This document shows positions 1 through 64,000 of a stretch of DNA of 64,000 nt, piece after piece. Source of the DNA: Nitrospira sp. (lineage in GTDB: Bacteria > Nitrospirota > Nitrospiria > Nitrospirales > Nitrospiraceae). The DNA lies in the NCBI GenBank assembly GCA_030123625.1, contig CP126121.1, positions 4,380,179 through 4,444,178 on the forward strand. The letters are read 5' to 3'. Each line of letters opens with the position of its first letter. Position 1 is the first letter of the stretch. Both the position numbers and the translations under genes were made by a program. Under the pieces are notes generated by a model. That model was not told the DNA's origin. It did not search any database and saw nothing but the letters and a program-made list of their open reading frames with translations.

Positions 1-510
1 CTGTGCATCGGAACGCTGCACTCCAACAACGCAAACCAGGCGATCGAACGCATCATGAACTTCTTCCCCGTCGAGCGCCATGCTCAGATTTATTTACAGT
101 TGTCCTTGAATCTGCGGGCGATCATCTCACAACGATTGATTCCGTCTGTCGACGGCAAACGCGTTCCGGCCTTGGAAATCATGCTGGATACGCCGCGCAT
201 CAAGGACCTGATCAAAAAAGCGGAGGTCGATACGTTGAAAGAAGCGATGGAACAGGGCCTGGACGAAGGCTGCCAAACATTCGATCATGTATTGTTTCAA
301 TTATACAAAGCGAACAAGATCTCGTTGGAACAAGCCCTCATCAATGCCGATAGCGCGAATAATCTTCGCCTAAAAATCAAACTTGAAGGGCTCAAAGGCG
401 ACGAGGCCGTGAACGCCTTGCTCGATAAGCAGATGGGAGGGAGCGGCACTGATGCCTTTAAAATTCAAGGGAACTCTTCCGGAAACGTGACTCCGCTTCG
501 AAAACGATAA
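1..510 (+). CDS. pilU: Twitching-motility ATPase PilT/PilU, C-terminal part
   Basis: The reading frame is open from the first base, so the gene starts upstream of the window. The first codons give the His-box of type IV pilus retraction ATPases, with TLHSNNANQAIERIMNFFP at residues 5-23. The NNANQ spelling is closer to PilU than to PilT. After it come the conserved RAIISQRLIP segment and the C-terminal DSANNLRLKIKLEG. The family uses ATP hydrolysis in a hexamer at the inner-membrane base of the pilus to disassemble pilin. The Walker motifs lie outside the window. The assignment to the PilT/PilU family is firm; PilU rather than PilT is inferred from the motif spelling. Confidence 0.85.
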   Translation: MCIGTLHSNNANQAIERIMNFFPVERHAQIYLQLSLNLRAIISQRLIPSVDGKRVPALEIMLDTPRIKDLIKKAEVDTLKEAMEQGLDEGCQTFDHVLFQLYKANKISLEQALINADSANNLRLKIKLEGLKGDEAVNALLDKQMGGSGTDAFKIQGNSSGNVTPLRKR

Positions 511-527
511 GCGTCCTCTCTTCTTTC

Positions 528-1109
528 TCAAGGGATCGCCCTCCCTGCCGTCTGACGCTCAAGATACGCCGCGATCTTTTCAAGAGCCAGTGCGCTCAGT
601 TTGGATCCGTACCATGTCGGCATCGTCTGTGCCGGATATCCCTGCACCACAAATCGCTGAGGCTCCAATACTGATTCCACGATGTACTCGTGCACGGTCT
701 TGGCTTCTCCCCGGTACTCCGGATCCTTGAGCCGCTGCACGCCGGTCGTACCGAGCACCAACGGAGGTCCTACGTGACCGGTCGCACCGGGAATCCCGGG
801 AATCATGTGGCATACCGGGCACCCCGATCTGGTAAACATATCGACGAGCGATTCATCACCGGTGACCAATGGAATTTTTTCCGGCGTGAGAGCACCGGTG
901 GTTGTTTCCTCTGTCCGAGGCCGAGACGAAGGGGGTTCTTGAAACGCCCAGACTACGGTCACTAAGACCACACTCACCGTCACCAGAACGGCGACTCGAT
1001 CCTGTGGCCGCGTCAGAGATTTCTGTTGTACGGAAGGAGGCGTCACCGAGCCGGAATCGATACTCAAGGGGTATCCTGTGTTGCGTAGAAACTCACTTTC
1101 CTTGCACAA
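528..1109 (-). CDS. Membrane-anchored monohaem c-type cytochrome
   Basis: A 193-residue protein with one hydrophobic segment at about residues 38-55 (VAVLVTVSVVLVTVVWAF), a Pro/Thr-rich linker, then a cytochrome c domain. The haem motif CPVCH is near residue 97 in the context RSGCPVCHMIPGIPG. A likely Met axial ligand is in the QTMPTWYG stretch near the C-terminus. The protein is probably anchored in the inner membrane with the haem domain in the periplasm, as an electron carrier. It is convergent with the pilus ATPase gene, 17 bases away. The start is uncertain because the N-terminal 35 residues show no family signature. The electron partners are unknown. Confidence 0.8.
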   Translation of the reverse strand: MCKESEFLRNTGYPLSIDSGSVTPPSVQQKSLTRPQDRVAVLVTVSVVLVTVVWAFQEPPSSRPRTEETTTGALTPEKIPLVTGDESLVDMFTRSGCPVCHMIPGIPGATGHVGPPLVLGTTGVQRLKDPEYRGEAKTVHEYIVESVLEPQRFVVQGYPAQTMPTWYGSKLSALALEKIAAYLERQTAGRAIP

Positions 1110-1350
1110 ACTTCAAGAGCTGTTCAAGCCCGCCGGCTTCGATTTTTCCGTGAGGTGTGGATGTTGGAAGAAACGTAATTCGGGCGTCCTCCATAGCGGA
1201 GGATGTACCACAGATATCGGCAACAATCCAATGGATACTTACGGACTTTCCCGATCGAGCACGGCTCTACTTTGGAAGACAGGGGAGATCAAGCTTCTAA
1301 ACAGTCGCATGGTTCGGCGATTTTCGAGAGCTATGCAACGATCTGATTTT

Positions 1351-1359
1351 TGGTAAGAT
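1351..1359 (+). promoter_or_regulatory. Extended -10 promoter candidate upstream of the beta-barrel gene
   Basis: TGGTAAGAT matches an extended -10 (TGn followed by a TATAAT-like hexamer) and ends 18 bases before the ATG at 1378. A GGGAG ribosome-binding site lies between them. No good -35 is seen, which is usual for extended -10 promoters. This is pattern-based only. Confidence 0.35.
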
Positions 1360-1377
1360 GTCGTCGGGAGTTCGCAC

Positions 1378-2040
1378 ATGCAAAAATTCATCGTTGGCCT
1401 GTTGATAACAGGGGTTTTATTCACCACCTATTGTATCCCGCACCAAGCTTCCGCAGAAATGTATGTGGCTGGATATGGAGGTGTGAACTTTGCCGATCGC
1501 ATCAACAGCATTGCAGGAACAGGCCCTCTGGCCGGCATTCCTGGTCCATTGGACGACTGGGACCTTCAAAACTCAATCACCTATGGCGGAAAAATTGGAT
1601 ATTTCCCTGGAAGCAGTTGGTACGGAATTGAAGGCGAAGTGTTTAACACAACGCCCCATAGGAAAAGCTTTAATGACGATCCGAGTACTCCGAACTTTGA
1701 CCCCGCGTCTGGCGTCCATTTTCGAGTGACGACTGTTGGGGCTAACTTTATTGCACGGTACCCTGGACGTACCTTTCAACCCTATGTCGGTGCTGGAATA
1801 GGCGCGGCGATTGCCCACATCGGAGATACTGCTACTGTGCGAAGCGATACGGATGTGGCTGCTGCGTGGAATGTATTGGCTGGTCTACGCGCATTCGTGA
1901 CGCCCCAAATCGCCGTTTTTGGAGAGTATAAGTACACAGGCGCGACGTTCAAATTTGATCAGGCATTCGGCGACTTAGGTGGCGTCAGCGGCAACTACAG
2001 AGCACAGCATATTCTTGGCGGGCTGTCCTATCACTTCTAG
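1378..2040 (+). CDS. Outer-membrane beta-barrel protein, opacity/OmpW-like
   Basis: A 220-residue protein with a Sec signal peptide (hydrophobic core FIVGLLITGVLFTTYCI, cleavage after ASA near residue 26). Alternating amphipathic beta strands follow and the chain ends in LGGLSYHF, with the C-terminal Phe typical of BAM substrates. YVAGYGGVNFAD at the mature N-terminus and the repeated GAGIGA and GLRAF strands resemble 8-stranded small barrels. The protein probably sits in the outer membrane; its ligand is unknown. It is followed after 15 bases by an outer-membrane lipoprotein gene, so both may share the promoter at about 1355. The family is sure in outline, the function is not. Confidence 0.8.
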   Translation: MQKFIVGLLITGVLFTTYCIPHQASAEMYVAGYGGVNFADRINSIAGTGPLAGIPGPLDDWDLQNSITYGGKIGYFPGSSWYGIEGEVFNTTPHRKSFNDDPSTPNFDPASGVHFRVTTVGANFIARYPGRTFQPYVGAGIGAAIAHIGDTATVRSDTDVAAAWNVLAGLRAFVTPQIAVFGEYKYTGATFKFDQAFGDLGGVSGNYRAQHILGGLSYHF

Positions 2041-2055
2041 GAAAGAAGAACGTAC

Positions 2056-2763
2056 ATGTCTCGTATGATTTTGCTCTTTTCCTTGCTGGGTGGATCACTA
2101 GGCTTGTCTGCCTGCGCTGAATCCATCCACCAAGTTCAACGAACTGCGGAGTCGCTCGGTATCCCTCTTGAGTTAGAGAACGAGATCGATAGGACTGTAA
2201 GCTTTGCGAATTTGCAACAAACCCCAGCCGAATATATCGGGCGAACCGTCATGCTTGGCGGCACGGTCATTAAAGGGAAACGAACGAAGAATGGCACCGA
2301 ACTGGAGGTTCTGCAACGGCCGACCGGGGAAGAAGGCAGATTGACGGAAGATCGTCTCCGATCCGAAGGACGGTTCTTGGCAGTCCAAGAAACGTTTCTC
2401 GATCCTGCCAGCCTCCCTGAAGGCTCGCCCATTACGGTCATCGGCACCGTGAAAGGCGCGACCACAAGACAGCTGGATGAAAGCGATTATGTCTATCCGG
2501 TCCTCGAAGTGAAGCATATTATCGACTGGAAGAGTCTCGAGGCCCAAAGGCCACGGAGCCCTGGCTTATACTATGGTTCTTACTATCCACCCTATGGCTG
2601 GGGCGGGTTTTTCCCTTATGGTGGTTTCTACCCGTACAGCTATTGGGGTGGACCGGGTTTCTATCGACCTTACTATTTCGGTCCAAGGTCCTTTTCTCCC
2701 GGACCATCATCGCCGCCGCCCCCTCCGCCAAGCGTTCCGCCAGATCTCAGGAGAAGAAGGTAG
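2056..2763 (+). CDS. Slp-family outer-membrane lipoprotein
   Basis: A 235-residue protein with a lipoprotein signal (LGGSLGLSAC, Cys near residue 20). Residues 45-160 fit the Slp family: FANLQQTPAEYIGRTVMLGG, then the FLDPASLPEGSPITVIGTV strand and VYPVLEVKHIIDW. The C-terminal 70 residues are Gly/Tyr/Pro-rich low complexity and end in a proline run and RRRR. That tail is beyond the usual Slp length (about 190 residues) and may be cell-wall or surface exposed. Slp proteins are linked to starvation and envelope stress in Gram-negative bacteria. It lies 15 bases after the barrel gene and 6 bases before the next gene, so it is probably in one transcript with both. Confidence 0.85.
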   Translation: MSRMILLFSLLGGSLGLSACAESIHQVQRTAESLGIPLELENEIDRTVSFANLQQTPAEYIGRTVMLGGTVIKGKRTKNGTELEVLQRPTGEEGRLTEDRLRSEGRFLAVQETFLDPASLPEGSPITVIGTVKGATTRQLDESDYVYPVLEVKHIIDWKSLEAQRPRSPGLYYGSYYPPYGWGGFFPYGGFYPYSYWGGPGFYRPYYFGPRSFSPGPSSPPPPPPSVPPDLRRRR

Positions 2764-2769
2764 TCACCG

Positions 2770-3540
2770 GTGCTCAAATACTCCGAATATGAGAAGAAGC
2801 CGAATCAGATGAAAAAGAATTCGTGGTTTGGCCCACCTCTATCTCGCCGTGAAGCGCTGACGTTGATGGGAGCTGCTGGTGCCGGTTTGCTGGTAGGTGA
2901 ATGGCCCAACAAGGCATGGCCTGTTCCCAGCACACTTCGATCTCCCTGCATTGTCCGACCAGAGCAAACAGAGGGTCCGTATTTTGTGGACGAACGATTG
3001 CATCGGTCCGACATTCGGACTGACTCGGCTAATGGACAAGTGACGCCTGGTGCGTTGTTGGCGTTGACGTTTCAAGTGATGCGCTTCCATGCCGGACAAT
3101 GTCGCCCGATACCAGACGCGCAAGTCGATGTGTGGCATTGCGATGCTATGGGAGTCTACTCGGATGTACAGGATCCTGGGTTCAAGACGCTGGGCTTGAA
3201 GTTCTTACGGGGGTATCAAATAACCGACGCAGAAGGCAGCGCGCGCTTTCTGACCATCTATCCGGGCTGGTATCCGATCAGAACGGTGCACATTCATTTT
3301 AAGATCCGTACCGCATCTGTGGCCGGGAGAAATTTCGAATTTACATCGCAATTGTACTTTCCCGATGAGCTGACGGACCGCGTTCATACCGATCTCCCCT
3401 ACTCGTCGAAAGGACAGCGTCGAGTACGGAATCAGCACGATTTCATTTTCCGTGATGGAGGTAACCAACTAATGCTGATCCCGTCCACAACGAACGGTGG
3501 CTACGCTGCGACCTTTCCGATCGGTCTAGAGCTTCCTTAA
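2770..3540 (+). CDS. Tat-exported intradiol ring-cleavage dioxygenase-like protein
   Basis: A 256-residue protein with a twin-arginine signal (SRREALTLMGAAGAGLLVG). The body has the intradiol dioxygenase fold markers VDVWHCDAMGVYSD, RGYQITDAEGSARF, YPGWYPIRTVHIHFK and, near the end, a Tyr/His-rich FTSQLYFPDEL. The two Tyr and two His iron ligands of protocatechuate-type dioxygenases can be matched to YSD, GWYP, HIHF and the preceding His. It is an exported enzyme, so its substrate is probably periplasmic and need not be a classical catechol. The listed start is GTG; an in-frame ATG at 2809 (MKKNSWFGPP) also keeps the Tat motif and is an equally good start. It is the last gene of the envelope cluster. 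Confidence 0.8.
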   Translation: MLKYSEYEKKPNQMKKNSWFGPPLSRREALTLMGAAGAGLLVGEWPNKAWPVPSTLRSPCIVRPEQTEGPYFVDERLHRSDIRTDSANGQVTPGALLALTFQVMRFHAGQCRPIPDAQVDVWHCDAMGVYSDVQDPGFKTLGLKFLRGYQITDAEGSARFLTIYPGWYPIRTVHIHFKIRTASVAGRNFEFTSQLYFPDELTDRVHTDLPYSSKGQRRVRNQHDFIFRDGGNQLMLIPSTTNGGYAATFPIGLELP

Positions 3541-3823
3541 GCCCTATGCTCAGGACTTCTTCTTGACGGTCCCCTAATATCTGCCATTCTCTAACTCTAC
3601 TCCCAACCTCTTTGTGATTCCTGTACAGCCGCATGCTGGGCCGATTCCGCCTCTCTTGACTCCTGCCATTGTAAGAGCCATGCTCAAAGATATCCCGGAG
3701 GTCTTTATGAAACCGGGGTGCCACTCACCATTACTCCGTATCTGCTCGTATGCGGACGCCCGCGGTGGACTTTGTGCCCGCCAAGGCTCCGTTGTCTCTT
3801 CCACCTTAGCCAGGAGGTTCGCC

Positions 3824-4189
3824 ATGAAAACCTGGACCATGGTGTTGCTTGCAACAGCGGTTGTGCCGTTGACGGTCTCTCTCGTGCTCGCCAATCCGGT
3901 CATGTTACCCAAACATCCCGGCTATCCAATGGAGAAAGCGGTTGATCCGGTGAAAGGCCAATCACTGGCCAATGATCCGGGCCAAATCAATATGAAAAAC
4001 AAAGAGGCTCTCACTAACGCAGCGATCGTCGATGATGATCGCTCCAAACAAAACCTGCTCTTTAATCAAAATGATGAACGGTTATTGGAGAAGCCAGGAG
4101 CAGGACTGCTTCCGAAGGTAGAGGGTCCGAACATCACAATAGAACCACCGGTGAAAGAAGGGACAAAGGTAAGCGCAGCACCGGAATAA
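3824..4189 (+). CDS. Small secreted protein of unknown function
   Basis: A 121-residue protein. The start was chosen because AGGAGG lies 7 bases upstream and a classical signal peptide (MKTWTMVLLATAVVPLTVSL, cut after VLA) follows directly. The frame stays open further upstream, but that part is not signal-like. The mature part is hydrophilic, rich in Asn, Asp and Lys, with PKHPGYPMEKAVDPVKG and SKQNLLFNQNDERLLEKPG and no cysteine. I recognise no family. It is probably periplasmic. It is convergent with the MinD-like gene. Confidence 0.6.
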   Translation: MKTWTMVLLATAVVPLTVSLVLANPVMLPKHPGYPMEKAVDPVKGQSLANDPGQINMKNKEALTNAAIVDDDRSKQNLLFNQNDERLLEKPGAGLLPKVEGPNITIEPPVKEGTKVSAAPE

Positions 4190-4279
4190 CGAAGATTATT
4201 CCGAACTAAAAGCTGGACAATCCGGCAGACAGCGCCTTGAATTAAGGGCGGGGTACGACTATGCCTTCCCCTTACATTC

Positions 4280-5359
4280 TTAAGCAACTCGTGTGCTGGT
4301 ACTTTGAATGGTATTAGTGTCAGCAGGCTGTTTTGAAGCAGTCGGAACCCCCGGCTTCAGAGAAAGAGAGGCTTGAGAGCCTTGGGCGCATGCCGGATTG
4401 GATAACAGGATTCTTGTCTCTTTCTCTTTTGTGTCTTTCTCTTTTGATTGTTTCGTTTCCTCTAGGCGTCTACCCGCAGGCATCGAAACTAATTGTCCAA
4501 CGACAGTGGCGATTGCCGATAAATGTTTGGCAGCTGGGCACTCTGGGGCGGCTTCGATGACGGGCAGGAACTTCCGGACGGCCTGGATTACGGCCGGGTC
4601 TTCTGGAATTTGGCCGAGCATCATCAGATCGCCGCCGACGTATTGATGGAGAATGTTACGGAGGTACAAAACATTGACCTGTGAACTGTCGGACACCCGA
4701 TTGATGATCAGCCCCGGTCGAAACGATTGTAGCGTGGCCGCCGCTGCATCACGCCCGCCAGGGTCGGTGGCACCCGCAACCTCTATCACCTCTTCCACGC
4801 TCGTGAAGTCTCGGTTGGAAAGAACATCCGACAGGGGACTTCGCGCAAGAAAGCATGCCAATACACGCCGGATTGCGGCCAACTTAATGAATCGGTAGAG
4901 GTCCAGCACGGACGTCGGCTCGGGAGTGGCCACAGCCAGATGAATGTCGGCCATCAGAAAAAAGTCGAGCGCGTGGTAGTTGGTGCCGGCCCCGATGTCG
5001 ATCACAACCACATCAGCCTCGAGATCCCGAAACTGTTTCATGAGCCGCTTCTTGCGGGCATACACCATGTTGGCAGTCGCCAAGGTTTCCCCGGTACCCG
5101 CAATGAGACGGAGGTTCGGATGAATGGTGACGGGAATAGCGGCTTCGTCCAACCTGCTGATACGTTTGTTCAGAAAATCCGTCAAGGTCACCGGCGGATT
5201 CAATTCTCCGAACATGATGTGGGCATCGGCCCCGCCTACGTCGAGGTCCGCCAGTATGACCTGTCTTCCGCTCTTCGCCAGTGCCAACGCAAGGTTGGCT
5301 GAAACCACGCTCTTGCCCACCCCACCTTTGCCGGATGCCACTGAAATGAGCGTCCCCAC
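4280..5359 (-). CDS. MinD/ParA-type ATPase, orphan
   Basis: A 359-residue protein of the deviant Walker P-loop class. SGKGGVGKSVVSANLALALA (residues 9-28) is the Walker A with the signature Lys, DLDVGGADAH is the A' motif, and VVVIDIGAGTNYHALDFFL is the Walker B region. The core resembles FlhG/MinD-like regulators, but no MinE, MinC, flagellar or chromosome-partition partner is nearby. The C-terminal 60 residues are a charged low-complexity tail (KQSKEKDTKEKETR), not the amphipathic helix of cell-division MinD. It may position or regulate an envelope structure. It is divergent from pyruvate kinase. Confidence 0.8.
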   Translation of the reverse strand: MGTLISVASGKGGVGKSVVSANLALALAKSGRQVILADLDVGGADAHIMFGELNPPVTLTDFLNKRISRLDEAAIPVTIHPNLRLIAGTGETLATANMVYARKKRLMKQFRDLEADVVVIDIGAGTNYHALDFFLMADIHLAVATPEPTSVLDLYRFIKLAAIRRVLACFLARSPLSDVLSNRDFTSVEEVIEVAGATDPGGRDAAAATLQSFRPGLIINRVSDSSQVNVLYLRNILHQYVGGDLMMLGQIPEDPAVIQAVRKFLPVIEAAPECPAAKHLSAIATVVGQLVSMPAGRRLEETKQSKEKDTKEKETRILLSNPACAQGSQASLSLKPGVPTASKQPADTNTIQSTSTRVA

Positions 5360-5593
5360 TCGTCTTTCCTTTCGTTACTGAAGGTCATTGTATCGGCTCA
5401 AGGACAAAAGAAAAGGAAATGCACGATTCAAGCGGCTAGCCGTGGTGAAACGAGCGACTCATCTTGTCGCCATTCGCTTACACGTGTCCTCGGAGACTCG
5501 CTCGATACAAATCCGTCGCTTATGAGGGATCCGACGGATAGATCTGTGATATTCTCTTCCCCTCTTTGGATGAAAGCGTGGAGGCGCTTCCAC

Positions 5594-7048
5594 ATGAGCA
5601 TGCGAAAGGCCAAAATCGTCTGCACCATCGGGCCGGCGAGTAGTTCGCCGGCCATCGTATATCGATTGATTGAGAGCGGCATGGATGCCGCCCGACTGAA
5701 TTTCTCTCACGGCACTCATGAATCTCATGCGACAGCCATCACCGCCATCCGAAACGCAGCCGCACAGCGCGGATCAGGGGTGGCGATTATCCAAGATCTT
5801 CAGGGCCCGAGGATCCGAGTGGGTCAAGTTCCGAAGACAGGAATCGAGGTACGACCCGGTCAGACCGTATACCTACGAACATCGACACCGTCTCATGGGC
5901 ACCGTGATGCATCACCCGCCGCGCCCTCCCCTTTTCTTGAAATTCCGGTTACCTATTCGTCGCTCGCGCGCGATCTTCGAGTAGGAGCGCGAGTGTTGAT
6001 CAATGACGGACTCATTGAACTCATCACCGAACGCATCGTGGATGATCGTGTGGAGTGTGCTGTTCTTGCCGGCGGCACGATTACCTCGCATAAGGGCATC
6101 AATTTGCCGGGCACCCAAGTCAGTGCCCCTACTCTGACCGAGAAGGATCGGGAAGACATTCGTTTCGGGACCGAACACGGCGTGGATTATATAGCCCTCT
6201 CTTTTGTACGTGGTCCTCAGGATATCGGCGCCGCACGAGCTGTGCTGGCGGAGTACGGAAGCAGCACACCGATCATCGCGAAGATCGAACGGGCCGAAGC
6301 CGTGGCTGCATTGGATGAGATTTTGGAGCAGGCGGACGGTGTGATGATCGCGCGAGGAGATCTGGGTGTGGAGATGGGGCCGGAAGCCGTGCCGCTTCTG
6401 CAGAAGCGGATCATCATAGAAGCCAATCGTCGTCGGCGTCTGGTCATCACGGCCACTCAGATGCTGGAATCGATGACGCAGACCATCCGTCCGACGAGAG
6501 CTGAAGCGTCGGACGTTGCCAATGCCGTCTTCGACGGCACGGACGCCCTGATGCTCTCGGCTGAAACAGCCATCGGCGCTCATCCGATCGAAGCGCTTCA
6601 AGTCATGGATCGGATTATTCGCGCGGCAGAAGAAGGTGCTGAGCCGGGGGTCATGCTCAAGCGCCAAGCCGACTTGGAACATCTTTCGATCTCAGAGTCC
6701 ACTTGTGCCGCCGCCTCGTTTGCGGCGAGGGCAACCGATGCCACCGCGATCGTGGCGTTCAGCGAAAGCGGAACCACGGTTCGGCTGATCTCCAAGCAAC
6801 GACCGAGCGCCCCGATCCTGGCATTCACTCATGCCGAAGCCATTAAACGGCGCATGGCGCTTTATTGGGGAGTCCGTTCGTTCATCATGCTGCGTATCGG
6901 GGAGACCGATCCGCACATCCATGAAGCCGAACAACGACTGAAAGCAGAAGGACTGGTCAATAAAGGGGATAGGGTTGTGATCGTATCCGGGACTATGGCA
7001 GCGCAAATAGGCGGCACGAACTTGCTGAAGCTCCATGAGATCAGTTAA
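5594..7048 (+). CDS. pyk: Pyruvate kinase
   Basis: A 484-residue enzyme converting phosphoenolpyruvate and ADP to pyruvate and ATP. The start ATG at 5594 gives MSMRKAKIVCTIGP, the normal family N-terminus; the frame is open further upstream but that part has no family similarity. Visible motifs are GMDAARLNFSHGTHESH, IQDLQGPRIRVG, the catalytic-lysine motif IIAKIERAEAV, the metal-binding ARGDLGVE, ATQMLESM, and the C-terminal allosteric domain ending GTNLLKLHEI. The length matches bacterial type II enzymes. It is monocistronic, with about 230 bases separating it from the divergent ATPase gene. Confidence 0.97.
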   Translation: MSMRKAKIVCTIGPASSSPAIVYRLIESGMDAARLNFSHGTHESHATAITAIRNAAAQRGSGVAIIQDLQGPRIRVGQVPKTGIEVRPGQTVYLRTSTPSHGHRDASPAAPSPFLEIPVTYSSLARDLRVGARVLINDGLIELITERIVDDRVECAVLAGGTITSHKGINLPGTQVSAPTLTEKDREDIRFGTEHGVDYIALSFVRGPQDIGAARAVLAEYGSSTPIIAKIERAEAVAALDEILEQADGVMIARGDLGVEMGPEAVPLLQKRIIIEANRRRRLVITATQMLESMTQTIRPTRAEASDVANAVFDGTDALMLSAETAIGAHPIEALQVMDRIIRAAEEGAEPGVMLKRQADLEHLSISESTCAAASFAARATDATAIVAFSESGTTVRLISKQRPSAPILAFTHAEAIKRRMALYWGVRSFIMLRIGETDPHIHEAEQRLKAEGLVNKGDRVVIVSGTMAAQIGGTNLLKLHEIS

Positions 7049-7332
7049 GTCCGTTCGAATTTTGCGTATATTTCCCTCATCGTCATCATGACACTTGATT
7101 CCATTCGCGTGAACGAGCTAGTCTAGCGCCCATCGACCCAGTTGGTACGCGATGGAATCCCACTCACCGGCATCCTTACCTTCCTTACCACACATTGCAC
7201 AAGCCGAGTCCCTAGGGGGGTTGCTAGGTAGGACACATACGGTCAGATGATACAAGCTAGCGGACGGATGAGCGATCGAGAAAGCGTTTTAGAAATAGAA
7301 GCATTCACCTCAACACTTGGAGGAGGGCAACT

Positions 7333-8808
7333 ATGGGGCATCACAAGATCGGTCTCATTATTCCACATCCTGAAGATCAGAAATGGGATTCGGTCTGGAA
7401 ACTGTTCCGTACGCCCAATTTGAACCTCCCAACCCTCGCCGCGCTTATTCCGGAAGACGAGTGGGACATCGAAATCCAGGACGAAATCGTCGGGCCTCTG
7501 GATTTCACACGCGACTACGATTTGGTGTTCATCACAGTGACAACCGTCGTGGCCATTCGCGCGTATGAAGTTGCACGGCTTTTCCGGGAGCGGGGAGCCA
7601 AAGTGGTACTCGGCGGCATTCATCCCTCGACCATGCCCGATGAAGCTGTCAAACATGCTGATGCGGTCGTCATCGGAGAAGGAGAGCTGACCGTCCCGCG
7701 GCTGCTCGAAGATTTCAAAAAAGGCAAGATGCAACCGCAGTACCGCATGCCGTACATGGTTGAGAAATGGGACGAAAAGCCTCCCCGCTGGGATTTGTTA
7801 CCGCCGGGTTATATGTTTCGGGACGCGCTCACGGCGACCAGAGGGTGTAATTACCGCTGTACGTTCTGTTCCATTCATTTGGCGTTAGGAGGCGGCCAGT
7901 ATGGGTTCCGGAAAAAACCACCGGCCGATGTCGTGAAGCTCGTCGAGAAGATGAACGGACCGATGGTGATGTTTTGGGACGATGACTTATTGTCCGATCC
8001 GGCGTATACACGAGAGCTCTGCCAGGCCATGAAGCCGCTCGGGAAGAAGTGGATGAGCCAAATGAGCGCGACATACGTCGCTCATCATCCCGAGTTGCTC
8101 AAGACATTGAAAGAGTCCGGTTGTTCGGCGATGTTCATGGGAATCGAATCCATCAATCAAGATTCGCTTAAATCCGTCGATAAGCAAAATCAGGCGAAAC
8201 TGTATGAGGAGATGATCAAGCGCATTCACGACCAAGGAATCGATATTCATGCAGGATTTATCTGCGGCTTGGACCATGAAGATGTCTTCGATTTCGAACG
8301 TACTGCCGAATGGGCGACGAAGATGGGTTTGGCAGGAGCGCTTTGGCGCATTATGACTCCCTATCCGGGCACCAAGCAATTTGCGGAGCTTAAGGCAGCC
8401 GGGCGGATCCTCACGGAGAATTGGACCGCGTATACCGGTGAGCATGTCGTGTACAAGCCGGCCAAGATGACCGTCGAGCAGTTGTACTGGGGACACAAGT
8501 GGGCCAAGGGACAATTTTATTCGTTCAAGTCGATTGGACAGAGGGCGATCCAGCGGGCCTCTCAAAACGGGTTCGGCGAGCTGCTCAACATCACCGGGTG
8601 TGGATTGGGTTACCGCTCCATGTTCCACCTGGCGGCAGATTCAGCGCCGGTCAATGTTTATCGCGACATGAACCATTTGCCGCCCCAAGAGGAGCCGATC
8701 GCCTATCGGTTCCCTTATCCGCCGAAGAAACGATTCAGCTTTATCACCGACCGATTGGACCAACTCCGTTCAAAGGTGCAGCCGAGACCGAGGATCAATA
8801 AATGTTGA
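7333..8808 (+). CDS. B12-binding-type radical SAM enzyme
   Basis: A 491-residue protein. Residues 1-150 form a Rossmann-like cobalamin-binding domain (LGGIHPSTMPDEAVKHADAVVIGEGE). The radical SAM core has TRGCNYRCTFCS at about residues 170-181, giving the CxxxCxxC cluster ligands. After the core comes a GLDHEDVFDFERTAEW stretch and a C-terminal extension of about 110 residues. This is the class B architecture of HpnP/HpnR hopanoid methylases, BchE and related enzymes. The DxHxxG cobalamin His motif is not seen, so cobalamin may bind base-off or not at all. A GGAGG site lies 5-9 bases before the ATG. The substrate cannot be told; a lipid or tetrapyrrole is a guess. Confidence 0.8.
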   Translation: MGHHKIGLIIPHPEDQKWDSVWKLFRTPNLNLPTLAALIPEDEWDIEIQDEIVGPLDFTRDYDLVFITVTTVVAIRAYEVARLFRERGAKVVLGGIHPSTMPDEAVKHADAVVIGEGELTVPRLLEDFKKGKMQPQYRMPYMVEKWDEKPPRWDLLPPGYMFRDALTATRGCNYRCTFCSIHLALGGGQYGFRKKPPADVVKLVEKMNGPMVMFWDDDLLSDPAYTRELCQAMKPLGKKWMSQMSATYVAHHPELLKTLKESGCSAMFMGIESINQDSLKSVDKQNQAKLYEEMIKRIHDQGIDIHAGFICGLDHEDVFDFERTAEWATKMGLAGALWRIMTPYPGTKQFAELKAAGRILTENWTAYTGEHVVYKPAKMTVEQLYWGHKWAKGQFYSFKSIGQRAIQRASQNGFGELLNITGCGLGYRSMFHLAADSAPVNVYRDMNHLPPQEEPIAYRFPYPPKKRFSFITDRLDQLRSKVQPRPRINKC

Positions 8809-8861
8809 TAGAGGGCGCGCTTAATTCACTCTGATGCATCCATATCAGAAGAGCATGCGGC

Positions 8862-8888
8862 TGGTATAATTTCCTCCTTTCGGAGGAA
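8862..8888 (+). promoter_or_regulatory. Extended -10 promoter overlapping a Shine-Dalgarno hairpin
   Basis: TGGTATAAT (8862-8870) is a perfect extended -10. Immediately after it TTCCTCC (8871-8877), a TTTC loop and GGAGGAA (8882-8888) form a 7-bp hairpin. The right arm of the hairpin is the ribosome-binding site of the gene starting at 8895. Transcripts starting about 7 bases after the -10 would lack the left arm, while read-through RNA from the upstream gene would carry the whole hairpin. Confidence 0.5.
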
Positions 8889-8894
8889 TCAGCC

Positions 8895-9317
8895 ATGCTC
8901 ACATATCGGATGGATCTGTGGATTTTATTGACCGTATTGATCCTGGTTCATGGATCTGTGTGGGCTGAATGGGTGGCCATTGATGCTCGATATCAATCAC
9001 ATCCATTGCAAACAGCGTACATTGATCCCGACACCATCCGCCGACAAGGTAACGTAGTCGAGCTGTCGGCCCTCATCGACTGGAAAGCGATGCAGGGAGG
9101 CCGTTCCCCCACTCGATTCTACTCCACCAAACTCACCAAGCAATTCGATTGCGCTGAAAGACGTGTTCGGACGCTGGCGGCCACTGATTTCGATGGACAT
9201 ATGGGAATGGGTGAGGTGATTGGCGGAAATGGATACTCGAGCGAAGGCCACTGGGTTGCCATTGGACCGGGAACGATTAATGAAGGGTTTTGGGAGGCGG
9301 CTTGTGGGAAACAGTGA
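8895..9317 (+). CDS. Surface-adhesin-E-like secreted protein
   Basis: A 140-residue protein with a signal peptide (LWILLTVLILVHGSVWA, cut before EWVAI). The mature chain fits the small surface-adhesin protein E-like family: WVAIDARYQSHPLQTAYIDPDTI, LIDWKAMQGG, then RFYSTKLTKQFDCAERRVR and a C-terminal WEAACGK, giving two conserved cysteines likely to form a disulphide. The family is widespread as short periplasmic proteins and a real adhesin role is not established here. The GGAGG ribosome-binding site is held in a hairpin (see the regulatory entry). Confidence 0.75.
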   Translation: MLTYRMDLWILLTVLILVHGSVWAEWVAIDARYQSHPLQTAYIDPDTIRRQGNVVELSALIDWKAMQGGRSPTRFYSTKLTKQFDCAERRVRTLAATDFDGHMGMGEVIGGNGYSSEGHWVAIGPGTINEGFWEAACGKQ

Positions 9318-9482
9318 TTGGCACTACTCCTTACATCGTCTGAATTGAATCTCGACTCTGTCTTTCGTGGAATCGTCACAATTTGCGATCGAGTATTTTT
9401 CGATCGTGCCGCGAACTTGCGATTCACCCCAGTCCTTGTTAAGGTTGGTGAACCTGCTAGTTGAACAGGGCGCGAGGTGCAT

Positions 9483-10043
9483 ATGGCGACCCAAACTGGT
9501 CATCTGAGGCTAACGTACGAAGATTACCGACTTATCCCGGACGATGGGAAACGCCACGAGTTGATCGATGGAGAGCATGTCGTGTCGCCTTCGCCCAATA
9601 CTAAACATCAGCGCATAGCTGCCACCCTGTTGACCGCCTTGAAGAACTTTCTCCGTGAGCATCCCCTGGGCGAGATCTTCATCGCGCCCTATGATGTCGT
9701 CCTATCTGACTTCGATGTCGTACAGCCCGATCTGATTTTTGTCGCCACAGCCCAAGCTGCAATCGTGACCGAAGCCAACATTCGTGGGATTCCCACTTTG
9801 GTCGTCGAAATTCTGTCAGAAGGCAACCGGAAGCTGGACGAAACGATCAAACGCCAGCGGTATGAGCACTACGGCATTCCCGAATATTGGATCATCGACC
9901 CGGCACTGGATCAGATGAAAATTTACCGCCTCACCGATGGCCGCTATGGGCAAGCCTCGGTCCTGAGCCTTGAAGCCCAAGAGCAGCTCACCACCCCACT
10001 GCTGCTGGCCCTGAGCTTGCCCCTCGCCACGTTGTTCAAATAG
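9483..10043 (+). CDS. Uma2-family (DUF820) endonuclease-fold protein
   Basis: A 186-residue protein. The start was set at the ATG after GAGGTGCAT. Motifs are YEDYRLIPDDGKRHELIDGE at the N-terminus, SPNTKHQRIAATLL, the PD-(D/E)xK-like core VVQPDLIFV with LVVEILSEGN, and KRQRYEHYGIPEYWIIDP. These are the standard Uma2 (restriction-endonuclease-like) signatures. The family is very common in Cyanobacteria and some other phyla, in many copies, and its biological role is unresolved. It stands alone at the edge of a small accessory patch. Confidence 0.85.
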   Translation: MATQTGHLRLTYEDYRLIPDDGKRHELIDGEHVVSPSPNTKHQRIAATLLTALKNFLREHPLGEIFIAPYDVVLSDFDVVQPDLIFVATAQAAIVTEANIRGIPTLVVEILSEGNRKLDETIKRQRYEHYGIPEYWIIDPALDQMKIYRLTDGRYGQASVLSLEAQEQLTTPLLLALSLPLATLFK

Positions 10044-10360
10044 ACGGCATGACTTGCATGCTCGCACCGGTGCTTTCTTCTCAGTTCGAAAACCGCCCAT
10101 TCTCTTCTTCTCTGTAGGAACACAGAGGCAAGAGGCCAAACTCACGCCAGTCTTTCTAATTTGTCGCCCGACCCCACCCTGTTCAGGATCTGCACCCATC
10201 GCCGTCCCAAACTTTTCCATGAACATTTATGTAGTGACATTGCTACATAATCGGATAAAGATGAGTTTATCAACTGCATGAGGCGAATAAGGAGTTATCG
10301 ATGCTCATGAAAGCGGCGAATAGGAGAAGCCTCACTCAGTTGTAATGGCCCCGCGCACGG
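10044..10360. other. Noncoding stretch with one dyad
   Basis: No convincing coding frame is present. The only structure seen is a perfect 8-bp inverted repeat, TTATGTAG and CTACATAA with an 8-base centre, at 10227-10250. It could be an operator or a weak hairpin. It faces the 3' end of the broken DUF3368 gene. Confidence 0.4.
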
Positions 10361-10848
10361 TTATTTATCCCCTTCACCAGCCAACTTCAGAACCGCTGCC
10401 CGCGTTAACGGCGACACGCGAAAACGATTGAACTGGAGCCGATCGATATGCTCATTGACACTAACCACCAGCCCAGCGCGCTTTGCATTTACCAGCAGGC
10501 CCAGGGTTCCTATCACAGGAATCCCCCGTCTGTCGGCTTCTTCCCTGGCCAGTCCGTCATCGAGCACGGCCACAATACCATTCATCTCACCAGCCAACAT
10601 CAGCACTTCCGTTTCACCTGGACCAGATCATGTTCGAATGGCATCGTAGCAGCGGTTGGAGAACAGACCGTTAGCCATGCAAGAGCTTTCACATCAGGCA
10701 AATCGATTTCACACGATCGCCCTTCCTCAAGTTCATGCAGTACGGCGGGAGGAATGACGATACGACCAGCAAGAGCAGGAAGGAGATGCAGCAGACCAAG
10801 TTGATGTAGGTATTGAATCGGGGATGTGTCGCACACAACGCCAGGCAA
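10361..10848 (-). pseudogene. DUF3368 PIN-like toxin, frameshifted
   Basis: Two overlapping frames together give one DUF3368 protein. The first (from a TTG at 10848) has the PIN-like start VVCDTSPIQYLHQLG and PPAVLHELEEGRS. The second (10361-10606) has LMLAGEMNGIVAVLDDGLAR and RRGIPVIGTLGLL. The junction is at about 10619-10624, where CTGGTCCAGGTG is one base short of the CTGGGTCCAGGT needed to encode LGPGETEVLM. A single-base deletion in a G run explains it. The first frame stops after VQVKRKC. The intact family is a PIN-domain nuclease, usually paired with a UPF0175 antitoxin, which lies just upstream here. Confidence 0.75.
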
Positions 10849-11092
10849 GGCGCGGCTCTTTCATGAGCTGCTCCTCATTCAGACGGAATGTGTCTACGCC
10901 ATACTCGGCCAACTTGGTGAGAAACACCGCTCGCGGAACGCCAGCCAGTTGGGCGGCAATCCCTAAAGACAATTGCCCCAACTCGAACAGCTTGACCGCT
11001 CCAGCCATGCGCCATGCCTCCCCCATACCCTCTGGAGACAATTTCAGAGCCAGCAAGGTATCATCGAGTATATCCAGCATAATTCGGCTCAT
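10733..11092 (-). CDS. UPF0175-family antitoxin with C-terminal extension
   Basis: Residues 1-80 match the UPF0175 family: MLDILDDTLLALKLSPEGMG, AAQLAGVPRAVFLTKLAEYG, VDTFRLNEEQLM. The usual length is about 80-90 residues, but here the frame runs on for another 35 residues inside the toxin gene. The family normally ends where the toxin starts. At that point the sequence reads CTTGCCTGG; a TGA there would have stopped the antitoxin, so stop-codon loss is a plausible cause (inference). UPF0175 proteins act as DNA-binding antitoxins of DUF3368 toxins. As the toxin frame is broken, this pair is probably inactive. Confidence 0.7.
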   Translation of the reverse strand: MSRIMLDILDDTLLALKLSPEGMGEAWRMAGAVKLFELGQLSLGIAAQLAGVPRAVFLTKLAEYGVDTFRLNEEQLMKEPRLAWRCVRHIPDSIPTSTWSAASPSCSCWSYRHSSRRTA

Positions 11093-11176
11093 GTTGCTCT
11101 CCCCTTATGCAGGTAGTATAGCAAATCTGCTGGATGCCAAGCGATTATGACGTGGTAACTTACGGGAGAGCTGAAA

Positions 11177-12211
11177 CTATCCTGATTGAAACTGTGACGC
11201 GAGATCGCTCGGCTTGAAGACACCTCGCTCGGTGATGATACCGGTGATGAGTTCGGCGGGGGTCACGTCAAAGGCTGGATTGTAAACCGTCACATTTAGG
11301 GGTGCGACAGGATGGCTGCCGTGGATGGTCGTCACCTCTGATGGATTTCGCTGTTCGATCGGAATATCAGCGCCCGATTTCGTTTTTAGGTCGATGGTCG
11401 AATAGGGGGCCGCGACATAAAACGGAATGTGGTGGGCTTTCGCCAAGACCGCCACAGAATAGGTACCAATCTTATTGGCGACATCCCCGTTCGCGGCAAT
11501 TCGATCGGCGCCGACGACACACAGATGGATCTTCCCTTGTTTCATGAGTGCGCCGGCCATGTTATCCGTGATGAGGGTGACCGGTATGTGATCCTGCATG
11601 AGTTCCCATGCCGTCAGCCTCGAACCCTGAAGGACAGGGCGAGTTTCATCGGCAATTACATTGATTTTCTTCCCTTGTTCCCATGCAGCTCGAATAACGC
11701 CGAGTGCCGTTCCATAACCGGCCGTTGCAAGCGAGCCCGCGTTACAGTGAGTCAAAATCGTCTGTCCGTCCCGAATCAGTTCCGCTCCATGGCGCCCCAT
11801 GGTCTTACAGAGATCAATGTCTTCTTCAAGTATGGCTTGAGATTCTTTTATGAGGGCCTGCTTGATCGCTGAGACCGGCTGAGTTCGTAAAGGTTCCAGC
11901 TTCCGCCTCATTCGCTCAATCGCCCAAAACAGGTTCACTGCGGTCGGCCTCGTCGCCGCCAGTTCATCACAGATTTTGAAAACCGCCGGAGCAAAGGAAG
12001 AATACTCAGTCGCATTGATCGCCTGCGCACCCAAGGCCACACCCATGGCTGCCGTCACGCCGATCGCCGGTGCGCCACGAACTTTCAGAGTACGGATCGC
12101 ATCCGCGACAGTTTGGTAGTCCCGGCAGTCGAGGAATTCCACTACTTCCGGAAGCCGGCTTTGATCGAGCAAGCGAACGGCGCCGTCTTTCCATTCAACG
12201 GTGGGAACCAT
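11177..12211 (-). CDS. mtnA: Methylthioribose-1-phosphate isomerase
   Basis: A 344-residue enzyme of the methionine salvage pathway that converts 5-methylthioribose-1-phosphate to the ribulose form. It belongs to the eIF2B-alpha-like family. Diagnostic stretches are [37 protein letters not shown] with the catalytic Cys, [38 protein letters not shown] with the catalytic Asp, and [11 protein letters not shown] near the end. The length is normal. No other mtn gene is in the window, so the pathway is either dispersed or shortened. It is separated from neighbours by about 40-80 bases on the same strand. Confidence 0.95.
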
Positions 12212-12255
12212 GGTGAGATCTTCTAGCGGGAATAGAGATGAAGTGCAAGCCCTAT

Positions 12256-12453
12256 CTACGGCGACCGCTGACTTTGAGAACTCAGTGGAACGTCCGCCGG
12301 CCCATATCGCGTATGCTTGACGTCTCCGACTGAATCAATCAGCACTCGCACGCCAATAGCCGCCACGGCTCCCAACAGACAAAGAAATAGGATCGTTCCC
12401 CATCCGCGCAGCCTCCGTTTCCAAGACCGATGGCATATGAGATCTGGGCTCAT
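12256..12453 (-). CDS. Small single-span membrane protein, hypothetical
   Basis: A 65-residue product with a positively charged N-terminus ([12 protein letters not shown]), one hydrophobic segment ([20 protein letters not shown]) and a polar C-terminus. The charge pattern predicts a cytoplasmic N-terminus. An AAGGA-like site lies about 10 bases before the ATG. I know no family for it. It could be a real small gene or a chance frame; the membrane segment and spacing favour a gene. Confidence 0.4.
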
Positions 12454-12489
12454 CTCCGATTTCCTTTATCGTTGAGAGCATTGTTTATG

Positions 12490-12681
12490 TCATAGTCCGC
12501 AGCCTCGCTTATTCACAGCCTTTCTCACGACAGGATCCCGCCGTGGGCTGCGCGTATTCAGCTCCCTCTCCAAAGTGGCGCGGATGAAACCACTCGTCGT
12601 GTATCCCTGTTGCTTGAGCGCGTCGAGCTGCTCCTTCAACTCGACAGGAAGTTGGACAACAATGCGAACGAGCTTTGACAT
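12490..12681 (-). CDS. Ribbon-helix-helix (CopG/Arc-like) protein
   Basis: A 63-residue protein; the start was set at MSKLVRIVVQLPVELKEQLD after a GGAG site. A beta strand (VRIVVQLP) followed by two helices (VELKEQLDALKQQGYTTSGF, IRATLERELN) is the ribbon-helix-helix layout. It is clearly similar to the 49-residue protein inside the integrated element at 39125-39274, sharing LDALKQQGYTTSGFIR versus LDGLKKQGYTIAGFVR. A stand-alone regulator, or an antitoxin that lost its toxin, is possible. The C-terminal RRDPVVRKAVNKRGCGL tail is basic. Confidence 0.65.
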   Translation of the reverse strand: MSKLVRIVVQLPVELKEQLDALKQQGYTTSGFIRATLERELNTRSPRRDPVVRKAVNKRGCGL

Positions 12682-12896
12682 GATCGCGACTCCCTTTAGC
12701 AAGGCATGGAACTTCTGCACATGCTGTGCCTTGCTAGCATCTTGTTACCGGTGTGAAATCGCCGACACTTTTCCTGTATTCCCTCAGCATTTCACCAGAG
12801 AGAGTCAAAAACTGTCCTTCATGCCTCGGTCTTGTACGGAATAGTGCACCTCCAGAGGAGGATGTTACGAGAGCTGGAGAGAAGGAATGTGTATGG

Positions 12897-15410
12897 TCAT
12901 GAGAATTGGAGGAAGAGGCGGCGCCAATTCTGGGACTCGCAGCGCCAAAGACAATGGGGAAAATCTACAGGCCTCACAAGAAGATCCCGCATGTGGCTTA
13001 CCGTGAACTCGGATGTCGAAAGCCGTCCTGTCATCCAAATCGCTCCATCACGATCCGTGCGAAAGACCGGAATGTGCTGATCGTGATAGGTTTCCAGTAC
13101 CGATTCCGTCGGATGTCCATAAGGATTAGTCGCTCCAACCGAGATGACCGCATACTGCGGGTGGAGTAGACGAAGCCAGTCCGGATCCAACGAGCTACGC
13201 GCTCCGTGATGGGGCACTTTCAGTACGGTCACCGGTTGGTACCCTTCCTCGCTCAATCGCCTCAATCCAGCAGTTTCAATATCGGCTGCAAACAGGATGG
13301 AATAGGCCCCACACTGCAGTCGAGAAACGACGGACAGATTGTTCAATAGTGTTCCGGTAGGAGGCTGATTCGACTCATGGCCCCCTGATGTCTCTGGTGG
13401 ATTGAGAATGCTCAGTCGGCACCGACCGGACTGCAACAGGTCTTGGCCCCGCACAGCGGTGTGTTGATCGATATGTTGGTCACGAAGGGTTGTTTTAAGA
13501 TCCGCGACGAATTTCTCAGATCGTTCTATTCCGCCGCCCCAATACCGTCCGACCGACATATGCCGGAGTATCCAAATCAGTCCGCCGACGTGATCCAGTT
13601 GCTGGTGTGTCCCAATGACGTGGGATATATGGTGGATTCTCCGGCTCCACAGAAATGGAGCAATGACATTTTTCCCCATGTCAAATCGTTCATATCGAGC
13701 TCCGCCGTCGATCAGAACGGTCTGACCATCCGGCAACTCGACAACGGCACTATCTCCTTGTCCGACGTCGAGGAATGTGACACGCCAATGGTCGCCGTCT
13801 GATTGCGACATGGAAGGGCTCAGCCACCAACCGATCAACACTATCGACAGACCGGCGCCAGCCACTCGAACGCGCCACGGTATGACCTGAAGACTTGCTA
13901 GAAGTAACCCAGCATAAAACAGGGCGATTGCTGGTATGGATGGAGCGGCCACATACCACTCCCCGCCTGGGAGGCGGGCGCACCACTGCAATCCAAGGAC
14001 CATCAACCCGAACAATTGTTCCATCGTTGAGCCAAGAATCAAAGACTCGCTCCCCGTCATGATCGTCCACAGGGCGGCAAACAGTCCCAGAGGTACCAAG
14101 ATGACACCGGTAAACGGGACGGCTACCAGGTTGGTGACGATTCCCATCCATGGAACCTGATTGAAATAGAACGCAACCATGGGCAACGTAGCCACCGTCA
14201 CAGCCCCGCTCATCGCCAGCGCTTTGAGTGCTTGGCTTGTGAAGCGGTATCTCAGCTGACTGCCGGTCTCCGCAACGTCGGCGTTCCATGATTTTGTGAG
14301 TACGATCATTCTGACCATCACGAGTACGGAAAGAAAGGAAAGTTGAAAGGAAATGTCAAAGATGGCACGAGGATCGTGCAAGAGAATAGCCAGAAGAGCC
14401 ACAGCCATTGCATGACCCAGATGGCGCTCATACCCCAGCCACATGGCGATCATTGCCAGAGTGATCATCACAAGCGACCGCATGGTCGCTAACTCGGCCC
14501 CTGCAAGCAAGGCATACAGTGCGACAGCCGGCCAGGCGAGCAGAATCGCAATCTTCGACGGCGTGGCTGTTCGTGAGAGGGTCAACAGGAGAGTGGAGGG
14601 AAGCCCACGGATGAGGCTTTTCACCAACCAAAATACTACGAGGGCCACGAGCCCGAGATGTGAACCGGAGATCGAGAGCAGATGAACTGTTCCGGTCACC
14701 ATGAACCAGTCTTGGAGCTCTTGTTCTAGATAGCCTCGTTCACCGATGATCATGCCGAGAAATAATCCTCGTGTGGGTTGGCTCAATGTCTTGATGGCTG
14801 CTGCACGTATCGTATCCCTCCAATGATCGATCCGGTTCCATACGCTCCATAACCCGATTTGCGGCTCTGCCTCCAACAACGTCACCGCCTGAACACCGGT
14901 CACAGTGGTCAGAAGATCGACGCCCTGGCGTTCCATATAGGCAGCATAGTCGAAGCCGCCAGGGTTCAACGCTCCTCGTGGGCGGTGAAGTTTTCCTTGA
15001 AACGAAATACGGTCGCCGTGATGAAGCGTAATACCAGGGTCGCGCCATATAAGACGTATGTGTCTCGATTCCGATTCGTCTGTTTGAACTAAAATTGTCT
15101 GTCGTCCCACACTGTGCTGAACGGGGGCGACAACTCGACCGACGACCAAGGCTTGAGCAGTCTCATGCAGCGGCGGTGACGACTGGGGAGATCCCGACAT
15201 CGGGACGGTGAGACTCCAGTAAACTACTCCGAAGAGAAGGCCGGCATACAACAGCAGTGCGGAGGGTGAGTCGATAGAACCGGCTCGCTCAAGAATGCCG
15301 AATCCAACGGCAATGCCGGCCAACAGAGCGATAATGGAGAGTGGAAAATAAGAAAGCTGTGCCCCACACAGAAGACCGACGAAAAACGCTGCTGTGAGGG
15401 CTGGGAGCAT
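12897..15410 (-). CDS. comEC: ComEC/Rec2-family DNA uptake channel
   Basis: An 837-residue inner-membrane protein. An N-terminal hydrophobic region and an OB-like domain (residues 75-165) precede the Competence domain with ISGSHLGLVALVVFWLVK and about ten membrane segments. A C-terminal metallo-beta-lactamase domain starts VTFLDVGQGDSAVVELPDGQ and continues with LIDGG, GTHQQLDHVGGL and LKVPHHGARSSL. In the HxxxDH metal motif the usual second ligand is Gln here (HQQLDH), a small deviation. The family transports single-stranded DNA into the cytoplasm during natural transformation. It is the last gene of the long minus-strand run, 32 bases after glmM. With the PilT/PilU gene at the window start, DNA uptake by type IV pilus is plausible. 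Confidence 0.92.
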   Translation of the reverse strand: MLPALTAAFFVGLLCGAQLSYFPLSIIALLAGIAVGFGILERAGSIDSPSALLLYAGLLFGVVYWSLTVPMSGSPQSSPPLHETAQALVVGRVVAPVQHSVGRQTILVQTDESESRHIRLIWRDPGITLHHGDRISFQGKLHRPRGALNPGGFDYAAYMERQGVDLLTTVTGVQAVTLLEAEPQIGLWSVWNRIDHWRDTIRAAAIKTLSQPTRGLFLGMIIGERGYLEQELQDWFMVTGTVHLLSISGSHLGLVALVVFWLVKSLIRGLPSTLLLTLSRTATPSKIAILLAWPAVALYALLAGAELATMRSLVMITLAMIAMWLGYERHLGHAMAVALLAILLHDPRAIFDISFQLSFLSVLVMVRMIVLTKSWNADVAETGSQLRYRFTSQALKALAMSGAVTVATLPMVAFYFNQVPWMGIVTNLVAVPFTGVILVPLGLFAALWTIMTGSESLILGSTMEQLFGLMVLGLQWCARLPGGEWYVAAPSIPAIALFYAGLLLASLQVIPWRVRVAGAGLSIVLIGWWLSPSMSQSDGDHWRVTFLDVGQGDSAVVELPDGQTVLIDGGARYERFDMGKNVIAPFLWSRRIHHISHVIGTHQQLDHVGGLIWILRHMSVGRYWGGGIERSEKFVADLKTTLRDQHIDQHTAVRGQDLLQSGRCRLSILNPPETSGGHESNQPPTGTLLNNLSVVSRLQCGAYSILFAADIETAGLRRLSEEGYQPVTVLKVPHHGARSSLDPDWLRLLHPQYAVISVGATNPYGHPTESVLETYHDQHIPVFRTDRDGAIWMTGRLSTSEFTVSHMRDLLVRPVDFPHCLWRCESQNWRRLFLQFS

Positions 15411-15442
15411 GAGCTTCCCTCATGGACCGGGGGAGGGAACAC

Positions 15443-16795
15443 TCAGCCGATATGCTTCCGTACGACCCTGGCAAGATCCTCAGCCACTTCCTTGACCATG
15501 GCGGACTGTTCTCCTTCTACCATGATCCGCAACAGCGGCTCTGTCCCGGAATATCTGATGAGGACTCGTCCACACCCGTTTAGGCGACGCTCGCTCTCTT
15601 GTATGGCGCCATCAATGTCGGGAATTGATTCCAATCGCGGCTTCTTCGTGACATGTACATTCACCAACACTTGTGGGACGGCGGTCATCACCTTGGCCAA
15701 CTCGGATAACGGCTGTTTGGTCCGCTTCACCAATGACAACATCTGGAGAGCCGAGATGAGGCCGTCTCCGGTTGTGTTATGGTCAAGAAATATGAAGTGT
15801 CCCGATTGCTCCCCTCCGAAGTTATAGCCTTCAGCCAACATTCGTTCGAGCAGATACCGATCACCGACCGGAGTCCGAATCAGCTTGATGCCCGCTTTCG
15901 ACATCGACAGTTCCAATCCAAAGTTACTCATCACGGTTCCGACCAAGGTCTGCTTGACAAGGAGACCGTTTCGATGAAGATCCAGGCCCAAGGCCGCCAT
16001 CACATGATCGCCATCGATCACTGCTCCTTGTTCGCAGACAAAGACGGCTCGATCGGCATCGCCGTCCAACGCGATGCCAAGATCCGCTTTGTAACGGCGT
16101 ACCGACTCCTGCAGGAGCTCAGGATGGACGGCACCGCAACCCGCATTGATATTCATCCCGTCCGGTTTATCGCCGATGACTTCAACCGTGGCTCCCAATT
16201 CCCTGAGGACCATCGGAGCCACTTTGTATGCTGCCCCATTCGCGCAATCGACGACGAGCTTGATCCCTTGGAAATCCAGGTCCTTCGGCAACGATCGTTT
16301 TGCAAATTCAATATAGCGCCCTTCTGCATCATCGATGCGGTAGGCTTTTCCGATGAGGTCTGCCGTCGGTCGAAGGTGACTGATCTCATCCGATACAATA
16401 AGTTCTTCAATGCGAGCTTCCACTTCATCGGGAAGCTTGAATCCGTCGCTTGAAAAGAATTTGATTCCATTGTCTTGGTATGGATTGTGTGACGCTGAAA
16501 TGACCACTCCGGCATCAGCTCGGAGACTTCTGGTCAAAAACGCGATCGCCGGCGTGGGCATCGGTCCGACTAACAGGACATCGACCCCCATCGAGCAGAT
16601 CCCAGCCATCAAAGCGGATTCCAGCATATATCCCGAGATACGAGTGTCTTTACCGATTACAATTTGATGGCGGCCCGCTCGTCGCATAAAGATATGTGCG
16701 GCGGCTCGCCCCAGTTGCATCGCCATTTCGCTGGTCATGGGATCGAGATTGGCGACCCCTCGGACGCCGTCGGTTCCAAATAATTTACGCATCAT
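15443..16795 (-). CDS. glmM: Phosphoglucosamine mutase
   Basis: A 450-residue enzyme converting glucosamine-6-phosphate to glucosamine-1-phosphate for peptidoglycan and LPS. Motifs are [12 protein letters not shown] at the N-terminus, the phosphoserine loop [17 protein letters not shown] (near residue 100), the metal loop [21 protein letters not shown] for sugar specificity, and the phosphate-binding [18 protein letters not shown] distinguishes GlmM from general phosphohexomutases. It overlaps the 3' end of folP by 11 bases, so it is translationally coupled. The folP-glmM order after ftsH is a classic bacterial arrangement. Confidence 0.97.
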
Positions 16796-17684
16796 GCTCC
16801 TGTCCGCAAGATGACCAGCATGGATTCAACGCCGCTGCCATCTTGACTACGTCGATCATCATGGCCACATCATGGACACGCACAATATGAGCACCGCGAT
16901 CGACCGCCAACGCCACCGCCGCCGCGGTTCCCCATTCCCGATGCTCAACAGGCCGTTCAACCACTTTTCCGATAAACGCCTTCCGCGACAGTCCCACCAG
17001 CACGGGACGGTTCAATGCCGCGAAGGCGCACAATCCGTCGAGGAGGTCAAGATTATGGACCAACAGCTTACCAAAACCAAATCCGGGATCAAGAATGATG
17101 TTTGTTCGAGCAATTCCTGCACGCATAGCATTTTGGAGGCGCTCTTCAAGAAAGCGCACGACTTCGTCGACCACGTTGGAATAATGCGGCGATTGTTGCA
17201 TCGTTTGCGGAAGACCTTGCCTATGCATCAGAACGACTCCCGCATCGAAGCGGGCAATGACCGACGCCATCTCTGCATCTTGCCGCAACGCACTCACATC
17301 GTTGATAATTGATGCTCCTGAATCCAACGCGTGTTGAGCCACTCGCGACTTAGTGGTATCGATCGAAATAGGGACCGACACTCGATGTACCAATCCTTTC
17401 ACCACCGGGATCACGTGAGCCAACTCAGCCTGTTCACTAACGGAATGTGCGCCAGGCCGAGTCGATTCTCCCCCGACATCGATAATGTCAGCCCCTTGCT
17501 CAACGAGTTCAAGTGCATGGGCGATGGCTCGTTCGGGTTCGACATATCGTCCCCCATCATAGAAGGAATCACTCGTAACGTTGACGACGCCCATAATAAG
17601 CGGACGCCCTTTGCAATGAATCTCGCGCCCTTTGGCGGAGAACCAATGTTGCGCCGTTACTGCCTGTGACGATATTCGATCCAA
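16785..17684 (-). CDS. folP: Dihydropteroate synthase
   Basis: A 299-residue enzyme joining 6-hydroxymethyl-dihydropterin pyrophosphate and p-aminobenzoate in folate synthesis. The TIM-barrel motifs are [16 protein letters not shown] (loop 1), [14 protein letters not shown] (loop 2), [22 protein letters not shown], and the C-terminal RVHDV. The length is slightly above average because of about 25 extra N-terminal residues. It lies between ftsH, 133 bases upstream, and glmM, which it overlaps. Confidence 0.96.
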
Positions 17685-17817
17685 CTATTCCACCGACGAC
17701 AAGAAAACCCAAACTGTCGCTCCGGTGATCCCGGAGGAATGAGACGCAGCGTGAACCGTGAATGCAGTGCCAGAAGGCCAACGGCTCCAACACGAGCGAA
17801 CCGTTGGCACAATACAT

Positions 17818-19629
17818 TTAGGCTGGAACTGTTTGAGAAGAGGATTGCAGCAGAATCTGATCGATTTCCGGTGCGTCGAGCACTTCTTTTTCAAGTAGCG
17901 CCTCCGCCAAAGCCTTCAGACTCGTCATTTGCTCGGTCAACACTCGCTTGGCACGTTCATAATTTTCCGTGACGAAACGCTTGATCTCCAAGTCGATTTC
18001 AAGCGCGACTTGATCACTGACATCCCGTTTAGTCGTAAAGTCTCGTCCAAGAAACACTGAATCTTCCTTTTGGCCAAAGGTTAATGGCCCCAACTTCTCG
18101 CTCATACCCCATTCGCATACCATCTTGCGGGCAAGATCCGTTGCACGTTCAAGATCGTTGCCGGCTCCTGTTGTGACATGTTTGAACACGAGCTCTTCGG
18201 CAACACGTCCCCCCATAAGGATCGCCAAGGTGTTGTAAAGGAATTCTTTGGAATAGTTATGCCGATCGTCTGTCGGCAGTTGCATGGTAACGCCCAGTGC
18301 CCGCCCCCGGGGAATGATCGTCACCTTGTGAACTGGATCCGTTCCCGGAAGAAGCTTCGCCATCAATGCGTGGCCGGCTTCATGATATGCCGTCACTCGC
18401 TTTTCTTCGTCAGTCAGAATCATGCTTTTGCGCTCGGCACCCATCATGACCTTATCTTTAGCCATCTCAAAGTCGATGTTTTCGACTTCCTTTTTGTTTT
18501 GACGAGCCGCCCACAACGCGGCTTCATTCACCAGGTTTTCCAGATCAGCTCCCGAAAACCCGGGCGTTCCTCTGGCAATCTTTTCCAGTTCCACATTCGC
18601 GGCGACAGGAACTTTTTTCGTGTGGACCTTCAAGATTTCCGAACGGCCTTTGAGGTCCGGGCGATTCACCACCACTTGCCGATCGAATCGGCCTGGTCTC
18701 AGCAAGGCAGGGTCGAGCACATCGGGGCGATTGGTCGCGGCGACCAAAATGACTCCCTCGGTTGTATCGAAGCCGTCCATTTCCACTAACAACTGATTAA
18801 GCGTTTGCTCCCGTTCGTCATGGCCACCGCCGAGACCGGCACCCCGTAAGCGGCCGACTGCATCGATTTCATCAATGAAAATAATGCACGGAGCATGTTT
18901 CTTCCCTTGCTCAAACAAATCCCGTACACGTGAAGCTCCAACGCCGACAAACATCTCTACAAAGTCAGAACCACTGATGCTGAAGAACGGCACCCCCGCT
19001 TCTCCCGCAATAGCTTTCGCCAACAAAGTCTTACCTGTTCCAGGAGGACCGACGACGAGTACGCCCTTGGGGATGCGTCCTCCGAGCTTTTGAAATTTCC
19101 TGGGATCTTTCAAGAATTCAATGATTTCAAGCACTTCTTCTTTTGCTTCATCGACACCAGCCACGTCGGAAAAGGTGACCTTTTTCCGTTCTTCCGTCAG
19201 CATACGTGCACGGCTTTTTCCGAATGAAAGAGCCTTATTTCCGCCAATTTGCATCTGACGCATTAGGAAAAACCAGAGGCCGAGGAAGAGAATAAATGGT
19301 CCCCACGTCACGAGGAACGTGATATACCAGGGACTCTCATCCGGTGGTTTGACCTCGATCTGTACATCCTTTTCCCGAAGGACTTTGACAAGATCAGGAT
19401 AGTCGGCTGAATAGGTACGGATACGAGTCTTGTCCTTTAAGACCCCGCTGATGTGATTACCTTTAATAATGACCTTTTCAAAATCGCCCTTGTCGAGCTT
19501 TGCCATAAAATCACTGAATATCACTTCTTCTTCAGGGGCATGAGTCGGTACACTGAACAGATTGAACAGGAGAATCATGAACAAGCCGACCACCACCCAG
19601 AAAAGCAAGTTCTTGACCCGGGAATTCAT
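17818..19629 (-). CDS. ftsH: ATP-dependent zinc metalloprotease FtsH
   Basis: A 603-residue membrane AAA+ protease. Two membrane spans (about residues 8-26 and 102-122) bracket a periplasmic domain. Walker A is [14 protein letters not shown], Walker [13 protein letters not shown], the second region of homology [19 protein letters not shown], and the zinc motif HEAGH lies in [18 protein letters not shown]. The length is near the shorter end of the family because the C-terminal tail is brief. It degrades short-lived and misassembled membrane proteins. The gene follows hpt by about 100 bases, the same tilS-hpt-ftsH order found in many bacteria. Confidence 0.98.
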
Positions 19630-19728
19630 CCAGTTCTCCTTCGCGACAACGTTGGACGCAACGTATTTAGAAATCGAGGTGATGTTAACATAGCCTTGCG
19701 CAACTTGACAACAGCCTGTTGGAAAACT

Positions 19729-20271
19729 CTACTTCTCTTGCTGGCTCAGCTGATCAAGGACAGCGAGGTACGGAAGGTTCCGGTATTTTTGTCGGTAGTC
19801 GAGTCCGTAACCGACAACGTACTGGTTCGGAATTTTGAATCCGATATACTCCAATTGCACATCGACGACACGGCGCTCCGGTTTACTGAGCAACGTACAT
19901 ACCTTGATGCTTCTTGGTTTCTGCTTCGCCAATGCCTTCGTGAGATATTGAACCGTCAACCCCGAATCAACAATATCCTCAACCAGCAGCACGTCTCTAT
20001 CCCTGATCGTTTCGGTCAGCTCGGTCATGAGCTTGACCTTCCCGGATGTCTTCGCCTGTGTCCCATAGCTCGTCACGATGATAAAATCTATCCGCACCGG
20101 AATTCGGATCGCTCGCGCCAAATCAGCAAAAAACGCATAGGCCCCCTTTAATACTCCGACCAGCACGAGGTCTTTGCCGACATAGTCGGCGCTGATTTGT
20201 TTCCCCAGTTCGCGGATACGGCTCCGCATTTGCTCTTGGGTGACGATAGGGCGTCCGAACATACGTTCCAT
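19729..20271 (-). CDS. hpt: Hypoxanthine phosphoribosyltransferase
   Basis: A 180-residue purine salvage enzyme. The ATG at 20271 (MERMFGRPIVTQEQM) lies one base after the tilS stop; a second ATG at 20262 is possible. Motifs are VLVGVLKGAYAFFADLAR, the FIIVTSYG stretch, the PRPP-binding loop VLLVEDIVDSGLTVQYL and KIPNQYVVGYGLDY. The frame is open further upstream but only inside tilS. Co-translation with tilS is likely from the spacing. Confidence 0.95.
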   Translation of the reverse strand: MERMFGRPIVTQEQMRSRIRELGKQISADYVGKDLVLVGVLKGAYAFFADLARAIRIPVRIDFIIVTSYGTQAKTSGKVKLMTELTETIRDRDVLLVEDIVDSGLTVQYLTKALAKQKPRSIKVCTLLSKPERRVVDVQLEYIGFKIPNQYVVGYGLDYRQKYRNLPYLAVLDQLSQQEK

Positions 20272-20272
20272 C

Positions 20273-21709
20273 TCACTCAGTCCCTTTCCTCGGAGATAGA
20301 TTATCAAAAGTGAACACCAAACAGCGTTTCGTTGCGGCAGTGGGTGTCCAGCGTTCATCCTGTCGATAACCAACGATCCACAAGATTCCCTCAGGAGCCA
20401 CCACCAGGGGAATGCGTGATCGGGCCGCAACGGGTATCTTCAGATCCGTGAAAAAATCCTGTAACTTCTTTGAGTGTCCTCCCATACCGGCGGGATGAAA
20501 TCGGTCTCCCGGTAACCAGTTCCGTACCATCAGCGGCAGAGATACCCGATCGGCATCCACCAGAATTCGATCCTTTCCAAGAGGAGCGGTACCAATTTGC
20601 ATATGTGCTTGGTGTTGTACCTGAAGTCGTTGACCCGTTCCAGCCCATATGAGCTCCCCCGGTACAGGTAAGAGTTCCGGACATCCGAGGCGCGGTCGTC
20701 CGGCATGGGAGATCGCCCGTGCCTGAAACGGAATAAACGTGAGGCGGCGATCATCCACAACAATGCGACCATTCCTTACATCGAGACTTAAACCGGATCT
20801 CCTCTTTGAGGCCAGGCGAATAATGCTATCAATCGTTCGGATACTCGGGGACCGAAGTCGGTCATCATTCTGCCGAAAGAGGTGTCGAATGCAACGCCGT
20901 TGAAAGGCGCGGGGAATCTCCAGAAACCATCCGCGATCAATCGCCCAGCCTCCGGCAGATCCACGCTTCACGGCGGAAGAGGAAAGGGCCTCAACCTGCC
21001 GGTCCAGAATACGATCGTCTTCGCGACAGATATCCGCAAGCCTGCAGAGCGCATCGACGCTGGACGGGACCAACCGATTCAGAATCGGAATCACCTCTCT
21101 CCTCACTCGATTCCGCAAGTAATGCGTCTGGAAATTGCTGGAATCCTCCCGAAACGACAACCCTGCCGTGCGGAGATAGACCAGGACTTGCTGCCGCTTG
21201 ATATCGTACAAAGGCCGAATAATCTTGTTATCGCGGAATGCCGGCATGCCGGAAAGACCCGTGAGCCCCGCGCCACGGAGTATCCAGAGCAAGATTGTCT
21301 CTGCCTGATCGTCTGCCGTATGGCCTACGGCGATACGGTCCGCCCCGCACGTCTCGGCGATTTCCTGCATTATCCGATAGCGGAGGTCACGGGCTTCAGC
21401 CTGCAGCGATGCCTTGCGCCTGCCGGGATGGAATTCAACCCGTCGAACATGGAGAGGAACTCCGAGCCCCTGACAAAAGGCCTCCACAAATTTCTGGTCC
21501 TCGTCGGACTCAGCCCCTCGTAGTCCATAGTTGCAATGGACAGCGGATAGGGTCAGTCTCCAACTCGGTCGGAGATGATGCAGGATTGAGAACAGCGCGA
21601 CGGAATCTGGGCCGCCCGAGAGGGCGACCAATATGTGTTGGCCACGTTGAAAGAGACTTCTGAATCGAACCGTTTGAGCGACCCGATGCAACAGCGAAGG
21701 CCAGGCCAT
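20273..21709 (-). CDS. tilS: tRNA(Ile)-lysidine synthase
   Basis: A 478-residue enzyme that modifies C34 of tRNA-Ile(CAU) to lysidine so that it reads AUA. The PP-loop is VALSGGPDSVALFSIL. Other markers are VHCNYGLRGAESDEDQ, AVGHTADDQAETILLWILRG, RNRVRREVIPILN, and a C-terminal TilS domain with NWLPGDRFHPAGMGG. The start was set at MAWPSLLHR; the frame continues 62 codons upstream, but that part lies in a dispersed repeat (21731-21835) and in ribF, so it is not expected to be protein. The enzyme is essential in most bacteria. Confidence 0.95.
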   Translation of the reverse strand: MAWPSLLHRVAQTVRFRSLFQRGQHILVALSGGPDSVALFSILHHLRPSWRLTLSAVHCNYGLRGAESDEDQKFVEAFCQGLGVPLHVRRVEFHPGRRKASLQAEARDLRYRIMQEIAETCGADRIAVGHTADDQAETILLWILRGAGLTGLSGMPAFRDNKIIRPLYDIKRQQVLVYLRTAGLSFREDSSNFQTHYLRNRVRREVIPILNRLVPSSVDALCRLADICREDDRILDRQVEALSSSAVKRGSAGGWAIDRGWFLEIPRAFQRRCIRHLFRQNDDRLRSPSIRTIDSIIRLASKRRSGLSLDVRNGRIVVDDRRLTFIPFQARAISHAGRPRLGCPELLPVPGELIWAGTGQRLQVQHQAHMQIGTAPLGKDRILVDADRVSLPLMVRNWLPGDRFHPAGMGGHSKKLQDFFTDLKIPVAARSRIPLVVAPEGILWIVGYRQDERWTPTAATKRCLVFTFDNLSPRKGTE

Positions 21710-21730
21710 TCTATCGATGGATTTGTTAAC

Positions 21731-21835
21731 AGGATGCTGAAAAAGCCCGCCAGCGGCGTTCTCGCAAGGCACAGCCGGCTCACCGTCTCGCCGGCGCGCA
21801 CAAACGTGGCGCTCTTTCTTCATCGCGCCGTGCGC
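21731..21835. repeat. Dispersed intergenic repeat, copy A
   Basis: The 105 bases between ribF and tilS start AGGATGCTGAAAAAG and match copy B upstream of pyrG (56205 onwards) over about 60 bases with few changes. The later part resembles the second module of copy B, from CTCACCG through CGCAAACGTG. It contains a GGCGC/GCGCC stem around an 11-base loop. Translated, it creates a false N-terminal extension of tilS that shares RRDGEPAV and [12 protein letters not shown] with a similar false extension of pyrG. No terminal match to the right end of copy B is found here, so this copy is truncated. Confidence 0.75.
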
Positions 21836-21836
21836 C

Positions 21837-22784
21837 TCATTGCTCTCCGATTGTTTCATGATGTCGACGAAGGATGATCCTCGCAGAACCCACATCGGCA
21901 GTGATTTGTCGGCTCAGAGCTTCTCCGCTATCGAATCGCGCATCGCCTCGGATACGACCGATAAATTCGACAGTGAGCGTTCGTCCGTACAGCTCGTATA
22001 TCCCATCCAGGATGGATACTTCCAACCCCCGCTCACCACCATCGAAGGTCGGTCTGGCACCGATATAGGCGACCGAATCATATCGCTCCTGATCTAGGAT
22101 CGCGACGGAGGCATAAATGCCGTCGGCAGGTACCACACGGTCGGGGGGTAACTCAAGATTTGCGGTCGGGCATCCGAGTGTTCGCCCCCTTCTCTCCCCT
22201 TGGGATACGACTCCGCTTAACGCATAGTGTCGGCCGAGCAAGACAGCGGCTTGATCGACATGTCCGGTGACAAGGAGCTGTCTGATTCTCGTCGAGCTGA
22301 CCACTCCTCCGTCGATCATCACGGGAGGAAACGAATGAACGATAAAGCCGAATTTTTCCCCGAACCGGATCAAATCCTCGATCTGTCCTACTCGCCTGTG
22401 CCCAAAGGCAAAATGTTGTCCGACAAAAATTTCTTTGAGTCCGAGCCCTCTAGACAAAACCTCCTCGGCGAACATCTCCGGAGAGAGTGATGCAAATGCC
22501 GGAGTGAATTCCAGAGAGACCACCTCATCGATTCCGGCTCGTTCGAAACGGGCACGTTTCTCTTCCCCGCTCGTCAAGAACCGAAAATCAACGTGAGGCG
22601 CAAGAATTTGCACCGGGTGAGGATCAAAAGTCAGGACGACAGCCGTTCCATGGGCACAGCGTGCCGTCTCCACCACCTGCTTCAAAAGCGCATGGTGACC
22701 GAGATGGTGACCGTCGAAATTCCCGATAGTTCCCACCGGATACGGCCGCATGATCTCGTCCGAATATCCGCGGGTCACTTTCAT
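21837..22784 (-). CDS. ribF: Bifunctional riboflavin kinase / FAD synthetase
   Basis: A 315-residue enzyme making FMN and then FAD. The N-terminal adenylyltransferase domain has VGTIGNFDGHHLGHHALL, LTFDPHPVQIL, FAFGHRRVGQ and the SSTRIRQLLVTG motif. The C-terminal kinase domain has GRTLGCPTANLELPPDRVVP, which is the ATP/flavin loop, and YGRTLTVEFIGRIR. The start six bases after the hemB stop fits an operon. FAD and FMN supply next to haem genes makes sense for a respiring organism. Confidence 0.96.
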   Translation of the reverse strand: MKVTRGYSDEIMRPYPVGTIGNFDGHHLGHHALLKQVVETARCAHGTAVVLTFDPHPVQILAPHVDFRFLTSGEEKRARFERAGIDEVVSLEFTPAFASLSPEMFAEEVLSRGLGLKEIFVGQHFAFGHRRVGQIEDLIRFGEKFGFIVHSFPPVMIDGGVVSSTRIRQLLVTGHVDQAAVLLGRHYALSGVVSQGERRGRTLGCPTANLELPPDRVVPADGIYASVAILDQERYDSVAYIGARPTFDGGERGLEVSILDGIYELYGRTLTVEFIGRIRGDARFDSGEALSRQITADVGSARIILRRHHETIGEQ

Positions 22785-22790
22785 CGTCGA

Positions 22791-23762
22791 TCAATGAAGC
22801 AGCTTGACGGCGTCTTTTGCAAAGTACGACAGGATGAGATCGGCTCCCGCCCGCTTGATGGCCAACAGCGATTCCATCATGGCACGTGATTCATCGAGCC
22901 ATCCCGCCCTCGCCGCCGCCTTAATCATACTGTACTCGCCGCTCACCTGATAGGCCGCCAGTGGGAGAAGCGTACGAGCACGAGCCATCGCAATGATGTC
23001 CAAATAAGGGAGCGCCGGCTTCACCATTACGATATCGGCACCTTCGTCGATATCGAGCTCGATTTCGCGCAGCGCTTCGCGCGCATTGGCCGGATCCATC
23101 TGATAGGACTGTCTGTCACCGAATTGCGGACTGGAAAAAGCCGCATCGCGAAAAGGTGCATAGAAACAGGAAGAGAACTTGGCGGCGTACGCCAGGATCG
23201 GCAGATCGGAAAACCCGGCTCGATCCAATTCGCGTCTGATCGCGGCGACACGGCCGTCCATCATATCCGATGGCGCAACCATGTCGGCCCCTGCTTCGGC
23301 ATGGGTACGAGCCATCGCTGTGAGACACTCCAGCGTCTCATCGTTCAGGATTTTCCCATCTCGTACAATTCCACAATGCCCGTGACTTGTATATTCGTCG
23401 ATACACACATCAGTGATCACCATCAACCCCGGGACTTGTTGTTTGACGGCTCTGATCGCCCGCTGGACGACGCCGTTAGGGTCCCATCCTGAGCTGCCAC
23501 GCTCATCTTTATGCGCTGGTATTCCAAAAAGGATGATGGCGGGAATACCTAAGGCCTGAATCTCCCACGCCTCTTTGACCAGCAGATCAACCGACAGTCG
23601 AAACTGGCCCGGCATCGAAGTGATTTCTTCACGGCGATCCTGTCCCTCGACCACAAACAGGGGGTAGATAAAATTCGACGAGGATAGAGTCGTTTCACGT
23701 ACCATCCGACGCAATGAGCCATGTTGCCTCAGTCGTCGGAGCCGCTGGATTGGAAACCCCAT
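22791..23762 (-). CDS. hemB: Porphobilinogen synthase
   Basis: A 323-residue enzyme condensing two 5-aminolevulinate molecules. [15 protein letters not shown] holds metal-site cysteines in the zinc-type context. The two active-site lysines are in [18 protein letters not shown] and [27 protein letters not shown] is the conserved N-terminus. The gene is 9 bases after the CBS-domain gene and 6 before ribF. Confidence 0.96.
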
Positions 23763-23771
23763 AGCCTATCC

Positions 23772-24164
23772 TTACTTTCGTGGCAGGTTCGTCAAGAACA
23801 CGACGAGGTCACGAACGGAAATCACACCGACCAGCTTTCCGTCGCGCGTGACACCCAGATGGCGGAGATGAGATTGCGCCATTAAATCGTTGGCATCGAG
23901 CAACGTCTTGCTCTCTTCAATGGTCATAATCGGAGCCGACATGATTTGCTCAACCGTCGTTTTGGTTGCATCCGCCCCAGCCGCAACCACTCGACGCACC
24001 ATATCCGTATCCGTGATGATTCCGATGATTTCACGATCATTGGTCACGAACAAGCTGCCGATCCCACGATCACGCATGATGCGGGCGGCCATCTGAACAT
24101 CCGTATCACGAGGCACCGTCACGAACTTTTCTCGGGGAATCATGAATGACTTTACAGGAACCAT
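23772..24164 (-). CDS. CBS-pair domain protein
   Basis: A 130-residue protein made of two CBS repeats and nothing else. The start was set at MVPVKSFMIPRE because GGAGGAGG lies 5 bases upstream. CBS1 holds VQMAARIMRDRGIGSLFVTN and CBS2 holds LLDANDLMAQSHLRHLGVTR, each followed by the usual IGIITDTDMVRR or VGVISVRDLVVF strand. Such proteins bind adenine nucleotides and act as sensors. Its place between cobA/hemD and hemB suggests energy-state control of tetrapyrrole synthesis, but that is only inferred from position. Confidence 0.9.
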   Translation of the reverse strand: MVPVKSFMIPREKFVTVPRDTDVQMAARIMRDRGIGSLFVTNDREIIGIITDTDMVRRVVAAGADATKTTVEQIMSAPIMTIEESKTLLDANDLMAQSHLRHLGVTRDGKLVGVISVRDLVVFLTNLPRK

Positions 24165-24212
24165 CTCGTCCTCCTCCTTGTATAAGACCATCGTACATCG
24201 TGCGGGCATTCA

Positions 24213-25781
24213 TTACTGCAGAGCTCCGGTGGTCCACTGATCACGACTTCTATAATGGTGGGCGATCGCATCCACCATCGCCGGAATCGTATTCTCACTC
24301 GGCATGATCGAGACCGTCAAACCATATTCCTCCGCCGTCTTGGCCGTAATGGGTCCGATGCAGGCAATCATGACGAATTGCAACAACGACTTCACCGCTT
24401 CAACACCGCCAAGCATTGCGACAAAGTTGCGGACCGTGGAAGAACTGGTAAACGTGGCCACATCAATCCGATGATCCATGAGTTCCTGCCGCCATCCCTC
24501 GGAATTGTGTTCTGATGTGAGCGTTCGGTATACGGGAATGACATCGACATGCGCCCCAGCCGCTCGAAGTTCGTCCGGCAAGAGCTCTCTGGCCACTTCC
24601 GCTCGTGGGATGAGAATGCGGGTTTTTTCTACATCCCGCCGGCTCAGTGCGGCGAACACTCCTTCCGCCTGATACTCTGCCGGAACCACATCCGCTCTGA
24701 TACCGAACTTTTCCAACTCCTGAGCCGTGCGGGGACCAATGCAGCAAATCCGTCGTCCCGCCAAGCAGCGTGCATCAAATCCGCGAGCCGACAACCTCGT
24801 CATGAAACGGCTTACGCCATTGGCGCTGGTAAAAACAATCCAGTCGTACGTCCCGATCTCCGAGATAGCTTGATCGACAGGCCCCCAGTCGAGCGGAGGA
24901 ACGATCTTGATCGTTGAAGCTTCGACCGGTTCCGCTCCATAGCCGACCAATCGGGCAGCTAATTCACCGGCCTGTTCTTTCGCTCGCGTCATGAGCACCC
25001 GTTTTCCAAAAAGCGGCCGTCGCTCGAACCAGTTGAGTTTCTGCCTCAGTCGAACGACCTCTCCCACGACAATGACGGTCGGCGGCTCCATCTGTGCCGC
25101 GTCCGCTTTGTCCGCAATATCAGCCAAGGTACCGATGACGGTCTGTTGCGAGACCCTCGTTCCCCATCGAATGATCGCGACAGGAGTGGCTCCTGATCGC
25201 CCTTCGGCCATTAAGGTCGCGGCGATCGTCGAAAGGTTTTTCATGCCCATGAGAAAGACGACGGTACCTTGGTTCGCTGCCAGCCTCGACCAGTCCAGGG
25301 CCGTGGAAGGCTTCTCTGGATCTTCATGTCCGGTGACAATGGTGAGCGCGGACGCCAACGTTCGATGAGTTACCGGAATACCGGCATATGCAGGAGCGGC
25401 CACCGCAGCGGTCACTCCCGGAACGACTTCAAATTCGATCCCGGCCAAGGCAAGCGCTTCCGCTTCTTCTCCTCCCCGCCCAAAGACAAACGGATCCCCG
25501 CCCTTCAAACGCACGACCACATCGCCTGCATTGGCTCGATCAATCAGTAGGCGATTGATGGTCTCCTGCCCAGGATATTTTCCTTTGCCCCTCCGTCCGA
25601 CGTAGATTCGCTCGGCGCAGTCTTGTGCATGGGCAAGAAGGCTGGGATTGGCGAGATAATCGTAGAGAACCACATCAGCCTGTTCAAGACACTCCTTCCC
25701 TCGAAGAGTCAAGAGCCCGGGATCGCCGGGACCGGCGCCGACCAAATAGACCTTTCCCTTGTTTCGTCGTACCATGTTCAC
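24213..25781 (-). CDS. cobA-hemD: Fusion of uroporphyrinogen-III C-methyltransferase and uroporphyrinogen-III synthase
   Basis: A 522-residue two-domain enzyme. Residues 1-255 are the SAM-dependent methyltransferase (CobA/SUMT): VYLVGAGPGDPGLLTLRG, VVRLKGGDPFVFGRGGEEAE, VVPGVTAAVAAPAYAGIPVT. Residues 265-510 are HemD: LMTRAKEQAGELAARL, DWIVFTSANGVSRF, VATFTSSSTVRNF, ACIGPITAKTAEEYGL. The HemD half closes the ring to uroporphyrinogen III and the CobA half methylates it to precorrin-2, leading to sirohaem, haem d1 and cobalamin. It overlaps hemC by ATGA. This fusion is common in Firmicutes, Nitrospirota and others. Confidence 0.95.
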   Translation of the reverse strand: MNMVRRNKGKVYLVGAGPGDPGLLTLRGKECLEQADVVLYDYLANPSLLAHAQDCAERIYVGRRGKGKYPGQETINRLLIDRANAGDVVVRLKGGDPFVFGRGGEEAEALALAGIEFEVVPGVTAAVAAPAYAGIPVTHRTLASALTIVTGHEDPEKPSTALDWSRLAANQGTVVFLMGMKNLSTIAATLMAEGRSGATPVAIIRWGTRVSQQTVIGTLADIADKADAAQMEPPTVIVVGEVVRLRQKLNWFERRPLFGKRVLMTRAKEQAGELAARLVGYGAEPVEASTIKIVPPLDWGPVDQAISEIGTYDWIVFTSANGVSRFMTRLSARGFDARCLAGRRICCIGPRTAQELEKFGIRADVVPAEYQAEGVFAALSRRDVEKTRILIPRAEVARELLPDELRAAGAHVDVIPVYRTLTSEHNSEGWRQELMDHRIDVATFTSSSTVRNFVAMLGGVEAVKSLLQFVMIACIGPITAKTAEEYGLTVSIMPSENTIPAMVDAIAHHYRSRDQWTTGALQ

Positions 25782-26725
25782 GCTGATCCGTAAATCTCCC
25801 GCAGAATTTTATCCCCTCCCCGAGCCAACAGTCGTTCAGCCAACTCAACCCCCAGAGTAAGAGCCTGCTCAAATGTCCCTTCGATCTGATCGCGAATGAC
25901 GGTCTTCCCATCGACACTCGCGACAAGACCATTCAGTACCAACTGCTCACCGGCTAGGGTTGCATGAGCGGCAATGGGTACCTGGCAGCCTCCCTCGAGG
26001 CGGTGCAAGAAAGCTCTCTCCGCCGTTACCGTCGTATGGGTCATCTGATGATTGAGGCGGAGTAAAACAGAGCGGACGAATGGATCGTCGGTCCGACCTT
26101 CAATACCAAGGGCTCCCTGTCCGACCGCAGGCAAACTAAGAATGGGCGGAAGATATTCTGTGATGGCCTGCGACCATCCCAACCGATGCAGGCCCGCAGC
26201 CGCCAAGACAATGGCATCGAACTGTCCCTCTTTGAGTTTTCTCAGTCGCGTATCCAGGTTGCCGCGCAGCATCGCGATTTTTAAATCGGGCCTGACCTGT
26301 AAGAGCTGCGCCTGGCGCCGAAGGCTTGCCGTGCCGATGTTGGCTCCGAATGGAAGATTCTGAAACGAGTACCCCCCGCGACTGATTAAGGCATCACGGG
26401 CATCCTCCCGCTGAGGCACACAGAGAATGTCGAGTCCATCGGGCAATTGCGCCGGAACATCCTTCATACTGTGCACCGCGAAATCAATCTCACCGGCGAG
26501 CAACGCGTCCTCGATTTCCTTGACGAACAAACCTTTGCCCCCGATTTTTGCCAATGGCACGTCGACGATCTTGTCGCCGGACGTCTGAATCTTCTTGAGG
26601 GTGACCCGGACCTCCGGCACGACTTCCTGAACCTTGGATTGGAACCATTCACTTTGGCAGAGTGCCAATTTGCTGCCCCTCGTCCCAAGAACCAAAGTTG
26701 AGCGATGGCCGTTCTGTATCGACAC
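25778..26725 (-). CDS. hemC: Hydroxymethylbilane synthase (porphobilinogen deaminase)
   Basis: A 315-residue enzyme polymerising four porphobilinogens. Motifs are LGTRGSKLALCQSEWF, FAVHSMKDVPAQLPDGL with the catalytic Asp region, RGNLDTRLRKLKEGQFDA, and the dipyrromethane cofactor Cys in LEGGCQVPIAAHATL. The length is typical. It lies 40 bases after hemA and overlaps the next gene by 4 bases. Confidence 0.97.
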   Translation of the reverse strand: MSIQNGHRSTLVLGTRGSKLALCQSEWFQSKVQEVVPEVRVTLKKIQTSGDKIVDVPLAKIGGKGLFVKEIEDALLAGEIDFAVHSMKDVPAQLPDGLDILCVPQREDARDALISRGGYSFQNLPFGANIGTASLRRQAQLLQVRPDLKIAMLRGNLDTRLRKLKEGQFDAIVLAAAGLHRLGWSQAITEYLPPILSLPAVGQGALGIEGRTDDPFVRSVLLRLNHQMTHTTVTAERAFLHRLEGGCQVPIAAHATLAGEQLVLNGLVASVDGKTVIRDQIEGTFEQALTLGVELAERLLARGGDKILREIYGSA

Positions 26726-26765
26726 GTTGAGACTCGTTTCGTTACCCGCCGATCAGCGGGCTCGT

Positions 26766-28145
26766 TTATGGACTGGCGTTTCCGGAGCCGGATCGTCGGC
26801 CGCCCGACTCCGCGGAGGTCCCGGTATGACAACGCGGCGATTCCGTATACGCCTCGATCGGTTGAACAGACGGAGATTCCCGATCGAGAGAAAAAAAACG
26901 GCGTGCCGCTTCAACAAACGCAGGACCGCTCGAGGAGTTGACTTCGGTTTTGAGGGTGACCATCGTGCGATGAATCAATTTGTTGACAATCGAAGAAGCG
27001 AGGCCTTCGACCAGTTCGCGGTCCTGAGGGGACAGATGCGGCAATCGCGCGAGCACTTTGTCAACCTCCGCCCGCTTCATGTCTTCGACGCGGCTCCTGA
27101 GCGCAACGATCGTCGGAGTGACCTCCAAGGATTTCATCCAGTCCAGCATGGTGGTCACTTCTTCCAGAACCATTCTCTCGGCTTTCTCCGCCTCCTGCAC
27201 TCGCTCAGCTCGGTTCTGTTCAACTCGATGTTTCAGGTCATCAATGTCGAAGAGAAACGCATTATCGACATGACGAACGGCCGGATCGATGTTTCGCGGA
27301 ACCGAAATGTCGATCAAGAACATCGGACGGTTCATACGCTCTTCGACTGCCCGATGCACATCTTCTGCGCCGATCAGATAATGTGCCGCCCCGGTGGACA
27401 CCAGAACAATATCCGCGGAGGCCATGTCATCCTTGAACTGATCGAATGGGACCGCCGTGCCGCCGAACTTGGCGGCAAGATCTACCGCATGTTGTGGGGT
27501 CCTCGTGGTGATGCGGACATGCCCCACACCCTGAGCGATCAAATGGCGCGCGGCCAACTTCGCCATTTCCCCGGCACCGACCAACAACACCGTCTTCTCG
27601 TGCAGGTCCGAAAAGATCTTCTTCGCCAGCTCAACGGCGGCATAGCTGACCGACACCGCCATTTCCGAAATTTTTGTTTCGGTCCGCACGCGCTTGGCTA
27701 CTGAAATGGCCTTCTTGACGACCTTGTTCATGATGACGCCGGTCGTCTTATGGGCCAGCGCCACTTCAAACGAACTTTTAAGTTGTCCCAGGATTTGAGA
27801 TTCTCCGATAATCATTGAATCAAGACTGGCGGCGACTCTGAACAAGTGGCCAATGGCTCGGTCTCCGGTATGCCAATAGAGATGCGGGGTCAATTGTTCG
27901 GAAGACAACGACAGATGCGTGTCGGCTAGAAATTCTTGGATACGTCCATATCCGACTTCAATATCGTCGACAACCGAGTACACCTCGACTCGATTACAGG
28001 TCGAAAGGAGAATGCCTTCCTTGACACCGGGATACGCACACAGACGGGTGAGGGCCTCGCCAAGACGGCTTTCAGGAACCGCCAACCTCTCTCGGATCTC
28101 GACCGGCGCCGTCTTATGACTTAACCCTACGACAATCAAATGCAT
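26766..28145 (-). CDS. hemA: Glutamyl-tRNA reductase
   Basis: A 459-residue enzyme giving glutamate-1-semialdehyde, the first committed step of the C5 tetrapyrrole route. VGLSHKTAPVEIRERLAVPE is the N-terminus, and the catalytic Cys is in LLSTCNRVEVYSVVDD. The substrate loop GESQILGQLKSSFEVA, the NADPH-binding VLLVGAGEMAKLAARHL and the C-terminal dimer helix with RRFFSLDRE follow. The last 40 residues are a variable Ser/Arg-rich tail. hemL is not in the window. It lies downstream of the ccsA-like gene by 17 bases. Confidence 0.97.
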   Translation of the reverse strand: MHLIVVGLSHKTAPVEIRERLAVPESRLGEALTRLCAYPGVKEGILLSTCNRVEVYSVVDDIEVGYGRIQEFLADTHLSLSSEQLTPHLYWHTGDRAIGHLFRVAASLDSMIIGESQILGQLKSSFEVALAHKTTGVIMNKVVKKAISVAKRVRTETKISEMAVSVSYAAVELAKKIFSDLHEKTVLLVGAGEMAKLAARHLIAQGVGHVRITTRTPQHAVDLAAKFGGTAVPFDQFKDDMASADIVLVSTGAAHYLIGAEDVHRAVEERMNRPMFLIDISVPRNIDPAVRHVDNAFLFDIDDLKHRVEQNRAERVQEAEKAERMVLEEVTTMLDWMKSLEVTPTIVALRSRVEDMKRAEVDKVLARLPHLSPQDRELVEGLASSIVNKLIHRTMVTLKTEVNSSSGPAFVEAARRFFSLDRESPSVQPIEAYTESPRCHTGTSAESGGRRSGSGNASP

Positions 28146-28162
28146 GGGACTATCAGACCATG

Positions 28163-28975
28163 TTACGACAACGCACTATGCCCTTTCAGGACGACGCCTA
28201 CCAATGTGAGAATCACGCAAGCAAATCCGATGACCGTGAGATAGGCCGCGCGTTTGGCTCTCCATCCTATGGTCAATCTTCCGAGCAAGACGATGAAATA
28301 GAAGAGCCAGGTGACGAGCGCCCCGGTTTGCTCGGGATTCCAGCTCACATAGGATCCGCGTGCAAATTGGGCCGAGATAGCTCCTGTCACGATTCCCAGC
28401 GTGAGCAGAGGAAACCCCAACACGATGGATTGTTGGTTGAGATGATCGAGAAAGTCTAGCGCAGGCAGCTTGCTGTAGAGAACGTTGAACTGTTTCGACT
28501 TGAGGAGTCGATCCTGGATCAGGTACATCACACCCGCGACGAACGCAACGGTAAATCCCACTGCGCCCAGCATGCTGAGCGTAACATGAAACCATAAGGT
28601 CTTGAATACCGGTTGAAGGGTAGGGACCGTTTCTGGGAGGGCTGCGGCCGAGATCAACGAAACCAGGGCCAAGGGTACCATGAATGACCCAAGTACATGA
28701 ATCCGGTGGCGAAGCTCGACTATCAGAAGTACGAGAATGATCATCCAGGCAAAAAAGGAGAGCGCTTCGGAAAAACTGGGCGTTGCAGATGGTGAGGCGG
28801 CGAACATTCTCGCCCCGAGGGCGAACGTGTGGGAAGCAAAGCCTACAGCAGTAAGCCCCAACGACACCTGTGACAAGGCTTCCGAGCGTCGCAGCGAATA
28901 GGAAAGAAATGACACCGTGGCCACGATGTACAGGACCAGCGTGATCATGAAACAGACGGCTGCCATCGGGAACAC
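28163..28975 (-). CDS. CcsA/HemX-type membrane protein, cytochrome c assembly
   Basis: A 270-residue integral membrane protein with about eight hydrophobic segments. Late in the chain, FARGSYVSWNPEQTGALVTW resembles the WWD-like haem-handling loop of CcsA/ResC proteins, in a shorter WNP form. Conserved His residues flank it: HTFALGARM and WFHVTLSMLGAVGFTVAF. In many bacteria this gene precedes hemA and is called hemX. It may influence haem export, cytochrome c assembly or HemA levels. It is the first gene of the minus-strand haem run. Its start faces the RsmI-like gene across 49 bases. Confidence 0.85.
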   Translation of the reverse strand: MFPMAAVCFMITLVLYIVATVSFLSYSLRRSEALSQVSLGLTAVGFASHTFALGARMFAASPSATPSFSEALSFFAWMIILVLLIVELRHRIHVLGSFMVPLALVSLISAAALPETVPTLQPVFKTLWFHVTLSMLGAVGFTVAFVAGVMYLIQDRLLKSKQFNVLYSKLPALDFLDHLNQQSIVLGFPLLTLGIVTGAISAQFARGSYVSWNPEQTGALVTWLFYFIVLLGRLTIGWRAKRAAYLTVIGFACVILTLVGVVLKGHSALS

Positions 28976-29024
28976 CCAGGTGTCTAAGGACTGACGTCAA
29001 TGAAATAAGTGGGAAATTATATCG

Positions 29025-29828
29025 ATGCCGACCAAACGGAGTCAACAAAACGCAAGAGCTTCAAGGACTTCTGTCAGTCCATCCAATCGGAAAGGAACGC
29101 TCTATATGGTGGCAGTATCCATCGGGCATCCTGAGGATGTGACGCTGCGTGCCATTCGAATCCTCGGTGAGGTCGACATTCTGGCTTCTGAAGATCCGAA
29201 CATGACTCAAGCACTCCTTCTGCATCACGGCATTCAAGCAACCGTGACAAGTTACGGACCCAAAAATCTAAGGGAGAAAGCAGCGGTTCTTTTATACCGG
29301 TTACAGCAAGGACATGATGTCGCGTTCGTGTCCGATTGTGGATCCCCTCTCATCGCCGACCCCGGCCATTTTCTCGTAGCGGCCGCCCATGCACATAATA
29401 TCCGAGTAGTTCCAGTACCCGGTCCTTCTGCGATTATCGCGGCTCTGACTGTCGCGGGGTTCTCTTGTGATTCCTTCTATTTTCTTGGACATCTGCCGAG
29501 CGCCTCTTCACGTATTGCCCAATACCTCAACGATTCCCTGAGGAGGAATGGCCCAACTGTTGCCTTCTGCGCCGGGTCAGTGGTTTCGCGCATACTCAAA
29601 ATCCTTGCGGATATCTCCCCCCGGCGCTCCGTGGCTGTTGCCTTCGACTTAACAAGACCGACAGAGCATATCGTTCGCGGGACCGCGCGTGAGTTACGCG
29701 AGCAACTACCACGTGCTCATGGGAGAGAGGTGACATTCATTCTTGCAGGAAGAGATGGGACAGAATGGGGCGGCCAACACGCACGGCGCGCTCAGTCGCT
29801 CTCCTCTCGGCGGATCAAGACACGATAA
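29025..29828 (+). CDS. rsmI: RsmI-like SAM-dependent methyltransferase
   Basis: A 267-residue protein of the tetrapyrrole-methylase fold used by RsmI, which 2'-O-methylates C1402 of 16S rRNA. The layout fits: GTLYMVAVSIGHPEDVTLRA, EVDILASEDPNMTQALL, VAFVSDCGSPLIADPGHFLV, VVPVPGPSAIIAALTVAG, FYFLGHLPSASSR. Several consensus positions differ: typical RsmI has PIGNLED, AAEDTR and SDAGTP where this has SIGHPED, ASEDPN and SDCGSP. It may therefore be a diverged paralogue, with a canonical copy elsewhere. The 3' end overlaps the TusA-like gene on the other strand. Confidence 0.75.
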   Translation: MPTKRSQQNARASRTSVSPSNRKGTLYMVAVSIGHPEDVTLRAIRILGEVDILASEDPNMTQALLLHHGIQATVTSYGPKNLREKAAVLLYRLQQGHDVAFVSDCGSPLIADPGHFLVAAAHAHNIRVVPVPGPSAIIAALTVAGFSCDSFYFLGHLPSASSRIAQYLNDSLRRNGPTVAFCAGSVVSRILKILADISPRRSVAVAFDLTRPTEHIVRGTARELREQLPRAHGREVTFILAGRDGTEWGGQHARRAQSLSSRRIKTR

Positions 29829-30055
29829 GTCCGGTCGACTCGTTCCTGCGATAAGACCGTATGGCCTTCGTTCTCGACGCTACGAGGAACGTTGCGGATG
29901 GGATCTCCATCATCAAGAAGCACCGACAGCACCTGCCCCTGCTTCAGTGTTTCCAGTTTGAGCTTCGTCTTCACGAAGTTGTAGGGGCACATTACTCCGC
30001 GAAGATCCAGTTCGGTCACCGGCGTATCCGGCAAGCTTTGATGGTCGTTCATCAT
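29792..30055 (-). CDS. TusA-family sulfur carrier protein
   Basis: An 87-residue protein with the TusA/SirA fold. LDLRGVMCPYNFVKTKLKLE has the CPxx active cysteine near residue 23, followed by LKQGQVLSVLLDDGDP and IRNVPRSVENEGHTV. Such proteins carry persulfide sulfur for tRNA thiolation, Moco or sulfur oxidation. The start ATG comes soon after a terminator-proximal spacer. It overlaps the convergent RsmI-like gene by 37 bases. Confidence 0.85.
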   Translation of the reverse strand: MMNDHQSLPDTPVTELDLRGVMCPYNFVKTKLKLETLKQGQVLSVLLDDGDPIRNVPRSVENEGHTVLSQERVDRTYRVLIRREESD

Positions 30056-30136
30056 TTCAATTCGAGAGAAGAAAAAGACGGTTGTATCGCGAGACTATCA
30101 GGACTGGAATTGAGCAGTCCGAGCACCAGCCCAATT

Positions 30137-30168
30137 GAAAAAGGGGCAGCGTCCGCTGCCCCTTTTTC
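30137..30168. terminator. Strong bidirectional Rho-independent terminator
   Basis: GAAAAAGGGGCAGCG and CGCTGCCCCTTTTTC form a perfect stem of about 14 pairs with a tiny loop. It has a T run on the plus strand and, by symmetry, on the minus strand. It lies downstream of the secreted-protein gene (30193-30960, minus) and just upstream of the tusA-like gene, so it ends the minus-strand transcript. Confidence 0.85.
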
Positions 30169-30192
30169 ATTAACACTCAGCCTCAGAACAGT

Positions 30193-30960
30193 TCAGTTGA
30201 ACCCCTTTACCAAATTGGGCTTGGAGGCGTCAGTTCCGTAGTCGGATATGTTGGGCATCTTTGTTTCCGGAGCTACTGTTTTATACCCCCATCCCGGTTG
30301 AGGTTCGCAATTCCAACAAGGAGCTGCACCGGTGTATTCGCCGACGGTGGTGTCCACGGTTCCGGTGATCTTGCCGGGCAACACGGATCCTGCCACCCCA
30401 CCGGTCGTCGTGCTACTTGTTGTCACAATGGCCCGCTCGGTCGAGGGATTCGGTCGCTGCCCTAGGCCGCCAAATCCGGCGAGTTTTTCGTTGCCTCGCA
30501 GTAGGTATACTTCTCGAACGATCTTGCGACCGATACCGTACTGACGATTGGGTGTGACTGCTTCAACCACTTGGAGAGAAATATCATCGCCGCTATTTAA
30601 CATTTTGATCTGATCCAGGCTGGTTCTTTCGTCGAAGTAGACAGTCATTGAACTCATCGCTCCGGTTCCCGCACGGCCTTCGTCATGAGAGCTTCCACCG
30701 GTCTCCAGAAGCATTTCTCCCGCTGGAAAATCGATAGCCAGCACACGACCATAGATCGTCTCAGGTAGAGAGAGGCGTTCAAGGAATGCATTGCGATCAA
30801 AAGTCTGAACACGATTGGAATTCCCGGACACGTCACCAACACCTGTCCCCACACCCATTGCGGACCCACCAGATGACTGCTGTAGTCGCTCTTGAGCCAC
30901 TGCAATATTCATGGAGCCGATGAGCGCCATGGCGGCTCCCAGTGCCAACACCTTACGCAT
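30193..30960 (-). CDS. Secreted protein of unknown function
   Basis: A 255-residue protein. The start was set at MRKVLALGAAMALIGSMNIA, preceded by GGAGGCAGCAC; signal cleavage is likely after VAQ or AVA. The mature part begins with a Gly/Ser-rich linker, then a beta-rich domain: YGRVLAIDFPAGEMLLETG, MTVYFDERTSLDQIKMLNSG, DDISLQVVEAVTPN. A Thr/Gly linker and a short end segment holding PCWNCEP follow. The middle resembles OB-like domains of exported proteins, without a named match. It is probably periplasmic. Confidence 0.65.
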   Translation of the reverse strand: MRKVLALGAAMALIGSMNIAVAQERLQQSSGGSAMGVGTGVGDVSGNSNRVQTFDRNAFLERLSLPETIYGRVLAIDFPAGEMLLETGGSSHDEGRAGTGAMSSMTVYFDERTSLDQIKMLNSGDDISLQVVEAVTPNRQYGIGRKIVREVYLLRGNEKLAGFGGLGQRPNPSTERAIVTTSSTTTGGVAGSVLPGKITGTVDTTVGEYTGAAPCWNCEPQPGWGYKTVAPETKMPNISDYGTDASKPNLVKGFN

Positions 30961-31228
30961 GTGCTGCCTCCTTAAAATAGGTGGACATAATTTCAACCAG
31001 CATGCTGAAGTATTTGTTGATTGCCGTCTTCGAGTAAGAATTTTTCATATGCATATACAATTGAGAAATATGGCAGAATCTAGGCTAATAGCACGGCGCT
31101 GTCAAGAGGTCGCTGAATGTAATAGTTGGTCCCTTTATTAACGACACTTCTTCTGTCTCATCTTCGTTCCAGAAAACCGCAACAGTCGCATCCCCCCTGA
31201 AAGCAAATGAATGCGCCTCAGTGCTACG
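30961..31228. other. Noncoding DNA between the secreted-protein gene and the integrated element
   Basis: This stretch is AT-rich, unlike its neighbours, and holds no credible gene. It should contain the promoter of the minus-strand secreted-protein gene; TGCATATGAAAAATT-like AT-rich sequence around 31040-31070 is a candidate zone, but no clear -35/-10 pair was found. Confidence 0.4.
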
Positions 31229-31287
31229 TTGGTGCCCGGAGGGAGGGTCGAACTCCCACTCTCTTGCGAGAACCGGATTTTGAGTCC
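31229..31287. repeat. Left attachment site: duplicated tRNA-Leu 3' half
   Basis: These 59 bases are identical to 40455-40513. They run from TTGGTGCCCGGAGG (CCA end of the tRNA) to GATTTTGAGTCC (anticodon loop). After the last shared base the sequence diverges (CCATGC here, GGCGCG in the tRNA). It is therefore only a tRNA fragment and marks the distal end of the element. Confidence 0.95.
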
Positions 31288-31402
31288 CCATGCAGCATCG
31301 AGACTATGGATGTCATGAAGACCTATTCGTATAAATTCAGTGCCTTATACAGGACTTCTCGTACATGAAATGGAGCGTTTGTGTCAATGACAACTCATAG
31401 TC

Positions 31403-31423
31403 ATGGGACAATTTACGGGACAG
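31403..31423. promoter_or_regulatory. Paired integrase arm-site-like repeats, left end
   Basis: ATGGGACAA (31403-31411) and ACGGGACAG (31415-31423) form a direct pair 12 bases apart. The same octamer pair occurs at 32110-32128 (opposite orientation) and at 40378-40397 near the other end. A pair about one helical turn apart near each end is the layout of arm-type binding sites of tyrosine integrases. The function is inferred. Confidence 0.55.
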
Positions 31424-31433
31424 TGGAAAAGGA

Positions 31434-31964
31434 TTATTTACGTTTATTGCGTGGCGACCCTATGCCTAACAACAGGTGATTGATGTTTGCCATAAGCTCA
31501 TCAAACGCCCGCTCACCTCTCACCATGCACTTCTCGAAATCTTTGGGTGATGAGAGCTCAGGCGCAACACTCACGCCCCCGTCAAGGCTTTTAGGTTGGG
31601 AATGGGAAACTTTGTTGCGCACCTTGTTTACAGCCTTGATGTCTGCCGCGCATGAACCAGAAATCAGACCTGCCGCTTTCGCTATGTCAATTCGATTACT
31701 GAAAGTAACTCGCCTTATCGCCTCAGCAACTTGTCCTAATTTCCCTTTTAGACTTCCAGGACCGAGAAGCTGTACTGAGAGAATCGCCTCAATTGCACGG
31801 TCAAGCAATAAATGTAGAGCGAGCAATGAAGTCAAACGTTCGGCCGCTTCTTCACTATGCAGATGGAGAGCAGAACGAAATTTCATCCACCGATGTTTTT
31901 CCCAATTTTTCATGATGGCGTTTATTATCGTGTCTTTTGGATCTTTTGGCTCTTCAGGTGGCAT
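31434..31964 (-). CDS. HEPN-like (R-x4-H) protein, possible defence cargo
   Basis: A 176-residue mainly alpha-helical protein. The motif VRNKVSHSQ near residue 118 gives R-x4-H (RNKVSH), the catalytic signature of HEPN RNases, and follows a helical bundle (LALHLLLDRAIEAILSV, IDIAKAAGLISGS). I cannot name the exact family; DUF4145- and MAE_28990-type HEPN proteins have a similar shape. It is the only gene on the minus strand at this end and sits next to the attachment site, the usual place for cargo in islands. A toxin or abortive-infection function is possible, but a MltR-like or structural helical protein cannot be excluded. Confidence 0.5.
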   Translation of the reverse strand: MPPEEPKDPKDTIINAIMKNWEKHRWMKFRSALHLHSEEAAERLTSLLALHLLLDRAIEAILSVQLLGPGSLKGKLGQVAEAIRRVTFSNRIDIAKAAGLISGSCAADIKAVNKVRNKVSHSQPKSLDGGVSVAPELSSPKDFEKCMVRGERAFDELMANINHLLLGIGSPRNKRK

Positions 31965-32109
31965 GGTTCACCTACTCCAGTGTTTGAGTGACGGCGGGGC
32001 AGTCATACGCCAAAATCTTCGACAAATCCAATACTTCCCAAATACGCACCGGATTCCGTATCCGATTCGCGTCCATAAATGGTTAAATACACACATATTT
32101 TCAATGGCC

Positions 32110-32128
32110 TGTCCCATACTTGTCCCAT
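32110..32128. promoter_or_regulatory. Paired arm-site-like repeats, internal
   Basis: TGTCCCAT occurs twice (32110-32117 and 32121-32128), 11 bases apart, in the opposite orientation to the terminal pairs. It lies just upstream of the first plus-strand gene of the element, so regulator binding there is also possible. Confidence 0.45.
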
Positions 32129-32150
32129 AGTGATGAAAGGTGAAACTGCC

Positions 32151-32624
32151 ATGAAATCGCCAGGAAAACGACCGTATCAACGCCATGGACTGACTACCCT
32201 ACAGGCCGCTCTCAAGTCGGCATCAAGCGAGAGTGATTGGATTGACCGGCTTGGAACGGTCGGCGCTGAATTGAGGCAATGGCGGGCGGGACTGATTGCC
32301 GACCTCGGAGGTGATAGCGAAATTTCAGCAATGGAACGTTCCATTGTGGATCTTGCTACACAAACCTATGTGATGCTTTCCAGTGTAGACAGATTTCTGA
32401 TCGAGCAACCGTCACTCGTCAACAAGAGTCGGCGTAGTCTCTTTCCAGTCGTTCAACAACGACAAGCCTTAGCCGATGCCTTGGCTCGATATATGGGACA
32501 ACTAGGATTGAAAAAACGCACAAGGCCAGCCCATAGCCTTGCTGCACTCTTGGCCGGATCATCAACCACGCAGCAACCTGAACAGGAGGTGCCTCATGAG
32601 CCCATAGCAGACATTCCATCGTGA
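32151..32624 (+). CDS. Element protein of unknown function, terminase-small-subunit-like position
   Basis: A 157-residue protein; the start MKSPGKRPYQRHG has an AAAGGTGA site 8 bases upstream. It has a basic start, then helices LQAALKSASSESDWIDRLG, LRQWRAGLIADLGGDSEIS, AMERSIVDLATQTYVMLSS and VQQRQALADALARYMGQLGL. The C-terminus is Ser/Gln/Pro-rich. I recall similar short proteins in integrated elements of other phyla, always unnamed. The two-part helical form could suit a terminase small subunit, which the element otherwise lacks, but no HTH is evident. This remains a guess. Confidence 0.6.
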   Translation: MKSPGKRPYQRHGLTTLQAALKSASSESDWIDRLGTVGAELRQWRAGLIADLGGDSEISAMERSIVDLATQTYVMLSSVDRFLIEQPSLVNKSRRSLFPVVQQRQALADALARYMGQLGLKKRTRPAHSLAALLAGSSTTQQPEQEVPHEPIADIPS

Positions 32625-32659
32625 AGTGATAGTGATTTTTAACAGAATGGAGGTGTCCC

Positions 32660-32860
32660 ATGAGTGATGAGTACTTGAACAACCTGCACGAGGGCATCAT
32701 GCAGGTTCACGATGCCATGAGCGACCTGCTTCGGTCTTTGGGGCAGCGAGCCCAACTAGTGGCGGACTGTCGGCCAATCCTTGACGGGATGCACTACCAG
32801 CTCGATCGCTTACAAGACTCGATCAATTCCCTCGGCGAACAGATTCACTTCCGCCGCTAG
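32660..32860 (+). CDS. Small helical element protein, hypothetical
   Basis: A 66-residue protein with GGAGG 7 bases before the ATG. The sequence is almost wholly helical and amphipathic (LNNLHEGIMQVHDAMSDLLR, DGMHYQLDRLQDSINSLGEQ), suggesting a short coiled coil or a four-helix oligomer. It follows the previous gene by 35 bases and is probably co-transcribed. No family is recognised. Confidence 0.55.
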   Translation: MSDEYLNNLHEGIMQVHDAMSDLLRSLGQRAQLVADCRPILDGMHYQLDRLQDSINSLGEQIHFRR

Positions 32861-33162
32861 GCTGATCTTCAACCGTAGGGCGTCCGCTCTGCGGTTGAGG
32901 ATTGCGCGGTCTCTTGCGTGCGTCGCACCCACTTTCTCACTCCCTTCAAGTTCCCCTGAAACAATAATTTTCGTCTACCACTGGTAGAAGTTTGATGGCC
33001 TGATTCGATGAATCGGCTGTCTAGGAATGGTGTTTCTAAGTTTCACAATGGTCCCTTATGTACGTATTTCCCTTGCCATTGACAGATCGCGGGGAGGTGA
33101 GAATATGGGTAGTATGAGAAATGCGATGGACATTAACTTAATAACTAAAAACTAGGAGATTT
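32861..33162. other. Noncoding region with several dyads; possible control or origin region
   Basis: No gene is seen in these 302 bases. A 7-bp hairpin TCAACCG/CGGTTGA at about 32868-32897 may end the upstream unit. TCTACCACTGGTAGA (32974-32988) is a perfect 15-base palindrome, and GATTCGATGAATC (33002-33014) is another dyad. TTGACA (33079-33084) is followed 16-17 bases later by GAATATG, a candidate sigma-70 promoter for the HTH gene at 33163. It lies just upstream of the regulator and replication genes, where an operator or replication origin would be expected. Confidence 0.45.
33079..33107 (+). promoter_or_regulatory. Sigma-70-like promoter candidate for the regulator-replication genes
   Basis: TTGACA at 33079-33084 is a perfect -35. 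GAATAT or AATATG at 33101-33107 is a fair -10 at 16-17 bases spacing. The first gene downstream starts at 33163 with a TAGGAG ribosome-binding site. Confidence 0.45.
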
Positions 33163-33354
33163 ATGACACGCAAAACGCAAGCAAAAACCGATCCCACACT
33201 ACTCAGTGTGCGGCAGGTCTGCAAGAAATTCGGCATATCGGCTAACCATGTGTATCGACACGCGGAAGAGTGGCCCCACTACAAAATAGGCGGGGCCTTG
33301 CGGTTCAACAAAGAGGAACTGCTGGAATTTTTGAGAGTCAATCCACGGGGCTAA
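33163..33354 (+). CDS. Helix-turn-helix (AlpA/excisionase-type) protein
   Basis: A 63-residue MerR-like winged HTH protein. LLSVRQVCKKFGISANHVYR is the HTH, followed by WPHYKIGGALRFNKEELLEF, which is the standard wing and end helix of the HTH_17/excisionase family. Such proteins act as excisionases or as activators of element genes. It precedes the replication-type gene and is preceded by a promoter candidate. The other HTH gene of the element (38486) has the same fold but little sequence in common. Confidence 0.8.
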   Translation: MTRKTQAKTDPTLLSVRQVCKKFGISANHVYRHAEEWPHYKIGGALRFNKEELLEFLRVNPRG

Positions 33355-33373
33355 CCACAGCGAGGAACCAACG

Positions 33374-33703
33374 ATGAGCAAAGCAAAAAAGATGAAAACC
33401 TCAACCATGAATGACAATGAATTGCTCAACAGGATGCTTGAGTTAACCGACCGAATCACGAGTGATGGGCTACCGCATAACCCAGGCTGGATGTTCCTCA
33501 TGTCAACTCGGCCTGCAATCCAGCAACTAGGAAGTGATGGCTTCATCGTGGCGATGGCCGCAGCGTCCTTGACTGAACACCCTACGGAGGGATGCCAGGC
33601 GAGTTATGAGCAAATCCTTCAGCGAGCGGCAACCATCAAAGACATGGTGGCGCTCATCAAGCAAGTGGGCGCTCAACGAATCGCTCGCATGCTTAAGGCG
33701 TAA
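33374..33703 (+). CDS. Element protein, hypothetical (109 aa)
   Basis: A basic N-terminus (MSKAKKMKTSTMND) is followed by ELLNRMLELTDRITSDGLPH, PGWMFLMSTRPAIQQLGSDG, FIVAMAAASLTEHPTEGCQ and a helical end AATIKDMVALIKQVGAQRIA. The protein appears soluble and helical. I recognise no family. The gene fits between the HTH and replication genes with spacings of 19 and 11 bases, so it is probably in the same transcript and may aid replication. Confidence 0.55.
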   Translation: MSKAKKMKTSTMNDNELLNRMLELTDRITSDGLPHNPGWMFLMSTRPAIQQLGSDGFIVAMAAASLTEHPTEGCQASYEQILQRAATIKDMVALIKQVGAQRIARMLKA

Positions 33704-33714
33704 GGAGCCAGAAC

Positions 33715-34749
33715 ATGGCACGGTGGAGAAAGATCGCTGTCCGCATCGCGAAAGATGAAAAGTTTAAACAGCTTTCAGTGAAAGGAAAACTGGTTTGGTT
33801 TGGTCTGTTGACAAGCGAACACCTGACACCGATGGGGGCTGGTTGCATCTATCCCGCCATGCTAGCCGATGACCTTGGGTTGACGGAACAAGATATCGAA
33901 TTGTCGCTTAGCCAATTCGCAGAATTGGGTATGGTCTTGGTTGATGGTCGGCTGGTCATTGTCAAGAATTACCTGCTGCCTGATTACAACGGACCAGAGA
34001 ATCCGTCTCAGCTCGTCGGCTGGATTGAAGCTTGTGAGGGGCTCCCATCGTCGAATCAATTTGCCGTCCTGCGTGAGCATCTACGCGCCAGGCTCAACGG
34101 AAGCCCGAAGTGGCTCTTCTCTGGACTGCTTGATCCGCTCGCACAAGGCAGTGCTTTAGGGCTTAAACGGTTATTTTGGGATCGCACTGGCTGTGAGAAA
34201 CCAACGGGCAGGAAAGACCAACTGAGACAGGTGTCTAGACAGGTGTCTAAACAGGTCCCCAGACAACAGGAGCAGGAACAGAAAAAGAGAAGAAATACTT
34301 GTTCAGCTTCGCTGAACGAGTGCGCAACTTTTTCTCAAGAAGAGAAGAATCGGCGTTCAAACAATCAACACGCCGATTCCGACAAATTACGTGACGCAAT
34401 TTCGGAGAAGAAAAGACAACCCCCCTCCCCCCCTTCGCGGGCCGGGGGCCAGTTCGCGGGGCCTGGGGGCGGGCGTACGCCGGATGAAATGTTTCCGATT
34501 TTCTACGAAGCCTACCCTCGCCATGAGCACCGACTACGCGCAAGGGAAGTTTTCATGAGTCGCTCGTTAGGCGTGGATTGGGAGTTGTTGCAGAAAATGC
34601 TCCGCGCAATCGAGGTGGCGAAGCGCACAGAGTGGAATGGCATTGAGAAGCGATTTATTCCACTGCCTGAGAATTGGCTCAAGGCGAGGGGCTGGGAAAA
34701 CGAGTACGCCGAACCCAAGAAGGAAGTCACCTTGCGGAGTGTGTTGTGA
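33715..34749 (+). CDS. Replication-initiator-like protein with winged helix
   Basis: A 344-residue protein. The N-terminal 120 residues read like DnaD/DnaT-type or phage O-type proteins: ARWRKIAVRIAKDEKFKQLS, KGKLVWFGLLTSEHLTPMGA, LADDLGLTEQDIELSLSQFA, LGMVLVDGRLVIVKNYLLP. The middle (residues 165-260) is low complexity, rich in Gln, Arg, Ser and Pro. The end has MFPIFYEAYPRHEHRLRARE and FIPLPENWLKARGWENEY, a small domain often found at the C-terminus of phage replication proteins. It probably recognises the element origin and recruits the host helicase. No helicase or primase is in the element. Confidence 0.7.
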   Translation: MARWRKIAVRIAKDEKFKQLSVKGKLVWFGLLTSEHLTPMGAGCIYPAMLADDLGLTEQDIELSLSQFAELGMVLVDGRLVIVKNYLLPDYNGPENPSQLVGWIEACEGLPSSNQFAVLREHLRARLNGSPKWLFSGLLDPLAQGSALGLKRLFWDRTGCEKPTGRKDQLRQVSRQVSKQVPRQQEQEQKKRRNTCSASLNECATFSQEEKNRRSNNQHADSDKLRDAISEKKRQPPSPPSRAGGQFAGPGGGRTPDEMFPIFYEAYPRHEHRLRAREVFMSRSLGVDWELLQKMLRAIEVAKRTEWNGIEKRFIPLPENWLKARGWENEYAEPKKEVTLRSVL

Positions 34750-34863
34750 GGACTTTCATGGGTTGTTTCAAAAGGGGAGTGGCTAGGTTGGTATTCGCCG
34801 GGAATATTTTTTCACAAAACGCGAGCTAGGCAGGGGGTTTTCACCAAGAAAGGGCTATTCCAC

Positions 34864-35040
34864 ATGAAGGTACTGACACCGTTGAAGGCTATCAGGGCTA
34901 AATGTCTCGATTGTAGCTGTTATCAGCCGAAGGAAGTTCGGGAGTGTCGGATCATGACATGCAGCCTTTGGCCGTATCGCTTAGGCCACCGTCCGGCCAC
35001 GCTGGAAAAGAAGCAGGCCGAGGAACTGGTTGAGGCATGA
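34864..35040 (+). CDS. Four-cysteine phage-type zinc-binding protein
   Basis: A 58-residue protein. KAIRAKCLDCSCYQPKEVRE and CRIMTCSLWPYRLGHRP give CxxC...C...C, a pattern common in small phage and island proteins (IRAKCLDC...EVREC...CPLYPYR). It probably binds one zinc. In prophages it often lies near replication or packaging genes; its role is not known. Here it is 114 bases after the replication gene and upstream of the terminase. Confidence 0.7.
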   Translation: MKVLTPLKAIRAKCLDCSCYQPKEVRECRIMTCSLWPYRLGHRPATLEKKQAEELVEA

Positions 35041-35110
35041 ACGAGTGTTTTGAATCCAAGGCAGGTGGCAATCTCAGGCGTCCGATCCAGCGCCCGAGGT
35101 TGTTCCAGCA

Positions 35111-35260
35111 ATGGAGCCGGGCCAATCCTTCCCGGTCGCCTGCCCCAAACAAGGCTGTGGAGTGCGGGCGGCGGGTTTACCCCTTTTCCCCGCCAAGCGC
35201 ATCCGAAGGGGCCAGACTGCTCCCTGGCTTCCACAGTCCCCTTTGAGCGTATGGAGTTGA
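35111..35260 (+). CDS. Possible 49-aa protein upstream of terminase
   Basis: A short frame starting MEPGQSFPVACPKQGCGVRA and ending 7 bases before the terminase ATG. It has one CPKQGC pair and a basic middle (PAKRIRRGQ). Two other frames of the same stretch are also open, so the coding signal is weak. One of them starts with an ATGA overlap after the zinc protein (35037) and gives an Arg/Pro-rich product with no known pattern. Position is the main argument for any of them. Confidence 0.25.
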   Translation: MEPGQSFPVACPKQGCGVRAAGLPLFPAKRIRRGQTAPWLPQSPLSVWS

Positions 35261-35267
35261 TGACGTG

Positions 35268-36662
35268 ATGCAGAACCGTCTAACCATTATCGATCAACTG
35301 AAGCACCCGCAATTACTCGGCGCTCTGCCTGTCTTCCGTGATCTGAAGACCTGGGCGATGTGGCTCGTATTCTTGAAGGCTCTGTTTGGCCTGCCATTGG
35401 ATTCGATCGAGTTGGAGGCCTTCCAAAAGTTCACGGGCCGAGAACGCTATCTTCCGCCAGAAGGTGGGTTCCCTGAAGCGTGTGTCATCGCTGGCGTGCA
35501 ATGCGGCAAAACGACAATCACCGGTGCATTGCTCGATTCCGAAGTATTGACAGGACAGGCCGGAACCGTGGCGGTCGGAGTCGCCCAAGATCATCGTGGG
35601 AGTATGCGTGTCTTATTGCGATATGCCCGAGAGCCGTTTGAGACCATCGAGATTTTCAAGAATGAAGTGGAACGTGATACGGCCGATTTTTTGGAACTGA
35701 AGCGCGGCACCGCACTCGGTGCGTACCCATGCCGACCGTCTGCCTTGCGAGGCGTGAAGGCGTCAATCGTGGTGATGGACGAAGCCGCGCATTACATCGC
35801 CACAGATGGGCGGCCCACCGATCTTGAGATGTGGCGGGTGGCTCGTGGGCGTGTTGCCATGACTAGCGGAAAGATCATTGCGATCAGTTCACCCTATGCC
35901 CAATCCGGCTTACTCTATGACCTGCACAAGAAACATTTCGGCAAAGATGAGTCGCCTGTCTTGGTGTGGCAAGCCTCATCGAAGGACATGAACCCTTGCC
36001 TTTCAGACGACTATCTACAACGGATGCAGGAAGACGATCCTGAAGCCTATCGCTCAGAGGTGCTGGGGGAATTTCGCTCAGGCACAAGCACCCTTCTGGA
36101 TATGGAAGCCATACAAGCCTGTGTGGATGCTGACGTTCGTGAACGTGCACCGATGAGTGAGACTACATACGTAGGTTTTTGCGATCCATCAGGCGGACGG
36201 CATGATCGGTTTGTGGTGGCGGTTGCGCATGCGGATGGTGAGCGAGTTGTCCTTGATGCCGTGCGGGTATGGACTCCTCCCCTGAACCCATCTGGCGTGA
36301 TTGCCGAGGCGTGCGCATTCCTCAAAACTTATCGCGTGTCGCAGGTCCATGGGGATCGATATGGAGCGGAGTACAACGCTGAACAGTTTCGCAAAAACGG
36401 CCTGAGCTATGAACCGTCTGAACGGGATCGATCTGAGATTTACCTTGAGTTGCTCCCCCTGATTAATAGCGAGCGGGCGGTGTTACTCGATCATGCTGAA
36501 TTGCTTCGCGAGCTACGCGGATTGGAGCGCCGACGAGGAACGAGCGGAAAAGACAAAGTGGACCACCGTAGGGGTTCAACAGACGATATCGCAAACGCCA
36601 GTGCTGGCGCGTTGGTCTTAGCTAATAAACCCCTGTGCGTGTGTGGAGTGTTCGTACTATGA
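35268..36662 (+). CDS. terL: Phage terminase large subunit
   Basis: A 464-residue packaging motor. Walker A is CVIAGVQCGKTTITGALL (about residues 75-92), Walker B is ASIVVMDEAAHYIA, and IIAISSPYAQSGLLYDLH is the coupling motif. The nuclease domain of RNase H type has the acidic residues in YVGFCDPSGGRHDRFVVAVA, VHGDRYGAEYNAEQF and STDDIANASAGALVLAN. The length is normal for the family. A GTG codon lies directly before the ATG. It cuts and pumps DNA into a prohead, docking on a portal ring, but no portal gene is seen in the element. The stop overlaps the next ATG by ATGA. Confidence 0.93.
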   Translation: MQNRLTIIDQLKHPQLLGALPVFRDLKTWAMWLVFLKALFGLPLDSIELEAFQKFTGRERYLPPEGGFPEACVIAGVQCGKTTITGALLDSEVLTGQAGTVAVGVAQDHRGSMRVLLRYAREPFETIEIFKNEVERDTADFLELKRGTALGAYPCRPSALRGVKASIVVMDEAAHYIATDGRPTDLEMWRVARGRVAMTSGKIIAISSPYAQSGLLYDLHKKHFGKDESPVLVWQASSKDMNPCLSDDYLQRMQEDDPEAYRSEVLGEFRSGTSTLLDMEAIQACVDADVRERAPMSETTYVGFCDPSGGRHDRFVVAVAHADGERVVLDAVRVWTPPLNPSGVIAEACAFLKTYRVSQVHGDRYGAEYNAEQFRKNGLSYEPSERDRSEIYLELLPLINSERAVLLDHAELLRELRGLERRRGTSGKDKVDHRRGSTDDIANASAGALVLANKPLCVCGVFVL

Positions 36663-36865
36663 CGCCTCTCGACAGACAGAAGTCTGGGAGCAATCCAACA
36701 GGCTTCAATGCCTATCGAGATGCGCCACCTGTGCCGATGCAGGGCCAACATCGGCTGTGCGCGAACGGTTCAGATGCCGGAGTCAGGCTTTTCGCCCATG
36801 ACACCAGAGGCATCCGTGGACGGTTCAACTGTGCCGGTTCGGTCAACCGGATTGTGCTTAGCTGA
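36659..36865 (+). CDS. Small ORF coupled to terminase, hypothetical (68 aa)
   Basis: The start overlaps the terminase stop (ATGA), which suggests translational coupling. The product MTPLDRQKSGSNPTGFNAYR...RIVLS is polar, with one PPVPMQGQH stretch and two Cys. It sits where phages usually encode the portal, but is far too short to be one. No family is known. Codon pattern is not decisive. Confidence 0.4.
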   Translation: MTPLDRQKSGSNPTGFNAYRDAPPVPMQGQHRLCANGSDAGVRLFAHDTRGIRGRFNCAGSVNRIVLS

Positions 36866-36894
36866 TTTTACTTAACAGAGAAGGAAACTGCATC

Positions 36895-38115
36895 ATGGAT
36901 ACGTTAGAAACTAACTTGGTCATCATCAAGGATGGCCTTCAAACAATGGTCAAAGGTCAGGAGGATCATGAAAAACGCATTCACGGCATCGAGGCTTATT
37001 TGAATGATAAGAAGAGACTGGGCTTTCCCGGTTTCTCAACTGTTGGCATGGGTACTGTTACGAAGGAACAGGTTGCGACCAAGATCGTACAGATGGGCAT
37101 TGCTAACGCCATGCAGCGCGAAGGCTGTAGGGACAGCTTCCAGCGTGCCGGGTTCTCGTCCTACGATGAGAAGATGATTCTCGACGCTCAGCAAAAGGCC
37201 ATGGACACGGGCACGTCCGGTTCTGGCGGTGGTTACATCGTGCCTTCTCAGTGGGTAGCGGTGCTCATTGAGATGCTACGGGCAAAGATGGTGACGGTGC
37301 GGGCCGGAGCTACCCTCATGCAAGGGTTGACGGGATCACCGGTGACCATCCCGAAGCAGTTGACTAGCTCAAGTCTGTATTGGATTGGGCAAAACGCCAA
37401 CATTACCCAGTCTGATCCTACCTTCGGGCAGGTGCAGATGACGCCGAAGACCTTGGCAGCAAGGGCGCAATATTCCAACTTGCTTGGGATTTTGTCTAAT
37501 CCGCAGATGGAGCAAATCATCCGTAATGACTTCATGCAGATTGCAGCCTTGGAACTGGACCGCGTGGCCTTGCGCGGGTCAGGGTCGTCCAATCAACCAT
37601 TGGGCGTTGCAAATGCAGCAGGGGTTTCAAATTATGCGATCGGCACGAACGGCGGCGCGTTACAGATCGATCATTTGTATGATTTGATCGGCGCGTTAGA
37701 TGACGCCGACATACCGCTTGACAGTCTTGCTGTAATCACTCATCCCAAAGCCCTTCGCAAGCTGAAAAAATCCCGCGTAGCGCAATTCAGCGGCGACACG
37801 GGCGGGTCATACATCCTCCCGCCACTCTTGACCGATGAAGCCTTGTCTAAGGCAATCGGGCTACAGTGTCTGTCCACAACGCAATTGCCGGTGAACCTGA
37901 CCAAGGGTTCTTCGAGCGATTGTACGGAAGTCTACTGCGGCAACTGGGCTGATCTACTGATCGGCCAGTGGGGTTCTGTCGAAATTTTAGCGACGAACAT
38001 CGGCGGCAATGCTTGGGCTCAAAATGCCATTGAGGTACGGCTCATTATGAACGTGGATGTTCAAGTGAGACACGCTCAAAGCTTCGTGCTCTGCAACGAT
38101 GCACGGACGGCCTAA
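36895..38115 (+). CDS. HK97-type major capsid protein
   Basis: A 406-residue protein. The first 45 residues form a charged helix (LVIIKDGLQTMVKGQEDHEK) like the delta domain of HK97 gp5. Then comes a long arm (TVTKEQVATKIVQMGIANAM), the N-arm/E-loop zone (GGGYIVPSQWVAVLIEMLRA), the spine helix region EQIIRNDFMQIAALELDRVA, the P-domain signature LRGSGSSNQPLGVANAAGV and the A-domain end NAIEVRLIMNVDVQVRHAQS. AGAGGAA-type RBS sequence lies close before the ATG. The family forms T-number icosahedral shells. No prohead protease gene accompanies it, so the helical N-terminus may stay in place or be cut by a helper protease. Confidence 0.92.
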   Translation: MDTLETNLVIIKDGLQTMVKGQEDHEKRIHGIEAYLNDKKRLGFPGFSTVGMGTVTKEQVATKIVQMGIANAMQREGCRDSFQRAGFSSYDEKMILDAQQKAMDTGTSGSGGGYIVPSQWVAVLIEMLRAKMVTVRAGATLMQGLTGSPVTIPKQLTSSSLYWIGQNANITQSDPTFGQVQMTPKTLAARAQYSNLLGILSNPQMEQIIRNDFMQIAALELDRVALRGSGSSNQPLGVANAAGVSNYAIGTNGGALQIDHLYDLIGALDDADIPLDSLAVITHPKALRKLKKSRVAQFSGDTGGSYILPPLLTDEALSKAIGLQCLSTTQLPVNLTKGSSSDCTEVYCGNWADLLIGQWGSVEILATNIGGNAWAQNAIEVRLIMNVDVQVRHAQSFVLCNDARTA

Positions 38116-38123
38116 GTAGGCAT

Positions 38124-38155
38124 GGGTGGGTAGAGCGTCACAGCCCTACCCACCC
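38124..38155 (+). terminator. Strong hairpin after the capsid gene
   Basis: GGGTGGGTAG and CTACCCACCC form a perfect 10-bp stem with a 12-base loop, starting 9 bases after the capsid stop. No T run follows, so it is either a weak terminator, an RNA stabiliser for the abundant capsid message, or a processing site. The next gene starts at 38169. Confidence 0.55.
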
Positions 38156-38168
38156 CGAAGGGAACATC

Positions 38169-38477
38169 ATGCAAGACGAAAATCTCTGGAATGAGCTGTG
38201 TCGGTCCATGAGTTGGCGTGAGTTATTGAATGAGTACAACGAAGCCTTGTTGCGCATCGATCGATACACCATTGCCAATCTTGAGGTTGATGTACCCCTC
38301 GCCGTGCGCGAAGTCTGTCAGAGGTTGATCATGCTGCATGGGGACGTGCAACGAGTGGCGAGTACGAAAGGGATGCTCGATCAACCGGCCCCGCTGGAAG
38401 CCGTGAAGGTGATTATGCGGGTGGTCGGTCGGGTTCGGCGGGAGGTGCCATTGGTTGAACATTTGGGGAATGCGTGA
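38169..38477 (+). CDS. Element protein, hypothetical (102 aa)
   Basis: A helical 102-residue protein (WNELCRSMSWRELLNEYNEA, VDVPLAVREVCQRLIMLHGD, APLEAVKVIMRVVGRVRREV). It has an AAGGGAA site 8 bases before the ATG. It overlaps the next frame start at 38474 by ATGA-like context, but the better start of that gene is at 38486. No family is recognised. A head-related accessory role is possible from position. Confidence 0.5.
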   Translation: MQDENLWNELCRSMSWRELLNEYNEALLRIDRYTIANLEVDVPLAVREVCQRLIMLHGDVQRVASTKGMLDQPAPLEAVKVIMRVVGRVRREVPLVEHLGNA

Positions 38478-38485
38478 GGGGGAAC

Positions 38486-38824
38486 ATGAACGAGCAACAA
38501 ACGTTTGAGCAGATCGTCACAAACTTAGAGCAGATGGTCGGGCAAGCCTCAGCCTCTGTCGTGCCTCTGTTGGTCGGCGCATTTTCACGGTTACAGGCGA
38601 CGGTACAGCTTCGATTGAAATCATGCTGCGCCGACTCCCCTACCCCTCAGCCGGTTCAGGCCGATCGATACTTGACGGTGCCAGAGGTGATGGAACGGTT
38701 TCATGTGTCGGCCCAATGGCTGTATCGTCACAAGCGACAGTTGCCGCATAGTCAGCCGTCCAGAAAGGTCTTGCTCTTTCCTGAGAAGGCGATTGAGCGA
38801 TGGTTTGCAGCGCGGAAGGCGTGA
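38486..38824 (+). CDS. Helix-turn-helix protein with N-terminal helical domain
   Basis: A 112-residue protein; MNEQQTFEQIV follows GAGGGGG by 3-4 bases. Residues 1-50 form a helical region, and residues 60-112 are an AlpA/excisionase-type HTH: RYLTVPEVMERFHVSAQWLY, then RHKRQLPHSQPSRKVLLFPE and KAIERWF. It may be the excisionase partner of the integrase, given the location near the integrase end, while the HTH at 33163 may regulate replication. This division is inferred. Confidence 0.7.
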   Translation: MNEQQTFEQIVTNLEQMVGQASASVVPLLVGAFSRLQATVQLRLKSCCADSPTPQPVQADRYLTVPEVMERFHVSAQWLYRHKRQLPHSQPSRKVLLFPEKAIERWFAARKA

Positions 38825-38829
38825 GGCGG

Positions 38830-39018
38830 TTACTTGTTTTTAGGGAGTTTCCCAGCGCGTTCTAATTCCTGAATCCGATCTTCTGCGAGTTGCAACAGCC
38901 ACTCAACGGACGATTTCTTTTCTGCAGCAGCAGCCATCTTGATACGGAAGAACAGGTCTTCCGGCACCTTCCGAAGGTTAAACACTTTCAATTTTGGCTT
39001 TTTGATGAAGATAGCCAC
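38830..39018 (-). CDS. Ribbon-helix-helix (Arc-like) protein, minus strand
   Basis: A 62-residue protein with FNLRKVPEDLFFRIKMAAAA, EKKSSVEWLLQLAEDRIQEL and a basic end GKLPKNK: one strand and two helices, as in Arc/MetJ-type repressors and antitoxins. The start is uncertain. GTG at 39018 (VAIFIKKPKLKVF) was chosen; the frame is open upstream to 39174 but passes through the operator-like palindrome at 39073. No toxin partner lies beside it. Confidence 0.65.
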   Translation of the reverse strand: MAIFIKKPKLKVFNLRKVPEDLFFRIKMAAAAEKKSSVEWLLQLAEDRIQELERAGKLPKNK

Positions 39019-39072
39019 GGGTCGGAGACTAGCAAACTCAAGCCTACGAGTAAATACGATATTGTATTGGAG

Positions 39073-39088
39073 TGTATCATATGATACA
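39073..39088. promoter_or_regulatory. 16-base palindrome between opposed regulator genes
   Basis: TGTATCATATGATACA is a perfect 16-base palindrome in the space between the two divergent ribbon-helix-helix genes (38830-39018 minus and 39125-39274 plus). Proteins of this class bind short symmetric operators as dimers, so it is a good candidate for the binding site of one or both. Confidence 0.6.
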
Positions 39089-39124
39089 TATGCTCTAGAT
39101 GATTCAAATGAAGGAGTGGAGCCT

Positions 39125-39274
39125 ATGCGGTCAATCACTGTCCCGATCAAGTTTCCGGCTGATCTGAAGCACAAGCTCGATGGGTTGAAGAAGCAGGGCT
39201 ATACCATTGCCGGGTTTGTGCGCCGTGCCGTCACGCGAGAGTTAGCGAACCATCACCGTACACAAAAAGGATGA
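39125..39274 (+). CDS. Ribbon-helix-helix protein, plus strand (49 aa)
   Basis: MRSITVPIKFPADLKHKLDG, then LKKQGYTIAGFVRRAVTREL. The fold is a strand and two helices, CopG/Arc type. AAGGAG lies 9 bases before the ATG. It is closely similar to the chromosomal protein at 12490-12681, sharing QGYT and GF.R on either side of the turn. It is immediately upstream of the integrase, so it may repress or activate integrase expression. Confidence 0.75.
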   Translation: MRSITVPIKFPADLKHKLDGLKKQGYTIAGFVRRAVTRELANHHRTQKG

Positions 39275-39307
39275 ATGGGCCCCATCACTCACCACCGAGG
39301 AATGATG

Positions 39308-40432
39308 ATGGACGCACGAACTGAACGAGGCCGAGGGCGGATCTATCAACGCGGGTCGATCTGGTGGATTCAGTATTTCTTCAACGGGCAGGATCGGCGC
39401 GAATCAACCCACTCATCTAACCGTAAAGTCGCTGAAAAACTCTTAACCAAACGAATGGCCGCCAAGGATGCCGGAACACTCCAAGAGGTCACCCTTCGCC
39501 GGTTGCGGTTTGAGGATCTACAAGCGAGCATTGAAGGGGAATATCAACTCAATCGGCGCAAGTCCTTGGATCGGGTGCAGGACGCCTTTCAAGCTCTGAG
39601 TCGGACCTTCGCCGGGTGGCTCGCGTCTGCAATTACTGAAGATCGATTGACCAAGTATGCCAACAGTCGCATTGATGAAGAAAAAGCTGCGCATGCGACC
39701 GTGCGGTATGAGCTGGCAGTCTTGAAGCGGGCGTTTCGTCTGGCTAAAGTTCCTTGTCCGCCATTCCCATCAATCCAGGTCCGCAACGCTCGGACCGGCT
39801 TCTTTGAACGTCAAGACTTTGAAGCCGTCTTGACGCACCTTCCGGCCTATCTTCGCCCTGTCATGCGTGTATCGTATCTCACTGGGTGGCGGACTCTCAG
39901 TGAAGTGTTACCCCTGCAATGGAGACAGATTGATTTACAGGCGGGATTGATCCGACCCGATCCAGGCACCACCAAGAACGGAGAAGGCCGATTGTTCCCC
40001 TTTCAGTCCCTACCTGGCTTGGCGGAAGTGATTCAATCGCAGTGGGAGGCCGCTCAGGAGATCCAGCGTGGACGAGGTGTCATTGTGCCGTGGGTCTTCT
40101 TTCGAGTCACGCACAAGGCCATTGAACCGATTAAGAGCTACAAGACGGCATGGGCGACAGCCTGTCAAACTGCCGGTATTCCCGATCGACTAGTGCATGA
40201 TCTTCGGCGTACGGCTGCCCGTAATCTTCGCCGTGCTGGTATCCCTGAAAGTGTGGCAATGGAGCTACTCGGACATAAAACGCCAGAAATCTTCCGGCGC
40301 TATGACATCAAGAACGAGCAGGATTTAACCCATGCCGTGGAGAAATTGGCGGCGTTCCATGCCCATGAGGCCCAACTACGGGACAATCATGGGACAATTA
40401 CGCCGATTCGTACAGGAGCCGGGAAACCGTGA
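39308..40432 (+). CDS. int: Tyrosine-type site-specific integrase
   Basis: A 374-residue recombinase; the third of three tandem ATGs was chosen because GAGGA lies 7 bases before it. The N-terminal part has an Arg-rich arm-binding domain (GRGRIYQRGSIWWIQYFFNG), then a SAM-like core-binding domain. The catalytic domain has Arg in SYLTGWRTLSEVLPLQW, Lys in GTTKNGEGR, HDLRR in RLVHDLRRTAARNLRR, His in LLGHKTPEIF and Tyr in RRYDIKN. It inserts and removes the element at the tRNA-Leu 3' end. It lies next to the intact tRNA. The 3' end of the coding region contains an arm-like repeat pair at 40378-40397. Confidence 0.93.
   Translation: MDARTERGRGRIYQRGSIWWIQYFFNGQDRRESTHSSNRKVAEKLLTKRMAAKDAGTLQEVTLRRLRFEDLQASIEGEYQLNRRKSLDRVQDAFQALSRTFAGWLASAITEDRLTKYANSRIDEEKAAHATVRYELAVLKRAFRLAKVPCPPFPSIQVRNARTGFFERQDFEAVLTHLPAYLRPVMRVSYLTGWRTLSEVLPLQWRQIDLQAGLIRPDPGTTKNGEGRLFPFQSLPGLAEVIQSQWEAAQEIQRGRGVIVPWVFFRVTHKAIEPIKSYKTAWATACQTAGIPDRLVHDLRRTAARNLRRAGIPESVAMELLGHKTPEIFRRYDIKNEQDLTHAVEKLAAFHAHEAQLRDNHGTITPIRTGAGKP
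40378..40397. promoter_or_regulatory. Paired integrase arm-site-like repeats, right end
   Basis: ACGGGACAA (40378-40386) and ATGGGACAA (40389-40397) are a direct pair 11 bases apart, inside the last codons of the integrase. They match the pair at 31403-31423, so both element ends carry the same motif. Confidence 0.55.
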
Positions 40433-40454
40433 GGCGTGTAAGTAATTGGTTTTC

Positions 40455-40513
40455 TTGGTGCCCGGAGGGAGGGTCGAACTCCCACTCTCTTGCGAGAACC
40501 GGATTTTGAGTCC
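40455..40513. repeat. Right attachment site within tRNA-Leu
   Basis: Identical to 31229-31287 over 59 bases. It spans the 3' half of the intact tRNA-Leu gene from the CCA end to the anticodon loop. Confidence 0.95.
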
Positions 40514-40542
40514 GGCGCGTCTGCCAGTTCCGCCATCCGGGC
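40456..40542 (-). tRNA. tRNA-Leu (anticodon CAA)
   Basis: An 87-base tRNA including encoded CCA. The acceptor stem pairs GCCCGGA with TCCGGGC. The anticodon stem CCGGA/TCCGG encloses CTCAAAA, giving anticodon CAA, which reads UUG. A long variable arm (TTCTCGCAAGAGAG-like) marks a class II tRNA, and GTTCGAC is the T loop. It is the attachment site of the integrated element and stays intact. Confidence 0.95.
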
Positions 40543-41350
40543 ATACTACACTGGCTACAGCCAGCGGATGTGTTTCTAGCATGCCACCGTCAGAGGGTCA
40601 ACGGGATCATTACCGGTAGATCACCCGCGACAGCCGGTCCTCTGAACGCGCCTTCAGCGTTCAAGTTTGACGAAGTCTGGTGAGAGTGCCACAAATGACG
40701 AACGCAACAAGCCCAACAAACAATAGAGTTTCCATTGAGAAGTAGGTTTATATTATTTGCATTAATCATGCATACCCGATGTAATTAAGGACCGTGCTGA
40801 AATAAAACTAACGGCCCGATGCAATTCGAATCATCAATGTCCGCCGTATGATACGCAGCGAAAGGAAATTATATGAAGAGGGATAAAGACGAAATGTGTT
40901 CCGAATACAAACGGGCGGACTTTACAAACTGAAAAGAGCGAAGTTTTATTCGGCAGTAGCCGCAAGAACTTCAGTCGCCCTGTTGGAGCCGGCTATTGTC
41001 AGGGCCTTTCCTACCTCAAAGCAGTCAATGAAGCACTTGCCGGCTTACTCGTATTGACGGAGAAAACAACACGCATAACGCGGCGCTCAACTCGGACACG
41101 CAAAAAGGCAGCGCGCGCCGCTCCGGCTTCTCTTGAGCCCATGCGCTGTTCCAAGGGAAAGCTATCTGCAGTAATAACAGAACTATGCCGATCTGCATAG
41201 CACGCGAAAACATCGCTCTGGGGAGCAGTCGACAAGTGATTGAACACGCGCAAGAATCACTCGTGAGTTTTCGGTCTAGCTACGTAGACTGTCCTGGGTA
41301 GAATACTCAATAATTAGTCGCCAGGTAGGTATACTTCGTGGGAGGCCATT
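40543..41350. other. About 800 bases without a recognisable gene
   Basis: No frame with a family pattern was found. A minus-strand frame at 41025-41213 starts like a signal peptide (MQIGIVLLLLQIAFPWNSAW, then AQ) but is only 62 codons and loses pattern; it may be a remnant of an exported protein. A 32-base dyad-bearing repeat at 41174-41205 recurs at 46069. The region is probably decayed accessory DNA. Confidence 0.45.
41174..41205. repeat. 32-base dyad repeat, copy 1
   Basis: The segment beginning ATAACAGAACTATGCC matches 46069-46100 at 29 of 32 positions. It contains CTATGC and GCATAG around a 6-base centre, so it looks like a repressor site. Confidence 0.5.
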
Positions 41351-41650
41351 ATGACCAGAGATCACATTATTCATTCATTGCAGAAAGAGCAAACTTACCT
41401 CAAGGCCGAGTTTGGGGTTAGCAAAATCGGGTTGTTTGGCTCATTTGCAAAGAGGCAAGCGGACCAGGACAGCGATATTGATATTCTCGTCTAATTTGAG
41501 CGGCCGATTGGCTTTCGTTTTCTTGAACTGGTTGACTATTTGGAAGCCGTGCTGGGCCGCAAAGTAGACGTGCTCACGCCTGCCGGGATTGAAAATATTC
41601 GGATCGCCAGGGTCGCTCAGAATATTGCTGAAAGTCTGGTCTATGTCTGA
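41351..41650 (+). pseudogene. MntA-type nucleotidyltransferase antitoxin, in-frame stop
   Basis: The 99-codon frame from ATG 41351 encodes a minimal nucleotidyltransferase: KIGLFGSFAKRQADQDSDID has the GSF(x)9DxD-type active site. Codon 48 is TAA (41492-41494), where the family normally has Glu in LVEFERPIGF. Beyond it the same frame continues intact to GRKVDVLTPAGIENIRIARV and stops naturally at 41650. The intact family AMPylates the HEPN toxin HepT. GGAGG lies just upstream, so a truncated 47-residue peptide may be made. Confidence 0.8.
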
Positions 41651-41996
41651 ACGCACCAATCGAGAATTTCTCGGTGATATTCGGGAAGCTCTGCAGCGCA
41701 TTTCGGTTTACGCCGCCGGACTGGATTATGAAGCATTCGTGAAGGATACCAGAACGCAGGATGCCGTCATCCGTAACCTACAGATTTTAGGTGAAGCCAC
41801 CAAAAACTTATCAGACGAGTTTCGCAATGCACATTCAGATGTCCCTTGGAAGAACATGGCCGCTGCCCGCGACCGGTTAATCCATCATTACTTTGGCGTC
41901 AATCTTGACATCGTTTGGTAAATCGTCAGCACCGAACTTCCCAAAGTAGCCGAGCAGCTTTCCGACACAGAAGAAGGCGAAGAGAGTGGCAGCTAA
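41643..41996 (+). pseudogene. HepT-type HEPN toxin, in-frame stop
   Basis: Starts inside the MntA-like frame with ATG at 41643 (MSERTNREFLGDIREALQRI). It has AVIRNLQILGEATKNLSDEF and the HEPN catalytic motif RDRLIHHYFGVN (R-x4-H-x-Y). A TAA at 41919-41921 follows DIVW, where the family continues with Glu; the same frame then reads IVSTELPKVAEQLSDTEEGE to a stop at 41996. The R-x4-H-x-Y site is upstream of the stop, so a nearly complete RNase core could still be made. Confidence 0.78.
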
Positions 41997-42038
41997 GAAT
42001 AGACCGCACCCGATGCTTCGGCTCACCGTACGAGGTAT

Positions 42039-42314
42039 CCTGAAAGGACACTCAGATCCGGCGGTTGTTGTAAGCGCTTACTGACCAGATCCCACCCAAT
42101 AGCAGAACAAGCGAAAGAAACTGATTCACGAGGGACAGTATCTGGCCGAGGTCAATGTTGAGCTGCTGATAACTGATGATGAATGGTGTCTCCTTACCTA
42201 TCAGTGGACGATGCATACAAACTCGACGACGTGCGTGAAGCATTGAAAAATGGAGACACCACGACAGCAGCACGGTACGTCCAAGTGTTTTCCCTCACTC
42301 CTATCGACGTCTAG
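42039..42314 (+). pseudogene. Decayed DUF4258-type toxin end and antitoxin-like gene, copy 1
   Basis: Fragments in different frames read PAVVVSAY then LIHEGQYLAEVNVELLITDD, and further on the end YLSVDDAYKLDDVREALKNG-like, AARYVQVFSLTPIDV. They align with 49060-49397, which has the same order. Stops and at least one frameshift (about 42190) separate the parts. The intact pair is a small toxin with a VVVTAYxPD end followed by an overlapping 70-residue partner. Both copies are nonfunctional. Confidence 0.6.
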
Positions 42315-42421
42315 ATTGTCGATGTCCACACGAAGACCTACATCCCCCCGACCGCTCCTCCTCCGCTGCGTTAGCCATGCATAGCCGGCTTCATATATAC
42401 TTTCAGAGAGAGGAGAAAACG

Positions 42422-42643
42422 ATGATCCGAACAGTCGAAGCCGTGATCGATGAGCATGGGAGTGTGCGCCTGCTCGAGCCCATCCATCTTCCGGCAGCCC
42501 GGCGAGCACTGGTCGTGATCTTGGAGGAACATCCGGTAGCCGGCGTGCACGAAAGTGCGCTGCTCAGTGAGGCGGCGCTGGCTGAGGACTGGAACCGGCC
42601 GGAAGAGGATGAAGCATGGTCACATCTTCAGCAGGTGCGGTAG
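42422..42643 (+). CDS. Antitoxin-like protein of a MazF/PemK pair
   Basis: A 73-residue protein. MIRTVEAVIDEHGSVRLLEP, then RRALVVILEEHPVAG and LSEAALAEDWNRPEEDEAWS HLQQ. The N-terminal strand pair resembles AbrB/DUF2281-type or DUF104-type antitoxins, and the acidic end (WNRPEEDEAW) is the usual toxin-binding tail. GAGAGAGGAG lies 6 bases before the ATG. It overlaps the toxin frame by 28 bases, as is normal for such pairs. The antitoxin itself appears intact. Confidence 0.75.
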   Translation: MIRTVEAVIDEHGSVRLLEPIHLPAARRALVVILEEHPVAGVHESALLSEAALAEDWNRPEEDEAWSHLQQVR

Positions 42644-42962
42644 TCCTCGTCCGCTTTCCCTTTTCTGACTTGTCACAGACCAAACTGCATCCGGCTGTGG
42701 TGCTTGCTGACGCCAGTAGGAGCGACTGGATTCTCTGTCAGGTGACAAGCAAGCCTTACGGCGACACCAGGACAATCAAACTGGAAGATACGGATTTCTC
42801 CACTGGATCGCTGTGAGCCTTGAGCTATGCCCGTCCCCGGCAAACTCTTCACCCCCAAGTCGAGATCTCATCATTTCGGAAGTTGCCACACTGAAATCGC
42901 AATCGTTGAAGCAGGTCGTCGATGCTGTGGTGAACCTCCTCCGTGCGGGCAACGCATCATGA
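42616..42962 (+). pseudogene. MazF/PemK-type mRNA interferase toxin, frameshifted
   Basis: The start AGAVVLVRFPFSDLSQTKLH and PAVVLADASRSDWILCQVTS are the MazF fold with the RPAVVL-type motif (HPAVVL here). The frame stops at TGA 42814-42816 after STGSL. Downstream, another frame continues ALSYARPGKLFTPKS, and a third gives DLIISEVATLKSQSLKQVVD and AVVNLLRAGNAS up to the stop at 42962. Two indels thus break the C-terminal half. The active-site core is in the first part, but the fold would be incomplete. Confidence 0.75.
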
Positions 42963-43155
42963 TGGGTGCGAGTCCGAGAGAAATCATGCCTAAGAAGGGA
43001 TGGATAGCGACTCTATAAGACAGGGGCAGGCCGATTCACGGAGAAATCATCGCGGCTCGCGAAGCGTTCAAGCGAACGCGCCAAACGGTGGTGTGCTGCA
43101 TAACGCGAATACACTTCTCAGAACGCCTCCGGAAGAGTTTTCCAAATTCACCGGC

Positions 43156-43419
43156 ATGACACTCATTACCCGCAAAACTGTTGCCGAGAAATTTGCCGCA
43201 TACCTGCATCATGAATTGTTACTGGACAGACTGGTGGCATGGGCCGCATCGGCATTGATGGACGGCGAATTCGATCCAGCTCATCTTCCGACCATTCGCG
43301 ACGTTGTGGCGAGGATCGGCGTCGCCGACGTCCGCGTTTTCGGCCTAACCTGGAAAGATTGCGAACAACTCCTCGCACAGCTCGGCTATTCCGTACAGGT
43401 CAGTATCGCTGCTCGATAG
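43156..43419 (+). CDS. Conserved small protein, antitoxin-like (87 aa)
   Basis: The start was set at MTLITRKTVAEKFAAYLHHE. It continues WAASALMDGEFDPAHLPTIR, DVVARIGVADVRVFGLTWKD, CEQLLAQLGYSVQV. Proteins of this shape are common next to toxin genes and mobile DNA, but the role is unproved. The frame is open upstream to 43000, yet without family character. A shortened duplicate lies at 44155-44286 next to the ISL3 element. Confidence 0.6.
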   Translation: MTLITRKTVAEKFAAYLHHELLLDRLVAWAASALMDGEFDPAHLPTIRDVVARIGVADVRVFGLTWKDCEQLLAQLGYSVQVSIAAR

Positions 43420-43610
43420 TTCCCTACAAATCCACTCGATGCTTGATCTTAGGTACATCCGACACTCTGGTCGGTAAAGCACGTCGACGAACGCTATGGA
43501 GATCGTTGACAACTGTTGGTGCCTGCGCAAGAATCGCGCATTAGTCTTCTCGCTATATCAGTTATAGGTCGGTTGACACGTCAAGTAGTGACCCTGAGCG
43601 GAACCGCTGA

Positions 43611-44130
<520 letters not shown>

Positions 44131-44154
44131 TGGATGCATGTTAAACCCTCACGG

Positions 44155-44286
44155 GAGCGAATTTACTCCTAGCTGAATCCGCGCTGATTGAAAGTGAGTT
44201 AGACCCTTCTCATTTTGCAGCCATTCGCGACGCCGTGGCCCGAATCGGTATAGCTGACGTACGCGCATTCGGCCTCCCTGGGAAGA
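44155..44286 (+). pseudogene. Fragment of a paralogue of the 43156 gene
   Basis: The frame reads LLLAESALIESELDPSHFAA and IRDAVARIGIADVRAFGLPG. It aligns with WAASALMDGEFDPAHLPTIR and DVVARIGVADVRVFGLTW of the gene at 43156. It lacks the start and ends shortly before the ISL3 element, which begins at 44317. Confidence 0.7.
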
Positions 44287-44428
44287 CTAGCCGCCCACGA
44301 CAATACCTAATAGCCAGGCTCTTCTCCCTGGCGAGTGGGTAATCGAAGCTCCAAAACCAGCATCTTCGTGGGAAGCGGGGGGTGGATGCTGTGTGTGACG
44401 GGATCTGAAAATCTGGCATGATGGCTGG

Positions 44429-44698
44429 ATGCAAACACACCGACACCTCTGGGACACCTACCGCTTTCCAGGTTTCCGGCCAACTCCCATAGGACAAGGT
44501 ATCTTCGGTGACCCGAAGGCCCGCGTCATCCACCTGTGCAGGCGGGGGAAAAAACGGCATGCGGCGCGTGTGGGCAGGTCGTTCGGTCCTGGTACGACCG
44601 CAAGACACGGCGCGTGCGCGACCTGCCCTGCGGGGACACACGGGTCTACCTGGCGGTGGAGATTCGTCGCGTCGAGTGCAAGACGTGCGGCAAGGTGA
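44429..44698 (+). other. Frame overlapping the ISL3 transposase start
   Basis: An open frame begins MQTHRHLWDTYRFPGFRPTP and passes through GDPKARVIHLCRRGKKR before entering the transposase region in a different frame. A G5A6 tract (44544-44554) lies at the overlap; a -1 shift there would join this segment to the transposase frame. The first 40 residues recur in my memory with ISL3-type elements, but I cannot tell whether they are translated. Beyond residue 45 the frame is a shadow of the transposase. Confidence 0.3.
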
Positions 44699-45654
44699 AG
44701 CAGGAAACCTTGGATTGGCTGGCAGACCATCGGTTCTACACCAAACGCTTCGCCTTTTTCGTGGGACGGCGCTGCCGGGCCATGACGATCAAGGACGTCG
44801 CTGAGGAAACCAGGCTGGACTGGAAAACGATCAAGGCCCTCGACAAGCCGTACATGCAGGAACAGTTGCGTCGCGCGGGCACCCCGGCTCCACAGATAGT
44901 CGGGATCGACGAGATCGCGATTCGCAAGGGGCACACCTACCGGATCGTGGTGAGCGACTTGGCACGACGGCGGCCCATCTGGTTCGGCGGCAAGGACCGC
45001 CCAGAAGCGAGTATGGACGAGTTCTACCAGTGGCTGGGCGGGTCGAAGAGCAAGAAGATACGGCTGGCCGTGATGGACATGTGGAAAGCGTTTCGCAATT
45101 CGACGCGTAAGCCGGAGCCCGCGCCCCAAGCCGCCATCTTGTTCGACAAGTTCCATGTGTTGCGGCATCTCGGCCAGGCGTTGGACACGGTGCGCAAGGC
45201 TGAGTACCACCGGGTAACGGGGAAGGATCAGCGGTTCATCAAGGGCCAGAAGTACACGCTACTCTCGCACCGGCAAAACCTCAAGTCGGATGGGCGGCGA
45301 AGCCTGCGGTTCCTGCTGAAGGCCAACAGGTGGTTGAACACGGCCTACCTGCTCAAGGAGGAGTTCGGGCAACTCTGGGACTACGAGCGGGAAGGCTGGG
45401 CTCGTCGCTTCTTCGAGAACTGGCGCGCCTCACTGAAGTGGCAACGCCTGAAGCCCTACGAGAAGTTTGCCGAGATGATCGACCGGCATTGGGAGGGTAT
45501 CGCGGCCTCCTGCAAGCCGGAGAACAAAATCGCCCTAGGATTCGTCGAAGGTATGAACAACAAGATCCGTGTCATGCAGCGGCGGAGTTACGGCTTACGC
45601 GACGAACAGTACCTGCGCCTAAAAGTCCTCACCTGCATGCTCGACCCAATATGA
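44536..45654 (+). CDS. ISL3-family transposase
   Basis: A 372-residue transposase with a GTG start, complete to the C-terminus. An N-terminal zinc-binding part (CGACGQVV and CKTCGKVKQE) leads to the HTH (KDVAEETRLDWKTIKALDK) and the DDE domain: VGIDEIAIRKGHTYRIVVSD, LAVMDMWKAFRNSTR, ILFDKFHVLRHLGQALDTVR, and ALGFVEGMNNKIRVMQRRSY with the final Glu. YGLRDEQYLRLKVL is the typical end. Confidence 0.93.
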   Translation: MQAGEKTACGACGQVVRSWYDRKTRRVRDLPCGDTRVYLAVEIRRVECKTCGKVKQETLDWLADHRFYTKRFAFFVGRRCRAMTIKDVAEETRLDWKTIKALDKPYMQEQLRRAGTPAPQIVGIDEIAIRKGHTYRIVVSDLARRRPIWFGGKDRPEASMDEFYQWLGGSKSKKIRLAVMDMWKAFRNSTRKPEPAPQAAILFDKFHVLRHLGQALDTVRKAEYHRVTGKDQRFIKGQKYTLLSHRQNLKSDGRRSLRFLLKANRWLNTAYLLKEEFGQLWDYEREGWARRFFENWRASLKWQRLKPYEKFAEMIDRHWEGIAASCKPENKIALGFVEGMNNKIRVMQRRSYGLRDEQYLRLKVLTCMLDPI

Positions 45655-45768
45655 AATCTGGTCCAAATCACCCACTCGGGGAGGAGAAGACCCAATAGCC
45701 AAAATGCCAACCACACCCAGACACGAGTGGACGCCGCCTGTATTCGACTGTGGTAGGCGTGCTGGAGT

Positions 45769-46041
45769 TCAGTTTCTCCTCCAAATCTTAAGCACCTTTG
45801 GTCGCGCCATATCAAGTGCAACAAGAATCGAAGCGAAGAGCAGAAAGATGCTGGCCTGAAACGGAGCGTCCATTGCGGATGTCTGGTTGAGCTTCTCAAG
45901 AGTGGCAAGCCCGCCAATTGTCCCAATTGACACTATGCCATCAAGAGTTGATCGTAAAGGCTTCCGGCGTGCTTCGTGTGTCTCAGATCGCGCCACGTGC
46001 TGAATCGAGGTGGAATAAGTGTGCACGGCCAGCGGATGCAT
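45769..46041 (-). CDS. Possible small membrane protein, hypothetical
   Basis: A 90-residue frame: polar first half with SETHEARRKPLRSTLDGIVS, then IGTIGGLATLEK and a hydrophobic stretch near residues 63-82, ending KVLKIWRRN. The layout (helix, charged end) could be a membrane protein, but there is no family match and no clear ribosome-binding site. Confidence 0.28.
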   Translation of the reverse strand: MHPLAVHTYSTSIQHVARSETHEARRKPLRSTLDGIVSIGTIGGLATLEKLNQTSAMDAPFQASIFLLFASILVALDMARPKVLKIWRRN

Positions 46042-46068
46042 TGGTCCAGGGTTGAGTCCTTCACAGCT

Positions 46069-46100
46069 ATAACAGAACTATGCCGGTCGGTATAGCACGC
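46069..46100. repeat. 32-base dyad repeat, copy 2
   Basis: Matches 41174-41205 at 29 of 32 positions. The dyad here is CTATGC and GTATAG, slightly weakened. It lies about 80 bases upstream of the TIR-like gene and may be part of a promoter or an operator of a lost gene. Confidence 0.5.
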
Positions 46101-46180
46101 ACAGGAATTGACCTCATTTTTCGGACTCTCTGTGCTACCATGTGACCAGTATATTCAGTAGCTGAGCCCACCACACGACC

Positions 46181-46908
46181 ATGACTGAAGGCACATCAAC
46201 TTCCAAACCAACACCGATCGCTGCAATACTCCGTCGGCTTATCAACAAGGGTAACGAGTGGCTCTCGAAGCCTAAACTGCATCGGGACGTGTTGGCGATC
46301 TGGATTGATAGCATTCGCTCTCATTTGGAAAAAATCTACGGCACTGGCGCACCACAACTCGCACACTTTTCAAAAATACCTCTGGATCTGTCAGAACCCT
46401 CCCTGCACAACGAGCTGCGTCGCCGAGTTGAGCAAGTCCAACGAATGGTCGAAAACCTGGAGGCAATCCCCCGAGCTTCAGAAAGCCCACTTGCTGGCAA
46501 GCGCATTTTCATTGGTCATGGACGATCCCCTTGTGGCGAGCTCTCAAGGACTTCTTGGCCGAACGGCTTCGCCTACCGTGGGATGAGTTTAATCGTGAAC
46601 CTATAGCGGGATACGCGACGTCTGAACGACTTGAGACCATGTTGAGCCAGGCCACCTTCGCGTTTCTCGTGATGACGGCCGAGGAAGAACACGCCGATTC
46701 CACCGTCCATGCTCGTCCTAACGTTATCCACGAGGTTGGCCTGTTTCAAGGCCGACTTGGTTTTCCGAGGGCAATTGTCTTACTTGAGGAAGGCTGTTCG
46801 GACTTTTCGAATATAATCGGTCTCTCTCAGATCCGATTTCCAAGTGGCGATATTCAAGCGAGATTCGAAGATTGCCGACGTGTTCTTGAAAGAGAGGGTC
46901 TTCTTTGA
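46181..46908 (+). pseudogene. TIR-like (CAP12/PCTIR type) nucleotide-binding effector, frameshifted
   Basis: Two frames make one protein. The first (46181-46606) has a helical N-terminal domain (IAAILRRLINKGNEWLSKPK) and reaches AGKRIFIGHGRSP. The second takes over at 46531: LWRALKDFLAERLRLPWDEF, GYATSERLETMLSQATFAFL, then ARPNVIHEVGLFQGRLGF with the catalytic-type Glu, and ends FEDCRRVLEREGLL. The join is a CCCC run (46527-46530), one C short of keeping frame. This family degrades NAD or binds cyclic-nucleotide signals in anti-phage systems. Only the deletion spoils it; a sequencing error is possible. Confidence 0.75.
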
Positions 46909-47109
46909 TGGCGCGCTTCTCTCGGACTATCTATCTATGGAAGTGGCTCAATCGCACTATCGAACTGACCGCTAGACTGTACTGTTTTCACTGCACTAAC
47001 ATGGACCATCTCGCGATCGCCACAGACCGGAGGGCATTTGGTGTCATTCAGGAGTAATTCATGAAACTATCAAAACTGGTCGGCAGCGTAGCCATACATG
47101 AGGGACACC

Positions 47110-47397
47110 ATGGATAAGGTCATAAGGAAATCGCTAAGTGCATTTGCTCCCATAATTGTTACTACTATGGCATACGCTGGCGAAGCAAAAATTCACAATA
47201 TTGAGTATCCCAGTCACCTATACGGAAAAGGTGGTGTTGTCACGACTGTCGAGAGCGACAAACCAAAGGTAGAATGCGTTGCATATCGTGACGGCGTCCC
47301 AGTTGGGTCTGGGAGTGGTTACACTACGGCAGGAATCGCAAATGTCACTATTCTTATTACTGAAAAGCAGGGAACGCTCATGGTCAAATGTGGTTAG
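47110..47397 (+). CDS. Small secreted protein, hypothetical (95 aa)
   Basis: ATG at 47110 has GAGGG 5 bases upstream. The signal peptide is MDKVIRKSLSAFAPIIVTTM, with AYA before GEAKIH as the cut. The mature 70 residues are beta-rich (HLYGKGGVVTTVESDKPKVE, CVAYRDGVPVGSGSGYT) and carry two Cys, likely a disulphide. No family is known. Confidence 0.5.
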   Translation: MDKVIRKSLSAFAPIIVTTMAYAGEAKIHNIEYPSHLYGKGGVVTTVESDKPKVECVAYRDGVPVGSGSGYTTAGIANVTILITEKQGTLMVKCG

Positions 47398-47467
47398 TAA
47401 GTGCGCCCTGCTAAGGGCGCCCAATCAGGTGCTCAAGCCGACGAGTCTCTAGCCACCAGAGATCAAT

Positions 47468-48091
47468 ATGTACCGATTGTTAGTCGCCATCCTGATGGCT
47501 GTCCCGCTCGCCACACTTGCAGCTGACATTTCAAGCCAATTTATCAAGGCGCAATTGGCATATAATGCTTCCATCGATATTCCTCGCTCATGGAAGATAA
47601 TGCGCGGCAACGAGATGTTCGCTATCGAGAGCACCGTAGGCGCTGCAATTGATCTATCAGGATACTCAAAGCTTGCTGAAGGCACAGAGTCTTTACTTGT
47701 CTCAACTTTCCCTGACCCTCGCCTGTACGCTGGTGTGACCGTAACTACGATCGCCATTGCCGGAGCGACGCGTGCATCAGTCAGTGCACTAACAGATGCG
47801 CAGGTTAGATCCGCAGAATCCACCATCCGGCAGGGTATGGAGACGATGCTGACACGGCTCGGGTCAAAAGTATCGGGTTGGACACCAATGGAAAAAGTCT
47901 CGCTTGGCGACAGAACCGTACTACATATCAGTTACATACGCTCCTCCGATACCGGTGATAGAAGAGTGCACTTGTACAAAATCTTCAGCTCTGGAAGAAT
48001 ATTTGACCTAGCGTTATCCACGAGCCTTGCTCATGAAAGCACTAACCAAATAATACTGCGCAGAATAGCTATTTCGTTCAAGTCGCAGTAG
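47468..48091 (+). CDS. Secreted protein of unknown function (207 aa)
   Basis: Signal peptide MYRLLVAILMAVPLATLAA followed by DISSQFIKAQLAYNASIDIP. The body has RSWKIMRGNEMFAIESTVGA, PRLYAGVTVTTIAIAGATR and LSLGDRT-like LGDRTVLHISYIRSSDTGD. The pattern of a mature domain with a DIP-RSW start resembles exported proteins of DUF1795/PsbP-like type, but I cannot name one. The 3' end lies 26 bases from an IS5 element. Confidence 0.55.
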   Translation: MYRLLVAILMAVPLATLAADISSQFIKAQLAYNASIDIPRSWKIMRGNEMFAIESTVGAAIDLSGYSKLAEGTESLLVSTFPDPRLYAGVTVTTIAIAGATRASVSALTDAQVRSAESTIRQGMETMLTRLGSKVSGWTPMEKVSLGDRTVLHISYIRSSDTGDRRVHLYKIFSSGRIFDLALSTSLAHESTNQIILRRIAISFKSQ

Positions 48092-48117
48092 AATTTCCTG
48101 CCTCATCGCATACATTA

Positions 48118-49057
48118 GACCTCTTGCATAACCATCTGTTCAGGCTTTCCATGCCTGGGGGAATATGCTTCCATGATTTCCACTGGACAGAGGAGGCACC
48201 GTCATGGAAATACAGGGGGTTGAAGGCCTGCCGGATGCGACGTTTCGGCGACTGACGGGGGTTCGGAAGCGAACATTTATTGAGATGCTGTCCGTTCTGC
48301 ACACCGCTGAGGCTCACCTGAGGCTCACCGCAAAGCGCGGGGTGGGAAGCCGAATCCTTTGGCCGTCGCAACGCGACTCGTGATGACGCTGGAGTACTGG
48401 CGTGAATACCGTACGTCTCTCCACATTGGGCACAGCTACGGAGTCAGTGAGAGTACGGCCTATCGCAACATCCGCTGGTGCGAGGACACGCTCATCAAGA
48501 GTGGGGCGTTCACGCTTCCTGGCAAGAAAGCCCTCGTCACCAGTGACCGGACGGATGAAATTATCCTCATCGACGCGACGGAAACACCCGTGGAACGACC
48601 CCCAAAAAACAGCGTCGCCACTACTCGGGCAAGAAAAAACGCCATACGCTGAAGACCCAGCTTGTCGTCGACAAGGCAATGGGCACGATCATTGGCCTCG
48701 CGCACGCCGCCGGCCGTCGGCATGACTTCCGCTTGCTCAAGGAGTCCGGCGTGAGGCTCCATCCCGCCACCCATGCCGTCACGGACACCGGCTACCGGGG
48801 CCTACAGAAACTGCATGGCAACACCACGATGCCAAAAAAGCGCAGCAAAAAGAATCCTCTGACTGCGGACGACAAGCGGCACAACCGTGCCATCTCCAGA
48901 AACCGCATCCTTGCAGAGAACGTCATTGGCGTTGTGAAACGCTTCAAGATTGTCTCCGACCGATACCGAAACCGCAGAAGGCGCTTTGGCCTGCGCTTTA
49001 CGCTCATTGCTGCAGCATACAACAAGGACTTGTCACCATGAAGTTATGCAAGAGGTC
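48118..49057 (+). mobile_element. IS5-family insertion sequence (IS427-like) with TA duplication
   Basis: A 940-base element with 15-bp perfect terminal inverted repeats (GACCTCTTGCATAAC at 48118-48132 and its reverse complement at 49043-49057). TA flanks both ends (48116-48117, 49058-49059). The two-frame transposase with an A AAA AAC site and the TA duplication fit the IS427 subgroup. It is inserted in or next to the DUF4258-like fragment. Confidence 0.88.
48204..49041 (+). pseudogene. IS5-family transposase, with programmed and accidental frame changes
   Basis: Frame 1 (from ATG 48204, GAGG upstream) gives LPDATFRRLTGVRKRTFIEM. It loses frame at the GGGG run 48339-48342, one G short; frame 2 then gives LAVATRLVMTLEYWREYRTS, LHIGHSYGVSESTAYRNIRW and IILIDATETPVERPPKN. 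There the heptamer A AAA AAC in CCA AAA AAC allows a -1 shift into frame 3: KKQRRHYSGKKKRHTLKTQL, VTDTGYRGLQKLH and ISRNRILAENVIGVVKRFKI with the end DRYRNRRRRFGLRFTLIAAA. The DDE residues are in LIDATE, DTGYRG and AENVIG. The early G-run deletion makes the gene defective unless it is a read error. Confidence 0.8.
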
Positions 49058-49059
49058 TA

Positions 49060-49397
49060 TTCATCCTTATGTTTCCTCGGCATCACTGGAATCTGATTCA
49101 CGCCATGTGGGGCATTCCGAGAAGACACTCAGGGCCAGCGGTTGTTGTCACCGCTTACCACCCCGATCTAGCTCAATGGCAGAACGGATTCATGAAGGTG
49201 CACATGAGCAACAACCGCGAACGAAGCTGATTCACGAAGGACGATACGCGGCTGAAATCGGCATTGAGCTGCTTGTAACTGACGACGAATGGTCTCCCAT
49301 CTATCGGGAGAAGACGTATACAAACATCGATGATGTTGCGACGTTGAAAAAAGGAGATACCGCGACAGCGGCGCGGAACGGACGCATATTGCTCTGA
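49060..49397 (+). pseudogene. Decayed DUF4258-type toxin end and antitoxin-like gene, copy 2
   Basis: The first frame has RHHWNLIHAMWGIPRRHSGP, then AVVVTAYHPDLAQWQNGFMK and stops after MSNNRERS. The next frame continues LIHEGRYAAEIGIELLVTDD, EWSPIYREKTYTNIDDVATL, KKGDTATAARNG. The parts align with copy 1 at 42039-42314. Its toxin start is missing and the IS5 element lies immediately before. The second part is in frame from ATG 49178 or so but also starts within the first. Confidence 0.6.
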
Positions 49398-49443
49398 CTC
49401 TCATTTTCGGTTTAAGCCTGTCACCGCACACACAAGTATAGGA

Positions 49444-50052
49444 TCAACTGGGTCGACCCTGCCCCATTTTACTCTCCGTCCCCTTCCACAACCGTTCAAT
49501 GTTCCCCTTGTGCTTGATTACAATGAGCGCGGTCATCAACACGGAGAACAAAGCAAATGGAGTCGTAGGTCGAAGAGATGCAGTAAAGATGGGAAAGAGT
49601 CCAAAGGCAATCAACGCGCCACCGGAAGAGTAGCGCCACAGAGCCACGGCTCCAATCCAGGCCAGAAGCAGCAATAGGCCGATCAATGGCGCGACACCGA
49701 GGACGGAACCAAGCGCGGTTGCGACCCCTTTGCCGCCCTTGAATCCGAGAAACGGTGAAAATAGATGGCCAAGAAACGGCGCAAGCGCGACGACTAGTAT
49801 GGCCCATTCAACTTGCAAGAGTTGCGTCGCCGCGAAGCCCATTACCCACCCTTTGCCCATATCGCCGATCAAGGTCAGAATGCCGGCCTTCTTGCCCGAC
49901 ACGCGCAAGACATTCGTAAAGCCGACGTTCTTGCTGCCGACCGTGCGAGGATCCGGCAGTTCCATCGCCTTTGAAATGACCACGCCAAAAGGGACAGCAC
50001 CCAACAGGTATCCAAAGATGGTGAGTCCTATAGTCAGTCCTATCTGATCCAT
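49444..50052 (-). CDS. plsY: Acyl-phosphate:glycerol-3-phosphate acyltransferase
   Basis: A 202-residue membrane enzyme making lysophosphatidate from acyl-phosphate. The start is MDQIGLTIGLTIFGYLLGAV, preceded by non-family sequence in the same frame. Signatures are the PlsY motifs DPRTVGSKNVGFTNVLRVSG (motif 1), LGHLFSPFLGFKGGKGVAT (motif 2) and IVIKHKGNIERLWKG (motif 3), with about five membrane spans. The gene lies amid the accessory zone but is itself normal. Confidence 0.93.
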   Translation of the reverse strand: MDQIGLTIGLTIFGYLLGAVPFGVVISKAMELPDPRTVGSKNVGFTNVLRVSGKKAGILTLIGDMGKGWVMGFAATQLLQVEWAILVVALAPFLGHLFSPFLGFKGGKGVATALGSVLGVAPLIGLLLLLAWIGAVALWRYSSGGALIAFGLFPIFTASLRPTTPFALFSVLMTALIVIKHKGNIERLWKGTESKMGQGRPS

Positions 50053-50096
50053 TAATCTTTCAGTGCCATCAGTATTTGGATAGACGCCGCTTACGA

Positions 50097-50939
50097 TTAC
50101 TGAAACTTCTCTGGATGGGTAAAAAACTCCAGCATCACTCGATTCAGATTCGGCCAATCTCGGTGACTGCCTGTTCCTTCGCAGTAGAGCGTTGCGCCGC
50201 CTGAGGCACATCCTTGATACGCGCGACATCCGCCTTCTACTGATTTTGTCTTCGTGACATCACAGTGATTGCAGCCCGCCCACCAGGCGGACGTTTGGCT
50301 TCCCCAACCGGGAAATAAACTATCGTTCTTGCTGTGCATGATCATAACGGGAAGAGGATCACGGCATTGAAAGGAGTCAAGGTCCTTGCCAGTCCATCCG
50401 GCGGCGCTTGGCGCGATGACCGCCGGGATTTTCTTCGTCTTGTCGAGCACCGCTAACGCCAATGAAGCGGTACCACCGTCTGAGTGACCGGTAACAAACA
50501 TTCGCTTTTCATCGATGCACCATTCTTTTGCCACGAGGCCAGGAATCGTCCCAAGCTGCTCAACAGTAACAGGATTTAATTGCTTGTGATCGGCATAGAC
50601 CACAACAAACCCCGCGCCGGTCGCTGCGGTCGTGAGACCCACAAATCGCTCCGATGCCCAACGGCTCTGACCCGCCGGTGCATAGATCATTAAGAGTGGG
50701 TGTGCGAATGTGGCGTCGTAATTCGAGGGTGTGCGGACCATGTACCGAATGCCATCAGCGGAGATTTTCCCATCGGTTGCGCCGACGAGGCCTGGACGTG
50801 AACCGACCGGACAATGCCCGGTCGCATTCGCATAAGCGAATGCTCCCAACTGCGGAGGTTGCTCGTTTTCACTGCAAGCTGTCAATGCGAGGTGGAGAGA
50901 GAGAACGGCGCAGGTAAGAAGTCTTGAGTTCCGTAGCAC
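50097..50939 (-). CDS. Lipoprotein esterase of the PHB-depolymerase/feruloyl-esterase type
   Basis: A 280-residue alpha/beta hydrolase with a lipoprotein signal (LLTCAVLSLHLALTAC). RYMVRTPSNYDATFAHPLLM, DEKRMFVTGHSDGGTASLAL with the nucleophile Ser in GHSDGG, MIMHSKNDSLFPGWGSQTSA with the Asp and GSHRDWPN with the His complete the triad. Four or more Cys near the C-terminus suggest disulphides. The GTG at 50939 is used because the IS630 element starts 18 bases upstream; the frame continues into the IS, so the real upstream region may have been displaced and the promoter separated. Confidence 0.78.
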   Translation of the reverse strand: MLRNSRLLTCAVLSLHLALTACSENEQPPQLGAFAYANATGHCPVGSRPGLVGATDGKISADGIRYMVRTPSNYDATFAHPLLMIYAPAGQSRWASERFVGLTTAATGAGFVVVYADHKQLNPVTVEQLGTIPGLVAKEWCIDEKRMFVTGHSDGGTASLALAVLDKTKKIPAVIAPSAAGWTGKDLDSFQCRDPLPVMIMHSKNDSLFPGWGSQTSAWWAGCNHCDVTKTKSVEGGCRAYQGCASGGATLYCEGTGSHRDWPNLNRVMLEFFTHPEKFQ

Positions 50940-50956
50940 GCTGTTGATGGCATTTA

Positions 50957-51857
50957 TAGCCAAGCCCTCAATTACTGATGGACATTGACGGTGAACCTGG
51001 GCGATCATGGGGCATGCGATGTTCATCAGATTTGCGTCAACGGGTGGTGGATTTTGTCCGGAGTGGTGGCAGCAAGGCCGAGGCGGCTCGGCGATTCAGG
51101 GTGGGGGAGGCGAGTGTGTATCGCTGGCTCAAGCCTGGGGGCTTGGCGTACAAGCGCCCCGGCCCACAACGGCCCCACAAACTCGATTGGGAAGCCTTGC
51201 GCCGTCATGTGGAAGTCCATCCGGATCGGACACAAGCGGAGCGGGCGCGGCATTTCCACGTCTCCCGGCATGGCATCTGGAACGCGCTGCGAAAACTGGC
51301 GGTCACTCATAAAAAAAAGGATGGGCTATCAAGAACGCGACCCTCTCCGACGACGATGGTTTCTCCGTCTTCGCGAACGGTTCCTGCGACGCGGCAAACA
51401 GCCCGTCTACATCGATGAATGCGGGTTTGCGCCTTCAACGGTGCGGCGCTATGGATATGCGCTGAAAGGCCAGCGCGTGGCTGGCCTCGTTTCCGGGCAT
51501 CGACGGCCACGCACCTCGCTCATTGCCGCTCGCATGGATGGGCGACTTGCCGAGCCCTGTCTGTTCGAAGGAACCTGCGATACGGCAGTCTTCAATGCCT
51601 GGCTAAAGACGAGGTTATGCCCTCGTCTGAACGCCCAGCATCTCGTCATCCTGGACAACGCCGCATTTCATACCTCACCTGAAACAGCGCAGCTCATCAA
51701 GGCGACGGGCGCCACCCTGCTCTTCCTCGCACCCTATTCTCCCGATCTCAACCCCATCGAGCAGGACTTCGCCACCCTGAAGAAGCGTCGGGAGTATCAG
51801 GAGCAAGCCACCCTCGACGACATCGTCAAGACCTATCAATGATTGTGGACATAGCTA
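50957..51857 (+). mobile_element. IS630-family insertion sequence with TA duplication
   Basis: A 901-base element with imperfect terminal inverted repeats (TAGCCAAGCCCTCAATTA left, TAGCTATGTCCACAATCA right, reverse complement). It is flanked by TA at 50955-50956 and 51858-51859, as expected for IS630. Its left end is 18 bases from the start of the esterase gene on the other strand. Confidence 0.85.
51014..51842 (+). CDS. IS630-family transposase, two frames joined at an A8 tract
   Basis: Frame 1 (51014-51418) gives the HTH part: SSDLRQRVVDFVRSGGSKAE, AARRFRVGEASVYRWLKPGG, RHFHVSRHGIWNALRKLAV. It would end in unrelated sequence. At AAAAAAAA (51311-51318) a loss of one A leads to frame 2 with GYQERDPLRRRWFLRLRERF, QPVYIDECGFAPSTVRRYGY, LVILDNAAFHTSPETAQLIK and FLAPYSPDLNPIEQDFATLK, which carry the DDE residues. 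A-run slippage is known as a way to express IS630-type transposases, so the split need not be decay. Confidence 0.78.
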
Positions 51858-51925
51858 TAAATGGTGGCTGATTCAAGATTGCATGATGGAGAATCATGCC
51901 CAAACACCGCTCTATAGATCATTGT

Positions 51926-52522
51926 TCAGAGACCCTTCGCGACAACCTGTCTCCAAAAGCTCCACACATACTGACTGCCGGAGACATAGCCAAGCACCAG
52001 CGACAGATACAAGGTGACGGTGCCGGCCAGGTGCATATTGCCGAGTTCCGCGAGGCCTGTTCCTTCCAGGATCAGCAAAATAATGGCCACGACTTGGAGC
52101 GTCATTTTATATTTGCCGGTGGTCTCAGCCGGGATGATCATCCCTTCTCCCGCAGCAATGGCGCGGATACCGGTCACTGCGACTTCGCGAGCGATGATCA
52201 GCAGCGCTACCAATGCGCTGACCCGATCCACGTTCATGAGGAGAATCAGGGCCGACAAGACCAGAAGTTTGTCCGCAATCGGATCGAGGAGTTTGCCGAG
52301 CTTCGTCACCTGGCCGGTTCGCCGCGCGATGTAGCCGTCCAACATATCCGTCACCGCCGCGACGGTAAAGACAACGGCCGCCGCCAGCGACTGATCGGGC
52401 GTTGGATTGACGAACAGAATGATGAAGACCGGAATCAAGAGAATGCGGGCGAGGGTGAGGAGATTGGGCAGATTGAGCGACTCCTCCCCAATGTCTCGCC
52501 ACACTTCCAAGACGCGGTTCAT
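51926..52522 (-). CDS. pgsA: CDP-diacylglycerol-glycerol-3-phosphate 3-phosphatidyltransferase
   Basis: A 198-residue membrane enzyme for phosphatidylglycerol synthesis. The CDP-alcohol phosphotransferase motif is AVTDMLDGYIARRTGQVTKL followed by GKLLDPIADKLLVLSA: D-x2-D-G-x2-A-R-x8-G-x3-D-x3-D. NLPNLLTLARILLIPVF is the family start. It has about five membrane spans. It is the last gene of the minus-strand run starting at lepA. Confidence 0.95.
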   Translation of the reverse strand: MNRVLEVWRDIGEESLNLPNLLTLARILLIPVFIILFVNPTPDQSLAAAVVFTVAAVTDMLDGYIARRTGQVTKLGKLLDPIADKLLVLSALILLMNVDRVSALVALLIIAREVAVTGIRAIAAGEGMIIPAETTGKYKMTLQVVAIILLILEGTGLAELGNMHLAGTVTLYLSLVLGYVSGSQYVWSFWRQVVAKGL

Positions 52523-52537
52523 GGCTGCATCTATCCT

Positions 52538-53545
52538 TTACACAATCCCGTTTTTTAATAAATCATGCAAATGAATCACGCCACGAATCGTCCGACCGTC
52601 TTCCGTCACGACCAGCGTCGTGATCGCATATCGCTCCATCATTTCCACCGCCGATGCCGCCAATTCCTGCGGTCCGATCGTTTTGGGATTGTGGGAGGCC
52701 AATTCGCGTGCCGTCGTATTCACCAGATCCGTGCCCCGCTGGATGAAGCGTCGCAAGTCGCCGTCGGTGATGACGCCGATCAACACACCCTCATGATCGA
52801 CCACGGTCGTCATGCCGAGCTTTTTTGCGCTCATTTCGAGCATGGCCGCCATACCTCCGACGGTGGCTTGGACCATGGGGATTTCGGAATCGGCATGCAT
52901 GAGATCTTTCACTTTGACCAGCAACCGGCGTCCCAAGGTGCCGCCGGGATGGAACCGGGCAAAATCCTCTTCCTTGAAGTCACGCTTCTGCAAGAGGGCG
53001 ACCGCGAGCGCATCGCCTAATGCCAACGTGGCGGTCGTGCTGGCGGTCGGAGCCAGCCCCATCGGGCAGGCTTCTTCCTGGACCGACACATCGAGCGCGA
53101 CATCGGCATTTTTTGCCAGGGTTGAATTCATCCGTCCCGTGAACGCAATCACCGGAATGCCTAAACGTTTCACGTACGGAAGCAATTGAAGCAACTCCTG
53201 CGTCTCGCCGCTGTTGGAAATCGCGACCAGCGCATCCCGACGGGCCAACATGCCCAAATCTCCGTGCACGCCTTCGGCGGGATGCAGGAAGAACGACGAC
53301 GTACCGGTACTGGCGAGTGTCGCGGCGATTTTCTGGCCGATCAGGCCGGATTTGCCCATGCCAGACACGACGACCTTTCCCTTGCACTGAACAAGCAGAT
53401 GCACCGCCTTCGTAAACTTGGCATCCAGCCGGTCCACCAGCGATTGAACGGCTCGAGCTTCGATTTCGAGGACACGCCGGCCATCGGCAAGGCTTTCCTC
53501 CATTCTTACGGCCTTGGACTCTCGACCAGTCGGCTTCACGGTCAT
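52538..53545 (-). CDS. kdsD: Arabinose-5-phosphate isomerase (KpsF/GutQ family)
   Basis: A 335-residue enzyme making D-arabinose-5-phosphate from ribulose-5-phosphate for Kdo. The SIS domain has VVSGMGKSGLIGQKIAATLA, FFLHPAEGVHGDLGMLARRD and ISNSGETQELLQLLPYVKR, then CPMGLAPTASTTATLALGDA. Two CBS domains end the chain (IPMVQATVGGMAAMLEMSAK, ITDGDLRRFIQRGT). The start was set at MTVKPTGRESKAV; the frame is also open for 25 codons upstream, overlapping kdsA. It lies just downstream of kdsA, which uses its product. Confidence 0.93.
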   Translation of the reverse strand: MTVKPTGRESKAVRMEESLADGRRVLEIEARAVQSLVDRLDAKFTKAVHLLVQCKGKVVVSGMGKSGLIGQKIAATLASTGTSSFFLHPAEGVHGDLGMLARRDALVAISNSGETQELLQLLPYVKRLGIPVIAFTGRMNSTLAKNADVALDVSVQEEACPMGLAPTASTTATLALGDALAVALLQKRDFKEEDFARFHPGGTLGRRLLVKVKDLMHADSEIPMVQATVGGMAAMLEMSAKKLGMTTVVDHEGVLIGVITDGDLRRFIQRGTDLVNTTARELASHNPKTIGPQELAASAVEMMERYAITTLVVTEDGRTIRGVIHLHDLLKNGIV

Positions 53546-53592
53546 GGGGTTGCTGCGTCTTGTTTTAGTCCTCGGAACCGGACTGACTCGCG

Positions 53593-54420
53593 TCACCCTC
53601 TTGGTTTGGCTGCGTCGCATATACGCATGACCCGTTCCAGCAAGGACTTCAATTGGTGCAACGGAACCATATTCGGTCCATCAGACAGCGCCTCGTCAGG
53701 ATTCGGATGGACCTCCATGAAAAATCCATCGACTCCTGCTCCGGCGGCGGCGCACGCCAATGGCTCGACAAATTCCCGCTGGCCGCTGGATTTCGTCCCT
53801 CCACCGCCAGGCAACTGAACGCTGTGCGTCGCATCGAAGACGACAGGATACCCGAAGCTCCTCATAATAGGGAAGGACCGCATATCCACGACAAGATTGT
53901 TATAGCCAAATGAAGATCCCCGCTCGGTGAGCAGAAGGCGGCGGCTGCCACATTCTTCGACTTTCTTCACCGCGTTGCCCATTTCTATCGGCGAGAGGAA
54001 CTGCCCCTTCTTCACATTCACAACTTTTCCGGTTTGTGCGGCGGCAATCAGGAGATCCGTCTGCCGACAGAGAAAGGCGGGAATCTGGAGGACATCTACC
54101 ACCTTCCCCGCTTCCGTCGCCTGCGTTTCCGTATGCACGTCGGTCAAGACAGGCAGCGCAAAGTGGTCCTTCACCTTTTTCAGGATCGCCAGACCATCTA
54201 TAATCCCGGGACCACGAAACGACTTGATGGAGGTACGGTTCGCTTTGTCGAATGATGACTTGAAGATGTAGGGGATACCCAGCGCCTTCGTCATCTCGGC
54301 GACCCGCCCTGCTGTGTCCATCACCAGTTGCTCGCTCTCGATGACACAGGGTCCGGCAATTAAAAACGGGCGCTGCCCTTGGCCGACTTTGAACGTTCCA
54401 ATATCGACGAGATGAACCAT
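53593..54420 (-). CDS. kdsA: 3-deoxy-D-manno-octulosonate-8-phosphate synthase
   Basis: A 275-residue enzyme condensing PEP with arabinose-5-phosphate. The chain has FLIAGPCVIESEQLVMDTAG, IFKSSFDKANRTSIKSFRGP, PVLTDVHTETQATEAGKVVD, QIPAFLCRQTDLLIAAAQTG with a Cys that fits the metal-dependent class, KKGQFLSPIEMGN, LLTERGSSFGYNNLVVDMRS and VVFDATHSVQLPGG. The length is normal. It is followed by kdsD 47 bases later. Confidence 0.97.
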   Translation of the reverse strand: MVHLVDIGTFKVGQGQRPFLIAGPCVIESEQLVMDTAGRVAEMTKALGIPYIFKSSFDKANRTSIKSFRGPGIIDGLAILKKVKDHFALPVLTDVHTETQATEAGKVVDVLQIPAFLCRQTDLLIAAAQTGKVVNVKKGQFLSPIEMGNAVKKVEECGSRRLLLTERGSSFGYNNLVVDMRSFPIMRSFGYPVVFDATHSVQLPGGGGTKSSGQREFVEPLACAAAGAGVDGFFMEVHPNPDEALSDGPNMVPLHQLKSLLERVMRICDAAKPRG

Positions 54421-54566
54421 GGCTGCTCAGACAAGGTTGAGGTTAGAGGTTTGAGGTTCACGTAGCAAAATAGAGCACAGCATATGTCCGAACTTAACTT
54501 TTGCCTGGAGTTCAGCCTGCATCTTTTCAGTGACCTTAACCTTGGCCTATACCTCGACCTTCATCT

Positions 54567-56168
54567 TCAGTGTCCCAGCTTCTTGCGCAACGCCGCCCCG
54601 ATGAACCCACTAAAAAGCGGATGCGGCCGGTGCGGACGGGAACTGTATTCAGGATGGAATTGAGTCCCCAAGAACCAGGGATGATCCTTCAGTTCGATGA
54701 TTTCGACCAGCCGGCCGTCGGGAGAGACTCCGCTTAGGATCAGTCCCTTTGCAGTCAGTCGCTCACGATACGCGTTGTTGAATTCATAACGATGGCGATG
54801 GCGTTCACGGACCTCGCTTACGCCGTACATCTTCTGCGCAAGCGTCCCCTCCTCCAACTTGCAGAGGTACGATCCGAGTCGCATGGTCCCACCTTTGTCA
54901 CTCACGCCATGCTGATCGGGCATGAGATGGATGATGGGATGGGGCGACCGCTCGTCAAACTCGGCGCTGTTGGCACCGGCCAATCCGGCTACATTACGAG
55001 CAAATTCGACCGCGGCACATTGCATGCCTAAACACAGACCGAGAAATGGGATCTGACGTTCCCGCGCGTACCGAATGGTCGTCACTTTTCCCTCAATCCC
55101 TCTTGTCCCGAATCCGCCGGGGATTAAGATGCCGTCAGCCTCTCGCAGGATTCGCTCCGTTCCGTGCCGTTCGATGTCTTCGGACTCGATCCAATTGATG
55201 TGGACCTTGGTTTCATGATCGATCCCACCGTGAACCAACGCTTCTCCCAAGCTCTTGTAGCATTCTTTCAGTCCCACATATTTGCCCACCAACGCGACGG
55301 AAATCTCATGCTTCGGACGCTTGATCTTCTGCACCATCGCATCCCACTCGCGAAGATTGGGCTGGCCGGTCTCCACATGAAGCTGACGAACGATCAATTC
55401 GTCCAGCCCCTCTTTTCGGAAAACGATCGGCACCTCGTAGATCGTCTCGACGTCTTTGGCCGTGATGACGGCATCTTTGTCCACATTGCAGAACATCGCA
55501 ATCTTGCCTTTAAGTTCCGGCGGAATATAACGGTCGGTTCGGCACAACAGAATGTTGGGTTGGATGCCGATTTCTCGAAGTTTGTTCACCGAATGTTGCG
55601 TCGGCTTGGTTTTTAGTTCACCTGCCGTGCCGATGTAGGGCACCAACGTCAGGTGGACGTACAAGACATTGTCACGCCCGACGTCGTACGGCATCTGCCG
55701 GATGGCTTCGAGAAACGGCAAGCTTTCAATGTCGCCGACCGTTCCGCCGATCTCCACGATCGTGACATCGATTCCTTTGGAAATCCGCATGATCGCCTGC
55801 TTGATCTCATCCGTCACATGAGGCACGACCTGGACCGTTCCACCAAGATAATCTCCACGCCGCTCTTTGGTGATGACCGAATGATAGATTCGACCGGTCG
55901 TATAATTGCTCTCCTTGGTCAGCGATAGGGTCGTGAATCGCTCGTAGTGCCCGAGGTCGAGATCCGTCTCAGCGCCGTCGTCCGTGACAAAGACCTCTCC
56001 GTGTTGATAGGGGTTCATCGTGCCGGGGTCGACGTTGATGTACGGATCCAGCTTGAGAAACGTGATCTTCAACCCCCGGCTTTCCAGCAGGTTTCCAATG
56101 GACGCCGAGGCCAGTCCTTTTCCGAGCGAGGAGACCACTCCACCGGTCACGAAGATGAACTTGTTCAT
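54567..56168 (-). CDS. pyrG: CTP synthase
   Basis: A 533-residue enzyme aminating UTP to CTP. The synthetase domain starts [20 protein letters not shown] and has [36 protein letters not shown] and [20 protein letters not shown]. The C-terminal glutaminase has [17 protein letters not shown] with the Cys nucleophile and [15 protein letters not shown] with His and Glu. The start is fixed by the family; the open frame upstream belongs to the dispersed repeat copy B. The kdsB/kdsA neighbours use CTP for CMP-Kdo. Confidence 0.97.
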
Positions 56169-56204
56169 AACTGCCCTTTCTCGTGGATGTCGGACCGCTC
56201 TAAC

Positions 56205-56497
56205 AGGATGCTGAAAAAGTCCGCCAGCGGCGTTCTCGCGGGACACAGCCGCCTCACCATCTCGGCGGCGTTCACAGGCGTGCCGTGCCTTATTCGGCAC
56301 GGCGTGAACCTCAAAGGCTCAACGTACCGCCGGGCAAGAGCTGCACGCGCAGCTCGGGGCGGGCGGGTGAGAAAAGGTTACGCCTCGCCAAGACACCGGG
56401 CGCTCACCGACTCGCGCCCGTCCGCAAACGTGACGCTCCTTCTCCGTCGCGTCGCGGACCTGCTGCGGCCTTGCTGGACAGCCTTTTTGAGCATCCT
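56205..56497. repeat. Dispersed intergenic repeat, copy B, with terminal inverted repeats
   Basis: This roughly 290-base unit lies between pyrG and kdsB. Its ends AGGATGCTGAAAAAG (56205-56219) and CTTTTTGAGCATCCT (56483-56497) are inverted repeats with one mismatch. Its first 60 bases match copy A (21731). A second internal module (CTCACCG...CGCAAACGTG, about 56403-56470) resembles the later part of copy A. A GTGCCG/CGGCAC stem is at about 56280-56302. It encodes nothing recognisable. It looks like a MITE or REP-type element. Confidence 0.7.
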
Positions 56498-56562
56498 GAG
56501 TTTATTTAGCGTAACACCGTCAACCCAGGTTTTTCCGCAGCGCCCCGATTTGGATATGAATC

Positions 56563-57363
56563 TCATGGCTTGAAAAATACTCCGCTGTTCTGCAACTCGC
56601 GCCTGACCGCCTCAAACTGCTGCAGTCGCTCCGCGACATCGGGCACATCTTCCGGCCGATCGACCCGCAGGGAGGCATGTTTGGTTTCCCACACGCGAAT
56701 ACGAATTCCGTGTTCCAATGCGCGCAGCTGTTCGAGCTTTTCAGCCTCTTCCAAGCGACTTGTCGGCAGAGCCGCGAATCGAAGCAACGTTTCCTTCGTA
56801 TAGATGTACAACCCCAGATGGAGATAGTGAAGCCCTCCGACCACCTTCATCCCCGGATCATCACGGATGAATGGGATCGGAGCTCGTGAAAAATACAGGG
56901 CATTGCCTCGGGCGTCGGTCACCACCTTGACCACCGCTGAATTAAGAAGGTCTTCCGTCGGGTCCATCACGCGTTTGAGCGTCCCCATGCCGGCTCCGCT
57001 TTCGAGAAACGGCTCAATCAGGTCGGTCAATAATTCAGGATTCAATGGAATTTCGTCGCCCTGCAAGTCTAAAAAATATTCTCCGGCAAACATACGGGCC
57101 ACGGCGGCAACCCGATCCGTCCCGGTCCGGTAATCTCCTGTCACCATGATCACGCGCCCGCCGAACCGCTCGACGGCTTGTTTGATACGCTCGTCGTCGG
57201 TTGCGACCAAGGCATCGGAAACAGCACGGCACGCCACCGCTCGCTCATACACATGTTGAATCATCGGCTTGCCGTTCAGCTCGACGAGCGGTTTACCCGG
57301 GAACCGTGACGAGCCATATCTGGCTGGAATTACAACGGTGACCGACTGTGAGGCTTTAGGCAT
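56563..57363 (-). CDS. kdsB: 3-deoxy-manno-octulosonate cytidylyltransferase
   Basis: A 266-residue enzyme making CMP-Kdo from CTP and Kdo. SVTVVIPARYGSSRFPGKPL is the nucleotide-binding start, and LVATDDERIKQAVERFGGRV, MVTGDYRTGTDRVAAVARMF, LDLQGDEIPLNPELLTDLIE, HLGLYIYTKETLLRFAALPT and LEEAEKLEQLRALEHGIRIR follow. The start (MPKASQSVTV) was set by the family; the frame is open upstream inside the kinase gene. It overlaps the heptose kinase gene by 8 bases. Confidence 0.95.
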   Translation of the reverse strand: MPKASQSVTVVIPARYGSSRFPGKPLVELNGKPMIQHVYERAVACRAVSDALVATDDERIKQAVERFGGRVIMVTGDYRTGTDRVAAVARMFAGEYFLDLQGDEIPLNPELLTDLIEPFLESGAGMGTLKRVMDPTEDLLNSAVVKVVTDARGNALYFSRAPIPFIRDDPGMKVVGGLHYLHLGLYIYTKETLLRFAALPTSRLEEAEKLEQLRALEHGIRIRVWETKHASLRVDRPEDVPDVAERLQQFEAVRRELQNSGVFFKP

Positions 57364-58420
57364 CTCCAAACGCCTCGGACAACTGTTTGGGCGAGACCGT
57401 CGCGGTGCCGACCATTCCCACCACGATCCCGGCTGCGTAGTTCGCCATGATCGCTCCGGTCTTGATGCTTGCTCCGGCCGACAGGGCCAACGCCAGGGTT
57501 CCGATGACCGTATCTCCCGCGCCTGTGACGTCGTAAACCTGCCGAGCTTTCGTGGGCAAATGCCATGAGGCGCCGTCACCTTCGTATAAGCTCATGCCTT
57601 TTTCACCGCGCGTAACCAAGACGGACCGGCATCCAAGGCGCTGCCGAATCATCGCTCCGGCTTCATCGATCGTCTGATCATCGTCGCCATGTAAACCGGA
57701 AGCTTGAGCCGCCTCGAGATGATTCGGTGTGAGGACGGTGACGCCCTTGTAGTAGCTGAAATGTTCAACCTTGGGATCGACGATGATCGGAACCTTTTTC
57801 GAGGCGGCGAGTCGTGTCATTTCGGACATGAGCGCCGGCGACACGACTCCCTTGGCATAGTCCGAGACCACGATGCAGGACAACTCCTCGATCCGAGACT
57901 CCACATACCGGAGAATCTTTTGCCGCAGGGCAGTTTTGAGTTCGCTTCGTCCCTCGATGTCATACCGCACGATCTGCTGATTATGCGCGATGACCCGACT
58001 TTTTCTGGTCGTCGGGCGATCATGATCGATCACCACGCCTCCGCGGCTTGATCGTGTGTTGCCGAGCTCTTTCATCAGCAGGCGGCCGCTCTCATCCGAT
58101 CCGATCACACCGCACAGATCGGCCTTTCCTCCCAGGGCTAAGATATTGTTGAACACGTTGGCCGCCCCACCAAGTCGAAGCGATTCCGACTCGACATGGA
58201 CGACCGGAACCGGCGCTTCCGGAGAGATTCGACTGACTCGCCCCATCACATAATGATCGAGGATGAGGTCGCCGACAACGAGGACCGATGCCTGAGGAAA
58301 TCGTTGAAGATACTGCCGGAGTGCTTTCAGCGACGGAACGTCACTCTTCCCATTTGAATCCTCTCTCGGAAGAGCGCGACCGCTTGTCTTTACTGAATCG
58401 CCTTGCCGAATCGTTCCCAC
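57356..58420 (-). CDS. hldE1: D-glycero-beta-D-manno-heptose-7-phosphate kinase
   Basis: A 354-residue PfkB-type sugar kinase for LPS heptose activation (RfaE domain 1). VLVVGDLILDHYVMGRVSRI, SPEAPVPVVHVESESLRLGG, AANVFNNILALGGKADLCGV, IVVSDYAKGVVSPALMSEMT, TVLTPNHLEAAQASGL and YDVTGAGDTVIGTLALALSA with the catalytic Asp are all present. There is no C-terminal nucleotidyltransferase domain, so the second step must be elsewhere. The start is uncertain: GTG at 58420 has GGAG 8 bases upstream and lies inside the 3' end of lepB; the frame is also open to 58462. Confidence 0.9.
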   Translation of the reverse strand: MGTIRQGDSVKTSGRALPREDSNGKSDVPSLKALRQYLQRFPQASVLVVGDLILDHYVMGRVSRISPEAPVPVVHVESESLRLGGAANVFNNILALGGKADLCGVIGSDESGRLLMKELGNTRSSRGGVVIDHDRPTTRKSRVIAHNQQIVRYDIEGRSELKTALRQKILRYVESRIEELSCIVVSDYAKGVVSPALMSEMTRLAASKKVPIIVDPKVEHFSYYKGVTVLTPNHLEAAQASGLHGDDDQTIDEAGAMIRQRLGCRSVLVTRGEKGMSLYEGDGASWHLPTKARQVYDVTGAGDTVIGTLALALSAGASIKTGAIMANYAAGIVVGMVGTATVSPKQLSEAFGDA

Positions 58421-59156
58421 CTGACCCACTCCGTCCAATTCCCCTGCCCATTCCAGGACCAATAGATACGAAACGCCTTGCCGCGGATCTTTTCTTCGCG
58501 CACGTATCCCCAGAACCGACTGTCCAGGCTTTGGTCGCGATTGTCGCCCATGACGAAGTAAGATCCCTCCGGCACGGTCACCGGTCCGAAATTATCGCGA
58601 GGGTTGACCGTGCCGTCGATGACGCCGGGATCGATTCGTTGTGTAAAAGCTTTGTCGTCAAGCGGCTGGCCGTTCACGAGCACCACTTTATTCCGAAGCT
58701 GTACGGTATCTCCCGGCAGCCCGACAATGCGCTTGATGAAATCTTTCTCTTCATCCTCGGGAAACCGAAAGACGATGATGTCGCCCCGCTGCGGCTTGCC
58801 GAAGGCCACCACCGTCTTGGACGTGTAGCAATTGACCGGGGGAAACGCCCATTGCATCTGGCAATCCGTCGGCCACTGAAGACCGTAGGAAAGCTTACTG
58901 ACTAAAATGTGATCGCCGATCAGCAAGGTGGGAATCATCGACCCGGATGGAATCTTAAAGGCCTGCACGACGAACACGCGAATGGCGAATGCGAGGAGCA
59001 TCGCCACGATGATCGCTTCCGCATATTCCCGGACGATGGACTTTCGTCCAGATTGGTCCGTGTTATCCACAAGTTTGGCTCCCGGAAGCGATGCCTGCTC
59101 TCCTCTTCGCGGAGAACCGGCCAGCTTATCCACATTTCTTTGATTCGGATCGAGGC

Positions 59157-59160
<4 letters not shown>
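58390..59160 (-). CDS. lepB: Signal peptidase I
   Basis: A 256-residue membrane peptidase. The start is [20 protein letters not shown] with an N-terminal soluble part, one membrane span ([20 protein letters not shown]), then [20 protein letters not shown] with the catalytic Ser and [20 protein letters not shown] with the catalytic Lys, [19 protein letters not shown], and [20 protein letters not shown]. It overlaps lepA by ATGA. It removes signal peptides in the periplasm. Confidence 0.97.
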
Positions 59161-60956
<1,796 letters not shown>

Positions 60957-61044
60957 AAGCTAGCTCATTCGTGAAAATCGATTCATTATAGTAACTGCCT
61001 CCCAGGTTGTCAAAGAGATGGCCTCCGCTTATAATCACGCGCCG

Positions 61045-61146
61045 CTCCGAAACCGATGCTGGGTCATTAGTCAATGGTCATCAGTCAATAGGTTAGAAAT
61101 TCAAACCAGCATGCATCATCAACCATTGACCATTGCCCATTGACCG
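61045..61146. repeat. Short TCAATGGTCAT/ATTGACCATTG intergenic repeats
   Basis: The DNA between lepA and bioA contains GTCATTAGTCAATGGTCATCAGTCAATAG-like repeats on one side and ACCATTGACCATTGCCCATTGAC on the other, in inverted orientation. They can pair as an imperfect hairpin. Such low-complexity repeats are seen in several bacterial genomes and have no known role. This short stretch would also hold the promoters of lepA and bioA. Confidence 0.45.
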
Positions 61147-61167
61147 ACGGTTCCACGATTCAGAGCT

Positions 61168-62607
61168 ATGGCTCGCCAACCTTCCACCAAGCAACTCAGG
61201 GACTGGGACCGTCGCTACCTCTGGCATCCGTTTACCCAAATGCAGGAATGGGAACAGGAAGACCCTCTCATCATCGAGCGTGGGAAGGGTTCTTACTTGA
61301 TTGATACAGAAGGCAATAAATATTTCGACGGCACGTCGTCCATCTGGGTCAATCTCCACGGACATCGACATCCGGTCTTGGACCGTGCACTCAACAAGCA
61401 ACTCGACAAGATTGCCCACTCCACGTTCCTTGGCCTCTCGAATCCGCCAGCCATTGAACTGGCGCGCGAGTTAATCCGAATTGCGCCGAAGGGACTCACA
61501 CGCGTCTTCTATTCGGACAATGGTTCTACAGCAGTCGAGATCGCGCTGAAGATGGCCATCCAATATTGGCAGCAGCGACGGCCTGAGGTCGGACCTAAGC
61601 ACACCTTCCTTCACCTCAAGCTGGCCTATCATGGAGATACGATCGGCGCGGTGAGCGTCGGCAACATCGACTTGTTCCATTCGAGGTTCAAGCCGTTGCT
61701 GTTTTCGACTTTGGAAGCGGAACCGCCCTATTGCTACCGCTGCCCGTTCACCCTGACCTACCCCTCTTGTCGAATGGCTTGTATCGATCCGATTGAACAA
61801 ATTTTAAAAAGCCGTCATCGAGAGTTGGCCGGGTTCATTATTGAGCCCCTGATGCAAGCAGCTGCCGGCATGATTCCCCAGCCGGCTGGGTACCTGAAAC
61901 GAATTCGTGAGCTCTGCACCAAGTACGGCGTCCTACTGATTGCAGATGAAGTGGCGACGGGATTCGGACGAACGGGCCGCATGTTCGCCTGCGAACACGA
62001 AGGAGTGACGCCGGATCTGATGGCGATCAGCAAAGGGCTCACCGGTGGCTATATGCCTCTGGCAGTCACATTGACAACGGATGAGATCTACAGAGGTTTT
62101 CTGGGGACCTACAACGAGTTCAAAACCTTTTTTCATGGACACAGTTTTACCGGCAATCCCTTGGGCTGTTCCGTCGCGCTCGCCAATCTCCAAGTCTTTC
62201 GTCAGGAGAAGACCCTGTCCCGCCTCTTCTCAAAGATCAAGCTGCTGACTCGATGGCTCAGCCCCATGGCCGAAATGCCCAATGTCGGCGACATCCGACA
62301 GTGCGGGTTCATGGTGGGAATCGAATTGGTCAAGGACAAGCGGACGAAGAAGCCCTATGCGCTCGAAGAACGAGTCGGCCACAAGGTAGCCATGGAGGCG
62401 CGCCGTCGCGGACTCTTGCTGCGGCCGATCGGCAGCGTGATGATCCTGATGCCACCCCTCAGCACATCACTCCCTGAGCTCAGACGCATGGTCAAAATTC
62501 TGCAAGCCTCCATCGAAACCGTGACTCAACTCCCCGCATCCAATCCCATTCAAGTCCATCCACCGGTCGGTCTATTGGGCAATAAACATAAAGATTTGCA
62601 CGAGTAG
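61168..62607 (+). CDS. bioA: Adenosylmethionine-8-amino-7-oxononanoate aminotransferase
   Basis: A 479-residue PLP enzyme of biotin synthesis. The start has RDWDRRYLWHPFTQMQEWEQ and IWVNLHGHRHPVLDRALNKQ. SDNGSTAVEIALKMAIQYWQ, KLAYHGDTIGAVSVGNIDLF, LLIADEVATGFGRTGRMFAC and MAISKGLTGGYMPLAVTLTT with the PLP lysine follow, then GHSFTGNPLGCSVALANLQV. The C-terminal 30 residues (PASNPIQVHPPVGLLGNKHK) exceed the usual family end. No other bio gene is in the window. It is divergent from lepA. Confidence 0.96.
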   Translation: MARQPSTKQLRDWDRRYLWHPFTQMQEWEQEDPLIIERGKGSYLIDTEGNKYFDGTSSIWVNLHGHRHPVLDRALNKQLDKIAHSTFLGLSNPPAIELARELIRIAPKGLTRVFYSDNGSTAVEIALKMAIQYWQQRRPEVGPKHTFLHLKLAYHGDTIGAVSVGNIDLFHSRFKPLLFSTLEAEPPYCYRCPFTLTYPSCRMACIDPIEQILKSRHRELAGFIIEPLMQAAAGMIPQPAGYLKRIRELCTKYGVLLIADEVATGFGRTGRMFACEHEGVTPDLMAISKGLTGGYMPLAVTLTTDEIYRGFLGTYNEFKTFFHGHSFTGNPLGCSVALANLQVFRQEKTLSRLFSKIKLLTRWLSPMAEMPNVGDIRQCGFMVGIELVKDKRTKKPYALEERVGHKVAMEARRRGLLLRPIGSVMILMPPLSTSLPELRRMVKILQASIETVTQLPASNPIQVHPPVGLLGNKHKDLHE

Positions 62608-62645
62608 CTGCCGATGAGAATTGGCTTCGCCGAACCTGTTAATTC

Positions 62646-62674
62646 TTGACAAACTTCAGAACCCTCACTACCCT
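62646..62674 (+). promoter_or_regulatory. Sigma-70-like promoter candidate for the Cas6-like gene
   Basis: TTGACA at 62646-62651 and TACCCT at 62669-62674 are 17 bases apart. They lie 46 bases before the chosen ATG at 62720. The -10 is imperfect, but the spacing and -35 are ideal. Confidence 0.45.
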
Positions 62675-62719
62675 CTGCCCTCGTTGTCCGAGTCCCTAGG
62701 TGGTCTTCCGGGGGCAATC

Positions 62720-63688
62720 ATGCTGCATTCGTTCTCCCTCGCGCGCTTGCGTTTTGTGCTGGAGGCCGAAGATCGGCTGGCTCTCCATCCACGCAATCCC
62801 GGCAACACGCTCCGCGGCGCCTTCGGTTCCACATTCAAGAGACTCGTCTGTCCGACCTCCCATGAGTGTCGCGAGACATGCCGGATGAAAACCACCTGTC
62901 CGTATGGGCAGATCTTCGAGCCAAGTCCTCCACCAGGCAGCGACCGGCTGAGCCGGAATCAAGACATTCCCCGCCCCTTTGCCTTGCGGCCTCCGAACGG
63001 CATCGAGACAATCACCCGACCAGGAGACTCCTTCTCTTTCGACCTAATCCTCATCGGCAAGGCACTCGACTACTTTCCCTATTTTTTGGTCACGTTCCGG
63101 GAGTTGGGCGACCAAGGCATCGGTCTTGGTCGAGGCCGCTATCGAATTACACGGGTGTCGCTGCTCAACGAAGACGGGAACGAGGTCGGCGAAGTGTATT
63201 CGGGCCACGACAACATCGTCCGACCCTCCCCTTTCCGTATCACCTACAAGGACTGCTGTCGCCTTGCTACCGAGCGATCTCTAACGCAATCCCGGCACGT
63301 GACGATCCGCTTTCTCACTCCGACGCTTCTGAAATCTGACGACAAGCTCGTCGAGCGACCTGAGTTTCACCACCTCATCAAGCGCCTGCGAGACCGCATC
63401 AACGCCCTCGCACATTTCTACTGCGACGATACACTCGATGTAAACTTCAAAGCTTTCGGCGAACGAGCCGAAGCCGTCCGAACCGTGACCTGCAAGGTCC
63501 GTTGGGAAGACCGCGACCGCCGATCATGGAAAACCGGCCTCACCCACGACATGGGCGGCTTCGTCGGCGAAGTGACGTATGTAGGAGACCTAGAAGAGTT
63601 CCTACCGCTGCTGATCCTGGGGCAGTACACGCATGTGGGGAAGTATGCGGTGTGGGGCAATGGGCGGTATGAAGTGGTGGTCCTATAA
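62720..63688 (+). CDS. Orphan Cas6-type RAMP endoribonuclease-like protein
   Basis: A 322-residue protein of the Cas6 (PF10040-type) group. The start ATG begins MLHSFSLARLRFVLEAEDRL with the first RAMP strand. PRNPGNTLRGAFGSTFKRLV, then a four-Cys patch (CPTSHECRETCRMKTTCPYG) and LFEPSPPP-like FEPSPPPGSDRLSR. The C-terminal RAMP domain has VTIRFLTPTLLKSDDKLVER, DMGGFVGEVTYVGDLEEFLP and LILGQYTHVGKYAVWGNGRY with the Gly-rich loop. In CRISPR systems such proteins cut pre-crRNA. No cas gene or repeat array is in the window, so it may act on another RNA, or work in trans. A nucleotidyltransferase gene follows by 39 bases. Confidence 0.8.
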   Translation: MLHSFSLARLRFVLEAEDRLALHPRNPGNTLRGAFGSTFKRLVCPTSHECRETCRMKTTCPYGQIFEPSPPPGSDRLSRNQDIPRPFALRPPNGIETITRPGDSFSFDLILIGKALDYFPYFLVTFRELGDQGIGLGRGRYRITRVSLLNEDGNEVGEVYSGHDNIVRPSPFRITYKDCCRLATERSLTQSRHVTIRFLTPTLLKSDDKLVERPEFHHLIKRLRDRINALAHFYCDDTLDVNFKAFGERAEAVRTVTCKVRWEDRDRRSWKTGLTHDMGGFVGEVTYVGDLEEFLPLLILGQYTHVGKYAVWGNGRYEVVVL

Positions 63689-63727
63689 TGGCGTCGATTG
63701 TTTCTTGCCGAGGAAGAAAGATACACA

Positions 63728-64000
63728 CATGAAAACAGCTGAGCATCTGTCGAAGGTAGAACGCGCAGCCCTTGAAGAGCTCCGGACCCGAATCACCCGT
63801 GAGTTCCCCGATTGGACATTTCACATGACCCTGTTCGGATCGCGAGCCAGGGCAGACGCCGAGCCTGACTCGGATATGGATGTGCTCCTGGAGGTTGACC
63901 AGGAGCATATCTCGTTTCCAGAGAAGCAGCGGCTTCGTCGAGCGGCCAGCGAGGCCTCACTCCAGAGCGGAATTGTCCTCTCTCTCCTGATTGTAGACGA
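63728..64000 (+). CDS. MNT-fold nucleotidyltransferase, start only
   Basis: The frame from ATG 63728 runs out of the window. MTLFGSRARADAEPDSDMDV has the GSRA(x)7-8 DSDxD active site of minimal nucleotidyltransferases; LLEVDQEHISFPEKQRLRRA and SGIVLSLLIVD follow. Such proteins may AMPylate a HEPN partner or act alone. Whether a HEPN gene follows cannot be seen. AGGAAG lies about 10 bases upstream. It is a different type from the MntA-like pseudogene at 41351. Confidence 0.82.

Follow-up and report, generated by a model that had tools for sequence, protein, structure and literature searches.

Introduction

In the immI region of phage P22, which encodes the small ribbon-helix-helix (RHH) repressors Mnt and Arc, mnt and the arc-ant operon are laid out divergently, and arc precedes the controlled gene, ant. 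In lambda, cI is expressed from a leaderless mRNA that starts at PRM, beside the operon that it silences, and RHH antitoxins of the FitAB and other types have palindromic operators. Satellites of the PICI class use AlpA and Stl as control genes. In P22, Mnt represses arc and ant, and Arc inhibits mnt and moderates ant (PMC11016777, PMC7549136; see also PMC8022706).

The locus considered here lies in a window of 64,000 nucleotides, i.e., the whole stretch of DNA that was analysed, from a Nitrospira genome. It resembles P22 immI in having a divergent pair of small RHH genes, the second of which heads the operon that would be controlled, as judged here from gene order. Unlike immI, it has a recombinase in place of the antirepressor ant, no ant gene being recognised, and it has one main palindrome, situated in the promoter of the RHH gene on the plus strand (plus RHH). 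In related loci plus RHH is sometimes absent, and its product bears no visible sequence relation to P22 Arc. By analogy, the module may work like immI, and we do not count it as a member of that system. With lambda cI and PRM it shares a repressor that seems to be translated from a leaderless mRNA and is encoded next to the silenced operon, a likeness that we infer from promoter spacing; unlike cI, the repressor would be an RHH rather than an HTH protein, and the recombinase would apparently be controlled directly. In the open-licence literature we found no description of this module or of integration control in Nitrospira elements.

Results

A tRNA-Leu element carrying a divergent RHH pair

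The host genome is a single contig of 4.69 Mb. Within the window, a repeat search identified a 9.2-kb element bracketed by a 59-bp direct repeat, the two copies of which (31229-31287 and 40455-40513) are putative att sites; the right copy overlaps a tRNA-Leu gene (40456-40542, minus strand). Besides the RHH pair, the element carries genes for a terminase, a major capsid protein and a replication-initiator-like protein, two HTH_17 genes, and the gene of a tyrosine integrase (39275-40432, plus strand; Phage_integrase E=4.5e-16, phrog_1 E=8.8e-37), which starts at 39275 or slightly later. In gene content it is like PICI satellites, i.e., an element of this size at a tRNA gene with an integrase and replication-initiator-like and HTH genes. 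Unlike PICIs, the stretch from 31229 to 40513 encodes a major capsid protein and the large subunit of a terminase, and its control genes differ from AlpA and Stl. No portal or tail gene was found among 13 element ORFs scanned, a subset of its ORFs, and the element may be a satellite with a capsid gene or else the remnant of a prophage. Transposase-like ORFs, judged by eye from the ORF list, lie downstream of it at 44536-45654 and 48204-49041.

The original prediction of two short divergent RHH genes around a perfect 16-bp palindrome beside an integrase was confirmed, with the palindrome TGTATCATATGATACA, a putative operator, at 39073-39088. On the plus strand, plus RHH (39125-39274, 49 amino acids) is the presumed first gene of the integrase operon and is preceded by the Shine-Dalgarno sequence AAGGAG (39111-39116, score 5 of 6). 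On the minus strand lies the second RHH gene (minus RHH, 38830-39018, 62 amino acids, GTG start), which encodes the proposed Mnt/Arc/FitA-like repressor and is convergent with an excisionase- or regulator-like HTH_17 gene (38486-38824, plus strand; HTH_17 E=3.8e-8, phrog_66 E=3.3e-6). The minus ORF opens at 39174 and the start that fits its relatives is the GTG at 39018-39016; we consider this start the most likely because relatives align there and because TGCTAGTCT lies 7 nt upstream of it, as it does in relatives. A second, weaker relative of plus RHH is present far from the element (12553-12669, minus strand; 44% identity over 39 residues). Weak matches of this type recur in many genomes of the genus and perhaps represent a conserved chromosomal RHH gene.

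The two proteins

Against library families, the RHH proteins of the window gave weak matches or none. The minus protein was aligned in 38 rows (the window and 37 relatives), in which R16, K27, G56 and P59 are invariant and P19 is nearly so. The profile of this family matches the antitoxin VapB12 as its best solved relative (E=6.5e-6) and aligns weakly with Mnt (E=0.15), and PHROG 2639, an Arc-like repressor family, was matched by 8 of the 38 members. An AlphaFold monomer of the minus protein (pLDDT 87) has helices at residues 20-32 and 37-55 after an extended N-terminal segment with no strand assigned, and Foldseek returned mostly RHH proteins for it, with Arc, VapB12, FitA and PutA among the top matches and none at E<=0.001. 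The minus protein is thus predicted to adopt the RHH fold.

The plus protein, a candidate RHH protein, aligns with 36 relatives, and its AlphaFold monomer likewise shows two helices after an extended N-terminal segment with no strand assigned. Its matches were weaker: phrog_949 at E=0.01, solved RHH structures limited to ParD in Foldseek (E=4.2 and 7.8), RHH_1 matched by one of 37 family members (E=4.6e-5), and AvtR at E=0.28 by sequence. In one group of ten close relatives, which excludes the window, pN averages 0.07 for either gene, whereas pS averages 0.69 for the minus gene and 0.53 for the plus gene, with a median dN/dS of 0.05 for each; by these measures both proteins are under purifying selection. 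Both genes appear to be genuine.

The minus protein shares its fold class with FitAB-type and other RHH antitoxins, and membership in a toxin-antitoxin pair of the FitA, VapB or RelB type could explain why FitA-like_RHH was matched by 9 and ParD by 8 of the 38 family members, and why VapB12 is the best solved match. Type II systems such as FitAB and VapBC differ, however, in having a conserved adjacent toxin. Same-strand ORFs of at least 55 amino acids lie within 200 nt downstream of the minus gene in 30 of 44 loci, and the largest group of similar ORFs among them has two members; in the window, the neighbouring gene on that side is convergent. With a conserved partner gene not found among the 44 loci, we rejected the antitoxin reading as highly improbable.

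Occurrence of the pair and linkage to recombinases

Of 98 genomes searched, 44 gave matches to plus RHH and 24 to minus RHH. When 395 genomes from the phylum were searched with a profile, minus RHH was recovered in 46, 45 of them within the order of the window. The 72 loci examined yielded 73 minus matches, 47 plus matches and 45 divergent pairs. Six loci (L048-L053) were included because they already looked paired, while the other 38 non-window pairs come from 60 stretches picked for a minus match, weaker profile matches being included in part. One pair (L099) was dropped as no start codon could be assigned, leaving 44 pairs with assignable starts (the window and 43 in Nitrospira-related genomes), some of them machine-guessed (L049, L105). 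The intergenic gap in these pairs is 87-178 bp, with a median of 106 bp. One genome (G412) holds seven minus matches (L105, L108, L115, L117, L128, L141 and L142), and the DNA-contact strands of the six that are readable differ. Peptide-pattern scans of viral contigs found no relatives, and neither did searches of phage records with the minus protein of the window or of plasmid records with that of L107.

In 38 of the 44 pairs, plus RHH is followed on its strand by a recombinase gene no more than 4.5 kb away (30 tyrosine and 8 serine; 21 within 400 nt), a classification rather than an independent test, as the recombinase models were built from proteins of 20 of the same loci. At the equivalent position beside the minus gene, none was found in any of the 44. 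A Pfam check of ten downstream ORFs identified recombinases in all ten, and in two of the six pairs without a recombinase the contig continues for no more than 142 bp (L100) and 706 bp (L105). By sequence comparison, the RHH pair is a conserved module linked to recombinases across many loci.

The location of plus RHH directly before the recombinase, at a distance of 6 nt in many tyrosine loci, would suit an Xis-like recombination directionality factor needed for excision, with the minus protein acting as the regulator at the palindrome. It would be odd, however, for a recombinase-specific factor that a single plus family precedes the 30 tyrosine as well as the 8 serine enzymes, and the element has other excisionase-like genes of the HTH_17 type. 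We regard such a role of plus RHH as unlikely.

Promoters and a recurrent inverted repeat

For the minus gene, a putative -10 element (TGC-TAGTCT on the minus strand, 39026-39031) lies 7 nt before the GTG, with a putative -35 element (TTTACT, 39049-39054, minus strand) across a 17-nt spacer, recognised by eye in comparison with relatives. In 32 of 44 loci, TGnTA, the mark of an extended -10 box, lies 5-11 nt upstream of the minus start codon (shuffles gave a mean of 1.3 loci and a maximum of 5), and in 29 it lies at 7-9 nt, a distance at which the transcript would begin at or beside the start codon. A Shine-Dalgarno score of at least 5 of 6 was reached by 4 of 44 minus genes versus 39 of 44 plus genes. 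The spacing of the -10 element and the rarity of Shine-Dalgarno sequences suggest that the minus mRNA is leaderless.

For the plus operon, TTGACA is present 51-93 nt before the plus start in 31 of 44 pairs, against a shuffled mean of 1.6. At about this position the window has a weak putative -35 element (TTGTAT, 39062-39067, plus strand), followed by a putative -10 element identified by eye (TACATA, 39085-39090, plus strand) that the operator overlaps; a consensus promoter scan of the window found no promoter at the plus operon. Among 21 loci with both an inverted repeat and TTGAC, the distance between the start of the -35 element and the centre of the repeat is 17-20 bp in 14, eight of which form one group of close relatives, and the columns +24 T and +25 A after TTGAC are conserved in 33 relatives. 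At this distance the repeat would lie over the spacer and the -10 element of the plus promoter.

About one perfect 16-bp palindrome is expected by chance per 64 kb, so that the palindrome is unremarkable by itself; for a gap of about 106 bp, the same simple arithmetic gives 0.001-0.002. At up to three mismatches it is the sole site in the window, and the 4.69-Mb genome holds one exact site among three places at up to two mismatches. The two places with two mismatches are copies of TGTATCGTCTGATACA in the same genome (L058, 2653-2668 and 3196-3211), 543 bp apart, which by eye look like repeated coding sequence. In the operator region of the window, one of 100 dinucleotide shuffles scored at least as high for an inverted repeat (p=0.02). 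The stronger evidence is the recurrence of a palindrome at the same place in related loci. Between 75 and 10 nt upstream of the plus start, 23 of 44 pairs have an inverted repeat that exceeds dinucleotide shuffles at p<=0.05, where 2.2 are expected; in the other 21 it was no better than shuffles. Among controls, which comprised 150 randomly drawn regions upstream of other ORFs from the same loci, less one dropped for containing N, 10 of 149 reached this level. The recurrence across loci and the control regions rule out a chance palindrome.

Operator sequences differ between loci, examples being ACTATCATATGATAGT (L096), ACATCATATGATGT (L048), TGTATCAATTGATACA (L113) and CATATCATGATATG (L121). 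The intergenic regions of L107, L114 and L116 contain three alternating half-sites (TGTATCA, TGATACA, TGTATCA) rather than two, which suggests cooperative binding by more than one dimer. The pattern TGTAT...ATACA in the window is like the E. coli SOS box, as would be expected if the palindrome were the site of a host regulator such as LexA. Against this, the spacing of the arms is 2 bp off that of the SOS box, and the operator varies between loci along with the neighbouring repressor. With a single exact site in the genome, we set the host-regulator reading aside as barely credible.

Which protein matches the operator

To place the minus contact strand, we take it to correspond to Arc residues 9, 11 and 13. 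Compared by eye, contact strands pair with recurring operator types: WNFREVP with ACATCA, WNFRDIP with CTATCA, N[IL]R at several loci with TGTATCA and WIFRD at three loci with CATATCA, with exceptions that include L118 and L123-L126, whose N[IL]R strand is not accompanied by TGTATCA pairs. Operator similarity correlated with similarity of the minus strand (r=0.208, p=0.0003, n=44; r=0.127, p=0.006, n=34) and with that of the plus strand (r=0.149, p=0.005, n=44; r=0.088, p=0.058, n=34), and under the strictest thinning (n=32) the two were equal (minus r=0.090, plus r=0.101, both p=0.04). Correlations with whole-protein identity were significant for either protein only before thinning.

Among 97 pairs of loci with the same minus strand and different plus strands, 42 shared at least 9 bp of operator; 20 of these 42 are comparisons between the ACATCA and CTATCA groups, which have a common 10-bp core. 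The corresponding count was 0 of 15 where the plus strand was the same and the minus strand different, 10 of the 15 involving one locus (L053), and 67 of 523 where neither strand was the same; pairwise operator-protein comparisons of this kind are not independent. The operator type tends to follow the DNA-contact strand of the minus protein, with modest statistical support.

We also considered whether identical repressors avoid each other within a genome. The scripted count (0 of 36 pairs versus 0.93 expected) was uninformative; a strand was assigned to 64 of the 73 minus genes, and for at least three (L092, L093, L101) the assignment was wrong. L092 and L101, both in genome G007, carry the same contact strand, so that at least one identical within-genome pair exists.

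Loci in which plus RHH was not found bear on the same question. L109 combines minus RHH and a palindrome (p=0.02) with a serine recombinase at 130 nt, and L134 combines them (p=0.05) with an integrase at 122 nt. The minus protein of L134 is the closest relative found of that in the window (34 of 57 residues identical, 60%), and its operator, TGATACA-C-TGTATCA, uses the window half-sites GATACA and TGTATC in everted orientation. By eye, half-sites are likewise everted relative to the window in L103 and L110. L115 resembles L109 and L134 by eye, with a repeat at p=0.06 and an integrase cut by the contig end, while L090 has kept a palindrome with neither plus RHH nor a recombinase detected. Among the 28 unpaired minus genes altogether, nine have no assignable start, eight have a divergent recombinase and four pass the repeat test; many of these copies may have decayed. 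In L054, a different short gene (RHH_3 below cut-off) occupies the place of minus RHH, and by eye another palindrome precedes a similar plus RHH.

Given the covariation of the operator with the minus protein and the loci without plus RHH, we favour the minus protein as the operator binder, although the plus protein may bind as well. A converse arrangement, in which plus RHH is the sole autorepressor on the palindrome and the minus gene is functionally unrelated, would fit the position of the palindrome in the plus promoter, and autorepression is common among RHH proteins. It is very unlikely, as covariation favours the minus protein in most tests, L109 and L134 have the palindrome without plus RHH, and the minus gene is kept in place under purifying selection.

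A further explanation, in line with the original prediction, is a two-repressor toggle, in which the palindrome is bound by either RHH protein and each represses the promoter of the other, as is partly the case for Arc and Mnt in P22. It would be consistent with the closeness of the opposed -35 regions, judged by eye, with the correlation between operator and plus strand in the full set, and with P22, where Arc inhibits mnt expression and moderates ant (PMC11016777). However, L109 and L134 retain the palindrome without plus RHH, none of the 15 pairs with the same plus and different minus strands shares at least 9 bp, even if 10 of them involve L053, and the putative -10 and -35 elements of the minus gene both lie outside the palindrome in the window. 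We consider a toggle rather improbable. The palindrome before a recombinase in loci without plus RHH and an operator that follows the minus protein make one-way repression by the minus protein the simpler reading. The predicted divergent RHH pair with an operator between its genes was therefore borne out as a conserved, recombinase-linked arrangement at many loci, whereas the notion of one operator common to both proteins found no such support, since the operator tends to follow the minus protein and the palindrome persists without plus RHH at L109, L134 and L115.

Discussion

Divergent anatomy, operator position and recombinase linkage are conserved among the sequences compared. Taken jointly, we think it somewhat probable that, via the palindrome in the plus promoter, the minus protein acts as a repressor of the operon formed by plus RHH and the recombinase. 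The minus gene would be expressed as a Mnt/Arc-like repressor from a near-leaderless transcript, and dimers of this protein would bind the TGTATC/GATACA palindrome, covering the spacer and the -10 element of the plus promoter. The operon of plus RHH and integrase would thereby be silenced and the integrated element would stay put. Upon entry into a cell free of the repressor, the operon would fire and integrase would be made, after which the repressor would accumulate. In this scheme plus RHH would probably have a secondary role, in feedback regulation of its own operon. The further roles raised in the original prediction, a decision between integration and excision or a response to a helper, are speculative.

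More tentatively, the pair could constitute a portable immunity unit of Nitrospirota mobile elements based on a leaderless repressor, in which one RHH family and an operator embedded in the promoter spacer guard unrelated tyrosine and serine recombinases. Repeated joint changes of repressor strand and operator would then create immunity groups that decide which elements may integrate in a cell where another is resident, a proposal that we regard as possible and still doubtful. If true, the unit would predict mutual exclusion between elements, and its loci would provide a natural series of matched repressor and operator variants from which RHH-DNA specificity could be learned. It would also mean that a Mnt/Arc-like arrangement guards recombinases instead of an antirepressor in these elements.
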